This document shows, one piece after another, positions 1 to 47,127 of a DNA stretch of 47,127 nt (the first letter of the stretch is position 1; each line of letters opens with the position of its first letter). A program made the translations under genes and the position numbers. Origin of the DNA: Alkalicoccus chagannorensis DSM 18086. GTDB taxonomy: Bacteria; Bacillota; Bacilli; Bacillales; Salisediminibacteriaceae. The stretch spans positions 1 to 47,127 of the forward strand of contig NZ_AUCK01000031.1 in assembly GCF_000429725.1 (NCBI RefSeq). The letters are read 5' to 3'. The notes under the pieces are model-generated. The model saw only the letters and a program-made list of their open reading frames with translations. It did no database searches and was not told the DNA's origin.

Positions 1-134
1 GTGTTACTCACCCGTCCGCCGCTCATTCCACAGGCTTCCCTCCGAAGAGTTCCGCCTGCTTCCTGCGCACGACTTGCATGTATTAGGCACGCCGCCAGCG
101 TTCGTCCTGAGCCAGGATCAAACTCTCCACTAAA
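1..134 (-). rRNA. rrs: 16S ribosomal RNA, 5' end (partial)
   Basis: The reverse complement contains the universal 16S 5' motif AGAGTTTGATCCTGGCTCAG followed by the expected CGAACGCTGGCGG, ACATGCAAGTCG and GGCGGACGGGTGAGTAAC segments. Only about the first 134 nucleotides are present; the gene runs off the left edge. The 5' end is placed by analogy with Bacillus 16S, a few bases before GGAGAGTTTG. Having ygxA immediately upstream in the same orientation matches the rrnD locus of B. subtilis. Confidence 0.97.
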
Positions 135-264
135 ATGTGAAGATCATTGATCTTCCAGCACCGGCATGATAACCGGTCTTTCAAGACGGAATCTGGCTAA
201 AGATTCCTGTAAAAATTGACAGAGAATGATTCATTCTCTTGTTCCTTCTCATCATCTTTTGTTT

Positions 265-279
265 AGTTTTCAAAGAGCT
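265..279 (-). promoter_or_regulatory. rRNA leader boxA antitermination site
   Basis: The minus strand reads AGCTCTTTGAAAACT, which matches the boxA of Bacillus rRNA leaders where NusB/NusE load the antitermination complex. It sits between the proximal rRNA promoter and the 16S 5' end, as expected. A short inverted repeat (AGAGAATGA/TCATTCTCT, about 220-240) follows and may contribute to leader processing. Confidence 0.8.
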
Positions 280-313
280 GTTTCGTGCGCCGCTCGTTTT
301 CGGCGACTTTATT

Positions 314-343
314 AATATAGCACGTGGACGTTTGTACCGTCAA
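314..343 (-). promoter_or_regulatory. rRNA promoter P2 (proximal)
   Basis: On the minus strand a TTGACG -35 box (338-343) and a TATATT -10 box (314-319) are separated by 18 bp. It is the downstream member of two tandem promoters reading into the 16S gene. Confidence 0.75.
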
Positions 344-408
344 TAACTTTTTTGAAAAAGTTATTTGTGCTGTTGTCGGCTGCGGTCTCTTCCGCGGCGA
401 CAAATAAT

Positions 409-437
409 AATATAGCACAGAGCAGAAATCGACGCAA
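409..437 (-). promoter_or_regulatory. rRNA promoter P1 (distal)
   Basis: On the minus strand a TTGCGT -35 box (432-437) and a TATATT -10 box (409-414) are separated by exactly 17 bp. The context TGTGCTATATTA is nearly repeated at P2 (CGTGCTATATTA), suggesting the two promoters arose by duplication or are held alike by selection. Confidence 0.75.
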
Positions 438-773
438 TACATGATCTTGAATTTTTCAAACCGTCTTTCTAAGAAATGCGGATGTTTCCTGCTGAGGCTT
501 CTTCATTGAGGATATGCAGGACGCCGACTGCCGGAGGGAGTGGTTCCGTTACGGTTGCTGCTGCCTCCACGAGATCCTACTCTGCAGGAAGCCAGGATGA
601 AAGTGGATTGATCTTCTCTTTCATTCGGCCGCTCACGTTGAAACTCCGTTCTTAAAGCAGACGATGCAGACATGAAGATGACACCGATCCAAGTCTTGCG
701 GCATCGCTGCTCTCTTTTTGAGCGGGATATGGTTGGGGCCCACCGCTTTCCAGCATAAGAAAGACGGCCGGGC
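438..773. other. Non-coding gap upstream of rRNA promoters
   Basis: This stretch lies between the distal rRNA promoter and the 3' end of the ygxA homologue. A 93-codon open frame on the minus strand has no ribosome binding site or recognisable content. I see no gene, strong terminator or repeat here. Confidence 0.5.
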
Positions 774-1676
774 TCAAGGTCCATTCGAGACGGCTCCCTC
801 CATGAAGTGGAAATTGCCAGCCGTGTATTTGCGATGGTAGAGGGTCTCTCCTCCTGCCTTTTCCAGCTTCACGTCGATGATACCTTTTCTCACAAGGTAT
901 TCGAGTAACAAGCTCAGCTCTGCTGTTGTTGTGCTTGGGAGGCGGTGACGAAGTTCGTCAGCTTCCCAGGCTCCTGCTCTTTCTCTCATCACGGTGAGCA
1001 GATGAGCCGTTCCTTCGCGCGTTTTGGCTCCAATTTCGTATTCCAGTGCCAGAATGAGAAGATCGAGTCTTTCCGGAAGTGGATCCTCTCCCGCAATCAA
1101 TTCCGTGTACAGTTTAAAAATATCCGGGTTCACCTTTTTTATTTCTTCCCACACCGGACTCCGCGGCGCAAGACCGTGCTCAATAAAGGACAGGCGGGCG
1201 AGGTGCAGCAGGACCTCCATGATTTTATGAAACGCGTCCAAATACTGAAAGGATCGAAAAAGCCCTTTCGCCTCTTCAAAATAACCAATAGACCGGGCAA
1301 ACTCCCGTCCTGCGGAAACCTCCCGTTCTTCCGCTGACATCGTACTTATGTTATGAAGGATGTTATTCGCACCCTGATTTTTATCAAAGATAACCTCGCC
1401 GTTCATGAACCAGTCTATCGTATGGATACGCCGATGGTAGTCGAGCCACTCCGTTTCCATTGCTTTCGTAATCGTGTGGACGGCAGCTCTCCAGTTCCCC
1501 GATTCATAGTGGTGAATCCTCCAAGGGTGTTCAGCGTCTTCTTGAACAATGAGGAAGAGGGCATCAAAGTATTCTGAGGACAGCTTATCTTCTGACTTTG
1601 TTTGAAAGACGATCATTGAAAGGGTGAGAGGACTGCCGCTGTGTTCTTGATATAGTTCACGCATCATTTCTTCCAT
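774..1676 (-). CDS. ygxA: YgxA-like nucleotidyltransferase-family protein
   Basis: A 300-residue soluble protein of the YgxA family, named from similarity to the protein encoded just upstream of rrnD in B. subtilis; its biochemical role is not established. The N-terminal ~110 residues resemble a nucleotidyltransferase-like fold, the middle is helical, and the C-terminal ~70 residues (around LRHRLPSTTTAELSLLLEY) look like a winged-helix segment. The ATG at 1676 is preceded by GGAGGA ten bases upstream. It points the same way as the 16S gene and lies directly upstream of its promoters, as in B. subtilis. No transmembrane segment is visible. Family assignment is fairly sure; function is unknown. 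Confidence 0.8.
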   Translation of the reverse strand: MEEMMRELYQEHSGSPLTLSMIVFQTKSEDKLSSEYFDALFLIVQEDAEHPWRIHHYESGNWRAAVHTITKAMETEWLDYHRRIHTIDWFMNGEVIFDKNQGANNILHNISTMSAEEREVSAGREFARSIGYFEEAKGLFRSFQYLDAFHKIMEVLLHLARLSFIEHGLAPRSPVWEEIKKVNPDIFKLYTELIAGEDPLPERLDLLILALEYEIGAKTREGTAHLLTVMRERAGAWEADELRHRLPSTTTAELSLLLEYLVRKGIIDVKLEKAGGETLYHRKYTAGNFHFMEGAVSNGP

Positions 1677-1927
1677 GACAGGAACTCCTCCATTCCTTGG
1701 GTACTGGTTAAATAATTCGACAAAGAACAGTCGTTTCCTCTAAATATCTTACAGTCCGTCACGGGAAGTGAAAGAAGTTCTTTATGGAGGAGGCATGCTG
1801 CATGCACCAGCTCAAGCCGCGGCGGCCGGTTTGATACAAGCTGTTGAAAGATCCTGGACCCTTCCCTTTTGCTGCTTCCCGGTCAGATCCTTACGGAGGC
1901 ATCGCCCTCTGGACGTCACCGGGGCAG

Positions 1928-2070
1928 GAACAAAAGCGCAAAGCGCCTTTTGGTCGGAACGGCTTGTACTGCAGGTTCTTTGAGGGAAGCATGGGTTCTT
2001 CCTGCTTCCCGAGCAGCTGTCAGAGCCGCCGTCACCCTTAATGAAATCTTATATATTCTTATACTTAGCA
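1928..2070 (+). repeat. R1 interspersed repeat, copy 1
   Basis: Begins GAACAAAAGCGCAAAGCGCC and ends near ATATATTCTTATAC. It contains the internal hairpin GGGAAGCA/TGCTTCCC and the long-range pair ACGGC/GCCGT. It lies in the 523-bp gap between the divergent ygxA and ygzB genes. No gene is visible in the rest of that gap (1677-1927 and 2071-2172). Confidence 0.8.
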
Positions 2071-2169
2071 AAAGGGTCGGTAGACAAAGCAGTAAGTTAG
2101 AAAAGCGGTTTCCTTCTATTAAGATGAACTGTTTCAGCGTTTTCTTTTCTGTGCCTTCGCTTCCACCTG

Positions 2170-2178
2170 TGCTATAAT
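2170..2178 (+). promoter_or_regulatory. Extended -10 promoter of ygzB
   Basis: TGCTATAAT is a perfect extended -10 element (TGnTATAAT). No good -35 box is present at 17 bp. It ends 22 bp before the ygzB start codon, leaving a very short leader. Confidence 0.55.
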
Positions 2179-2200
2179 ATTGCCGAAAGGCGTGATATTC

Positions 2201-2566
2201 ATGTTTAGTTCTACGAGTAAAATCAATAAAATCCGGACATTTGCCCTTGTGCTTATCTTTGCCGGTATTATCATTATGTATCTTGGTTTATTCTTTCAGA
2301 CTATGCCTCTTATTATGACCACATTCATGCTCCTTGGATTTTTCGCCATCATCGCCAGTACGATCATCTATTTCTGGATTGGGATGATGTCGTCGAAAGC
2401 GGTACAGGTCACGTGTCCGGAATGCGAAAAGCCGACGAAAGTTCTCGGCAGGGTGGATGCCTGCATGCACTGCAGCGAACCATTGACACTGGACCCGGAT
2501 TTGGAAGGGAAAGAATTCGACCCGCAGTATAATAATAGATCAAATAAAAGCAGAACCGGCGAGTAA
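2201..2566 (+). CDS. ygzB: YgzB family (UPF0295) membrane protein
   Basis: A 121-residue protein of the UPF0295 family, of unknown function. The start [15 protein letters not shown] matches the family N-terminus, so the ATG at 2201 is preferred over the one at 2180; a GGCGTGA ribosome site lies just upstream. Two membrane segments span about residues 14-34 and 41-65. A short cytoplasmic zinc-ribbon-like domain follows, with Cys pairs in CPEC and CMHC, then the conserved [15 protein letters not shown] tail. It converges with perR and shares a bidirectional terminator with it, the same arrangement as in B. subtilis. Confidence 0.9.
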
Positions 2567-2580
2567 CCGGTTCTGCTTTT
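2546..2580. terminator. Bidirectional terminator between ygzB and perR
   Basis: AAAAGCAGAACCGG and CCGGTTCTGCTTTT form a perfect 14-bp stem with a 7-base loop; A and U tracts lie on both sides so it can act for both convergent genes. It includes the ygzB stop codon. Confidence 0.9.
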
Positions 2581-2582
2581 AT

Positions 2583-3020
2583 TTAATGCCTGCTTCTGCC
2601 GCTGCAGTCAGGGCATGTTCCATATACTTCCATTCGGTGCGTTCTTACTTTAAATCCTGCTACATGTTCTGCCAGCGTCTCGACTTCATCGAGACCCGGG
2701 TAATGAAAGTCTACAATTTTCCCACACCCATCGCAGATCACGTGATAATGATCCGATGTATTGCTGTCGAACCGGCTGGATGAATCTCCATACGTCAACT
2801 CACGTACAAGTCCGGCCTCTTTAAATACCCGGAGGTTGTTATACACAGTGGCAACACTCATGTTGGGAAAGCGGCTCTCCAGTGCTTTGTAGATATCATC
2901 GGCAGTAGGATGAATTTGAGCTTCAAATAAATATTCCAGAATAGCATGGCGCTGCGGCGTCATCCTCACCTTCGTACTCTTCAATGATTGAAGGGCTTCA
3001 CGGAGCTCTTGACTTTCCAT
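2583..3020 (-). CDS. perR: PerR peroxide-responsive repressor (Fur family)
   Basis: A 145-residue metal-dependent repressor of peroxide-defence genes, the same length as B. subtilis PerR. The N-terminal winged helix carries [12 protein letters not shown] and [14 protein letters not shown]. The ligands of the Fe/Mn sensing site are present: His in HPTADD, Asp in SSRFD, the two His of DHYH, and Asp in KIVDF. The structural zinc site has both Cys pairs (CDGC and CPDC). The ATG at 3020 follows AGAGG with an 8-base gap; the in-frame GTG at 3029 would overlap that site. Known PerR regulons often include perR and heme genes, and hemL lies about 2.8 kb away. No key residue is missing. Confidence 0.96.
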
Positions 3021-3091
3021 CACTCTCACCTCTCATTCGAACAGACAGATTTACGCATGTATCGTGTCCCTGTTGAGACAGTTCAACATAA

Positions 3092-3107
3092 ATTATCAGG
3101 TAATAAT
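3092..3107. promoter_or_regulatory. Possible perR operator
   Basis: ATTATCAGGTAATAAT is an AT-rich interrupted palindrome (ATTAT...ATAAT) about 70 bp upstream of the perR start. It only loosely resembles the published PerR box TTATAATnATTATAA. A TTGTAA hexamer lies next to it on the minus strand. Autoregulation is a guess. Confidence 0.3.
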
Positions 3108-3157
3108 ACTTACAATCAGTATATCGGAGACTTCTGTTTTATGTCAACGAAGGCCAT

Positions 3158-3448
3158 TCAGCCGATGAAAGGAATACTGTCTTTCGCATCGATCATAAAG
3201 GAGGTGTACCGATGGCCCCCTTCTCCAGTAAGTCCCTTTTTCTTCTCATGCTCCAAGCAGATCTGCTGCATCTGTCCGCGGAGTGCCTCTGCGTCCTCTG
3301 GATCAATACCAATCAGAAACGTTGTGCTCCCTCTTTTGAGAAACCCTCCGCTGCTGGCGAGCTCTGTCATTCGGTAGCCGGCACTGGTCAACCCTTCTTC
3401 CATCGCTTCTCTATACCTTCTCTGTACAATACAGATCATCAGCTTCAT
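3158..3448 (-). CDS. Cyclic-di-AMP receptor-like protein (DarA/YaaQ family), short
   Basis: A 96-residue protein of the PII-like DarA (YaaQ) family, which binds the second messenger c-di-AMP. Residues 1-50 match the family well: MKLMICIVQ, then YRMTELASSGGFLKRGSTTF and LIGI, corresponding to the ligand-binding strand and loop of DarA. The second half is shorter than in DarA (109 residues) and lacks the VEVGGATVFVLPVEQF-type ending, so this is a divergent paralogue. The ATG at 3448 has a strong AAAGGAGGGA site 6 bases upstream. It lies 16 bp after the D-2-hydroxyacid dehydrogenase gene and is probably cotranscribed with it. Whether c-di-AMP binding is kept cannot be told from sequence. Confidence 0.8.
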   Translation of the reverse strand: MKLMICIVQRRYREAMEEGLTSAGYRMTELASSGGFLKRGSTTFLIGIDPEDAEALRGQMQQICLEHEKKKGLTGEGGHRYTSFMIDAKDSIPFIG

Positions 3449-3464
3449 TGGTATCCCTCCTTTA

Positions 3465-4421
3465 TTAGTACCCTTTTTCCGGATCGACCAGGTTCCAGTA
3501 TGATTCTTCTCCTCCGCGGTAGACTTCCATATTCCAATGAAAAATATCCATCGACCTGGGCTGGTATTGTGGTGATATGCCGGACAGATGCGGGGTGACC
3601 GTAATCTTCGGATGATCCCAGAAAGGATGCTCCACTGGAAGAGGTTCAGTATCGAAAACATCCAGCACAGCCGATCCAGGTCTTCCTTCATCTACAGCGG
3701 CTATCAACGCCTCATCATCCACCGCATTCCCCCGGCCCATGTTAATGAAAAGGGCATGCTCCTGCATCTTCTCAAAAGCTGCTCTCGAGAATAAGCCATC
3801 TGTCTCCGGCATCTTCGGGAGAACCGATATCACAAAATCCGCCCGGGGCAGGTGTTTGAGAAGGTCCTCCACTGGATACACCTGATCAAAATGGTCGACA
3901 TGCTTCCCTGAAGCGTTGACGCCGATCGTGTGCATACCGAAAGCCTGTGCCAGCCGGGCGGTTTCGCTGCCGATAGCCCCGGCACCGGCAATCAGCAGCT
4001 GCTTCCCGCGCAGCTCCTCCATTACTGGAGCGCGTGACCAGTAGTGTTCCTGTTCCTGCTTCTGCACGACCTCCGTTTTGCGGGAATAATGCAGCATCCG
4101 ATGAACCGCGTATTCAGCCATCGGCCCGGCATGAATGCCTTTTGCATTGGTAACGAGAATGTCTCTGGCGGCAATCTCTTCAAACGGCATTTCGTCCATT
4201 CCGGCTGAGATCACCATGATCCAGCGCAGGGATACCATGTTTTTTATATCCTGACCTGTCAAGTCTTCTCCATACGTAATGAAGATTTCTGCCTCCCCTA
4301 AATAGGGAGCTGCTTCTTTGATGTTACGAAAGAAATAAAACGTTTCCTGCGGAAAACGACGTTTCAAGTCGTCAGCCAGATCTTCCCGCAGTCCTGCCGA
4401 AGATACCACCGCCACGAACAA
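3465..4421 (-). CDS. D-isomer-specific 2-hydroxyacid dehydrogenase
   Basis: A 318-residue NAD(P)-dependent enzyme that interconverts 2-oxo acids and D-2-hydroxy acids; the substrate is not evident. The Rossmann domain has GAGAIGSETARLAQAFGM. The catalytic Arg is in NMGRGNAVDDEAL, the Glu in FDTEPLP, and the His in VTPHLSG. The start is TTG at 4421, six bases after AAAGG; a GTG two codons later (4415) is the alternative. It lies between a membrane-anchored hypothetical protein (12 bp upstream) and the c-di-AMP receptor-like gene (16 bp downstream), giving a likely three-gene operon. B. subtilis has bcp (ygaF) between ygaE and perR; no bcp is seen here. Confidence 0.9.
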   Translation of the reverse strand: MFVAVVSSAGLREDLADDLKRRFPQETFYFFRNIKEAAPYLGEAEIFITYGEDLTGQDIKNMVSLRWIMVISAGMDEMPFEEIAARDILVTNAKGIHAGPMAEYAVHRMLHYSRKTEVVQKQEQEHYWSRAPVMEELRGKQLLIAGAGAIGSETARLAQAFGMHTIGVNASGKHVDHFDQVYPVEDLLKHLPRADFVISVLPKMPETDGLFSRAAFEKMQEHALFINMGRGNAVDDEALIAAVDEGRPGSAVLDVFDTEPLPVEHPFWDHPKITVTPHLSGISPQYQPRSMDIFHWNMEVYRGGEESYWNLVDPEKGY

Positions 4422-4433
4422 CCACGACCTTTC

Positions 4434-4859
4434 CTACTCGGTTTCTATACGGAATTGGAGCTGGGACGAATGCGTTTCTCCGTCATCCCAGTTCAACAGC
4501 GCCCTCCCGCTCACACTGGAGGTGTTCTCACAGGCGGGGCACGGTTCTGAATAGTCGATTGTACCATCAAAATCGTCCAGCTCCAGATTTTGATAAAAGA
4601 AGCCCTTCACGGCACTGTCGACGAAAAATTCAATCGACTGCACCTCCTCAACGGTTACGTTCTCTCCCGCTTCCAGACGAAGGCCCATCATCGTTTCGCC
4701 GCTGTCAGCCTCATCGATATAAAAGACTGCTTCCCAGTCTTCCGTCTCCGATGCGTCTTCGTGATCGGGCTGGAACGGTCCCTCATAATCATCCTGCATC
4801 CAAAATACGACTCCGCCTATTAATGCGATGATGATAAGAAAAGGCAGCATCTGCTTCAT
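4434..4859 (-). CDS. Hypothetical membrane-anchored acidic protein
   Basis: A 141-residue protein I do not recognise. Residues 4-20 (MLPFLIIIALIGGVVFW) form one N-terminal membrane anchor or uncleaved signal; no lipobox Cys follows. The rest is strongly acidic and presumably faces outside, with two Cys in EPCPACEN that could form a disulfide or bind metal. The ATG at 4859 has AAAGGTGGGG upstream. It is the first gene of the likely operon with the dehydrogenase and the c-di-AMP receptor-like gene. Confidence 0.7.
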   Translation of the reverse strand: MKQMLPFLIIIALIGGVVFWMQDDYEGPFQPDHEDASETEDWEAVFYIDEADSGETMMGLRLEAGENVTVEEVQSIEFFVDSAVKGFFYQNLELDDFDGTIDYSEPCPACENTSSVSGRALLNWDDGETHSSQLQFRIETE

Positions 4860-4994
4860 GCGTTACCCCACCTTTCTACTTTTATTTTAGCAGAGAAAGC
4901 CGGTAAAAGCAGTTCCTGTCTGTTCCCTCACGAAAGAATATTTAGATATACTCTCTCCCCCGGGAATACCGCTTTCTTTCCTGCCGCCGCCGCA

Positions 4995-5003
4995 TGTTAT
5001 ACT
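4995..5003 (+). promoter_or_regulatory. Extended -10 promoter of lipoprotein gene
   Basis: TGTTATACT fits TGnTATAAT with one mismatch and lies 37 bp before the start codon. No clear -35 hexamer is present 17 bp upstream. Confidence 0.45.
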
Positions 5004-5039
5004 AATGAGAACGAAAGCGATGGCAGGAGTGAATGCATC

Positions 5040-5711
5040 ATGAAATGGATTCTTATCGCCGCGGGCCTTGTTCTGACAGCCTGCAGCAGTAGAGAGACCC
5101 TCGATGAAATTGAAGGTCATGCGGCTGGACCTCCGGATGGATATGGACGATTGTTCATCTTAATTGAAGATAACGTCGGCGGTCCTTACATCAGGGAAGA
5201 CACGTCGAGACATCCGCTGCGCGATTTCGAGCTTGAAGCATATGCTGCCTCCGTCCGGATGGATGAAGAAGTAAGCACCGGAGAAGAAAGTATCCGTGCA
5301 GCCGAGCTTGCACCGAATCAGAAGGTGCGTCTTGAACTCGAAGAGCCGATTGAAAGAAAAAGCACCTCGCTCGAAAGGTACTTGACGTATCAGCCGCGAT
5401 TTATTCCCGGCGTAGAGCATGCTCGACTGGAGGCGGAACCATACAGCACTGAAGAACTTTATACCTTTTATGAACCGCTTCAGGAGGAAGACTACCGCAT
5501 CCTCACGACCGAAGCGGAGAGTGCAGAGTGGACGCTCTATTTCTCCTCTTTTCGTGAGCATCTTCAGGAAAGGGAGCGGCTGTCGGTCGAATTTTTGGAA
5601 GGACAGGAACAGGAAGTGATGGATGCCCGGTTCACCCTGCTCACCTCTAATGGCCCCATCCTTGAAACGAATGATCCTGAAGAAATTGCCGGCGCTTTCC
5701 CGAATCCGTAA
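5040..5711 (+). CDS. Hypothetical lipoprotein
   Basis: A 223-residue predicted lipoprotein. The N-terminus KWILIAAGLVLTACSS has a hydrophobic core and a lipobox (LTAC) with Cys at residue 15, so the mature protein should be anchored to the outer face of the membrane. The remainder is acidic (many Glu/Asp), as expected for an exported protein in a salty or alkaline habitat. I recognise no domain. The ATG is 10 bases after AGGAG. It is transcribed toward hemL and divergently from the preceding operon. Confidence 0.75.
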   Translation: MKWILIAAGLVLTACSSRETLDEIEGHAAGPPDGYGRLFILIEDNVGGPYIREDTSRHPLRDFELEAYAASVRMDEEVSTGEESIRAAELAPNQKVRLELEEPIERKSTSLERYLTYQPRFIPGVEHARLEAEPYSTEELYTFYEPLQEEDYRILTTEAESAEWTLYFSSFREHLQERERLSVEFLEGQEQEVMDARFTLLTSNGPILETNDPEEIAGAFPNP

Positions 5712-5780
5712 AGCACCCCCTCCTCCTTCTTCCCCGACTATGATACAATGATGCAGGAAAAACCGGAGGAGGATGCTAGG

Positions 5781-7094
5781 ATGAAACGCAGCAATTCAGA
5801 AAAATTATATCAGGAAGCAGAAACGAAAATTCTCGGAGGAGTCAACAGTCCTTCACGAGCATATAAAGGCGTAAACGGCGGCACCCCTGTTTTTATGGAA
5901 AAAGGCAGTGGTGCTTACTTATGGGACGAGGATGGGAACCGTTACATCGACTACCTGGCAGCTTATGGGCCGATCATCACCGGACACGCCCATCCGCACA
6001 TCACGAACACGCTGCAGCGTGCGGCCGAGGACAGTGTACTCATCGGCACACCGACAAAGTACGAAAATGAATTCGCTTCGATGCTGCAGGAAGCTGTCCC
6101 TTCCCTGGAACGTGTGCGATTCGTGAATTCGGGTACGGAAGCAGTAATGACCACCATTCGTGTCGCTAGAGCTTATACAGGCCGTAATAAAATGATTAAA
6201 TTTGCCGGCTGTTATCACGGTCACTCGGATCCGGTCCTCGTCGCTGCCGGTTCCGGCCCCTCTACTACGGGCAATCCGGATTCCGCCGGTGTCACGGCGA
6301 GTACGGCAGCGGATGTGATCACGGTCCCATTTAACGATCCCGATGCTCTGGAAAAAGCGCTGGCTTCCTTCGGGGCAGAGACTGCCGGCATTCTCGTCGA
6401 ACCGATCGTCGGAAACTTCGGCATCGTTGAACCAGAAAGCGGGTTTCTTGAGAAAGTCAACGAGCTGGCTCATGCGAATGGATCGCTCGTCATCTACGAT
6501 GAGGTTATTACCGCTTTCCGTTTCATGTACGGCGGCGCGCAGAATCTGCTCGGTGTCGAGCCTGACCTTACCGCAATGGGCAAAATCATCGGCGGAGGGC
6601 TGCCGATCGGCGCCTACGGAGGGAGAAAAGACATCATGGAACAAATCTCTCCGCTCGGTCCTGCCTATCAGGCAGGTACCATGGCCGGCAACCCCGCCTC
6701 AATCCGAACAGGCATCGCGTGTTTGGAAGTGCTTCAGCAAGAAGGAACGTATGAGTACCTCGACCGTCTTGGAGCGAGGCTGCAGGAAGGAATCGAAGCC
6801 GCTGCCGCATCGTATCACGTACCGGCCATCGTCCAGCGGCTGAAGGGCGCCCTGACCGTCTATTTCGGAGTCGATCATGTACAGAACTACGCGCATGCTG
6901 AAGCTTCTTCCACCGACATGTTCGCGCTGTTCTTCCATGCGATGCTGGATAAGGGCGTTCATCTTGCACCCTCGAAGTACGAAGCATGGTTTCTTACCAC
7001 GGCGCATACGGAACAGGATATAGAAGATACCATTCGAAAAGTAGAAGAAGTCTTCGCAGAAAACGACTTTTCCGTGCAGGCTTCAGCAGAATAG
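5781..7094 (+). CDS. hemL: Glutamate-1-semialdehyde 2,1-aminomutase
   Basis: A 437-residue PLP enzyme making 5-aminolevulinate from glutamate-1-semialdehyde, an early step of heme synthesis. Diagnostic motifs include [55 protein letters not shown], the PLP lysine in [17 protein letters not shown], and [10 protein letters not shown]. Its synteny with ygaE and the ygaB-D genes marks it as the GsaB-type paralogue of B. subtilis rather than the hemAXCDBL gene. The ATG at 5781 is used because GGAGGA precedes it; the in-frame ATG at 5748 adds eleven unrelated residues. ygaE follows after 43 bp. Confidence 0.95.
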
Positions 7095-7137
7095 CAGACT
7101 TCTGTCTGCAAAAACGAGAGAGAAAGGATTACGTATC

Positions 7138-8217
7138 ATGAAACTCGGTGCCCGGATTTTTAAAACTGGCCTGGCAGTCACGCTCGCCCTGTATGCTGCT
7201 ATGTGGCTTGATTTCGTAAATCCTGCCTTCGCCGGGCTGGCTGCTTTCTTCGCCGTCCAGCCCTCGGTTCATAAAAGCCTGACGCTGATCTGGGATCAAA
7301 TTCAGGCGAACATCATCAGTGCACTCCTCGCAGTTGCCTTCGTTACTGCGTTCGGGAGTGAACCTTTTGTCATTGGTGCGGTCGTTGTCCTTGTGATTGC
7401 GATCCACATCAAGTGGAAAAAAGAATCAATCATTCCGCTGGCTGTTGTCACCGCCGTTATCATCATGGGAAGCCCTGCAGATAACTTTTACCTTCTCGCA
7501 GCTGACCGGTTCCTGCTCGTGATGACGGGTGTCTTTTCCGCTTTTGTCGTGAATATGCTGTTTCTCCCTCCGAAGCACGAAAATCAAATGTATCATAAAA
7601 TTTCCGGCATCAATGAGGAGATCATGCAGTGGATCCGGCTCCTTCTGCACCATGATATTGATTATCGAACGCTGAAAGAGGATGAGCAGCGGATCCGCGA
7701 TTCCATCGTCAAACTAGAATCCATCTTCTCGCTCTATAAAGAAGAACGCAGCCTCTTCCGGAAGCAGGAATACGCCAGGATGAGAAAGATTGTGCTGTTC
7801 CGGCAGATGATCCGTACAACACGGAAAGCGGAAGACATTTTAAAAAGCCTCGCCAAGCATGATCACGTCACGCATCAGCTGCCCGAAGAGGTCGAGGATA
7901 TGCTGCGGCAGCAGCTCGATGATTTCACGAACTATCACGAGCGCATCATGCAGAAATACATGGGCCGCGTCCGTGCCCATTCCATGAACGATTTCTATGA
8001 AGAAATTACGGAGAGAAAGAAAGAGCTCGTTTCCGTGTTCTTTGTTTCCCAGCGGGACAAGGAATTCGACTATGCCTCCTGGATCCACTTCCTCCCGGTG
8101 ATTGCCCTGATTATAGAGTACTCGGAGCACTTGGAGCATCTGGACCGGCTGGTGGACGGCTTTAATACGTACCACCAGGAGCATAACGAAGCAGAAATTA
8201 CAGACAAAGAATTATAG
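7138..8217 (+). CDS. ygaE: YgaE-like aromatic acid exporter family membrane protein
   Basis: A 359-residue membrane protein of the FUSC/aromatic-acid-exporter type, matching YgaE by position next to gsaB. About four membrane helices fill residues 5-145 (for example ALYAAMWLDFVNPAFAGLAAFFAV and FLLVMTGVFSAFVVNMLFL). A long helical cytoplasmic domain follows, rich in charged residues. ArAE proteins are thought to export aromatic or other organic acids, but the substrate here is unknown. The ATG at 7138 follows AAAGGA. It is likely cotranscribed with hemL. Confidence 0.85.
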   Translation: MKLGARIFKTGLAVTLALYAAMWLDFVNPAFAGLAAFFAVQPSVHKSLTLIWDQIQANIISALLAVAFVTAFGSEPFVIGAVVVLVIAIHIKWKKESIIPLAVVTAVIIMGSPADNFYLLAADRFLLVMTGVFSAFVVNMLFLPPKHENQMYHKISGINEEIMQWIRLLLHHDIDYRTLKEDEQRIRDSIVKLESIFSLYKEERSLFRKQEYARMRKIVLFRQMIRTTRKAEDILKSLAKHDHVTHQLPEEVEDMLRQQLDDFTNYHERIMQKYMGRVRAHSMNDFYEEITERKKELVSVFFVSQRDKEFDYASWIHFLPVIALIIEYSEHLEHLDRLVDGFNTYHQEHNEAEITDKEL

Positions 8218-8264
8218 CGACGTCCATGGGACCCGGTACGTGCTCTGTTGACAATGCTGCAATA

Positions 8265-8350
8265 GAACAAAAGCGCGGACGTCTTTTAGTCGAAACGGCT
8301 CGTGGTGAAGGAGGGCTTCGTTCTACCCGTGCATCGAGCGCAGCCGCCGT
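8265..8350 (+). repeat. R1 interspersed repeat, copy 5 (partial)
   Basis: Starts GAACAAAAGCGCGGACGTC, keeps the ACGGCT/AGCCGCCGT pairing arms, then loses the conserved tail. It lies between the convergent ends of ygaE and the ABC permease. The rest of the 327-bp gap holds only the terminator. Confidence 0.6.
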
Positions 8351-8478
8351 CTTCTGCCTGCACCTGCAGGATACGCTGGTCGATGCTGATCGATCTTGAT
8401 ACCAGAAGACCGGCTTTCCCCTGAACGGCACTTCGGAACGTCCCGCAGAGATCACAGCACGTCCCCCCTGTTAAACAC

Positions 8479-8522
8479 AAAAAGACCAGCCTCTGCGGTA
8501 CTATCCGCCGGCTGGTCTTTTT
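8479..8522. terminator. Bidirectional terminator
   Basis: AAAAAGACCAGCC and GGCTGGTCTTTTT form a perfect 13-bp stem around an 18-base loop that itself can pair (GCGG/CCGC). Serves the convergent ygaE and ABC permease genes. Confidence 0.85.
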
Positions 8523-8544
8523 ACGTCTCCCTGCTCCGGAATCA

Positions 8545-9768
8545 TCAGCTCTCTTTTCTCGACAGCGTCAGCGCTTGACGAATGCCTTCTTTAAAAGAAA
8601 ACTTGCCGTACATCAACACGCCGCCTTTGTAAATTCTTGCTGCTGCGATGTTGATGAGCACCGCGCTGACGACAAGGATCAGGATGATCAAGGCTGCCTC
8701 CCAGCCTGGAACGGTCCCCATACCAATCCGCAGAAACAGCAGCTGCGGAGCAAAGAAAGGCACGTAGGACAACACCCGGAATACCGTTGCATCCGGTATG
8801 TTCAGGGCAATGATCGAGAGGAAGAAAGCGATCATCGCAAGGAAGATGAGCGGCTGAATCGCCTGGTTCACTTCTTCGGCCCGGCTGACAAGGGCGCCCA
8901 GCATCGCGGCAATCCCGCCGTACAAGAAGTAGCCGAGCAGAATGAACAGCAGCGCGAATCCAATGAGGGACAGGTTTAAAATATCATCAAAGAAAAACTG
9001 GACGGCCTCTTCACCAGTCAGCCAGGCACCGGCTAAAGCAGCTCCGCCTAGAATGGACAAGTTGATGACGCCGGCCGCGCCGATGCCTGCCAGTTTGCCA
9101 AACATCTGCGTAACAGGATTAATGCTTGAGACAATCAGCTCCATCACCCGGGACGATTTTTCCGTGGCGACTTCGGTTGCAATCATGGATCCGAATGTCA
9201 GTACAATTAAGTATATCGCGAAGACGAGTATGTAGACCATCCAGTACTCCCCGCTGCCGGCTTCCGCCTGCTGCGTCTCCCCTTCTACTGGTACACGCTC
9301 GACGGAAATGGGCGCCGTCAATGCCTCGAGATCCTCTTCCGGCAGACCCGCAGATTCAGCAGCAAGCTGATCTTTCACCTGCTGGATATCTTGTTCTATC
9401 ACCCCTTCTTCAACTGCAGGGATGCTGTAGAATGCCGCATCCAATGAAGCAGGCGAGCCGCTCAGAACAACACCGCCGCTCCGTGGTGCATCTGCATCAG
9501 CTTCTGCATCATCAGAAGGTTCATAGAAGACGAAGCCGTCCCGTTCTGCAAGACGCTCTGCGGCCTCCCCTTCAAACGCAGAGTGATCCTCCACATACAC
9601 CTGCAGCGGCTCCGGGTCCTCCCCGCCTCCGGCTGCATCAAGCAGTGCGGGCACCTGAAAAAAACCAAAAATCAACAGTGCCATGATACCGGTGGAGATC
9701 ATGAACGCCTTCGAACGAATTCTCCTGCCTGCTGTATGAAGAAACGTTGTCCAGAAGTTAGTCATCAT
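8545..9768 (-). CDS. ABC-2 type exporter permease (NatB-like)
   Basis: A 407-residue permease of the ABC-2 / NatB-YhaP type. One membrane helix near residues 15-40 is followed by an acidic external domain of about 130 residues, then five to six helices toward the C-terminus (for example MVYILVFAIYLIVLTFGSM and VATEKSSRVMELIVSSINPV, the family signature). Known relatives export sodium or peptides; the substrate here is not visible. The start overlaps the end of the ATPase gene: ATGATGACT at 9768, within the last codons of the ATPase. Translational coupling is likely. Confidence 0.88.
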   Translation of the reverse strand: MMTNFWTTFLHTAGRRIRSKAFMISTGIMALLIFGFFQVPALLDAAGGGEDPEPLQVYVEDHSAFEGEAAERLAERDGFVFYEPSDDAEADADAPRSGGVVLSGSPASLDAAFYSIPAVEEGVIEQDIQQVKDQLAAESAGLPEEDLEALTAPISVERVPVEGETQQAEAGSGEYWMVYILVFAIYLIVLTFGSMIATEVATEKSSRVMELIVSSINPVTQMFGKLAGIGAAGVINLSILGGAALAGAWLTGEEAVQFFFDDILNLSLIGFALLFILLGYFLYGGIAAMLGALVSRAEEVNQAIQPLIFLAMIAFFLSIIALNIPDATVFRVLSYVPFFAPQLLFLRIGMGTVPGWEAALIILILVVSAVLINIAAARIYKGGVLMYGKFSFKEGIRQALTLSRKES

Positions 9769-10660
9769 TCTCTTCACCCGCCTTATCGAGGAAGATGTCG
9801 TGCAGCGACGGTTCTTCCAGTTCAAATTTCCTCAGAAATCCACGGGAAGCCGCCTCATGGAACAGCTTTTCTGCCACCGCTTCATTCTCCACTTTCAGTC
9901 TCGTCTCCAGCTTCGTATCCTCTCTTTCAAGGATCCCTTCGGCGTCGTCGAGAAAATCAAGCGGCATATCCGTTTTGATCGACACGCGCTTCATGTCATA
10001 GCTCCGCTTGATCTCCGATAAATGCCCCTGCAGTACAGGCTCTCCTCGTTTCAGAATGAGGATGTCGTCACACAGCTCCTCGACGTTGCGCATCTGATGG
10101 CTTGAAAATACGATCGTGGTGCCTTCCCGCTGCAGGTCGAGCACGGCAGCCTTCAGCATGTCAGCATTCACGGGGTCGAGCCCGCTGAAAGGTTCGTCCA
10201 GAATCAGCAGCTCCGGCCGATGGAGCACGGCAGCCATAAATTGGATCTTCTGCTGATTGCCTTTCGAGAGCTCTTCCACTTTTTTGTCTTTGTACTCCTG
10301 AATTTGAAAGCGGTCGAGCCAGTAATCCATTGCCGTGAGGATATCCGGCCGCTTCATTTTATTCAGCTTCATCAAGTAGATCAGCTGGTCTTTCACCGTC
10401 AGCTTCGGAAAGAGTCCCCGCTCTTCCGGCAGATAGCCGAAAAGATGCGTGCGGTGATACCCAATCCGCTCCTGTTTCCAGAGTGCCGAACCGTGCGAAG
10501 GATCCAGCAGGCCGAGGATCATGCGGAACGTGGTCGTCTTTCCGGCTCCGTTCGATCCGAGCATGCCGAACATGGCCCCTTCTTCCACTTCGACCTCGAG
10601 TGATTTGACGGCTTCATGTGCCCCGAATGTTTTGTGCAGCTGATGCAGCTCCAGTGTCAT
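9758..10660 (-). CDS. ABC exporter ATP-binding protein (NatA-like)
   Basis: A 300-residue ATPase partner of the downstream permease. Walker A is GSNGAGKTT, the signature is LSKGNQQK, Walker B is LLILDEP and the switch His is in SSHQMRNVEEL. The C-terminal ~80 residues form the extra domain seen in NatA/YhaQ-type ATPases. The ATG at 10660 follows GGAAGGAGAG. It is in the same orientation as ygaD, 64 bp downstream of that gene's end, so all three may share transcription. Confidence 0.93.
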   Translation of the reverse strand: MTLELHQLHKTFGAHEAVKSLEVEVEEGAMFGMLGSNGAGKTTTFRMILGLLDPSHGSALWKQERIGYHRTHLFGYLPEERGLFPKLTVKDQLIYLMKLNKMKRPDILTAMDYWLDRFQIQEYKDKKVEELSKGNQQKIQFMAAVLHRPELLILDEPFSGLDPVNADMLKAAVLDLQREGTTIVFSSHQMRNVEELCDDILILKRGEPVLQGHLSEIKRSYDMKRVSIKTDMPLDFLDDAEGILEREDTKLETRLKVENEAVAEKLFHEAASRGFLRKFELEEPSLHDIFLDKAGEENDD

Positions 10661-10724
10661 GGTTTCTCTCCTTCCGTTTTCCGTTTCCTTCCTGATATAC
10701 GAAAAAGAAGGACATGCGTTTCAA

Positions 10725-12461
10725 TTAGAGGTTCTGAATGTTGTATAGATCCGAATACCGGCCGCCGGCCCGAAGAAGTTCGGAATGTGTGCCGGTTTCG
10801 GCAATTCTTCCGTTCTCCATCACAATGATTTTATCGGCATGCGTCACTGTAGCGAGCCGATGGGCAACGAGGAACGTGGTCCTGTCACGCGCCAGGTAAT
10901 CCAACGATTCCTGAATCAGCCTCTCACTTTCGAGGTCCAGTGCGCTGGTGGCTTCGTCGAAGATGAGCAGCTTTGGATCTTTCAGGAAGACACGTGCGAT
11001 CGCCACACGCTGTTTTTGTCCTCCTGACAATTTCACTCCGCGCTCGCCGACTTTCGTGTCGTAACCTTCAGGCATATTCTTGATGAAGTCATGGGCGTTG
11101 GCTGCTTTCGCCGCTTCTACTACTTCTTCCTCCGTTGCATCCGGGCGCCCCATGAGGATGTTGAAGAGAATCGAATCACTGAAGATGATGTTATCCTGCA
11201 GCACCATCCCGATTTGAGAACGCAGCGACCGGACTTCATACTCGCGGATGTCTTTTCCATCCACCTTAACCGATCCCTCGGTAACGTCGTAAAACCGTGG
11301 AATAAGGCTCATAATGGTGCTCTTTCCACCGCCGCTCATCCCGACTACCGCTACCGTTTCTCCCGGATAGGCAGTGAAGTTGAGCTGATGGAGCACCGTT
11401 TCATTTTCATAAGCAAACGTCACGTCCTCGAAGCGGACTTCTCCTCTTCCGTGCGTATAAGGCACAGCGTCCGGCCTGCTTTTAATATCGTATTCTTCAT
11501 CAATCAATTCAAACATTCTGTCCATCGAGGCAATCGACTGCACGAGGGTGGTGGATGAGTTGACGAGTCTGCGCAGCGGGCCGTACAGCCTTTCCATGTA
11601 AGTGGCAAAGGCGACCAGTGTTCCAACCGTCAAGTCGGCCTGGATGACCATCGCAGCTCCGACAAATATGACGAGAAGCGGCGCAGTATCCGTGATGGTA
11701 TTGACTACGGCAAACGTTTTGGCATTCCACTTCGTATGGTCGAGTGCCCGGTGAAGAAAGTTTTCATTTTGATGATCAAATTGTTCCTGCTCCTTCGGTT
11801 CGAGCGCGAAACTTTTGATCACGCTGATTCCCTGCAGCCTCTCATGTAGGTGGCCCTGCACATCTGCAAGTGCCTGGGAACGACGTCTCGTCAAATCACG
11901 CAGGCGGGCATAGAAGTATTTGATAGAAAACCCGAAAAGCGGCAGCAGCGCTACGGCAGCGAGCGTCATCCATACGTCCATCGTCAGCATGATGATAATC
12001 GCCACGATAATAGTGAACATGTCGAGCCAGATATTCATCATGCCGGTCATAATGAAGTTTTTCGTCTGCTCCACGTCATTTATTACCCGGGAAATAATTT
12101 CGCCGGCTTTACGGTTGGAATAAAACTTCAGGCTCAGTTTCTGCAGGTGGTCAAACAACTGCTCCCGGATATCGTAGAGAATCCGGTTCCCCGTCCACTG
12201 GGCAAAGTACTGCCGGTAATATTCAATCGGCGGACGCAGGACGACGAAAATAAAGAAGGCGCCGCCCATTACCCAGATCAGGGAACTCATCTGGTCCTGC
12301 GTGGTCATGTTTTCCGCTCCGATCACGTCATCAATGACGTAACGCAGAATGAGCGGAATCAAAAGCGGTATGCCGAATTTAAGCATACCGATCAGAATTG
12401 TAATAATAATCTGCTTCCAGTATGGTTTTATAAATGCTAAATATCGTTTTATACTATCCAC
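10725..12461 (-). CDS. ygaD: YgaD-like ABC multidrug/lipid exporter
   Basis: A 578-residue fused exporter half-transporter like B. subtilis YgaD. Six membrane helices fill residues 1-310, with [14 protein letters not shown] and [12 protein letters not shown] conserved in YgaD. The nucleotide-binding domain has Walker [10 protein letters not shown], signature LSGGQKQR, Walker [13 protein letters not shown] and switch HRLAT. It should act as a homodimer in the cytoplasmic membrane; the substrate is unknown. Two GTG codons compete: 12467 touches the AGGTGAT ribosome site, whereas 12461 is spaced 8 bases from it and gives [14 protein letters not shown], aligning with YgaD, so 12461 is chosen. Confidence 0.9.
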
Positions 12462-12623
12462 TGACACATCACCTGTTTCTACAATGGAGCACGTGCAGGC
12501 GTTTTCCTGCTCTGTTCATGTTCCGTATTGATTCTTCGTTCAAAGCCTCGATCCCTTGAGCATGAAGCGATGCCGGACAGCTGAAGGGAAGACCGTCTCC
12601 CTTGCGTGGAAACGGAAGCTCCG

Positions 12624-12771
12624 CGATCAAAAGCGCGGAGCTTCTTCTGGTCGGCACGACGTGCGGCGTCGCTGCAGGCTTTTCAAGGAAAGAAAAGGAT
12701 CTTCTTCCTTCCTGCGCGGCGCACGAAGCCAACGTCTCCATCGATGAGAACGTATCCATGCTTATCACCTG
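12624..12771 (+). repeat. R1 interspersed repeat, copy 6
   Basis: Starts GATCAAAAGCGCGGAGC and ends CGTATCCATGCTTATCACC. The internal arms are AAGGAAAGAA/TTCTTCCTT. This and copy 2 lie in the 711-bp gap between ygaC and ygaD; a 169-codon minus-strand open frame across the gap has no ribosome site and mostly reads through the repeats. Confidence 0.65.
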
Positions 12772-12878
12772 AAAAACCCGCCTGATTTCTTGGAACGGCT
12801 GGAAGAAAGCCGAACGAGCGGCTTTGATCAGGTACAGCCGCAAGCCTCCTTGTTCTTTTCCGTTGCCATCGGTAAAGA

Positions 12879-12910
12879 GGGCCGCCTCCAAAAACTGTGG
12901 AGACGGCCCC
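12879..12910. terminator. Hairpin, probable terminator after ygaC
   Basis: GGGCCGCCTCCA and TGGAGACGGCCC pair with one mismatch. It is downstream of ygaC on the minus strand. There is no strong T tract, so termination is uncertain. Confidence 0.5.
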
Positions 12911-13016
12911 CGCGCCAGGGCGCTGGAGGAGCAGATGGTCAAACAGCCGCGTCGAGACCGTGATACCGGCTCGGACATTGTTGTTTAGAGAAGTCCCCTT
13001 TTTCAGGGGCGCTTCA

Positions 13017-13150
13017 GAACCAGAGCGCCTTTTGATCGGAGCGGCGTGTACCGCAGCTTCTTTGAGGGAAGCATAGGTTCTTCATGCTCCCCGTGCAGCT
13101 GGCTGCGCCGTCACCCTTAATGAGAACTTATACATTCTGATACTTTGAAA
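13017..13150 (+). repeat. R1 interspersed repeat, copy 2
   Basis: Starts GAACCAGAGCGCC and ends ACTTATACATTCTGATAC. Internal arms are GGGAAGCAT/ATGCTCCCC, with the outer pair GCGGCG/CGCCGT. It lies just after the ygaC stop codon. Confidence 0.75.
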
Positions 13151-13172
13151 AAGAGATAGACGGGGCTGTCCT

Positions 13173-13700
13173 TTAACGGTGCTGAAGAAACCTTTCGTAC
13201 CAGTATTCAATGAATCCCGGCTCGAAAGGCCCTTTCTGCGAACTAATCCAGCCGATCAGTTCGTCTACTGCTCCTCTGAGGATGACTTCTACTTCATCCG
13301 GATAATTCATCTGCCTTTTGTGCTGGGCGAATTCATCCTCGTCCAGCAGTTTGTACGTCATGTCTGGAAATACTTTAATATCGAGGTCATAATCAATATA
13401 CTTCAACGCCTCCGAATCGTACGTGAACGGTGTTCCAAGGTTGCAATAGTAATAGATGCCGTCGTTCCTGATCATTCCGATCACGTTGAACCAACTGTGG
13501 GCGGTAAAGTAGCAGATTGCCGGTTCTCTTGTCCGCCAGAAGCGACCGTCCGATTCCTGAACCAGAATCCGGTCATTCCCGCCGATCACTTCATGCGTCG
13601 TCCCTTTGAGTATGACTGTTTCTTCCCACACCCGGTGCAGGCTGCCATTGTGTTTGTAGCTTTGTACTTCAATTGTGCTTCCAACCGTCGGAAATTCCAC
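13173..13700 (-). CDS. ygaC: YgaC nucleoside tri-/diphosphatase (UPF0374/DUF402)
   Basis: A 175-residue cytoplasmic protein of the YgaC/Ntdp family, whose Staphylococcus homologue hydrolyses nucleoside tri- and diphosphates. Near-identical family blocks include [32 protein letters not shown] and [24 protein letters not shown]; the acidic cluster YIDYDLD is the metal-binding region. The start is GTG at 13700, 7 bases after AAAGGAG. It follows the ygaB-position gene by 17 bp, matching the B. subtilis ygaB-ygaC order. Confidence 0.93.
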
Positions 13701-13717
13701 ACTGCAGCTCCTTTCTG

Positions 13718-14176
13718 CTAGGTTTCCGCCGGTCTGCGATGCGTCACCATCCGGTCTTTCGGATCAATATACAGTTCCACAGGAGGATCCCCGAGCAGAT
13801 AATCCTTCAGCATAAAATAACTGATGCGGTAGGCTTGTGCTGTTCCCATGCAGGGCAGCTCTCCCTTTTCCAGAAAATACTGGTCACATGCAATCTGTAC
13901 ACGATCGACCCATTTGGCCTCTTCTTCGTTGTCAAAAATATCAAATGTTTCTTTTGACATATACCAGGGTTTATCCGGTATTCCCCCTAGATGAGGAATA
14001 AGATAGTCCGTATCAATTTGATTATCGGACAGAATGATGGTTCTCAGCGAAAGACGGGAATCCAGTTCATCTGCGCAGCGATTCACCGCGCGGCGGACAT
14101 CCTCTTCACTGGATGGTATCACCTGCGGCGGTTCTTCCGCTTCCTTTCTGCGGCGCTTCTTTTTCTTGTTCCACAT
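13718..14176 (-). CDS. Hypothetical protein at the ygaB position
   Basis: A 152-residue soluble protein. The first 15 residues are very basic ([11 protein letters not shown]), followed by an acidic linker and a compact domain containing [36 protein letters not shown] and [17 protein letters not shown] do not recognise the fold. The ATG at 14176 lies 8 bases after GGAGG; an in-frame GTG at 14194 is the alternative. Position upstream of ygaC is that of ygaB in B. subtilis, but I cannot confirm homology. No sspE-like spore protein gene is present between it and fabL, where B. subtilis has one. Confidence 0.75.
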
Positions 14177-14360
14177 CCCCGGTTCCTCCCTCACGTTTAT
14201 TCATCGGCAGCCGGCTTTGCTCATGATCTTTTTTGTCTCGCTTTCTATTATACTATGACAGTACAAAATTAACACCATTCAGCTGAAATCTAGTGATACA
14301 GGATTAGCAGTGGAACGTACCATCTCCTGCTGCAACAGGCGAAGCAGCCGGAATGCGAAA

Positions 14361-14391
14361 TCGTGCCGGAAGAAAGTATCTTCCGGCACGA
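14361..14391. terminator. Terminator-like hairpin after fabL
   Basis: TCGTGCCGGAAGA and TCTTCCGGCACGA form a perfect 13-bp stem with a 5-base loop in the gap between fabL and the ygaB-position gene. It lacks a long T run. Confidence 0.65.
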
Positions 14392-14466
14392 GAGGGACAA
14401 GTGGCTTCACAATATTTTATTCGTCGGAGAACGCTGCGGGCCGCCGGACGTTTCTCCTGGCGGTAT

Positions 14467-15267
<801 letters not shown>

Positions 15268-15804
15268 TTACCCTCCGCCGAGAAACAAAGCTCCATACAG
15301 CAGAGAACCGGCAATGACGAATGCTGGATGAACCTTCCTGATCTGCAGCAGGTAAAACGAGGCTCCCAGTAGAAAGACGGTCTGCAGCACGCCGGTATCG
15401 TCATAAGCCGTCCCGGCAAAACGGAGCGTCATCACACCGAGGAGCACAGCAATCGTGGGACGCACGATGGCGGAGAGCTTCTTAACTTTCGGTGAATCTT
15501 TAAACTTCAGCAGGAGGCTGAGCAGCACGACCATCATCACTAAAGATGGGGCGATCGTCGCAAACAGAGCCACCGAGGCCCCGAGAATGCCCCCTTCGAC
15601 AAATCCGATGTACCCGGCCATCTTCGTTGCAATCGGTCCGGGCAGGGCGTTGCCCAGGGCCAGTACTTCACCAAACTCTTCGATCGACATCCAGTCATAC
15701 CGGTGCACCACTTCATATTCAATCAGCGGGATCGTAGCCGGTCCCCCGCCATATCCGACAATGCCGGGAATAAAAAAGGCTAAAAATATGTCCCAGTAAA
15801 TCAT
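15268..15804 (-). CDS. chrA: Chromate transporter subunit (second)
   Basis: A 178-residue membrane protein, one half of a short-chain two-subunit chromate transporter of the CHR family. The conserved GYGGGPATIPLIE near the N-terminus and NALPGPIATKMAGYIGF are visible, followed by four or five hydrophobic helices. Pairs of short CHR proteins insert with opposite topology and together form the equivalent of one long ChrA; both members appear necessary in B. subtilis (YwrA/YwrB). It overlaps the upstream partner by 4 bp (ATGA), indicating translational coupling. It lies 57 bp before fabL and may feed transcription into it. Confidence 0.9.
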   Translation of the reverse strand: MIYWDIFLAFFIPGIVGYGGGPATIPLIEYEVVHRYDWMSIEEFGEVLALGNALPGPIATKMAGYIGFVEGGILGASVALFATIAPSLVMMVVLLSLLLKFKDSPKVKKLSAIVRPTIAVLLGVMTLRFAGTAYDDTGVLQTVFLLGASFYLLQIRKVHPAFVIAGSLLYGALFLGGG

Positions 15805-16361
15805 GAGGACCGCTCCTTCCTAGTCGGTTTGATCAGAACATAGAGGATTAAGGCAGCAATAAATGCTGCCGGATGCAGCCCGGCAAGTTCTATCAGCAGC
15901 GCGGAGAGAAGAACCAGGAAAAGCATCACCTTCCATCCGAGATCACTAGTTGATTTCTGCAGAAAACTCCACGTCAGCATCCCGAGCATCACAGCCACCA
16001 CCGGCATCACGCCGTAAGTCATGCCCTGCACCCAGTCTAATTCGCGGAAAGAGGCAAGTGATACGAGCAGCGCAATCATGAGAATCACCGTTGGCAGAAC
16101 AGATGCCGCAATGGCATTGAGCATGCCGGTATATCCTTTTACCCGATAGCCGATGTAGCCGGCCATTTTCGTAGCAATCGGGCCTGGAAGCGTATTGCCG
16201 ATGGCGAGAATATCGGAGAATTCATTCTCATCCATCCATTCATATGTATCCACGGCTTCCCGCTGGATCAGCGGAATCGCTGCCGGACCGCCGCCGTATC
16301 CGAGCAGACCGACCCGGAGAAACGCCATAAAAATATTGCCGTGCTCTTTCACTCGTTCCAC
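15801..16361 (-). CDS. chrA: Chromate transporter subunit (first)
   Basis: A 186-residue membrane protein, the partner of the preceding entry. It has GYGGGPAAIPLIQREAV and NTLPGPIATKMAGYIGY, the two family signatures, and about five helices. The start shown is GTG at 16361; the AAAGG site lies close to it, so a downstream GTG at 16352 is possible. In B. subtilis the ywrA-ywrB chromate pair lies near ywrD, a gamma-glutamyltransferase-like gene; the same association is seen here with the gene upstream. Confidence 0.88.
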   Translation of the reverse strand: MERVKEHGNIFMAFLRVGLLGYGGGPAAIPLIQREAVDTYEWMDENEFSDILAIGNTLPGPIATKMAGYIGYRVKGYTGMLNAIAASVLPTVILMIALLVSLASFRELDWVQGMTYGVMPVVAVMLGMLTWSFLQKSTSDLGWKVMLFLVLLSALLIELAGLHPAAFIAALILYVLIKPTRKERSS

Positions 16362-16429
16362 ATCCTTTCCGTACAGCCTGATGATACGATGATTTCTTTT
16401 AGATCACAAGCCCGCTTCATCCGACAGCC

Positions 16430-16652
16430 CCAGCTTGTTGATTACGTAAAAAAAGAGGTAGATGTCTTCTTTCCTTTGTATTTTCTCCTTCGCTTACCGG
16501 CGGAAGCTTGCCTTCAGCTATTCCCCTGCCTTCCGAGCAGGAAAAAGGATCATCAGGCGGCGCGAACATCCCACTGGTATCCACGCCGGAAACGAATGAA
16601 AAAACGTCACAGAAAGGAACCTCTACCCCAGCATTCATTTTAGAGCCAAACA
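16430..16652 (+). repeat. R3 segment joined to an R2 3' end
   Basis: Bases 16430-16595 (CCAGCTTGTTGATTACG...CTTACCGGCGGAAGCTTGCC...) match, in reverse, the segment at 25905-26100 at roughly three quarters of positions by eye. The last 60 bases (ACGTCACAGAAAGGAACC...TTTTAGAGCC) match the right end of R2. It fills most of the 364-bp gap between the chromate genes and the gamma-glutamyltransferase. Confidence 0.75.
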
Positions 16653-16670
16653 ATGTCCTTATAAACAGCC

Positions 16671-16705
16671 AGGGGCCGTCTCAACATGCGTTGGAGACGG
16701 CCCCT
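16671..16705. terminator. Terminator-like hairpin after ggt
   Basis: AGGGGCCGTCTC and GAGACGGCCCCT form a perfect 12-bp stem with an 11-base loop, 20 bp downstream of the gamma-glutamyltransferase stop codon. T-tract is weak. Confidence 0.65.
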
Positions 16706-16725
16706 GAAACGATGTTGTGCGCCTG

Positions 16726-18336
16726 TTAATAGACGGCGACAGCGCCGTCGGTCCGGGACTCCGTGCCGCCGCGAAGAACCCCCGTTTCCGGATCCCGCCA
16801 AATGATCTGGCCACGTCCGAAATTGCCTTCTTCGTGAGTCAGCTGCACCTGGTGCCCCCGTGCTGCAAGTCCGTGTGCAATATGGTGGGGCACTGTGTGC
16901 TCGAGCAGCACCTGCCTGCCTTTCATCCACTGCCAGCGCGGTGCATCCAGCGCCGCCTGCGGGTTGAGTCCGAAATCAATCGTGTTCATGACTACCTGCA
17001 TATGTCCCTGCGGCTGCATGAAGCCGCCCATGACGCCGAACGGGCCGACCGCACTGCCATCCTTCGTCAAAAAGCCGGGAATAATCGTGTGATACGTTCT
17101 CTTGCCGGGAGCCAGAGCGTTGTCGTGCTCAGGGTCCATGCTGAAGTTGTGTCCTCTGTTCTGAAGCGCGATACCAGTACCTGGAACGACGACACCGGAA
17201 CCAAAGCCCATGTAGTTGCTCTGGATGAAGGAGACCATGTTTCCGTCTTTATCCGCTGCTGCAAGGTAGACGGTACCGGATGATGCTGGATCACCGGCTT
17301 CCGGCTCAAGTGCTTCTTCGCCTATGCGCGCACGACGCTCTTCGGCATAGGAACTGCTGAGCAGCTGAGCGGTTGTGCGGCTCATCTCTTTTTCTTCGGT
17401 GATGTATTTTTCCCCGTCAGCAAAGGCCAGCTTCATCGCTTCAATTTGTTTATGGTACGTCTCTTCTGTATCGCGGTGCACAAAGGAGTCGTTCTTCAGG
17501 ATGTTGAGCCCCATGAGAGCAACAAGGCCCTGTCCGTTCGGTGGAATCTCCCAGACGTCATAGCCTTTGTAGTTCACACTGATCGGATCGACCCATTCCG
17601 GTTCATAGGCTTCCAGATCTGATTTCCGCAGGAAAGCCTGATGCTCTCTGGAGAAAGCGTCTATTTGATCTGCAAGTGCTCCTGTATAGAAGGACTCTCC
17701 GTTTGTCCGGCCGATTTCCTCCAGTGTATGGGCATGTCCTTCCGAACGCCACATCTCACCGGCTTCCGGGATGCGGCCGTCCGGTGTGAAGGTGTCAAAC
17801 CAACCTTGAAACTCGGGCCCCTGCAGCGCCTGCCTGAAATTTTCGGCAGCACGCTTCCAGAACCGGGCGAGCGTCGGCGAAAGCGGGAAGCCGTCTCTTG
17901 CCAGTCGCACGGCGGGAGCAAGCGTTTCGCTCAAGCTTAAGCGCCCAAACCTTTCTGAGAGCGCAGCCCAAGCTTTCGGCGTGCCGGGAACCGTTACCGG
18001 CGTCCAGCCGAATTTCGGTATCTCGGAGATTCCTTGAGCTTTCAGTGCTTCCATCGACAGTGCTGCGGGTGCCTGTCCGCTGCCATTCAGGCCGTAGAGC
18101 TTGTCGTCCATCCAGACGAGCGCAAATGCGTCACTGCCAATCCCATTCGAAGTAGGCTCCACCACCGTCAGAGCGGCCGCTGTTGCTATGGCGGCGTCTA
18201 CAGCGTTGCCTCCTTCTTTCAGCACATCCAGCCCTGCCTGTGCTGCCAGCGGCTGCGATGTAGCGACCATCCCGCTGCGGCCGTATGTTACCTGACGCCG
18301 CGACGGGTAAGGGTAGTTGTTTGCTTCTTGTGTCAT
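16726..18336 (-). CDS. Gamma-glutamyltransferase family protein (YwrD-like)
   Basis: A 536-residue Ntn-hydrolase of the gamma-glutamyltransferase family. The precursor normally self-cleaves before a Thr that becomes the nucleophile; here that Thr is in ASSGTVYLAAADKDGN. Downstream NYMGFGSGVVVPGTGIALQN and FGVMGGFMQPQGHMQVV are typical of YwrD-type members. There is no signal peptide, so it should be cytoplasmic, unlike secreted Ggt. YwrD-like proteins may degrade glutathione-like thiols or gamma-glutamyl amides, but activity is not proven. The ATG at 18336 is used; a GTG lies one codon earlier. The chromate transporter genes follow 365 bp downstream. Confidence 0.88.
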   Translation of the reverse strand: MTQEANNYPYPSRRQVTYGRSGMVATSQPLAAQAGLDVLKEGGNAVDAAIATAAALTVVEPTSNGIGSDAFALVWMDDKLYGLNGSGQAPAALSMEALKAQGISEIPKFGWTPVTVPGTPKAWAALSERFGRLSLSETLAPAVRLARDGFPLSPTLARFWKRAAENFRQALQGPEFQGWFDTFTPDGRIPEAGEMWRSEGHAHTLEEIGRTNGESFYTGALADQIDAFSREHQAFLRKSDLEAYEPEWVDPISVNYKGYDVWEIPPNGQGLVALMGLNILKNDSFVHRDTEETYHKQIEAMKLAFADGEKYITEEKEMSRTTAQLLSSSYAEERRARIGEEALEPEAGDPASSGTVYLAAADKDGNMVSFIQSNYMGFGSGVVVPGTGIALQNRGHNFSMDPEHDNALAPGKRTYHTIIPGFLTKDGSAVGPFGVMGGFMQPQGHMQVVMNTIDFGLNPQAALDAPRWQWMKGRQVLLEHTVPHHIAHGLAARGHQVQLTHEEGNFGRGQIIWRDPETGVLRGGTESRTDGAVAVY

Positions 18337-18401
18337 CACTCATCATCCTCTCTGCTGTCGAGCTTATCATAGTACGTCTCTCGAAAGAATATGCCGAATC
18401 A

Positions 18402-19160
18402 CTAAAAATTCGCGTTCGATTGTCCACCATCTACATTCAGCGATGCTCCAACGATCCAGGATGCCCTGGGCGAAGCAAGAAAGACGGCGGTATCAGCGAT
18501 TTCTTCAACTGTCCCGAAGCGGCCGGCCGGTATTTCCCGCTCCACGAATGCCTGTATTTTCTCTGGATCTTCATCGAGCCGCTTCTGCCAGTTTCCTGTT
18601 GGATGAAGAATAGATCCCGGTGCAATGCCGTTAACTCTGATCCCGGAAGTGATCAGCTCATCAGCCAGGCTCTTCGTATGACTGATCATCGCAGCTTTCG
18701 CACTGTTATAGGTCGGCTTCCCTCCGGACTCCCGTCCGAAAATAGAAGAAATGTTGATGATGCTCCCTTCCTGACGCTGCTGCATATCTTCCGCAGCCAG
18801 CTTGGAAAGATGCACTGCCGAGAAAAAATTCAGCTGCATCGCTTCTTCGAATGTACGTAAGGACGTGTCCATCGTAGCTCCACCGGCAGAGCCTCCTGCA
18901 TTATTAATGAGAATATCAATCTGACCCATATCGGCAATACAACGGTCCATCAGCTCGGTACGTGCGGCTTCCTGCATGACATCCGCCTGAAACGTGCGGA
19001 GACCGGGATATAAGGCTGCCGCTTCCTGCAGTGCCTCACCGCCCCTTGCTGCCACTGCAGTGTCTGCTCCTTCCCGAAGAAAAGCAGCGGCAATGCCGAG
19101 CCCGATTCCTTTTGAACCACCTGTCACAAGTACTTTTTTCCCTTGCAGCTTTAAGTCCAT
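18402..19160 (-). CDS. SDR family oxidoreductase
   Basis: A 252-residue classical short-chain dehydrogenase. The NAD(P) motif is TGGSKGIGLG, the structural motif NNAGGSAGG, and the catalytic Ser-Tyr-Lys are in ISSIFGRESGGKPTYNSAK. The C-terminus carries the usual VDGGQS. The substrate cannot be inferred. The ATG at 19160 follows GGAGGAGG at good spacing. It lies between mutY and the gamma-glutamyltransferase on the same strand, 40 bp after mutY, and seems part of the block inserted between fabL and mutY. Confidence 0.9.
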   Translation of the reverse strand: MDLKLQGKKVLVTGGSKGIGLGIAAAFLREGADTAVAARGGEALQEAAALYPGLRTFQADVMQEAARTELMDRCIADMGQIDILINNAGGSAGGATMDTSLRTFEEAMQLNFFSAVHLSKLAAEDMQQRQEGSIINISSIFGRESGGKPTYNSAKAAMISHTKSLADELITSGIRVNGIAPGSILHPTGNWQKRLDEDPEKIQAFVEREIPAGRFGTVEEIADTAVFLASPRASWIVGASLNVDGGQSNANF

Positions 19161-19200
19161 GTTTTATTCCTCCTCCTAGAAGATGATGACGTTGCTTCCA

Positions 19201-20259
19201 TCAATTTTGATTTTCTCCCTGCCGCTGTTTTTTGAGCGACTGCAGAATCTTTTGATGCGAGACGGAAAAAGGGAGGTCCTCCAACTCGGTCATGCTGACC
19301 ATCCGCTGCCGCTCCCCCACGGCGTCAACCGCATCGATCTCTGCATAGACCACACGTACTTCCCATACGAGGTGGGAAAAGACATGCCGCACCTGCATCC
19401 ACGATGGATCTTTTATGACTGCTTCCGGCGGAAACAGCGAATCCTCCTCTTCCTGCGGGACGTTCGGAAACTGCCAGAGTTTCGCCAGCAGCCCGGTATC
19501 CGGACGCTTTTCCACAAGCACATTCCCTTCCCGGTCTACCAGTACGCCTGCGGTGAGATGCTGCGTTTTCGGCGGCTTTTTCTTCGGCTTGACTGGAAGC
19601 AGTTCCTGCGCCCCTTCCTCCTTTGCCGCGCACTGCGCCTGAACCGGGCAGATGAGGCAGCCCGGACTCGTTGGTGTACAGATCACGGCACCGAGCTCCA
19701 TCAGTCCTTGATTGAAGTCGGAAGGCGCCTCCTCTGCTATAATACTGCGGATGATTGCTTCAAATCGTTTTCGTGTGGATACTTTGGAGACGTCATCATA
19801 GATAGAAAATATACGGGAAAGGACCCGCATCACATTTCCGTCGACAGCCGGAGCTGGAACACCGTAGGCAATCGACAGCACGGCACCGGCAGTATAAGGG
19901 CCGACGCCGCGGAGCTTTTTGATCTCCTCTTCCGTATCTGGTACATTGCCACCATAGTACTCCTGCACCTCCTGTACAGCCTGGTGCAGGTTGCGCGCCC
20001 GGGAGTAATAACCGAGCCCTTCCCACTGTTTAAGCACCTCTTGCTCCTCTGCGGTTGCCAGTGCTTCCAATGTCGGGAAGGCTTCCATGAAACGGTGGAA
20101 ATAAGGGATAACGGTGTCTACTTTCGTCTGCTGCAGCATAATCTCGGAGACCCAGATGCGGTAAGGGTCTCTTTCCCGGCGCCAGGGAAGGTCCCGCTTC
20201 TGGTCTTCATACCAGTCCAGCAGCTCCTCCTGGAATTGTTTCGTATCGAACACCTGCAT
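19201..20259 (-). CDS. mutY: A/G-specific adenine glycosylase MutY
   Basis: A 352-residue DNA repair glycosylase removing adenine opposite 8-oxoguanine. The catalytic Glu is in WVSEIMLQQTKV, the helix-hairpin-helix in LRGVGPYTAGAVLSIA, and the catalytic Asp in VDGNVMRVLSR. The 4Fe-4S ligands follow the C-x6-C-x2-C-x5-C rule in CTPTSPGCLICPVQAQC. A NUDIX-like domain (from about residue 235, LTAGVLVDREGNVLVEKRP) recognises 8-oxoG. The ATG at 20259 follows AAAGGAG; a longer frame to 20619 runs over the divergent yfhP and is not used. Divergence from yfhP is as in B. subtilis. Confidence 0.95.
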   Translation of the reverse strand: MQVFDTKQFQEELLDWYEDQKRDLPWRRERDPYRIWVSEIMLQQTKVDTVIPYFHRFMEAFPTLEALATAEEQEVLKQWEGLGYYSRARNLHQAVQEVQEYYGGNVPDTEEEIKKLRGVGPYTAGAVLSIAYGVPAPAVDGNVMRVLSRIFSIYDDVSKVSTRKRFEAIIRSIIAEEAPSDFNQGLMELGAVICTPTSPGCLICPVQAQCAAKEEGAQELLPVKPKKKPPKTQHLTAGVLVDREGNVLVEKRPDTGLLAKLWQFPNVPQEEEDSLFPPEAVIKDPSWMQVRHVFSHLVWEVRVVYAEIDAVDAVGERQRMVSMTELEDLPFSVSHQKILQSLKKQRQGENQN

Positions 20260-20337
20260 GTACAAAAACTCCTTTTGAAAGCAATAGAAAAAGGGTAAAC
20301 TAAGGGTATCGTCAGTACTGGATTGGGGGTGGTTACT

Positions 20338-21327
20338 ATGGATACAGCTACACATGTTGTGATGGGTGTTGCCATCGGAGGCCTTGCCACGATGGATCCT
20401 GTCGTCGCTGAAGCTCCCGCGATGACGCAGGCCGTCATGATCGGAGCCATCGTCGGCTCCCAGGCACCGGACTTCGACACGGTGCTCAAGCTCCGCAACA
20501 ATGCCGTCTACATCCGCCACCACCGGGGGCTCACACATTCTATCCCTTTCTGGTTCATCTGGCCGACGCTTATCACCTTCATGCTCTACATGCTGCTGCC
20601 CGGCATCAATGTGTATCATCTATGGCTCTGGACCTTTTTTGCTGTGTTCATGCACGTCTTCGTTGATATCTTTAATGCATACGGCGTGAAGGCCTTCGCC
20701 CCCATTAATCCCCGTTGGCTTGCCCTCGGGGTTATCAACATTTTTGATCCATTCATCTTCCTGGCACATATCGCTGCCATCGTATTCTGGCGTTTCGGCA
20801 CGCCGGCGGGCTGGACGTTTTTGATTATGTATGTCATTATCACTGCTTATTACATCTGGAGGATCCACGCCCAGCGTCAGGTTCATAAAGAAATGTACGC
20901 GCGTCATCCGGACGCGACCCACATCCTGACATCGCCGACCTTCAGCTGGACCCGCTGGCATCTCGTCATCCGAACGCCTGAATGGATGTATGTCGCCGAA
21001 TCCCGCAGAGGACAAATCCGTTATTTTGAAACGTACCCGTTTGAACCGATACCCGATGATATCGTCATCAATGCCGCCAGAAAGGACCGGAATCTGAAAT
21101 CGTTTCTCTCCTTCTCCCCGGCATACCGTTGGGCCGTGTCGATTGAACAGCACGGATATTCGGTGAAATTCGTCGATCTCCGGTACCGGAGTAAAGGATA
21201 CTATCCTTTTGTTGCCATCGTCCGGCTCGACGAGAACCTGGAGATTCTCAGCTCCTATACCGGCTGGATCTACAACACGCAGACACTGCAGCGGAAGCTG
21301 GAATTCCGGGAAACATCCGAAAGCTGA
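20338..21327 (+). CDS. yfhP: YfhP-like membrane-bound metal-dependent hydrolase
   Basis: A 329-residue membrane protein of the YdjM/YfhP family (putative metal-dependent hydrolase). The conserved metal ligands appear as DTATHVVMG, SQAPDFD and RHHRGLTHS, with FVDIFNAYG further on. About four to five helices span residues 65-185; the remaining C-terminal domain is cytoplasmic. B. subtilis YfhP is described as a repressor-like regulator of its neighbours, but this is uncertain for the family. The ATG at 20338 is preferred to the GTG at 20323 because GGGGGTGG lies just upstream. Divergent from mutY. Confidence 0.88.
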   Translation: MDTATHVVMGVAIGGLATMDPVVAEAPAMTQAVMIGAIVGSQAPDFDTVLKLRNNAVYIRHHRGLTHSIPFWFIWPTLITFMLYMLLPGINVYHLWLWTFFAVFMHVFVDIFNAYGVKAFAPINPRWLALGVINIFDPFIFLAHIAAIVFWRFGTPAGWTFLIMYVIITAYYIWRIHAQRQVHKEMYARHPDATHILTSPTFSWTRWHLVIRTPEWMYVAESRRGQIRYFETYPFEPIPDDIVINAARKDRNLKSFLSFSPAYRWAVSIEQHGYSVKFVDLRYRSKGYYPFVAIVRLDENLEILSSYTGWIYNTQTLQRKLEFRETSES

Positions 21328-21354
21328 TCCTGCAGCAGTCAGGCAGCGTCATAG

Positions 21355-21393
21355 GAAGAAGGGCCGTCTCTTACAGCAGAGGCGGCCTTCTTC
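21355..21393 (+). terminator. Terminator after yfhP
   Basis: GAAGAAGGGCCGTCTCT pairs with AGAGGCGGCCTTCTTC with a small mismatch, 28 bp after the yfhP stop codon. Confidence 0.7.
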
Positions 21394-21456
21394 TGGTCCC
21401 GCCTGCTCTTTCCTCAAAACAGCGCATCGTCTTCGTGCGCACTTCTCCTGCTCCCG

Positions 21457-21723
21457 TTATTTATGGTGTCTGCGCTGCTGGAACCATTTTTGATACTTTG
21501 GATACCGCGCAGCCAGCTCATGCAGCCGGTCTCCGTAGTTGTCCACCCACTGCGTTACGATCTTTTCAGCCATGTCCTCCCCTTTGTAGGAGCGGCCGGC
21601 TTTAGCATAAGTCGCCTCAAAGTCCTCCCAGAGCAGTTCCACCCACGTCTGCGCGTCCTGAAACGTCAAGTCTTTGTTCTTTTCCATCAATCGTCTCGTC
21701 AACCTGTCTTTCGTTTCCTCCAT
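21457..21723 (-). CDS. yfhJ: YfhJ-like WVELL protein
   Basis: An 88-residue soluble protein of the YfhJ family, recognised by the WVELL motif (FQDAQTWVELLWEDFEATYAK) that names its domain, followed by TQWVDNYGDRLHELA. Function unknown. The ATG at 21723 follows GAGGG. It begins 3 bp after the yfhH stop codon, so the two are cotranscribed, as in B. subtilis. Confidence 0.9.
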   Translation of the reverse strand: MEETKDRLTRRLMEKNKDLTFQDAQTWVELLWEDFEATYAKAGRSYKGEDMAEKIVTQWVDNYGDRLHELAARYPKYQKWFQQRRHHK

Positions 21724-21726
21724 CGT

Positions 21727-22056
21727 TTATCCCTCCCCTTGAGAAAGCTTATTTCCAAGGACGGAGATCGGAACAGCTTCGAGTTTTTTTCCGCTGTTTC
21801 GATACCCCCAGGCAAAGACTCCGTTCATATAGTTTATTTCAAACGTTTCAGCCGGATCGTCCTTCATGGAATAAACCGCACCTGCTTCATAATCAGCAGG
21901 ATCGAGCAGGTATGCTTCTGCCATGAGTATCTTCCGCTCATGCACCGCATATTCGTTGATCATCCCTTTCGCTTCGGCTTTCTGAGCCGCAACACGGAGT
22001 TCTTTGATTTCTTCTCTGAGTGCTTCTTCCGTCATTCGGCTGTACTGTGCATTCAT
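21727..22056 (-). CDS. yfhH: YfhH-like DUF1811 protein
   Basis: A 109-residue soluble protein of the DUF1811 (YfhH) family. The N-terminal helical half carries YSRMTEEALREEIKELRVAAQKAEAKGM and NEYAVHERKILMAEAYLL; the C-terminal half is a small barrel-like domain (FEINYMNGVFAWGYRN). Function unknown. The ATG at 22056 has GAAGGAGGAA upstream. Together with yfhJ and recX it matches the B. subtilis order, though an R1 repeat separates it from recX. Confidence 0.9.
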   Translation of the reverse strand: MNAQYSRMTEEALREEIKELRVAAQKAEAKGMINEYAVHERKILMAEAYLLDPADYEAGAVYSMKDDPAETFEINYMNGVFAWGYRNSGKKLEAVPISVLGNKLSQGEG

Positions 22057-22164
22057 GCTGGTTCCTCCTTCCGAATACTGCTGGTGGAGCTGTCACGAAT
22101 GGCGTCTCCCGTGTGACGGTCCACCCTCTATCTGATTCCGCTGCAAAGCGGCACAGGCTGTTCT

Positions 22165-22310
22165 GAACAAAAGCGCAAAGCGCCTTTTGGTCGGAACGGC
22201 GTGCGGAAGCGCTGCAAGCTTTTTGAGGGAAGAAAACGTTCTTTGTTTCTTCCCGAGCAGCGAATGGAGCCGCCGTCACACTGTATGAAAACTTACACAT
22301 TCCTATCATG
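22165..22310 (+). repeat. R1 interspersed repeat, copy 3 (best preserved)
   Basis: Starts GAACAAAAGCGCAAAGCGCC and ends ACTTACACATTCCTATCA. Arms: AAAAG-CGC/GCG-CTTTT hairpin, ACGGCG/CGCCGT outer pair, CGCTGC/GCAGCG, and GGGAAGAAA/TTTCTTCCC apical stem. It fills the 330-bp gap between recX and yfhH; no gene is seen there. Confidence 0.85.
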
Positions 22311-22386
22311 GAACAACAGACGCTGCTCGTCTTTGTTCCCACGTCTTCCAGTATACCGTTTCCCCCTGCTCTGGGAAAAGCAGAGT

Positions 22387-23199
22387 CTATTCGTTTTCTT
22401 CAAGATTTTCAAGCACCTTTTCGATCGTCTCCTTTGCAAATCCTTTCTGGTACATCCCCTGCTTCACTTTTTGTTTTCTTGTTCTCTCGTCTTTACTGCT
22501 GTGCCGCCGCTCCAGTTTTTCCGCATGAGCCTGAGCCGCTTCCAGTTCCGCTTCATCGGAGGACTCCAGGTCCGCTGCTTCCATCGCTGCGGAAGCGGCA
22601 CTGCTGCTGAAGCCCCGCTGCATCAGAAACTGCATCAGCTTCTGCTTTCTTATTTTGGCAGCGTCTTTCTGGTAGCTCTTCTGCTTTTTTTCTACGAGCG
22701 CAAGGGCAAGATCGATCTCTTCCTCTTCCGAGTACTGCTCCAGCGCCTTTTCCGCGGTCTCCCCATCGATCCCTTTCTGCTTCAGCTCCTGCCGGATGAC
22801 CCCGGGCCCTTTTTTGGACTGGTCCCGTCTCGTGCGTACAAACGATGCGGCAAAGCGCTCGTCATCCAGAAAATCGAGTTCATACAGCTTCTCCACCATC
22901 CACTCCTGCTCTTCTTCCGGTACTTCCTGCCCCCGAAGATACTCCCGGAGTTCCTTTTCTGAGCGCATCCGAAAAGATAGAAAGTTCAAGGCGCGCTGAT
23001 ACGCTTTGTCCATTTCATCGGTCTCTTTGAGCCGCTCGATCTCCTCTGCTGTCAGCTCTTTCCCCTTTGCCAGTGCCTCCTGAATCAGCACGTCCTCTGA
23101 CACAGAGAACGTATACACTTCCTTCTCTCCCTGCTTCGTATAAATATGGTAACGGTGCTTCGTCTTGACGGCTGCTTTAATCTTCGTAATTTCCGGCAT
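22387..23199 (-). CDS. recX: RecX recombination regulator
   Basis: A 270-residue protein of the RecX family, which binds RecA and modulates filament growth during recombination. The three-helix repeats are visible: YQRALNFLSFRMRSEKELREYL, KLYELDFLDDERFAASFVRTR and GPGVIRQELKQKGI. The Bacillus type carries an extra N-terminal domain (TKIKAAVKTKHRYHIYTKQG) and a long acidic linker. The ATG at 23199 follows GGGGGAAAA; a longer frame to 23265 lacks a ribosome site. It is divergent from yfhF with an 84-bp shared promoter region, conserved in B. subtilis. Confidence 0.93.
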   Translation of the reverse strand: MPEITKIKAAVKTKHRYHIYTKQGEKEVYTFSVSEDVLIQEALAKGKELTAEEIERLKETDEMDKAYQRALNFLSFRMRSEKELREYLRGQEVPEEEQEWMVEKLYELDFLDDERFAASFVRTRRDQSKKGPGVIRQELKQKGIDGETAEKALEQYSEEEEIDLALALVEKKQKSYQKDAAKIRKQKLMQFLMQRGFSSSAASAAMEAADLESSDEAELEAAQAHAEKLERRHSSKDERTRKQKVKQGMYQKGFAKETIEKVLENLEENE

Positions 23200-23283
23200 G
23201 TCGTTTTCCCCCATTGATGTTTGCGTTTGAGTTCCTTCATAAGAAGGGAATACTACTATTAGCATATAGGAGGAGGAGTGTAT

Positions 23284-24186
23284 ATGAAAGCAGCAATTGC
23301 AGGCGGCACCGGCCTGGTCGGCAGCACCTTAACGAATAAATTGACCGAACTGGGCCATGAGGTCATTATTCTCACGAGAAATCCTTATAATAAGCGGGCG
23401 ACCGAAAACGTCCATTACGTAGGCTGGCTCAACAGCGGAGATGCTCCCGAGTCCCAGCTTGAAGGCATCGATGCCTTTATCAATCTGTCGGGCGAAAACC
23501 TGAACAGCGGCAGATGGACCGACCAGAAAAAACAAGAGATTCTCGACAGCAGGATCGATGCCACACGGGAGGCCGTGCGGATCATCGAAGCCTTGACAAA
23601 CAAACCGGAAGTGCTCATCAACGGCTCCGCTGTCGGTTATTACGGTACCTCGTTTGAAGAAACGTTCACTGAGAACGACACGACACCAGGAGACGATTTT
23701 CTGGCTGATGTCGTCTACCGCTGGGAAGAAGAAGCAAAGCGGGCAGAACCATATGTCCGAACGGTGTTCTCCCGCTTCGGCGTCGTGCTTGACGATGAAG
23801 AAGGGGCACTGGCGAAAATGCTGCTTCCATTCAAGATGGGCGCCGGCGGAAAAATCGGCACCGGCGAGCAGTGGATGTCCTGGGTGCACGTGGAGGACGC
23901 CGCATCCGCCCTCCTTTACTGCATCGAGAACAAAAGCCTGGCAGGACCAGTGAACATTACTGCTCCAACCCCGGAAAGAATGAAATCCTTCGGCCGGTCG
24001 CTCGCCAACACGCTGAACCGTCCATTCTGGGCCCCTGTCCCATCCAATATGGTCAAGCTGGCGCTGGGCGATATGAGTGTGCTGATCCTGGAAGGACAAC
24101 AGGTCATTCCGCAGAAACTGCTGGACAGCGGGTTCGAATTTGACTATCCGCAGCTCGATGAGGCCTTATTCGATCTGGTAGGATGA
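23284..24186 (+). CDS. yfhF: YfhF-like epimerase family protein (TIGR01777)
   Basis: A 300-residue NAD(P)-binding protein of the TIGR01777/SDR39U1 group. The Rossmann motif is AGGTGLVGSTLTNKL; INLSGENLNSGRWTDQKKQEI, NGSAVGYYG and SRFGVVLDDEEGALAKMLLPFK are family blocks, and the C-terminus PQKLLDSGFEFDYPQLDEAL is the DUF1731 tail. The reaction is unknown; in some bacteria relatives act in cell-division inhibition (SulA annotation, poorly supported). The ATG at 23284 follows AGGAGGAGTG. Confidence 0.92.
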   Translation: MKAAIAGGTGLVGSTLTNKLTELGHEVIILTRNPYNKRATENVHYVGWLNSGDAPESQLEGIDAFINLSGENLNSGRWTDQKKQEILDSRIDATREAVRIIEALTNKPEVLINGSAVGYYGTSFEETFTENDTTPGDDFLADVVYRWEEEAKRAEPYVRTVFSRFGVVLDDEEGALAKMLLPFKMGAGGKIGTGEQWMSWVHVEDAASALLYCIENKSLAGPVNITAPTPERMKSFGRSLANTLNRPFWAPVPSNMVKLALGDMSVLILEGQQVIPQKLLDSGFEFDYPQLDEALFDLVG

Positions 24187-24287
24187 CCGGCTGCACGGCA
24201 GCCGTTCTCCTGCTCCACGATTCGAATGAAGCGGACGAACCAGCGGCATGCAGTTCTTCCACTCCGTCAACGTGACGCTGACAGGCT

Positions 24288-24326
24288 GGGACCGTCTCAA
24301 TCGCAATTGTTGAGACGGTCCCTTTC
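24288..24326 (+). terminator. Terminator after yfhF
   Basis: GGGACCGTCTCAA and TTGAGACGGTCCC form a perfect 13-bp stem followed by TTTCT, about 100 bp after yfhF. Confidence 0.85.
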
Positions 24327-24424
24327 TGACTTCCTGGAAATGCTGCTTCAGGCTTCCGGCATGTATACCGGACCAAAAGCTGGATTCTCTGCCTTATCGT
24401 AGCTGCGCAAGGAGATATGATATA

Positions 24425-24658
24425 ATGACAGCAGTGACAGGGTTTACCGTCATCGGACCGCCGTTCTCTTCCGTCTTTTTCTTCTTTGCAGCGGCGGCTG
24501 TGCTCATCCTGGTTTTGAATATCCTGACCAGTATCTGGGTCTACCGGGATGCTGTCTACAAGGGAAACAGCAGAGAGTTCTCCGCTCTGATGCTGATCGG
24601 AACACTCTTCTTTCCGATTATCGGATTGATTGTCTACCTTATTATCAGAAACGACTAA
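24425..24658 (+). CDS. Small two-helix membrane protein
   Basis: A 77-residue protein with two membrane helices, around residues 17-38 (FFFFAAAAVLILVLNILTSIW) and 53-75, separated by the loop YRDAVYKGNSREF. This layout resembles phospholipase-D N-terminal-like or related small membrane proteins, but I cannot assign a role. An AAGGAG site lies ten bases before the ATG. The next gene begins 21 bp downstream. Confidence 0.7.
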   Translation: MTAVTGFTVIGPPFSSVFFFFAAAAVLILVLNILTSIWVYRDAVYKGNSREFSALMLIGTLFFPIIGLIVYLIIRND

Positions 24659-24679
24659 CTACTGGAAGGAGTGGAACAC

Positions 24680-25546
24680 ATGACACACCTTGCTCCAAGC
24701 TTCTTAGGAAAGAATGTCTTCATGGACGGGGAAAAACAACAGCGCTACGTCGTCAAATACGAGGACGGGGCGGGCAAAAAAACAATCGATGTTCTCCTGT
24801 TTGACCAGGACACACCGGTTATTTTTGCTGTTCTCGACTATGACGGACGTTTTCTCGATTCCTTTTTCTTATCAAACCGCACCACGAAAGCATCCGGGGA
24901 GGCCCTCGCAAAGTACGAGGAAATTCAGGGCCGCAAGAAGCAGCATAAAGTCACTCAGGATGACTTAAAAGATGCACTCAAACCGGAAAGTCAGGCCAAA
25001 ATGAAAAACAAGAACATCCAGAAGCTTCTCCGCGATGAATTTCTGGAAGACATTAAACACCACTGGCCGTCCAGGCTGATCACGCTGCAGCGGGAAGAAA
25101 ACGGGGCGTCCGACTCGCTGATCATGGAAGCGCTGGATGAAGCAGTCGAAAAAGCGAACCCGAAAAAAGCGTACGATTTCATTCGATCCCACCGACTTGA
25201 CGATTTTCTCCCGAAGCTCGGCCTGGAGGTACCGGAACATCCTGAAATGCTGGAGAAAGCGGCGGAGGACTTTTTCTACGAAGGAAAAGGCAAGCCGCTC
25301 CACGGCTACCTGTACCACGCGGCGGTTGCACTTCCGACCGACCGGACGGAGACAGTCGAACAGCTGCTCGTGCGTGCCGAACAGCTCGATCGTGAGCACG
25401 GAACGAACGGATTGAAGCGGCTGTTGACGATCTTTTCCAAAAAGCTCAAGGAAGAGGATAACGGACCGATGACCGAATGGCTGAAAGAAGTCACCGTGGA
25501 CCCGCAGCTGCGGCAGTCGGTTGTCCAGGCCATCAAAAAGAGCTGA
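24680..25546 (+). CDS. Hypothetical soluble protein
   Basis: A 288-residue charged soluble protein that I do not recognise. The first ~70 residues form a beta-rich region (GEKQQRYVVKYEDGAGKKT, VIFAVLDYDGRFLDSFFL), and the rest is helical with many Lys and Glu. No signal, membrane segment or catalytic motif is apparent. The ATG at 24680 lies 8 bases after AAGGAG; an in-frame GTG at 24671 overlaps the ribosome site. Probably cotranscribed with the small membrane protein upstream. Confidence 0.7.
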   Translation: MTHLAPSFLGKNVFMDGEKQQRYVVKYEDGAGKKTIDVLLFDQDTPVIFAVLDYDGRFLDSFFLSNRTTKASGEALAKYEEIQGRKKQHKVTQDDLKDALKPESQAKMKNKNIQKLLRDEFLEDIKHHWPSRLITLQREENGASDSLIMEALDEAVEKANPKKAYDFIRSHRLDDFLPKLGLEVPEHPEMLEKAAEDFFYEGKGKPLHGYLYHAAVALPTDRTETVEQLLVRAEQLDREHGTNGLKRLLTIFSKKLKEEDNGPMTEWLKEVTVDPQLRQSVVQAIKKS

Positions 25547-25643
25547 TCCTTCCGATGGAAAGCTGTCTCTGCAAGCACTACCCTCAGGGAAGGCAGCAGC
25601 TTCTCCCGCTGAAAACCATATACATGGTACGAAAACAGAAAGA

Positions 25644-25671
25644 AGGCACCTGGGCTTAAGCTCAGGTGCCT
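25644..25671 (+). terminator. Hairpin H1, terminator of the preceding gene
   Basis: AGGCACCTG and CAGGTGCCT flank GGGCTTAAGCTC, which extends the stem; CCTTTCTGTTT follows. It is nearly identical to the hairpin at 26099-26130. Confidence 0.8.
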
Positions 25672-26098
25672 CCTTTCTGTTTATAAAGAAATTTTTCTGT
25701 GTAGGTATTCCTTTGACTGCTTCCACTTTCGAAGGAACGCTTTCTGGAGGGAGCTTTTGAGTCTCCAGGGGTCGCCCTTCTGCAGCTCCAGTATCGGTAT
25801 AAACGTGTCGGCTTTGATAGGAAAAAGAGAAGCACGGCAGCATGTTTCTTGACCAAAAGCGCGGAGCGCCTTTTGATCTGCTGTGACATCTTTCCCACAA
25901 GGAAAAAACGTTCCTTTTCTCCCCCGTGTCCGGCGGGGACCCCTGTGGGAGGTCCGCTCCGTCTGAAGATCCTTTCCCCTGCCTGGAAGGCAGGGAAAAT
26001 AGCTGAAGACAAGCCCACGGCAAGCTTCCGCCGGTAAGTGAAGGAGAAAAGACGAAGAGAAGAAGACATCTCCCTTATTTGTACGTAATCACCAAGCT
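25672..26098 (-). repeat. R3-containing segment between two identical hairpins
   Basis: Read on the minus strand it begins like the segment at 16430 (CCAGCTTGGTGATTACG), with shared CTTACCGGCGGAAGCTTGCC and CCCTGCCTTCC blocks, and continues for a further ~230 bp. A partial R1 copy lies inside on the plus strand (25851-25935, GACCAAAAGCGCGGAGCGCC). Open frames across it have no ribosome sites. No gene is visible in this 572-bp gap. Confidence 0.65.
25851..25935 (+). repeat. R1 interspersed repeat, copy 7 (partial)
   Basis: Starts GACCAAAAGCGCGGAGCGCC, and GGAAAAAACG/CGTTCC arms follow; the conserved outer arm and tail are missing. Nested in the R3-containing segment. Confidence 0.55.
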
Positions 26099-26130
26099 GG
26101 AGGCACCTGGGCTTATGCTCAGGTGCCTCC
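26099..26130 (-). terminator. Hairpin H2, terminator of treR
   Basis: GGAGGCACCTG and CAGGTGCCTCC form a perfect stem extended by GGC/GCT. The treR stop codon lies inside it, so the last treR codons are part of the hairpin. Confidence 0.8.
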
Positions 26131-26841
26131 TTGTATGCGTCTTGCGAAATCCACGAACTTGAATTTATCCGGCCGGTGCCGGGACTCCGTGTACTGAAAC
26201 AAACTCGCGTCATCGAAATAGACGTGATTTTTCACCACCACGACGTGCTGACATCCTCCGAGATCCAGGTACTGCCGATCCTCATCTGTCGGTTCGACGA
26301 CGACAATCTCTTTCTTCGCAAAACTGATACTCATGTGCAGCTCGTGTTCGATGTAATCGTAAATCGAATGACGGCAGATTTCTTCCGTCAGGTTATCGAT
26401 AAACATCTGCTTGAAATAATCTTTATCGAGAATAATCTTTTCTCCGTCAATTTCCCGGACACGGTGGACTTCCCACACCTGGTGATCAGGAGCACACTGC
26501 AGTTCCGTCTGAATCACGTCATCCGGGACGCCCAGCTCCAATTTTTCCACGAGTGTGCGGTGCGTGTCTCCAAGCGTACCTGCCAATTCTTTGAAGCTGA
26601 CCAGACCGCTGACCGGAAAATCAAACTTGCGGGCATCCAGTACGATCGAGCCTTTCCCCTGTACTTTTTGAATATACCCGTTCTGTGCAAGCAGATGAAG
26701 TGCCTTGCGGATGGTTTCACGGGATGTTTCGTGCGTCTCCATCAGTTCATGTTCTGACGGCAGTTTGGCTCCAGCAGGGAACACGCCCTGCTGGATTTTA
26801 TCCGCCGTATCTCTGTAGATCTGGATGTATTTATTCTGCAT
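26119..26841 (-). CDS. treR: TreR trehalose operon repressor (GntR family)
   Basis: A 240-residue repressor that leaves its operator when trehalose-6-phosphate binds. The N-terminal winged helix has IQQGVFPAGAKLPSEHELMETHETSRETIRKALHLLAQNGYI; the C-terminal UTRA domain (from about residue 75) has FDFPVSGLVSFKELAG and DYIEHELHMSISFAKKEI. The final residues IQGGT are encoded by the terminator hairpin and seem added. The ATG at 26841 follows GGAGGAG and lies 16 bp after the treA stop codon. A perfect operator lies before treA, implying autoregulation of both genes. Confidence 0.93.
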   Translation of the reverse strand: MQNKYIQIYRDTADKIQQGVFPAGAKLPSEHELMETHETSRETIRKALHLLAQNGYIQKVQGKGSIVLDARKFDFPVSGLVSFKELAGTLGDTHRTLVEKLELGVPDDVIQTELQCAPDHQVWEVHRVREIDGEKIILDKDYFKQMFIDNLTEEICRHSIYDYIEHELHMSISFAKKEIVVVEPTDEDRQYLDLGGCQHVVVVKNHVYFDDASLFQYTESRHRPDKFKFVDFARRIQGGT

Positions 26842-26857
26842 GCTCTCCTCCGATCAT

Positions 26858-28531
26858 TCAGCTGTCTGCAGGAAATCGAAGCACGAACGACTCGTATGGC
26901 CGGACCACCATGTCCGCGTGCTGTACCGTGTCGTCATAATTGGAGAGAAGCAGTTCTGCTTCCCGGGTCCGCAGGGATGGAGGCATCTGGAAGTGTGCTT
27001 CGCCATCATAGAAATGATTCACCACGAGCAGCACTTCGCCTTGATACTCTCGTGTGAACACAAACAAACGCTCATCGTCTTCCTGCAGCAGCGTATAGTT
27101 ACCGAAAGTAATGATATCATACTCTTTGCGCAGTTGTATCAATCGACGATAATGATAAAAAATCGACTGTTCGTCTGCAAGCGCCGCCTCAGCGTTGACA
27201 GTATCAATGTTGTCCGCCGCTGGAATCCACGGCGTTCCGCTTGTGAATCCGCCGTGCTGCTCCGCCGTCCACTGCACCGGTGTGCGGGCATTATCCCGGG
27301 ACTTCGCTTTGATCAGCGGCATGATATCATCGTCAGTCCAGCCTTCTTCTTTTTTCATTTGATAAAAATTCAACGTTTCTACGTCCCGGTAGTCGTTGAT
27401 CCGATCAAACCGCGGATTGGTCATCCCGAACTCTTCTCCTTGATAAATATACGGCGTTCCCTGCATCATATGCGCGGTGGTCGCCAGCATCTTCGCCGAT
27501 TCCCGGTGATACGTACCGTCGTTTCCATAACGGGATACGACTCTCGGCTGATCATGGTTGCACCAGAACAGGGCATTCCATCCTCCGCCTTCGTGCATGC
27601 GAACCTGCCATTCAGAAAGGATCTGTTTCAGCTGGTGAAAGTCGAACGGCGCGTCCGCCCATTTTTCCCCACCTGGATAATCGACTTTCAAATGATGGAA
27701 CTGAAAAGTCATACTCAGTTCCTCCCGGTCCGGACGCGTGTACTGAATGCAGTGGTCGATCGTAGTGGAACTCATCTCTCCGACCGTCATGGCATCGTAC
27801 TTCGAGAAGACTTCACGGTTCATCTCATGCATGAACTCATGCGCGCGCGGCCCGTCCGTATAGAAACGGCGGCCATCGCCCTGGTCGTCGTTCGGAAATG
27901 ATTGATCTTTGGATATCAGATTGATGACATCGAGACGAAAGCCGTCGACCCCTTTATCAAACCAGTACGTCATCATGTCGTAAACGTCTCGGCGCACCTG
28001 CTCATTCTCCCAGTTCAGATCCGCCTGCGTGACATCGAACAGATGCAGGTAATACTGCCCTGTCGCTTCCTCGTATTCCCAGGCGTTTCCGCCGAATTTG
28101 GACTGCCAGTTTGTCGGTTCGGCTCCGTCGACCGGGTCTTTCCAGATATAGTAGTTCCGGTACGGGTTGTCTCTGGAGGCGCGTGCCTGCTGAAACCAGT
28201 CGTGTTCGGTCGATGTATGATTAACGACAATATCCATGATGACTTTGATGCCTCGAGCATGGGCCGCCTCAAGCAGCTGATCAAAATCTTCCATCGTGCC
28301 GTATTCATGATGAATCGCATAATAATCACTAATATCGTAGCCGTTGTCCCGCTGCGGTGATGCATACGGCGGTGTCAACCAAATGACGTCGACACCGAGA
28401 TAGCGCAGATAATCAAGTTTTTGAATAATGCCCTGCAGATCGCCGGTCCCCGTCCCCATCGTATCAAGAAAGCTTTTTGGGTATATCTGATAGACAACCG
28501 CTTTTCTCCACCATTCCTGCATTGCTGTCAT
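26858..28531 (-). CDS. treA: Phospho-alpha-(1,1)-glucosidase (trehalose-6-phosphate hydrolase)
   Basis: A 557-residue GH13 enzyme that splits trehalose-6-phosphate into glucose and glucose-6-phosphate in the cytoplasm. The GH13 blocks are complete: DIVVNHT, GFRLDVINLISKD with the nucleophile Asp, VGEMSSTT with the acid/base Glu, and NHDQPR with the transition-state Asp. WWRKAVVYQIYPKSFLDT and GYDISDYYAIHHEYGT are typical of TreA/TreC. The ATG at 28531 lies 10 bases after AAGGAGG. The usual trehalose-specific phosphotransferase gene (treP) is not in the window, so its substrate must be supplied by a transporter encoded elsewhere. Confidence 0.94.
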   Translation of the reverse strand: MTAMQEWWRKAVVYQIYPKSFLDTMGTGTGDLQGIIQKLDYLRYLGVDVIWLTPPYASPQRDNGYDISDYYAIHHEYGTMEDFDQLLEAAHARGIKVIMDIVVNHTSTEHDWFQQARASRDNPYRNYYIWKDPVDGAEPTNWQSKFGGNAWEYEEATGQYYLHLFDVTQADLNWENEQVRRDVYDMMTYWFDKGVDGFRLDVINLISKDQSFPNDDQGDGRRFYTDGPRAHEFMHEMNREVFSKYDAMTVGEMSSTTIDHCIQYTRPDREELSMTFQFHHLKVDYPGGEKWADAPFDFHQLKQILSEWQVRMHEGGGWNALFWCNHDQPRVVSRYGNDGTYHRESAKMLATTAHMMQGTPYIYQGEEFGMTNPRFDRINDYRDVETLNFYQMKKEEGWTDDDIMPLIKAKSRDNARTPVQWTAEQHGGFTSGTPWIPAADNIDTVNAEAALADEQSIFYHYRRLIQLRKEYDIITFGNYTLLQEDDERLFVFTREYQGEVLLVVNHFYDGEAHFQMPPSLRTREAELLLSNYDDTVQHADMVVRPYESFVLRFPADS

Positions 28532-28562
28532 AATCGATCATCCTCCTTGTTGAGCTACGAAA

Positions 28563-28591
28563 AGTATATCTTGTATATACAAGATAGTAAA
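28563..28591 (-). promoter_or_regulatory. treA promoter overlapped by TreR operator
   Basis: On the minus strand TTTACT (28586-28591) and TATACT (28563-28568) are spaced by 17 bp. The spacer is filled by the operator at 28567-28586, so TreR binding would block RNA polymerase. Confidence 0.7.
28567..28586. promoter_or_regulatory. TreR operator
   Basis: TATCTTGTATATACAAGATA is a perfect 20-bp palindrome whose core TTGTATATACAA is the known TreR recognition sequence in Bacillus. Confidence 0.88.
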
Positions 28592-28757
28592 CCGTATGTA
28601 CGATTCTATGTTCCCTCTGCAGCTCGTTTAAAAACGCCTCCCCCTTTCTGCCTCTGCCTCATTTTTAAAATACGCCGTTTTTCCGTATAGATTTTCCTGC
28701 AGACACCGATATAAAGGACAGGAGCATCAACTTCACATAAGAAATGCAGGTGATCAC

Positions 28758-29591
28758 ATGACCGTTACCATTTATTCTGTACTGGACCGCTTCTCTGCTT
28801 TTTATCATGCCGCAGCAGAAGCTGACCCCGCCGAACGGTGGAGGCTCTGGAAAGAACATTATCGTTTCATCCCGGTCGAAGACGGAAGAACCGGTGACAG
28901 AAACGGCCGGCGCCGGCTCGATGAAGCCTGGCCGAAATATCGGTATGTACAAGGACGAATCCGCCGGCCGCGGCCGCAGGAGAAAGAGCTTAACAAAGCA
29001 AAACTTCAGATCGAACAGCTTCTGGCAGCGGAATCCGGCAGCCTTCCTGTCATTCATTTCGTCGGGTTCTTCGAAAAAGCCTCCTTCATCGCCCCACTAG
29101 ATAAAAGCGGCACGCCCGCTCTCTGCCTTCCTGTCGAAATTCCGCTGGAAGAAGCGGAATGGACACGACCGCTCGTAACCGCTGTCCATATTCGAAAAGC
29201 AGGACTCTCCATCGGCACCGATCGGACGCTGGCCCGGAGATTGATAGAGGACGGCCTGGCCCTGCACGTGACTGCATTGGTAATGAAACAGAGAGGAATG
29301 CCTTTTTCCGCAGGCCGGAGCCGGCAGTGGGCCGATCAGTGTGCTCGTGGATTAACTGCTATTTTCCGGGCTGCCCGGCCACGTTTGAACCAGTCTCATG
29401 ATCTGGAACTTCTCTATGGACCCCAGGGGGTGAATGGAGAAGCGGATGAAGGGCTGTACCTGGCGTGGGTCCTTCTTGATTTCGCCGTTCAACAAGGGTG
29501 GACGTTTTCCCAGATTGCTTCTGCCTCCGAGGATCAGCTCCCCCAGCTGACTGCTGACTTCATGGATGAATATCGCTGGCACGCTTTGTAG
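28758..29591 (+). CDS. DUF2268-like protein, protease motif degraded
   Basis: A 277-residue soluble protein that resembles DUF2268 (YjaZ-type putative zinc proteases) in its arrangement: a charged N-terminal half, then PVIHFVGFFEKASFIAPLDKSGTPALCLPVEI, then a helix where HExxH is expected, then LIEDGLALHVT in place of the usual EGLAEH. The helix reads TAVHIRKAGLS, so the Glu and second His are absent and peptidase activity is unlikely. The ATG at 28758 follows AGGTGATC closely. Divergent from treA. The family call is tentative. Confidence 0.55.
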   Translation: MTVTIYSVLDRFSAFYHAAAEADPAERWRLWKEHYRFIPVEDGRTGDRNGRRRLDEAWPKYRYVQGRIRRPRPQEKELNKAKLQIEQLLAAESGSLPVIHFVGFFEKASFIAPLDKSGTPALCLPVEIPLEEAEWTRPLVTAVHIRKAGLSIGTDRTLARRLIEDGLALHVTALVMKQRGMPFSAGRSRQWADQCARGLTAIFRAARPRLNQSHDLELLYGPQGVNGEADEGLYLAWVLLDFAVQQGWTFSQIASASEDQLPQLTADFMDEYRWHAL

Positions 29592-29665
29592 ATTCATCTA
29601 ATAAGCACGCGTGAAAACGCCATGAATTTTGTATAATCATCTATCGCTTCCGTATGCTCCCTCCA

Positions 29666-29685
29666 CTATAATGAACATATTATAG
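29666..29685. promoter_or_regulatory. Palindrome and -10 box upstream of glcD
   Basis: CTATAAT, a 6-base spacer, and ATTATAG form a perfect 7-bp inverted repeat; the left arm contains a consensus TATAAT -10 box (29667-29672). It could be an operator for an unidentified regulator. Confidence 0.45.
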
Positions 29686-29686
29686 A

Positions 29687-29704
29687 CCGGAGGGATGCCT
29701 CCGG
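29687..29704 (+). other. Short hairpin in glcD leader
   Basis: CCGGAGG, GATG, CCTCCGG form a 7-bp stem with a tetraloop, ending two bases before the GGGAGGAA ribosome site of glcD. It could affect translation or protect the 5' end. Confidence 0.5.
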
Positions 29705-29720
29705 CTGGGAGGAATGAACG

Positions 29721-31139
29721 ATGCTTCAGCCAGAAGTGAAAGACGCACTCATCCACGTACTTGGTAAAGCGTACATCGCCGATACCGAAGAACAGCGGAT
29801 CGCCTACTCTTACGACGGGACCCCGGGTTTTTCCGCCGAACCGGATGCTGTCGTCAGACCAGGATCAACCCAAGACGTTCAGGAGGTTGTCAAGATCTGC
29901 CGGCAGTATGGGGTTCCCATCGTCCCGCGCGGGTCCGGCACGAACCTCTGTGCAGGCACTACGCCGACCTACGGTGGGGTTGTGATGGTCTTCACCCGGA
30001 TGAAAGACATTCTCGAGGTCGACCAGGAGAATCTCACCATGACGGTGCAGCCCGGAGTTACGACGCTGGAAATCGTCCAGCGCGCAGAAGCAGAGGGGCT
30101 TTTTTATCCCCCGGATCCAAGTTCGATGAAGATCTCGACCATCGGCGGGAATATTAATGAAAACTCCGGCGGACTCCGCGGGCTTAAATACGGGGTGACA
30201 AAAGATTATGTACTCGGCCTGGAAGCGGTCATGTCCGATGGATCCTGCATCCGTACCGGTGGAAAACTGGCAAAGGATGTCGCGGGCTATGATTTTACGA
30301 AGCTGCTGACCGGATCAGAAGGCACGCTCGGAATCGTCACGGAAGCCGTGTTGAAACTCGTTCCCCCTCCGCCGGTCAAAAAAACGATGCTCGCGCTGTA
30401 TCCCTCCATGGAGTATGCCGCTGCCTCTGTCTCCGGTATCATCGCGTCCAAGATCATTCCGGCAACGCTCGAATTTCTTGATCAACCGACGATGGAAGCT
30501 GTCGAAGCCTATGCACAGGTCGGTCTTCCAGTCGAAGCAGGTGCGCTTCTCCTCATTGAACAGGACGGGGAAGAAGAACTCGTGGACCGGCACATGGCGC
30601 AGATGAAAGAAGTCTGCGAAAAAAATCATGCCTTCTCGGTGAAAATGGCCGCCTCCGCTGAAGAAGCTGCTGCGTTAACCGAAGCACGACGATCGGCACT
30701 GACGGCTCTGGCCCGCCGCCGTCCGACGACCATGCTCGAAGATGCGACGGTCCCCCGTTCGAAAATTGCCGAGATGGTCCGTTTCATCGAAAAAACTGCC
30801 GCCGCCCATCAAGTAGAAATCTGCACATTCGGCCACGCCGGAGATGGAAACCTTCATCCGACCTGCATGACGGATGTCCGGGACCAGGAGGAAATGGCCC
30901 GGGTGGAAGCTGCGTTTGAAGATATTTTTGCAGAGGCCGTCCGCCTTGGTGGAACGATCACCGGCGAGCACGGCGTAGGAGAAATGAAGTCGCCGTATCT
31001 CGCATGGAAACTGGGCGAAAGCGGAGTTGTAGCCATGAAAGCCGTCAAACAGGCGCTAGACCCCGACAACATCATGAATCCCGGTAAACTGTTTGCCGGC
31101 GACACAAGAAATCGAGTTTCTCTAGGAGGGGACCGCTGA
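29721..31139 (+). CDS. glcD: Glycolate oxidase FAD-binding subunit GlcD
   Basis: A 472-residue FAD-linked oxidase of the GlcD/LDH family that oxidises glycolate (or a related 2-hydroxyacid). The PCMH-type FAD domain (about residues 40-220) has VVRPGSTQDVQEVVKICRQY, PRGSGTNLCAG and ENSGGLRGLKYGVTKDYVLG. The C-terminal substrate domain has GHAGDGNLHP, with the metal-binding His, and GEHGVGEMKSPYL. The stop codon overlaps the glcF start by one base, a sign of coupling. The ATG follows GGGAGGAA. A GlcE subunit is not encoded here, which is usual for Bacillus glcD-glcF pairs. Confidence 0.93.
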   Translation: MLQPEVKDALIHVLGKAYIADTEEQRIAYSYDGTPGFSAEPDAVVRPGSTQDVQEVVKICRQYGVPIVPRGSGTNLCAGTTPTYGGVVMVFTRMKDILEVDQENLTMTVQPGVTTLEIVQRAEAEGLFYPPDPSSMKISTIGGNINENSGGLRGLKYGVTKDYVLGLEAVMSDGSCIRTGGKLAKDVAGYDFTKLLTGSEGTLGIVTEAVLKLVPPPPVKKTMLALYPSMEYAAASVSGIIASKIIPATLEFLDQPTMEAVEAYAQVGLPVEAGALLLIEQDGEEELVDRHMAQMKEVCEKNHAFSVKMAASAEEAAALTEARRSALTALARRRPTTMLEDATVPRSKIAEMVRFIEKTAAAHQVEICTFGHAGDGNLHPTCMTDVRDQEEMARVEAAFEDIFAEAVRLGGTITGEHGVGEMKSPYLAWKLGESGVVAMKAVKQALDPDNIMNPGKLFAGDTRNRVSLGGDR

Positions 31140-32461
31140 TGAGCATACAGCAGGATTTTCAGGAACACGTTGATTACGAAGAGCTGATGAACTGTACGAG
31201 GTGCGGGTTCTGTCTGCCGGCCTGTCCAACATACCTGCACACCGATGGGAATGAAGCCAGTTCCCCACGCGGCAGGATCGCGCTGATGAAAGCAGTGGCT
31301 GATGGGCGCAAAGAACCGGATGAAGAAGTCGAGGCTCAACTGCAGGAATGCCTCGGCTGCCGTGCCTGTGAGCCTGCCTGTCCCTCCGGAGTTCCATACG
31401 GACAGCTGTTAGAACAGGCGCGTACCGTTATCGAAAAGCATAAAAAGCACTCGCTGCCGGTCAAAGTGCTACGTGGAGCCACTTTCGGCTGGATGTTTTT
31501 GTCTCAGAAGCGCATGAACCGCGTTCATCAGATGCGGCGTCTCTATGAAAAAACCCCGCTGCAGCAGCTCATGCGCCGGACGAATGCGTTCGCGCTGCTC
31601 CCAGGGGAAGCCGCTGTGATGGAAAAAGTGATTCCGAAAGCCGTTCCAGCTTCCAGGATCCGTTCGGTCCCGAAACAGGAAAAGGCGGAAACGACCGAAC
31701 AGATCAACGTTGCTTTTTTCCGCGGGTGTCTGATGAGCACCATGTTTGCAGAAACGAACGAAAACACCCGCTACGTGCTCCGCAGGTCCGGCTGCAACAT
31801 TGTGCATCCGGAAGCCCAGGAATGCTGTGGAGCCCTGCACGCCCACGGCGGAGAAGAAGAGCGGGCGAAAGCACTGGCGCGGCAGAATATCGAAGCGTTT
31901 GAGGCTGTGGAAGCAGATGTCATCATCTCAAATGCCGGCGGCTGCGGCGCAGCGTTAAAGGACTATCCCTTCCTTCTCCGCGATGATCCGGAGTTTAAAG
32001 AGCGTGCGAAAGTGTTTGCTGAGAAATCGATGGATGTGAGCACACTGCTCGACCGTCTCGACCTGCCGCCGATGCAGTACGACGCAGAAGTCGTCACCTA
32101 TCAGCCATCCTGCCACCTGGAAAATGTCATGAAGGAAAAAGGTCATGTCGAGTCTCTGCTTCGTGGCATTGAAGGAGTTTCGTATACGGCTATGCCGCAG
32201 AAGGAGCAATGCTGTGGTTCAGCCGGAATCTACAACCTGATTCAGCCGAAAATGGCGATGCGCATCCTGGACCGGAAAATGAAGGATGTCTCGCTGACTA
32301 GAGCCTCGGTGATCATTACGTCCAATCCGGGCTGCCTGCTGCAGATGAAAGCCGGCATTGAGCGGGAAGGACTCAGCGGCGAGGTGCGCGCGGAGCACAT
32401 CATGGATTTCACTGCCGAAGCCATCCGCCGGGCCGAGAAAGAAGCAGCGACCAGCGTTTAA
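31139..32461 (+). CDS. glcF: Glycolate oxidase iron-sulfur subunit GlcF
   Basis: A 440-residue protein that passes electrons from GlcD to the quinone pool or another acceptor. Two 4Fe-4S binding sites are in CTRCGFCLPACPTY and CLGCRACEPACPSG near the N-terminus. Two CCG domains follow: SCHLENVMKEKGHV with EQCCGSAGIYN, and QECCGALHAHGG with its partner Cys. The start overlaps the stop of glcD. A terminator lies about 150 bp downstream. Confidence 0.94.
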   Translation: MSIQQDFQEHVDYEELMNCTRCGFCLPACPTYLHTDGNEASSPRGRIALMKAVADGRKEPDEEVEAQLQECLGCRACEPACPSGVPYGQLLEQARTVIEKHKKHSLPVKVLRGATFGWMFLSQKRMNRVHQMRRLYEKTPLQQLMRRTNAFALLPGEAAVMEKVIPKAVPASRIRSVPKQEKAETTEQINVAFFRGCLMSTMFAETNENTRYVLRRSGCNIVHPEAQECCGALHAHGGEEERAKALARQNIEAFEAVEADVIISNAGGCGAALKDYPFLLRDDPEFKERAKVFAEKSMDVSTLLDRLDLPPMQYDAEVVTYQPSCHLENVMKEKGHVESLLRGIEGVSYTAMPQKEQCCGSAGIYNLIQPKMAMRILDRKMKDVSLTRASVIITSNPGCLLQMKAGIEREGLSGEVRAEHIMDFTAEAIRRAEKEAATSV

Positions 32462-32610
32462 CTCTTTCCGTTGATGAGCCGGCTCATTCATGTACAGCTT
32501 GGTTCAAACATCCCGCTGTCAGCGTCGGTTCTCAGGATTAAGTACGATGCGGCACTGGGGCTTCCGCCGCCGTCTCCCTTGAGGAGAACGTCTGCATGGC
32601 TTTCCTAATC

Positions 32611-32662
32611 AAAACAAACCCGCTGCTGTTCCCTCTTTCCGGGCATAGCAGCGGGTTTGTTT
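32611..32662 (+). terminator. Terminator after glcF
   Basis: AAACAAACCCGCTGCT and AGCAGCGGGTTTGTTT form a perfect 16-bp stem around a 19-base loop. Good for termination in both directions. Confidence 0.88.
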
Positions 32663-32690
32663 CAGTCGTGAGCACGTCGGCCTTTTAAGC

Positions 32691-32833
32691 GTGATAGAAC
32701 AAAAGGGCGGAGCACCTTTCTGTCGGAACGGCGTGTACCGCAAGCTTTACGAGGGAAGAAAGAGATTTTCTTTCTACCGTGCAGCGCATGAAGCCGCCGT
32801 TTCCCTGTATGAAAACACCTACATTCTTATCAC
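32691..32833 (+). repeat. R1 interspersed repeat, copy 4, with inverted ends
   Basis: This copy starts GTGATAGAACAAAAG and ends ACATTCTTATCAC, so its ends are inverted repeats (GTGATAGAA against TTCTTATCAC, one-base gap). Outer pair AACGGCG/CGCCGTT is kept. It lies in the 453-bp gap between glcF and the small membrane gene. No direct duplication of flanking bases was found. Confidence 0.8.
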
Positions 32834-32914
32834 AGAATGAAAAGGTGGTATCTGCCCGGCTGAGAAAGAACTTCCCAGCATAGGACATCAGGCTTCTTTT
32901 TCCTTCTGCTGCGA

Positions 32915-33211
32915 TTATCGATAGGGCTGATAAGCATTCTTTTTACGTGTGAATGGGTACCGTTTGGAAAGGGCTTCTCCTACCATTGCAGCTGGTACCA
33001 TGACCATACCGGCCGTCATGATTAAGACAATCAGCCAGTGCGTATACGCCATCTGAAAAACAGCGAATATCACAACACTATGAAGCAGAACCATGGTCAG
33101 GGGCAGCGACAACAGGGTGATCCACTGGTTACGGAGGACAAATCCAGAGGCAAGGGCAGTCAAGAAGCTTAAGAGCGGCATGACATATAGAACAAGATCC
33201 ATCGGCGTCAT
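32915..33211 (-). CDS. Small integral membrane protein
   Basis: A 98-residue protein with three predicted membrane helices: VLYVMPLLSFLTALASGFVL, LLSLPLTMVLLHSVVIFAVF and WLIVLIMTAGMVMVPAAMVG, and a basic C-terminus. I do not recognise it with certainty. The ATG at 33211 follows AAGGAG at 11 bases; the ATG three codons later is an alternative. It is alone between two terminators. Confidence 0.65.
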   Translation of the reverse strand: MTPMDLVLYVMPLLSFLTALASGFVLRNQWITLLSLPLTMVLLHSVVIFAVFQMAYTHWLIVLIMTAGMVMVPAAMVGEALSKRYPFTRKKNAYQPYR

Positions 33212-33424
33212 AAGTCATCGATCTCCTTCCCTTTTTTTCATTTTCCGGCCCATCATCCGGTATTGTTTATTTACCCCTTTGTACAATTTTTGAACCACTA
33301 TTTTAAAAGTTTTATTTAATAACTATCCGCTTCATGTTCGTACAGCTGCCAGCAGAAGCCGCCCCCCAGGAGTGGAAAGAGAGCGGCAAAAAAGCAGGGT
33401 CCATCGGAGGTACACACCGTATGA

Positions 33425-33455
33425 GAGCCGCCTCCAGTGATACGGAAGGCGGCTC
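33425..33455 (-). terminator. Terminator-like hairpin after the pirin gene
   Basis: GAGCCGCCTTCC and GGAGGCGGCTC, read on the minus strand, form an 11- to 12-bp stem, about 30 bp after the pirin stop codon. No strong T tract. Confidence 0.6.
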
Positions 33456-33486
33456 AAGACGTATATAAGCATTTTCTGTTGTGCGT

Positions 33487-34323
33487 TTATTGCGAAGAAG
33501 GCCCAAATTTGCCGGCGTGATAATCTTTCATCGCCTGACGGATCTCTTCCTCTGAGTTCATCACAAAAGGACCGCCCGTAGCAACCGGTTCTCCAATCGG
33601 CTCACCCGCATAGAACAGCACTCTGGCGCGAGTTTCTGCTGTAACCTGTGCAGTACTGTCACCATCTGCTTTTTCGAATACAGCTGTTCCTGCTCGGGAC
33701 AGCGGCTGCTTGTCTTCTCCTGCGTGCACCTGCCCTGTGAGAACGAAACAGAACACCGTCTCCGACCCGGGCAGTTCCAGCTGCCAGCTGCTGCCGGCTT
33801 CCAGTTCGACTTCAGCCATACGGAACGGATATACGCTCTCGACGGGTCCTGTCGTTCCGTTGATATTGCCGCTGTAAACTTTCACACGAACGCCCTGCTG
33901 TTCTACCGAAGGAACCTCGTCGTACCGGCCATTCTGATAGTAGCTTGTGCTGAATTTCTCCTGCTTAGGCAGGTTCAGCCAGAGCTGCAGTGTATGAATC
34001 AGATCGTTATCCACTGCTTCTTCCGCATGGCGGGCTCCACCACCGGCGTTCATATACTGCATATCACCGGCATCGAGCACAGAATACCCACCGCTGTTAT
34101 CGGTGTGTTCGAGTCTTCCATCCACGACATACGTGATGGTCTGAAATCCGCGGTGCGGATGGTCAGCGAAAGCTCCCCGTTTGAACCAATCTTCTGCCAT
34201 GAGTAAGAAAGGATCCATCATGTCCATTTTTTCAGGTGGGAGCACCATGCCTTTCTGTACGTTTGGGAGCGGCTGCATGTCATACGCAGTCTGCCAGCTT
34301 TCCTGTATTTTTCTATTAATCAT
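33487..34323 (-). CDS. Pirin family protein
   Basis: A 278-residue bicupin of the pirin family. Metal-ligand His of the N-terminal cupin are in DHPHRGFQTITYVVDG and LEHTDNSGG, with MNAGGGARHAEE further on. Bacterial pirins include quercetinases and redox sensors; the role here is unknown. The ATG at 34323 is chosen: it lies 9 bases after AAGGAGG, while upstream in-frame starts overlap that site or precede it. It is monocistronic and divergent from the GntP permease gene. Confidence 0.88.
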   Translation of the reverse strand: MINRKIQESWQTAYDMQPLPNVQKGMVLPPEKMDMMDPFLLMAEDWFKRGAFADHPHRGFQTITYVVDGRLEHTDNSGGYSVLDAGDMQYMNAGGGARHAEEAVDNDLIHTLQLWLNLPKQEKFSTSYYQNGRYDEVPSVEQQGVRVKVYSGNINGTTGPVESVYPFRMAEVELEAGSSWQLELPGSETVFCFVLTGQVHAGEDKQPLSRAGTAVFEKADGDSTAQVTAETRARVLFYAGEPIGEPVATGGPFVMNSEEEIRQAMKDYHAGKFGPSSQ

Positions 34324-34502
34324 ATTAATCATCCTCCTTCTACATTTAGTTATAACATACATTTCTTCCACTTACAAAAAGTTAGTTCATAAAGCGTTTT
34401 CGATTTTCTGAATCCTCGCGATTTTTCTGACGGCGTAGCCAGCAACCGCGAGCCATGGTAGGATTAGTTGTTTGTAATGCCCACTGAAAAGGAGTGATGA
34501 CG

Positions 34503-35753
34503 ATGACTGTGTCCGCTGCCGGTGCCGTGATCGGCCTGGTGATCGCTATCATTATGATATTTATAAAATTCCCTCCGGTCTACTCGCTCCTCACCGGGGC
34601 TGTAGCCGGCGGATTGATCGGGGGAGCCGATTTATCCAGTACGATTGATTTTATGATGGAAGGCGCTGAAGGAATGGTGCCTGCCGCTCTCCGGGTGCTC
34701 GCAGCAGGTGTCCTTGCCGGCGTCATGATTGAAACGGGGGCGGCTACTTCCATTGCTACTGCCATCGTCCGGGCAATCGGCGAGAAAAAAGCGCTGTTTG
34801 CGCTCGTTCTGGCCGCATGGCTGCTTACTGCTGTCGGTGTCTTCATTGTGGTGGCGATCATGACAGTAGCCACCATTGCCATGGCCATTGCGTATCAGGC
34901 GAACTTGTCCAAACCGGCCATCCTTCTCGCGATGGTCGGCGGCGGCAAAGCAGGCAATATCATGTCGCCGAACCCCAACACCATCGCCCTTGCCGATGCA
35001 TTCGATCTCCCGCTGACAACCTTGATGGCAGCCGGTATTCCGGCTGGAATCTTCGGCATTTTCGCGGCCTATTTCCTGTCCCAGCGGCTGAAGAAAAAGG
35101 GCTCGTTTGTCGAAGAAGACGAGACACCCGAAACAGCCGAACACCTGCCTGCCGTCTGGACATCCGCAGCAGCACCGGCGGCGGCGATCGGCCTGCTGCT
35201 GCTGAACCCGGCAGCCGGTATTGAAATCGATCCACTCGTCGCTCTTCCTGCCGGTGCGCTTTTCGGGGCACTTGTCATGAAAAAAACCGACATGTTCTCT
35301 TATTGTGCTCTCAGTGGATTAGGAAAAGTTTCTCCGGTCGCGGTTCTGCTGATCTGTACCGGAACGATCGCCGGGATCATTTCCAACTCGAACGTCGCCG
35401 TTATTGTCACCGGGATGACGGAAGCGGCGGGCATGCCTGCCTTTGTGATTGCACCGCTTTCCGGCATTGTTATGGGAGCAGCGACTGGCTCGACGACGGC
35501 AGCCGCTGTCGTGTCTGCAGAAGTATTCGGTGAGCGGCTGATCGAATCCGGAGTAGATCCGCTTTCGGCAGCCGTCATGATTCACGGCGGAGCAAACATG
35601 CTCGACCACGCCCCTGTCGGCAGTTTCTTTCATGCTACTGCAGCGGCTGTCGGAATGGGCATGAAAGAACGGCTCAAGCTGTTCCCTTATGAAGCAGCAG
35701 TCGGTTCTGTAGTCATGATCGTTCCCGTCATTCTGTTCGGCTGGATCTGGTAA
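34503..35753 (+). CDS. GntP family hydroxyacid permease
   Basis: A 416-residue membrane protein of the GntP family of proton-linked transporters for gluconate and related hydroxyacids. Some dozen helices are evident; motifs include MVGGGKAGNIMSPNPNTIALADAF and MIHGGANMLDHAPVGSFFH, the latter near the C-terminus. The ATG at 34503 lies 8 bases after AAAGGAG. It is followed by a hairpin and the glycerate kinase gene, so glycerate (or glycolate/tartronate) is the likely substrate by association. Confidence 0.9.
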   Translation: MTVSAAGAVIGLVIAIIMIFIKFPPVYSLLTGAVAGGLIGGADLSSTIDFMMEGAEGMVPAALRVLAAGVLAGVMIETGAATSIATAIVRAIGEKKALFALVLAAWLLTAVGVFIVVAIMTVATIAMAIAYQANLSKPAILLAMVGGGKAGNIMSPNPNTIALADAFDLPLTTLMAAGIPAGIFGIFAAYFLSQRLKKKGSFVEEDETPETAEHLPAVWTSAAAPAAAIGLLLLNPAAGIEIDPLVALPAGALFGALVMKKTDMFSYCALSGLGKVSPVAVLLICTGTIAGIISNSNVAVIVTGMTEAAGMPAFVIAPLSGIVMGAATGSTTAAAVVSAEVFGERLIESGVDPLSAAVMIHGGANMLDHAPVGSFFHATAAAVGMGMKERLKLFPYEAAVGSVVMIVPVILFGWIW

Positions 35754-35807
35754 GCCACTCGTGCTGATGCACAGTAATTACTACTTTAAATCCTTCCTTT
35801 TTGTGCA

Positions 35808-35839
35808 GAAGCCTCGTGATTTGCGAGGCTTCTCTCTTT
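35808..35839 (+). terminator. Hairpin between permease and glycerate kinase
   Basis: GAAGCCTCG and CGAGGCTTC form a perfect 9-bp stem followed by TCTCTTTAT. A TATAAT box (35839-35844) begins right at its end and may be the glycerate kinase promoter. Confidence 0.7.
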
Positions 35840-35872
35840 ATAATAGAAAGAAACCGCTTACAAAGGAGTGTG

Positions 35873-37024
35873 ATGACGGTGCATATAGTTATTGCTCCGG
35901 ACTCATTTAAAGAATCAGCAGACGCACTGCAGGTGGCCAATGCAGTCGAAAAAGGCATGAAGACGGCCTTTCCGACAGCTTCATTTACGAAAGTACCGAT
36001 GGCAGATGGCGGTGAAGGAACGGTCCGCGCGGTGGTAGATGCTACCGGCGGCCAGGTCGTTTCCACTGACGTCACCGGCCCCGGCGGCAGTGTAGTAACG
36101 GCTTCATACGGCGTTACCGGTGATGGAACGACGGCCGTCATGGAAATGGCAGAAGCGGCCGGAATTCATCTGACAGTAAGAGAACATCGATCGCCGGATA
36201 CAGCGACAACAGCGGGGGTGGGCGACATGATCCTGGATGCCCTGGACCGCGGCGTGCGTCATTTCGTTGTAGGTATTGGCGGCAGTGCCACGAATGATGG
36301 AGGAGCCGGCATGCTGCAGCGCCTCGGCGTTTCTTTTCAGGACAGCCGCGGCGTCGAACTGCCGCATGGAGGTCGTGCGCTGCTTGCGCTTGATCGACTG
36401 GATACTTCCGAACTCGATCCGAGACTGGAGGAGAGCCGCTTCCGCATCGCCTGCGACGTGGATAACCCTTTGTGCGGCCCGAACGGTGCCTCCGTCGTTT
36501 ACGGACCGCAAAAAGGCGCAGAGGAGGAAATGATCACTGAACTGGATCGGGCACTAGCCCAATTCGCTGCGGTCGGCGAAGCACACGGTCTGCCGGACGT
36601 CCGGTATGTCCCTGGCTCCGGAGCTGCCGGAGGACTTGGAGCAGGTTTTCTGATGTTTCTACCGTCTTCTCTCGAGCGCGGGGCTGTCATTGTGGCAGAA
36701 GAGACCGGGCTGGCCGAGCAGCTGCAGCATGCTGACATCGTCGTTACCGGCGAAGGGGGGATGAACCATCAGACAGTGAACGGCAAGACGCCGGTCTACG
36801 TTGCACAGCTTTCCAGACAGGTAAATCCCGACGCTCCCGTCATCGCACTCTGCGGAAGCATTTCTGACGGATATGAAGGCGTGTTTGACGAAGGCATCGA
36901 CGCCGTGTTCAGCAGCCTCCGGGAACCTGCCTCACTGGATGAACTCCCTGCCCGTGCAGAGGGGGACATCGAGCTGGCAGCGGCAAATATCGCCCGTATG
37001 CTGCGATTGTCGTTCTCTTCGTGA
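35873..37024 (+). CDS. glxK: Glycerate kinase (GlxK/GarK type)
   Basis: A 383-residue kinase making 2-phosphoglycerate from glycerate. Family blocks are IVIAPDSFKESADALQVANAVEKG, PMADGGEGTVRAVVDATGG, GIGGSATNDGGAGMLQRLG, IACDVDNPLCGPNGASVVYGPQKGA and VTGEGGMNHQTVNGKTPVYVA. The ATG at 35873 is 4 bases from AAAGGAG; a GTG two codons later (35879) has better spacing, so the exact start is open. With the GntP permease it suffices to bring glycerate into glycolysis. Confidence 0.93.
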   Translation: MTVHIVIAPDSFKESADALQVANAVEKGMKTAFPTASFTKVPMADGGEGTVRAVVDATGGQVVSTDVTGPGGSVVTASYGVTGDGTTAVMEMAEAAGIHLTVREHRSPDTATTAGVGDMILDALDRGVRHFVVGIGGSATNDGGAGMLQRLGVSFQDSRGVELPHGGRALLALDRLDTSELDPRLEESRFRIACDVDNPLCGPNGASVVYGPQKGAEEEMITELDRALAQFAAVGEAHGLPDVRYVPGSGAAGGLGAGFLMFLPSSLERGAVIVAEETGLAEQLQHADIVVTGEGGMNHQTVNGKTPVYVAQLSRQVNPDAPVIALCGSISDGYEGVFDEGIDAVFSSLREPASLDELPARAEGDIELAAANIARMLRLSFSS

Positions 37025-37039
37025 TTTCAGCCTTTCTTT

Positions 37040-37246
37040 TTAACAGAGGTGGAGCGCCCGCGAAGCGTGCATAAGAGCTCCCTGCAGGCAGAAAAAGCTC
37101 CAGGATCTGCTTCCGCATGTTCTCAGATCCGCGCTCATAACGAAGCGCCACGTACTCTTCATCAGAGCGGTGTGCGTTGACCCTGCCGGCTTTTGGGCAC
37201 TCCGTGAAGCCGAAAAGGCCCTTTTTCTGCCTTCGTGCTGCAACAA
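37040..37246 (-). pseudogene. Possible decayed coding fragment
   Basis: On the minus strand one frame reads LFGFTECPKAGRVNAHRSDE and continues through EYVALRYERGSENMRKQILE without stops, with protein-like composition, but it has no start codon or ribosome site. It lies in the 377-bp gap between glycerate kinase and the chemoreceptor. It may be a gene remnant or a fourth repeat family. Confidence 0.3.
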
Positions 37247-37255
37247 CCTAAAACA

Positions 37256-37282
37256 ACCGCGTCAGAAGCTTTCTGACGCGGT
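37256..37282. terminator. Bidirectional terminator
   Basis: ACCGCGTCAGAA, GCT, TTCTGACGCGGT make a perfect 12-bp stem. TTGTTTT follows on the minus strand and GGATTTTC on the plus strand. It serves the convergent glycerate kinase and chemoreceptor genes. Confidence 0.8.
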
Positions 37283-37401
37283 CGGATTTTCTATAGAAGC
37301 ATGTCCCTTCTTCCGGCACAGCAGTGAATTGTTCTTTCGTAGAAATACATAAAGTGTCACAGCTGGATGAAGAGCGCTTTTTCCGTGGGCGTTCGGAAAA
37401 A

Positions 37402-38268
37402 TCAGGCTTCCAGCAAGTACTGGACGGAGGACGTCATCGATTTATTGATCGCCGTCAGCTCTCTGCTGACTTCCGAGAACCGTTCGATCAGCTCGTTGTT
37501 TTCCTCTACCGAATTTTCCACGTGTTCAAACGATTGGATCAGACTGCTTGTTGTAGCTTGAATGTCGGAAATCTGGCCGCGGATCGCTTCGGAGGCTTTG
37601 GACGTTTCCTCTGCAAGCTTGCGGACTTCATCAGCAACGACACTGAACCCGCGGCCGTATTCTCCAGCACGCGCCGCTTCAATGGACGCATTCAGTCCGA
37701 GAATGTTCGTCTGCGACGACACTTTATTGATCATTTCCAGTACGGAATCAATTCTACTGATGCTCTGCTCTACTTGTTCCGTCCGTTTTTCCAGGCTCTC
37801 ACTCGAGGAACTGAGGCTGCCTGCCGATTTTTCGAGCTGGTTCGTGTACGTATGAACCGACTCCAGAACTTCTTCCGTCTTTTGGATGTTCTCTTCAATG
37901 GTAATCAAGTGTTCGATGTTATATCCGATCCCAATCGCCCCAATCACCTCGCCCCGGCCGTTTTTAATCGGCTGGGCTTTCCCGAGAAAATGAGTGTTGT
38001 ATACCTCGAATGGAGGCCGTCCGCTCTGCGGTTTCCCATTCAGAGCACCGAGCATTACCGGATCATCTTCCGGTATCGGGTCTCCGGCTTGAATGTCTAC
38101 ATCGATCGTCTTCCCCGGGAAATGGGCATAAAAGCCTTCCCTCGTCGTAATGTCCATCATAAAGTCATCTTTCGAAATTTGTTGAAAAATAGGCGCTGCA
38201 ACCGCGATGGCCTGAAGTATTTCCTCATCGGTCATCTGTGCCAGCGAGCTGTCATCAAACGTCAACAT
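37402..38268 (-). CDS. yfmS: Soluble methyl-accepting chemotaxis protein (YfmS-like)
   Basis: A 288-residue chemoreceptor without membrane segments, the size and layout of B. subtilis YfmS. Residues 1-130 are a sensor domain resembling single-Cache folds ([34 protein letters not shown]). The remainder is the coiled-coil signalling domain with the hairpin tip [20 protein letters not shown], followed by [14 protein letters not shown]. It should form cytoplasmic arrays with CheA/CheW and sense an internal ligand or redox state. The ATG at 38268 follows GGGAGG. It is convergent with glycerate kinase. Confidence 0.9.
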
Positions 38269-38535
38269 ATGTATCCTCCCTCAAAAATCATACTCTTCTC
38301 CTATTATGAAGGAAGATGCAACGGTTGACCAGTCACATTTCCCTGGAACGAGCTCTGCTGAATATCCCTTTGTTCCTGAAAAAAGACGGTCTGTGAGAAG
38401 GACGAAACGAGCGGGCGAATAGCTAAGACACCGCAGCTTCCTAAGGCACACACAGATTCCGTTTCCTCCTCTGGTATGTTATGATAATGGAGGTTTTGCA
38501 GCTCAAACCCTTTATCACAAAGGAGTCAGTATCAT

Positions 38536-39042
38536 ATGGTTAAATGGATTACCGGCACGGCCGGACTGCTCGTATACATCGGTTTCATCGTCTTTTATTA
38601 TATCCAGATTTCTCCCTACACACAGGAGCTGGAAGACTGGCTGGCAGCAGGAACAGCTGCGCTGGGATTGATTCTGCTTGCGGCCACGTTGATCACCCCG
38701 CAGCGTCTGCGGATTCTTGCCGGTATTTTTTTGACTCTGTTTCTCGCTGTCACGCTGGTGAATGCCATGTTCTGGCTCGTGCGCCCTTACCAGATGGTCT
38801 ACCAGGACGTCCCGGAACGAATGGATATGCTGGAAGAGCATCTGGAAGAAGAGTATCCGGGTCGTTCTTTTGATATCAGCCAGAGTCCTGTCGACGAAGA
38901 CCCGCTGTTTTTGTTCTTTGTTGAATTCGACGATGAGCCCGGGTACGTCTACTATTATTATATGGACCGGGACACTGCTGAAGGCGAGAGTCCAATTGAG
39001 CCGGACGGCGGCCATGTCCAGGAGGAAGCACCTTCCTCCTGA
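38536..39042 (+). CDS. Hypothetical membrane protein
   Basis: A 168-residue protein I do not recognise. Three membrane helices lie in residues 5-90 (ITGTAGLLVYIGFIVFYYIQ, LAAGTAALGLILLAATLI, ILAGIFLTLFLAVTLVNAMF). The C-terminal ~75 residues are very acidic (ERMDMLEEHLEEEYPGRSFD, DDEPGYVYYYYMDRD), probably outside. The ATG follows AAAGGAG. A good terminator follows at 39217. Confidence 0.72.
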   Translation: MVKWITGTAGLLVYIGFIVFYYIQISPYTQELEDWLAAGTAALGLILLAATLITPQRLRILAGIFLTLFLAVTLVNAMFWLVRPYQMVYQDVPERMDMLEEHLEEEYPGRSFDISQSPVDEDPLFLFFVEFDDEPGYVYYYYMDRDTAEGESPIEPDGGHVQEEAPSS

Positions 39043-39133
39043 GGCAGACCCGCCCTGCCCTCCGCTTTCCTTTCGTTGCTGTCGTCATTCTTTCCCCGTG
39101 GATAACAGTCTTCCTGCCCGAGGCTTCTACGTC

Positions 39134-39210
39134 GGTACAGAAAAGACGCTACGGAAATGAACCTCTACCCCAACATTTATTTTAGAACCAAACTTACACA
39201 TTCTTACCAC
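39134..39210 (+). repeat. R2 3' end fused to R1 3' end
   Basis: ACGGAAATGAACC...CCCCAACATTTATTTTAGAACC is the right end of R2. It runs straight into AAACTTACACATTCTTACC, the right end of R1. The bodies of both repeats are missing. This lies in the 319-bp gap after the hypothetical membrane gene. Confidence 0.75.
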
Positions 39211-39216
39211 ATAAAT

Positions 39217-39261
39217 AAACGCTCTCGACGATCCATTAAGGATGATCGAGAGCGTTTTTTT
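39217..39261 (+). terminator. Strong terminator
   Basis: AAACGCTCTCGA and TCGAGAGCGTTT form a perfect stem with a 20-base loop; seven Ts follow. Confidence 0.9.
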
Positions 39262-39361
39262 ACTTGCTGGAACCCTTTGTTGTCTCTTTCGCAGGCCATC
39301 GCTCATCCGCTCTGGTGTTGATCCGGAGAAAAAAGGAGAGAGCCCCTCCTTTTCGTTTCCG

Positions 39362-39826
39362 CTACGTCCATTCCCTCACGTATTCCATCACATTTTCCGC
39401 AAAGGACATCATATTCAAATAATTGATGAGGACAAAACCGATCAGCATCGCCGACAGAATGAACGTACCTGCAACAGCTGCTGTACGAAGCGTCGTTGTC
39501 CGCTCCATCCGGGCAGCGTACAGGGAGGCGCCTCCTGCGACGACGAGCAGCAGAACAGCCGATCTGGCGGCCTGCTTCATGTCGTTTTCCGCTGATGCAG
39601 CGAGCTGCATCGCTGCCGTCCACTGATCATCTATGTTGGATTGATGAGCACGATGCTCTTCCGTGTTCCAAAGTCCGTAGGTTACAACGGCCTCTTCTCC
39701 GTCCATCTCGTATTGAATCACGCCGGGATACAGATCCAGAAACTGTACGAGGCTTAAGAGAATCAGGCCTGTAGAACAAACAAGCACAATCAGGGAGATG
39801 TAGGTATTCTTGTTTTTTATCAACAT
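39362..39826 (-). CDS. Hypothetical membrane protein
   Basis: A 154-residue protein with three membrane helices: residues 8-27 (YISLIVLVCSTGLILLSLVQ), about 85-102 (AVLLLVVAGGASLYAA) and about 113-136 (AAVAGTFILSAMLIGFVLINYL). The external loop between the first two carries YEMDGEEAVVTYGLWNTEEH. I do not recognise a family. The ATG at 39826 lies 9 bases after AAGGAG. It begins 36 bp after the TIGR02206 family gene and is probably cotranscribed. Confidence 0.7.
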   Translation of the reverse strand: MLIKNKNTYISLIVLVCSTGLILLSLVQFLDLYPGVIQYEMDGEEAVVTYGLWNTEEHRAHQSNIDDQWTAAMQLAASAENDMKQAARSAVLLLVVAGGASLYAARMERTTTLRTAAVAGTFILSAMLIGFVLINYLNMMSFAENVMEYVREWT

Positions 39827-39862
39827 ACGTCTGCACTCCTTCTCCATCCGCTCCATACTGTA

Positions 39863-40555
39863 TCACGTTTTTCTCCTTGAGCCAACCAGAATCCAGAGGA
39901 GAAAAAAGAAGAAAAGAGCCGCCGCCTGCATGCCGATGAAATGCCATGGCTGAGGTCCGAAAAAGTCCAGAATACTCCGACCCGAGGGCGGTCTCATGAT
40001 AAACCAGTAGTTCCCCCCGGTCCTCGTGTTAATGATCCAGATGAAGGGAACCATCAGATTCAGCCCCAGCCAGCTCACACCGATATGACGGAAATAGACA
40101 GGCCAGCCTTCGCCCCATCGGAAATAAAACATCACAAGAACCGCCAGCATGTGCGTATAGAAAAAGTGAATGAATCTGAAGTGCGGAAAATCATAACTTA
40201 ACACAGGCGTCACCATCGCCTGCGCTGCCCCGCCGACAGCAAACAAAAACATGAACTGAAACAACCATTTCCACCGGAAGATCAGGAGCAGGGCGGTCAG
40301 CTGGACCGTAATACTGCTCAGTTCGATCGGCAGGGAGTGCCGGACGCTCCACTGTCCGGTGGAAAGGAGGAAAGCTTGATAAGCCGCTTCCATCAGCAGG
40401 AGAGAAATACCTACGGCCACCTCACATTTTCTTGAAACTATGCTGCCTTTGTTTCTGTATAGAAACAGAAGACCCGCAGCAAGCAGCGCCAGCACAGCCC
40501 AGTGCGAAACGGAGAAATGCTCAAATACGTACGGTTCAGGATCTGCACGAAACAT
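39863..40555 (-). CDS. ywaF: TIGR02206 family (YwaF-like) membrane protein
   Basis: A 230-residue protein with seven membrane helices, recognised as the YwaF/TIGR02206 family by HSLPIELSSITVQLTALLL, FFYTHMLAVLVMFYF and NTRTGGNYWFIMRPPSGRSI, then LDFFGPQPWHF. Function unknown. The ATG at 40555 follows GGGGAGGTGG. It is followed by a small membrane gene on the same strand. Confidence 0.88.
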   Translation of the reverse strand: MFRADPEPYVFEHFSVSHWAVLALLAAGLLFLYRNKGSIVSRKCEVAVGISLLLMEAAYQAFLLSTGQWSVRHSLPIELSSITVQLTALLLIFRWKWLFQFMFLFAVGGAAQAMVTPVLSYDFPHFRFIHFFYTHMLAVLVMFYFRWGEGWPVYFRHIGVSWLGLNLMVPFIWIINTRTGGNYWFIMRPPSGRSILDFFGPQPWHFIGMQAAALFFFFLLWILVGSRRKT

Positions 40556-40651
40556 GGTCTACCACCTCCCCGGAAAAGCTCCTGAATTTCACGTTTAATT
40601 GAAAACATTTGAAGGAATGGGTTCTATAACAAGTATAGAGGAGGAATAGCT

Positions 40652-40831
40652 ATGGATAAACAGTATTCCATCATCGTGATTGACAAACTCGGTGAAATGA
40701 AAATGCTTCAGCACCCGGAAGGCAGCAAAACGGAAGAAGTCATGATGAAAACGAAAGAGGAAGCGTGCAGCTTTTATGACAAAATGAAGCAGCTGTATCA
40801 GGAATGTTCCGTGAAAATGATCGCCCGCTGA
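40652..40831 (+). CDS. Small hypothetical protein, 59 residues
   Basis: A short gene with a strong AGAGGAGGAA site 7 bases before its ATG. The product begins MDKQYSIIVIDKLGEMKML and ends YQECSVKMIAR; a beta strand and a helix rich in Lys and Glu (KTEEVMMKTKEEACSFYDKM) are predicted. I do not recognise it. It is divergent from the YwaF-like gene. Confidence 0.65.
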   Translation: MDKQYSIIVIDKLGEMKMLQHPEGSKTEEVMMKTKEEACSFYDKMKQLYQECSVKMIAR

Positions 40832-40952
40832 TCTCCCCCCCTTTCCAATGAATGAATAAGCGAAGAGCTGCAGCCGCTCCCTCCACTCGAACGCAGCTCC
40901 CTCCCTCCTTTTATTACATCCTCAATACAATATTTCGAGAAGATGATGTTTG

Positions 40953-40981
40953 TTGCATACCCGTTACAAAATCTCCATACT
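40953..40981 (+). promoter_or_regulatory. Candidate promoter of the amidase gene
   Basis: TTGCAT (40953-40958) and CATACT (40976-40981) are spaced by 17 bp, 88 bp before the start codon. Confidence 0.45.
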
Positions 40982-41069
40982 CCGATGCATAAAGTTCCCT
41001 CATATGATGTGATACTGTGTGTAGTAGAGTGTTTTCAGGCACATCAAATCACATTGGGGAGATGAAAGA

Positions 41070-42509
41070 ATGCAGTGGAAATCCATCATGTATCTGGTCC
41101 TGGCAGTTGTCATGCTCATGACAACGTTTGCGACCAGTGCAGGGGCGTCAAGTCCATTCACAGACACCGACAGTGAAGAGATTAAAACATTGAACAGTGA
41201 CGGCATTGTCCAGGGATATGAGGATAACGAATTCCAGCCGCAGCGTGAAGTGAGCCGGGCAGAGGCTGCGACGATGATCGGTAGATCGCTGAACCTTCCA
41301 GCGAACTCCACCGACAACATCTTTCCGGATGTACCATCAACCCATTTTGCTTCAGCATACATACAGGCGGCTTCTGATGCTTCCATCGTAAATGGATATG
41401 AAGACGGAAGCTTTGGTCCGGATGAACAGCTGAATCGTGGTGAAATGGCTGCTATTATTGCAAGAGCATATGATCTGGACGGAGGGGAACCTGCCGATTT
41501 CTCTGATGTTCCTTCATCACATCAATTTCATGGAGATATTGAAGCACTGTCTGCTTCAGGAATCACGGTCGGTTATGATGACGGCACCTTCCTGCCGGAG
41601 CAGAATATTTCACGAGAGGAATTTTCTCTAATGCTGGCCCGGGCCCTCTATCCGGAATTCCGTCCTTCTTTTGAAGAAGAGGAAGAAAACGTGGAGGAGC
41701 CGATCGAGAACGAACCGGAGACAGAACCGGTTGATTCCGGTGATACGATTGGTACCGGGGTTGTGGTCAACAACAGCACTTTGAACGTAAGGCCGGACCC
41801 TTCTACAGACCGGTCCACAGTAGGACAGCTTGTTGAAGGTCAGCAGGTAGCTGTACATGAACGTGTCGGAAACTGGGTGCGCGTATCCACCGATGACACA
41901 ACCGGCTATGTATCTCACAGCTTCCTCATGGTCGATTATGCAGATCACAGCAGTCCCCTTTTCGGTGAGACGATCGTCGTTGATCCAGGACACGGCGGCA
42001 GCGATCCTGGCGCGACAGCCAACGGGGTTGTGGAAAAAGAAATCGTGCTCGATGTCAGCCTCCGCCTGGAGCCGATGCTGCAGGAGGCGGGCGCCAATGT
42101 CATCATGACTCGTCGATCCGACTGGTTCCCATCTCTGTCTGACCGGGTACAAGAGGCAAACAACGCCGAAGCCGACCTCTTCCTCAGTGTACATTCGAAC
42201 GCAGCCGGCAGCACAGCCGCTCACGGAACTGAAACATTTTATGATACGAGTGTCTGGGCGGGCAACAGCCGGACGCTTGCTGACGAGCTGCAGGCAGAAC
42301 TGCTTCAAAAACTTGGTACGAACGATCGTGGCGTGAAAACATCTGGATTCTATGTTATCCGCAACACGAATATGCCGAGCGCACTGGTCGAGCTTGGCTT
42401 TAAGACGAATGCACAGGAAGCTGCCTACATGCAGACAGATGAATTCCGCCGCCTTTCCGCGGATGCTCTCTATGAAGGCGTCCTCGGTTACTACCGGAAT
42501 AAGCAGTAA
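41070..42509 (+). CDS. N-acetylmuramoyl-L-alanine amidase with SLH and SH3b domains
   Basis: A 479-residue secreted cell-wall hydrolase. A signal peptide (residues 1-26, ending SAGA) is followed by three SLH domains (about 28-70, 84-130, 142-190; each with FxD and GYxDGxF-type motifs) that bind pyruvylated wall polymer. After an acidic linker comes an SH3b domain (about 230-288, STLNVRPDPSTD, WVRVSTDDTTGYV). The Amidase_3 domain (about 298-476) has zinc ligands His in VDPGHGGSDPGA, Glu in VEKEIVLDV, His in SVHSNA, and catalytic Glu in LVELGF. Presence of SLH domains suggests an S-layer-like wall. The ATG follows GGGGAGATG. Confidence 0.93.
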   Translation: MQWKSIMYLVLAVVMLMTTFATSAGASSPFTDTDSEEIKTLNSDGIVQGYEDNEFQPQREVSRAEAATMIGRSLNLPANSTDNIFPDVPSTHFASAYIQAASDASIVNGYEDGSFGPDEQLNRGEMAAIIARAYDLDGGEPADFSDVPSSHQFHGDIEALSASGITVGYDDGTFLPEQNISREEFSLMLARALYPEFRPSFEEEEENVEEPIENEPETEPVDSGDTIGTGVVVNNSTLNVRPDPSTDRSTVGQLVEGQQVAVHERVGNWVRVSTDDTTGYVSHSFLMVDYADHSSPLFGETIVVDPGHGGSDPGATANGVVEKEIVLDVSLRLEPMLQEAGANVIMTRRSDWFPSLSDRVQEANNAEADLFLSVHSNAAGSTAAHGTETFYDTSVWAGNSRTLADELQAELLQKLGTNDRGVKTSGFYVIRNTNMPSALVELGFKTNAQEAAYMQTDEFRRLSADALYEGVLGYYRNKQ

Positions 42510-42553
42510 CGATCGCTGGCTGCTGAGGAAAAAACAATAACGCATCTTCAGCC

Positions 42554-42587
42554 GCGCCGGAAGCTTCTCTGCTTCCGGCGCTTTTTT
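42554..42587 (+). terminator. Terminator after the amidase gene
   Basis: GCGCCGGAAGC and GCTTCCGGCGC form a perfect 11-bp stem followed by six Ts. Confidence 0.93.
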
Positions 42588-42643
42588 GCTGAGGGATGCA
42601 GCTGTCATGTTTTGCTGAACATTCCCTAAAGCTGATTTATGGA

Positions 42644-42913
42644 GGTCCTCATTGACATGTTAGGATGAATAGCTTCAAGCATGATCCGATATGTCTCCAA
42701 TGGCACGTGTGAATTTCTCTCAGCTGAATAAATACAAAAACGAAACCTTTGCAGGAATAAAGGCATCGACGCCAGAGAAATGAAGCGACATCCAAAAATC
42801 CTTCTACGCAAGGTGAAGAATAGTGGAGCACAAGCCCCTTGGCAAGCGTCCGCCGAAAACGAATGAAAAACGTCACAGCAATGAATCTTTTCACAAACAT
42901 TTGTTTTAGAACC
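42644..42913 (+). repeat. R2 miniature inverted-repeat element, copy 42 kb
   Basis: 270 bp. Left end GGTCCTCATTGACATGTTAGG; right end ACAAACATTTGTTTTAGAACC, whose reverse complement is GGTTCTAAAACAAATGTTTG. Internal blocks CGACGCCAGAG and CAAGCCCCTTGGCAAGCGTC are shared with the copy at 46767. No flanking duplication is seen, so it may be old. It fills most of the gap before the next gene. Confidence 0.8.
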
Positions 42914-43005
42914 TGTCAGGGTAGTTGCGCCCGTACCTCTCCTGCTATACGCTACAAGGAGAAACGTCATAGACACAGATAAAACAGGAAAGGCGGCATC
43001 CTCCT

Positions 43006-43584
43006 ATGGAGAAGCGGGGAAGACTGCAGAAACGCCTGCAGGAACTGCACCAAGAACATCAGCTTCCACCGGCGGAACGCAGGCGGAGGTTGAACAAACG
43101 AAAGGAAGGGCAGAAGCCGCAGACTGGAAGGCAGATCCCCTCCTTTTTCTGGATTCTGATTCTGCTCTTATTTTTTGTGCTGTTTACAGCTCCGCAGCTG
43201 TTCACCGGTTTTCAAGACGATGGAACGAGCCTGCCCCTGCCGGAAGGAAATGAGGCACAGCAGCTTCATATACCTTCTGGTGAGGACACCTGGTCTCAGG
43301 GAGAGCCGCTCGAGGAAGAGACTGCCGCTGTGCTGGAGCGGCTCACAGCGGACATCAGCTGGGAGGAGAAACAGCCGGAAGAAGCCGTCCCACCGGACTT
43401 GGGCTCGCCATTTCCCTCATCCTTCCTCGTAACGTTTGATACGGAGAGCGGCTCCTGGGCATTGACCAGTGATGACGCCGGCCTCGTGCAGCTCTGGTCG
43501 CTCGAAGGGGAACACCCCCGCTACTGGCAGAGCCGCGCCATGGACGTCTATACGCTGCTGCAGGAAGCAGCTGCAGACGCGTAA
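43006..43584 (+). CDS. Hypothetical single-pass membrane protein
   Basis: A 192-residue protein I do not recognise. The first ~45 residues are very basic and cytoplasmic (RGRLQKRLQELHQEHQLPP, AERRRRLNKRKEGQK), one helix follows at residues 46-64 (SFFWILILLLFFVLFTAPQ), and the external part is acidic. This layout is common for small envelope-associated Bacillus proteins. The start follows AAAGG weakly. Confidence 0.68.
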   Translation: MEKRGRLQKRLQELHQEHQLPPAERRRRLNKRKEGQKPQTGRQIPSFFWILILLLFFVLFTAPQLFTGFQDDGTSLPLPEGNEAQQLHIPSGEDTWSQGEPLEEETAAVLERLTADISWEEKQPEEAVPPDLGSPFPSSFLVTFDTESGSWALTSDDAGLVQLWSLEGEHPRYWQSRAMDVYTLLQEAAADA

Positions 43585-43682
43585 AAATTTCCGGATTCCG
43601 TTGCGTCCCCGGCAGGAATCCGGCCTGCCGGTATAGAATGAATACAGAAGAGCTCATTTATTACGTTCAAGGAGGCGTTAGG

Positions 43683-44657
43683 ATGACAGTAAAATGGGGT
43701 ATTTTAAGCAGTGCGAAAATCGCAGAAAAATCGATGGTGCCTGCCATCCACGATGCACCGAATGCAGCATTGTATGCTGTAGCGAGCCAGAGCGGACAGG
43801 CAGCCGAAACAGCTGAAAAATGGGGCGCTTCTGTGTCATACGATTCTTACGAAGCCCTCCTCGGCGATCCGGAAGTGGAAGCTGTCTATATCCCGCTGCC
43901 GAACTCCCTCCACAAGGAATGGGTCATGAAAGCCATGCACCACGGGAAGCATGTGCTCGTAGAGAAACCGGCCGCTGTAACGTCGGAAGACATCCAGGAA
44001 ATCAGGGAAGCAGGCAAGGAAACCGGCATGATATGGATGGAAGGGTTTATGTATCAGTTTCATCCCCAGCATGCGTTTGTCAAAGAACAGATCGACTCCG
44101 GCCGGATCGGGGAGCTTAAACGCATCCGGGCTTCTTTCTCTTTTCCACTGGATTTAGAAAGCGACAACATCCGTCTGGATCCAAACCTCGGCGGCGGAGC
44201 TCTCTACGATGTCGGCTGCTACTGCGTGCACATCAGCAGGCATCTTCTTGGTGAAGAACCGACCCACGTCTTCAGCGACGCCCGGACGTTCCACGGGATT
44301 GATGTCTCCACCACCGCTCTCCTCTCTTTTGACAAAGTCGATGCTGTCCTCGACTGCAGCTTCGATGAGGCTGCGCTGAACCGCTACGAAGTGATCGGCA
44401 CGAAAGGACGGATCGAAGTGCCGTTTGCGTTCCGTCCCGACCAGAATCCGAACGACGGGCTCGGAGAAGTCATCATTAAAAATGCCGCCAATCAGACGAT
44501 CGAGCATCAAACATTCGCAGCAGATCAGTTCACACTCCAGATCGAACACTTTTCCAACTGCGTACAGGAGAAAAACGAACCAGTTTACACGCCCGAGAGC
44601 ACGCATAACAACATGAAAGTCATTGAAGCGCTGTATGCTTCGCAGCAGCAGCAATGA
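43683..44657 (+). CDS. Gfo/Idh/MocA family oxidoreductase
   Basis: A 324-residue NAD(P)-dependent sugar or cyclitol dehydrogenase-like protein. The Rossmann start is WGILSSAKIAEKSMVPAI; the EKP motif is in HVLVEKPAAVTSEDI; MEGFMYQFHPQHAFVKEQ and GGGALYDVGCYCVHISRHLLG contain the usual Asp/His active-site region. Substrate unknown. The ATG at 43683 follows AAGGAGG; the upstream ATG at 43638 has no such site. It overlaps the next gene by 4 bp (ATGA). Confidence 0.92.
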   Translation: MTVKWGILSSAKIAEKSMVPAIHDAPNAALYAVASQSGQAAETAEKWGASVSYDSYEALLGDPEVEAVYIPLPNSLHKEWVMKAMHHGKHVLVEKPAAVTSEDIQEIREAGKETGMIWMEGFMYQFHPQHAFVKEQIDSGRIGELKRIRASFSFPLDLESDNIRLDPNLGGGALYDVGCYCVHISRHLLGEEPTHVFSDARTFHGIDVSTTALLSFDKVDAVLDCSFDEAALNRYEVIGTKGRIEVPFAFRPDQNPNDGLGEVIIKNAANQTIEHQTFAADQFTLQIEHFSNCVQEKNEPVYTPESTHNNMKVIEALYASQQQQ

Positions 44658-45391
44658 TCCGCCGACTCCGAATACAGCCGCAGCACCTTCTGCTGTGGCT
44701 GTTTTTCCCTGTGCTCCTGCTGATGGTCGAACTCTCGCTTGAGGCCGTTTACCGTCTGCCTCTTACCGGCGGCCCTGATATTGGGGACGGAACCTGGTAT
44801 GCCGCCTTCATCCGCGCCTTAACAACCGTCAACCTAGTCTACACCTATATCCCGGAATTCATGATTGCCCTCGTGATGATCGGCTATCTGCTCGTCCTGC
44901 CCGCTGCAGCAGCCGCTGTCTATGCTGCCGAAACTGGTCGTGCCGTACCGCTGACAAGACTCGGATATACATACGGTGCACTGCTTCCTGCAGCTGCGGC
45001 CGCTGCGGTCTTTTTCAGTCTGATTGTGTTGCTGACACAGACAGCCGGTCCGTTCATCTGGATGCCTCTTCTGCTGATCGGCCTTCTTGCAGGCGTTCGT
45101 ACCGCTTTTCCCTTCTACCTGCATCTACACCGCGGGGAAGGTCCCGCCTTCATCACGGCATGGAAAGAAACAGCCGGTACCCCTGTCAAAACTGTCATGG
45201 TCCCTTTCCTCGCTCTGCTTTTTTTGTACGTGACCGCCGCTGCGATCGAAGCTGCTGCGGCTTCCCTCTTCGGCTACAGTATCCTGCTGACGTTCGTAGA
45301 GAGAGTCGTGATGCTCTTCTCGTTTTACCTTCTCGTGCGGCTGTATATTGCCTCTGCTCGAGCTGTTCCACTCCGGGGTGACATGGTATGA
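44654..45391 (+). CDS. Hypothetical polytopic membrane protein
   Basis: A 245-residue protein with about six helices and Ala/Leu-rich segments (FMIALVMIGYLLVLPAAAAA, AAAAAAVFFSLIVLLTQTAG). I do not recognise it. The short loop YLHLHRGEGPAFITAWKE may be functional. It starts within the stop codon of the upstream oxidoreductase gene, so the two are coupled. Confidence 0.72.
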   Translation: MIRRLRIQPQHLLLWLFFPVLLLMVELSLEAVYRLPLTGGPDIGDGTWYAAFIRALTTVNLVYTYIPEFMIALVMIGYLLVLPAAAAAVYAAETGRAVPLTRLGYTYGALLPAAAAAAVFFSLIVLLTQTAGPFIWMPLLLIGLLAGVRTAFPFYLHLHRGEGPAFITAWKETAGTPVKTVMVPFLALLFLYVTAAAIEAAAASLFGYSILLTFVERVVMLFSFYLLVRLYIASARAVPLRGDMV

Positions 45392-45427
45392 TGAGGGCTC
45401 GACATTCAAATAGAAGGGAAGATTTTC

Positions 45428-45751
45428 ATGCAGACCTGCCACGCCTGCGGCGCTAAGCTGCATTGGGCACAGCGCTGGCGCAGCCAGTGGCTCGCCGACC
45501 CGATCGTCTGCCGTACCTGCGGCAGGATTCATGACATGCGGTTTCAGTCAAAGGCTGTTTTTATCGCTGTCACCATCCTGCCAGTGCTGCTGTTCAATGC
45601 GTTCTCCACGTATGAGAACTGGATTCCGGTCCTGACGTGGGGCGCTTTCTATATCGCGCTGGTGAGCCTTTTCACACCGTTTCTGCTCCGGTACGATTTA
45701 AGACCCGAGCCAAAGAAAAAAGACGACGGTACGCCGGCGGAGCCGGAGTAA
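45428..45751 (+). CDS. CXXC-20-CXXC zinc-ribbon membrane protein (TIGR04104)
   Basis: A 107-residue protein whose N-terminal Cys pairs, CHAC (residues 4-7) and CRTC (28-31), are separated by exactly 20 residues, the signature of TIGR04104. Two membrane helices follow (KAVFIAVTILPVLLFNAF and WGAFYIALVSLFTPFLL), and the C-terminus is charged. Function unknown. The ribosome site (GGGAAG) is weak. It lies 36 bp after the membrane gene and may be cotranscribed. Confidence 0.85.
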   Translation: MQTCHACGAKLHWAQRWRSQWLADPIVCRTCGRIHDMRFQSKAVFIAVTILPVLLFNAFSTYENWIPVLTWGAFYIALVSLFTPFLLRYDLRPEPKKKDDGTPAEPE

Positions 45752-45761
45752 CGCCATCCTC

Positions 45762-45799
45762 AGTGCCGGAAACCTGCATGAACAGCAGTTTCCGGCACT
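45762..45799. terminator. Bidirectional terminator
   Basis: AGTGCCGGAAAC and GTTTCCGGCACT form a perfect 12-bp stem with a 14-base loop, between convergent genes; TTTGTTTCTTTT follows on the plus strand. Confidence 0.88.
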
Positions 45800-45811
45800 C
45801 CTTTGTTTCTT

Positions 45812-46612
45812 TTAATTCCAACGCGCAAATCCCCCCTCTGAATGAATCACCTGCCCGGTTATCCACCTGCTCTCCTCCGTCATCAGCCATGCAAGAAGCC
45901 GTGCCGGATCCTCCGGCTTCCCGAACCTGCCGAAAGGAAAGCGGGATCGGACCTCCTGCCAGGCCGCATCCGAAAGGTACCCGGTGTCCACAGGGCCTGG
46001 GTTGACCGTATTCACTGTAATTCCGCGCGGGGCCAGTTCATCGGAGAGTGTCAGGGTGACCCCGGCAATGGCTGCTTTAGAGGCCGCATACGCCACTTCT
46101 CCCGGCATCGGCCCCTGGCTCTGCCCGGATGTCATAAATAGAATCCGTCCATATTCCAGTGCCACTGCTGCATATGCTTTCGCCATCATAATCGAAGCCG
46201 CGGTATTGACCATGTAGTGCCGCTGGAGCTTGTCTTCCGACATGTCAGCCAGCTCCCCGTCCGACCCGCTCATAGCATGGATACAAACAACACCTGATAA
46301 AGGTTGAACGGCTGCTGCCTCGATGACTAGGCGCTCTGCCGCTCCGGGCTTCATAAAGTCCACGGACTGATCATGAAGAAAAGCATCTTCATGCAGGTGT
46401 TCCCTGATGCTCTCCTTCACGCTGGATAAATCATCCGCTCCCCACGCCTGCTCGGCGTCATGCGGCTGGAAATGCTGAATCGTCAAAGATGCCCCGTAGG
46501 ATGCAGCGAGAGCCGCCGTATGGGCACCGATTCCCTGCTTCCTGCTGACGCCAGTCACCAGGAAATGCTTTCCTTTCAAGGGACAGGGGTCTCTTCCTTC
46601 TTTCACTGGCAT
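45812..46612 (-). CDS. SDR family oxidoreductase
   Basis: A 266-residue short-chain dehydrogenase related to 3-oxoacyl-ACP reductases. The cofactor motif is the variant TGVSRKQGIGAH, as in enoyl-reductase-like members; the active-site Tyr and Lys are in YAASKAAIAG, with VNPGPVDTGYL and ITGQVIHSEGGFA later. The NNAG motif is replaced by CIHAMSG. Substrate unknown. The ATG at 46612 follows GGGAGGGAGG. Confidence 0.88.
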   Translation of the reverse strand: MPVKEGRDPCPLKGKHFLVTGVSRKQGIGAHTAALAASYGASLTIQHFQPHDAEQAWGADDLSSVKESIREHLHEDAFLHDQSVDFMKPGAAERLVIEAAAVQPLSGVVCIHAMSGSDGELADMSEDKLQRHYMVNTAASIMMAKAYAAVALEYGRILFMTSGQSQGPMPGEVAYAASKAAIAGVTLTLSDELAPRGITVNTVNPGPVDTGYLSDAAWQEVRSRFPFGRFGKPEDPARLLAWLMTEESRWITGQVIHSEGGFARWN

Positions 46613-46706
46613 TTCCTCCCTCCCATGACATGCTGTGTTCTGTCAGGCGCCGAAAAGTACGAATGGCTGTTTATTCCCGCACAGCGCTCGAAACCTCCGT
46701 TTTTCT

Positions 46707-46741
46707 CTAGGCTTTGTTAAAGCCTAGTGTTGTTATAACAA
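46707..46741. promoter_or_regulatory. Hairpin and palindrome upstream of the SDR gene
   Basis: CTAGGCTTT, GTT, AAAGCCTAG form a perfect 9-bp stem; two bases later TTGTTATAACAA is a perfect 12-bp palindrome. The pair is 95-130 bp before the SDR start. It could be an operator with terminator or attenuator. Confidence 0.4.
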
Positions 46742-46758
46742 AAGTACGCCTGCGGCTC

Positions 46759-47044
46759 TTTTTTCTGGTTTTAGAATAAATGTTGGGGCAGCGGTTCATT
46801 TCCATGGCATCTTTTCTTCCGTTTCAGGCGGACGCTTGCCAAGGGGCTTGCCCTCCACTCTCCTCGCGTTGCGAGGAGGATGTTCGGACTGCGCTTGATC
46901 CCTCTGGCGTCGCCGACCTTCACTCCTGAAAAGGGTTCGTTTTTGTTTTTTCTTTTCAAAGAGAATCATAGGTCCGCCATTTGGAAAGCGTTTGAGCATT
47001 CCTAAGCCTAATCAGCCCAACATGTGAATGAGAACCTTTTTTCT
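46759..47044 (-). mobile_element. R2 miniature inverted-repeat element with 8-bp duplication
   Basis: The 270-bp element (46767-47036) reads on the minus strand from GGTTCTCATTCACATGTTGGG to CCCCAACATTTATTCTAAAACC; the two ends are inverted repeats over about 21 bp. It is flanked by perfect direct repeats AGAAAAAA (47037-47044 and 46759-46766). It carries no transposase. A 62-codon frame runs through it. Known ISL3-family elements have GG-starting inverted ends and 8-bp target duplications, so it could be moved by such a transposase; this is inference. Bases 47045-47127 show no gene. Confidence 0.75.
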
Positions 47045-47127
47045 TCGCTTGCCGCGGAGACATCCTTCCGCTCTCCCTCCCTTACGTCCGGGAGGATCTT
47101 CACGCTTTCTTTATCCGCAGGCGTCTC

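Follow-up and report, generated by a model that had tools for sequence, protein, structure and literature searches.

A short repeat of Alkalicoccus chagannorensis, probably mobile, that lies behind intrinsic terminators with a replication-strand bias

Introduction

Many bacterial genomes are filled with short interspersed repeats, and how most of these move is unknown. For REP elements, single-stranded DNA mobility is the favoured idea. Miniature elements derived from IS200/IS605 have hairpin ends, cause no target duplication and show a lagging-strand-template bias, and IS200/IS605 have a short target of fixed sequence at the left junction. The stem-loops targeted by group IIC introns are often terminators. 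In the passages cited here, group IIC introns are described as inserting a few bases behind a DNA stem-loop, with no endonuclease, and as using lagging strands (PMC10190682), and REPs as palindromes of 20–40 bp, many with a GTAG or CGTC tag (PMC3733652). The cited passages on bcr1–bcr18 present these as repeats of 100–400 bp with a T-rich motif, whose mobility is not settled; bcr1 has up to 130 integral copies, and the first bcr repeat was described as restricted to the B. cereus group (PMC6542083, PMC3446304).

Here, we describe R1, a repeat in a 47,127-nt stretch of A. chagannorensis DSM 18086 (the window), which is contig C26 of a draft genome of 3.52 Mb in 38 contigs with 52% GC. The reverse complement of R1, on the minus strand in the window, is denoted as S. 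Compared by description and not by sequence, bcr1–bcr18 are the closest described repeats to R1; unlike for R1, the cited passages give no terminator or replication-strand rule for them (PMC6542083, PMC3446304). The closest behaviour to that of S is found in group IIC introns, with which S shares insertion behind a terminator-type stem-loop and T-rich bases and the use of the lagging strand. S itself is not such an intron, one of which is present separately in the genome: S is about 146 nt long and has no ribozyme, ORF, visible intron termini or Rfam match. No catalytic intron RNA (domain V) was detected in the element, with no group II match at R1 in the window copies or, at E ≤ 1, in loci L001, L036 and L004, and no intron-encoded reverse transcriptase lies inside the element, which is about 127–148 bp long without a consistent reading frame. 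In the scanned sources, no Rfam 15 family reached its gathering threshold at the element; the matches overlapping or bordering copies in L036, L169 and L273 stay below threshold. Similar to REP, BIME and REPIN elements with RAYT, S is a high-copy intergenic hairpin repeat, but it is larger than REPs, ends in a terminator-like hairpin and carries no GTAG/CGTC tag. It resembles IS200/IS605-derived elements in lacking target duplication and differs from them in lacking a fixed junction target. R1 is also short, non-autonomous and high-copy as are MITEs with terminal inverted repeats, and relatives of its core in genomes G015, G020 and G021 have such ends, whereas R1 has neither inverted ends nor target duplication. 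No title or abstract among the open-licence papers listed describes such a terminator-targeted repeat family, which is no proof of its absence.

Results

R1 copies in the window

Seven R1 copies, all on the plus strand, had been proposed from the sequence, and a covariance model returned exactly seven matches at E ≤ 0.01, several of which were among the sequences that built it. The set comprises five near-full-length copies (109.7–159.7 bits) and two remnants. The features are listed below with the strand of S.

22165–22310, minus: focus R1 copy, young subfamily; S 5′ end at 22310 and 3′ end at 22165; 146 bp, 151.7 bits
22165–22192, minus: S 3′ end of the focus copy, its own terminator-like hairpin and T-tract, GACCAAAAGGCGC TTT GCGCTTTTGTTC; from sequence, paired in folds
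22193–22276, minus: conserved core of the focus copy, stems A–B–C with an asymmetric A-rich bulge; match to model R3 (55 bits, E 1.7e-10) and covariation
22277–22310, minus: S 5′ tail of the focus copy, CATGATAGGAATGTGTAAGTTTTCATACAGTGTG; conserved among young copies, the 4 nt before ATAGG variable
22311–22350, minus: sequence preceding the focus copy, small hairpin AGACG..CGTCT, then GTTGTTC in the register of a terminator T-tract
1928–2066, minus: R1 copy, older subfamily; 159.7 bits
8265–8355, minus: R1 remnant; 29.6 bits
12625–12769, minus: R1 copy, older subfamily; 109.7 bits
13017–13145, minus: R1 copy, S 3′ end eroded; 115.5 bits
25851–25921, minus: R1 remnant, chiefly the terminator hairpin; 33.4 bits
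32697–32834, minus: R1 copy, older subfamily; 120.7 bits

By blast, the focus copy is up to 99% identical to other copies in its own genome. The hairpin and GTTGTTC preceding it are weak as a terminator. The shared start GAACAAAAGCGC is exact in three copies, one off in three and two off in one; with up to two mismatches it occurs at 16 window sites, 14 of them on the plus strand (shuffles: mean 5.6, maximum 11). The shared tail needs correction, as the quoted ACTTACACATTCTTATCA, with up to three mismatches, matches only the 22165 copy among the R1 copies (one mismatch), the other match at 39192 is not an R1 copy, and the consensus tail from 40 copies is ACTTATACATTCTTATACTT. The proposal that R1 always lies between genes holds in the main, but 5 of 174 copies in the sampled genome share more than 30 nt with a predicted gene. 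The rRNA gene is opposite to R1, as had been noted: the start of a 16S rRNA gene lies at 1–133 on the minus strand.

Separate from R1, the window contains another interspersed repeat, GAACCTCTACCCCAGCATTCATTTTAGAGCCAAAC-like and 70–87% alike, at 16598–16651, 39140–39193, 42864–42917 and, inverted, 46766–46817. Two inverted repeat pairs, 16451–16519/26012–26080 and 42817–42869/46812–46864, are 84–85% complementary.

Copy number and decay in the genome

Blast with the 22165 copy gave at least 58 matches in its own genome (40 scored of 264 candidates), about 45 of them at 88–99% identity, and blast with an older copy gave at least 50. A covariance model, A2, built from 40 copies matched all 150 places scored, with E below 1e-15 (2337 first-look candidates); the genome therefore carries at least 150 R1 copies. 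In 1.285 Mb of merged stretches, mostly picked around known copies, nhmmer found 246 matches, of which 219 reached 25 bits and 146 of these were full-length. The majority strand of the contig is followed by 141 of the 150 copies, a count to which single-copy contigs contribute trivially. On contig C1, the prevailing strand of the copies changes from minus to plus in the region of about 170–270 kb, and a sign change of the GC skew in the same region suggests that the origin or terminus lies there.

Many copies are decayed, and the young ones are nearly identical. Within the genome, 90.4% of the structure pairs are formed, and a two-sided change is seen in 1 of 30 pairs. The copies look like those of a structured master, decaying after insertion. 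Selection for RNA structure in each copy was ruled against by the one-sided pair breaks. A coding origin was also rejected: one frame is peptide-like, but codon periodicity is absent from the tail entropy and many indels have lengths not divisible by three. A Pfam search with one of three R1 peptides returned only KRAB (E 0.0078, below its cut-off) and WDR55 (E 0.34). Wobble counts on R1, with 71 A–C cells and 24 G–T cells, favour S as the functional strand but are not taken as proof, because stem B supplies 39 of the 71 A–C cells. Reverse transcription often leaves 5′-truncated copies. Among the 246 nhmmer matches, 137 have both ends, 25 have the S 3′ end without the 5′ end and 32 show the reverse, giving no excess of S 5′ truncation.

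A short S subfamily without the inner hairpin is represented at C2:63724, C6:42447, C15:19095 and C8:55701, the first three of which have the 3′ extension AGAGAAAAAGCATTGCAGC in common. In a young S copy at C14:90052 (in L120), the inner hairpin runs on as the reverse complement of its own arm, an arrangement that resembles the outcome of hairpin-templated snap-back replication.

S starts behind intrinsic terminators

The original prediction had read the plus strand; the informative strand is the minus strand, on which most copies lie directly behind a terminator. Of the 174 S copies whose 5′ end is intact, 90.8% carry a T-run (5 or more T in 8, within 16 nt) in the 5′ flank; T-runs occur in 13.3% of the 3′ flanks and at 19.3% of random intergenic sites, and A-runs occupy the 5′ position in 1.7%. 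A hairpin together with a T-run precedes 107 of the 174 copies, compared with 215 of 4000 random sites; the remaining 67 flanks fail this combined test. The hairpins vary from copy to copy and by eye resemble the terminators of the preceding genes. The nearest upstream predicted gene is on the S strand in 154 of 171 cases; gene and terminator predictions were made with simple custom scripts.

The junction profile of 105 copies contains a T-tract and variable nucleotides with no fixed junction sequence and no fixed TTTAT. T occupies position −7 from ATAGG, the first conserved bases, in 96% of these copies, the T-run spans about −12 to −6, and the four bases before ATAGG are variable even in young copies. 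S thus starts at a fixed distance behind the hairpin, directly after a T-tract of about 8 nt. The S 3′ end consists of a terminator-like hairpin and TTTTGTTC, in the same register as the T-tract when a next copy follows. Since S ends in such a hairpin, copies also follow copies: 30 of the 105 anchored copies directly follow another, and the two copies share a strand in each of the 30 adjacent pairs.

Replication strand and empty sites

R1 had been suspected of being oriented with respect to replication, and this is borne out, with GC skew, not a mapped origin, used to infer the leading strand. Within segments of 12 kb or more, S is on the G-rich strand in 174 of 186 copies, compared with 702 of 924 genes and 314 of 458 unit-final genes. 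The bias also exceeds that of the terminators alone: S occupies 67 of 296 predicted intergenic terminators on the leading (G-rich) strand and 4 of 236 on the lagging strand (Fisher p 2e-14). This difference in occupancy indicates that the replication strand matters beyond the transcription strand. Since the occupied terminators are almost all on the leading strand, the hairpin is on the lagging-strand template.

Filled and empty versions of the same site were compared. The search yielded at least 86 empty-site candidates, many of them neighbours in S arrays and hence non-independent, and the conclusions rest on the named sites only. The paralogous site CTTTTTTTA/TCGAGAAATC is empty near C1:210 and C19:112 and filled at C1:170664 and C21:25729, and the copy at C7:97209 has three empty paralogues. 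In these clean comparisons, covering three filled copies, the sequences join within 0–1 nt and no target duplication is seen. For C22:5325, the diverged empty paralogues give offsets of 0 and −3; stronger divergence makes the candidate empty site for C11:82439 (offset −12) unreadable. A second repeated intergenic sequence, TTGGTCGTTCTAACGTAACCTGAAGGTATTC, found at C1:174, C1:170628, C7:9529, C19:76 and C21:25692, is the empty/filled target of S.

Of the suggestions made for R1, that of a miniature transposon stands as far as a mobile element is meant, given the near-identical young copies, the empty sites and the patchy distribution, but not as a classical inverted-repeat MITE, as R1 lacks a terminal inverted repeat and, where empty paralogues exist, shows no target duplication.

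Relatives and the core hairpin

No blast match to R1 was obtained in the seven congeneric genomes, in which the R1 model gave one match at E 2.8e-7 and one at 0.05. Across the 35 genomes of the family, its own included, the R1 model matched in 7, with 15 matches in G027 (Salipaludibacillus neizhouensis DSM 19794). A pattern from the S. neizhouensis repeat found 70 stretches in the named genome collection, all in S. neizhouensis; the R1 pattern found none in that collection, which may lack the window's own record. Plasmid searches with R1 and one relative gave no match.

The S. neizhouensis repeat has the same layout as R1, with a tail GATAAGAATGTATAAG, a long stem and a terminator-like hairpin, and blast found at least 52 matches in that genome (40 scored of 337 candidates). 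Among the matches listed on its 3.63-Mb contig (24 main matches, with 9 smaller pieces beside them excluded), 9 of 11 are minus below 1.6 Mb and 13 of 13 are plus above 2.2 Mb, so that 22 of the 24 are consistent with one strand switch. On the 1.33-Mb contig, 3 of 4 listed matches are plus below 0.7 Mb and 9 of 9 main matches are minus above 0.79 Mb. A T-run precedes 51 of the 70 copies, with the S start assumed at 20 nt before the stem. The S. neizhouensis family is related to R1 and has the same placement and a strand switch along the chromosome. Among 23 copies listed in G015, 8 of 9 are plus in the first half of the chromosome and 7 of 14 in the second; these copies follow no strict strand rule, and the rule is thus shown for two genomes only. 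Many cores in G015, G020 and G021 lie, as in MITEs, within units with inverted ends, for example GAGGCCACTGAAAAAG..CTTTTTCAGTGGCCTC, and five such units have exact 9-bp flanking duplications (L275, L295, L296, L298 and L301, near 3001–3088). Over 38 relatives, duplications with at most one mismatch occur in 7, compared with 21 of 190 in a control that shuffled only part of the flank. G015 also contains terminator-ended tandem units: five head-to-tail copies with 145–152 nt spacing at L185:2437–3109.

The core hairpin covaries across genera. Because MAFFT alone misregistered the cross-genus core, it was re-padded, and alignment A4 comprises 12 hand-registered, N-padded cores from six genomes. 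It has 96.1% paired cells versus 71.5% in shuffles, a covariation of 0.803 versus 0.279, and two-sided changes in 13 of 19 pairs, a value reached by 35 of 500 shuffles; pair types are no more numerous than in shuffles, and A4 leans to structure because it was registered by stems. Model R2, built from A4, was scanned against the 35 family genomes at E ≤ 1e-3 and matched in 9, with high copy numbers (G000, 119; G008, 28; G010, 22; G014, 92; G015, 95; G017, 85; G020, 57; G021, 68; G027, 71). The other 26 genomes gave no match among 131 scored candidates each. At class level, 1 of 299 genomes matched, namely its own, a weak negative with 15 candidates scored per genome. The matches from other genera (63, of which 56 are distinct, at 43 loci), in an alignment fitted to the model, have 98.2% paired cells and two-sided changes in 15 of 19 pairs, which none of 500 shuffles reached.

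Model R3 rests on 27 relatives, all from G008, G010, G014, G015, G017, G020 and G021. Its sequences were picked and aligned with R2, and therefore only their sequence content is independent. The core of the 22165 copy matches R3 on the minus strand (E 1.7e-10), and the four remaining near-full-length copies in the window match at E 1e-6 to 0.0074. On 40 of the 70 S. neizhouensis loci, R3 gives two strong matches and otherwise E 0.0047 or worse; with matches mostly weak, its link to that genome's own family is weak. Neither random orientation of the copies nor chance-level structure was seen. R1 may act as an RNA, as had also been suggested: the core hairpin covaries across genera, yet copies within the genome mostly break pairs one-sidedly.

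Discussion

We consider S to be, probably, a non-autonomous mobile element whose target is the intrinsic terminator and which inserts behind DNA hairpins on the lagging-strand template. That insertion is directed by terminator and fork is very likely. The terminator hairpin would be used for insertion as single-stranded DNA at the replication fork, by machinery possibly of the group IIC intron or reverse-transcriptase kind; the nascent lagging strand might prime the copying of an S RNA. Terminated transcripts would be expected to end both at the S 3′ end and at the insertion point. Each insertion recreates the target at its own end, which accounts for the head-to-tail arrays. For the step through RNA and reverse transcriptase, the chances are somewhat less than even. 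On a more tentative reading, S may be a bacterial SINE-like retroposon, a small structured RNA with its own intrinsic terminator that is copied into DNA at forks and passes from terminator to terminator; copying would take place exactly at the ends of terminated transcripts, and the target would be recreated on every jump. If an RNA intermediate is confirmed, S is a bacterial analogue of eukaryotic SINEs, and terminators serve as a landing site beyond group IIC introns.

No mobilising gene linked to the element was found. The own genome has one RVT_1 protein beside a group II intron RNA, with intron fragments elsewhere, and one TnpA (Y1_Tnp) with an adjacent ORF read as TnpB-like. These two proteins are at most candidates for the enzyme that acts on S. 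Comparison of sister genomes with many copies and with no detected copies should reveal the mobilising gene. The sequence itself reveals the target rule, the strand rule, the junctions and the re-creation of the target, which makes the mechanism directly testable.

Alternatively, a Y1/HUH transposase of the IS200/IS605 or RAYT-like kind might recognise the hairpins of S and move it as single-stranded DNA, as for REP elements. The duplication-free insertion, the hairpins, the orientation towards the lagging-strand template and the lack of excess 5′ truncation all fit this idea, as does the Y1_Tnp protein with its TnpB-like ORF and a terminator T-run just upstream. We regard it as unlikely, considering that the S junction holds a T-tract and variable nucleotides in place of a fixed sequence, that no GTAG or CGTC tag was noticed there, and that the sequences around the IS are, by eye and with approximate IS ends, unlike S. 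IS605 sequences as the source of S were set aside, with no resemblance by eye. A terminator with a T-run lies at L061:1350–1480, just upstream of the only Y1_Tnp gene found, and this IS-like element, too, may begin after a terminator.

It is decidedly improbable that R1 is a functional RNA or a 3′-end processing or termination signal, kept at gene ends by selection and spread by recombination. The terminator-like end of S, the covariation of the core across genera and the same-strand gene preceding 154 of 171 copies would suit such a role. Within the genome, however, pairs break without compensation and many copies are decayed; the seven congeners contain no blast match and one clear match by model; and a termination role does not need occupancy to depend on the replication strand. 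Movement of S by site-specific recombination between T-rich motifs, a route proposed for the bcr repeats of the B. cereus group, is very unlikely: S is joined at T-tracts, but the tract is usually behind a hairpin and on one replication strand, and the junction profile has no fixed TTTAT. Least likely is that a DDE transposase moves S as a MITE, which seems to be the case for the relatives in G015, G020 and G021, despite the same core hairpin in inverted-end units and the five copies with exact 9-bp duplications, for the ends of R1, GAACAAAAGCGC and for example ATTCCTATCATG, are not complementary and form no terminal inverted repeats, the empty paralogues of three filled copies show no duplication, and the duplication score over 38 relatives is not clearly above its control.

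Apart from S, a head-to-tail arrangement was observed at L306:4295–4537, where four matches to the Bacillaceae-1 RNA (RF01690) follow one another with 58–63 nt spacing, one of them above the gathering score.
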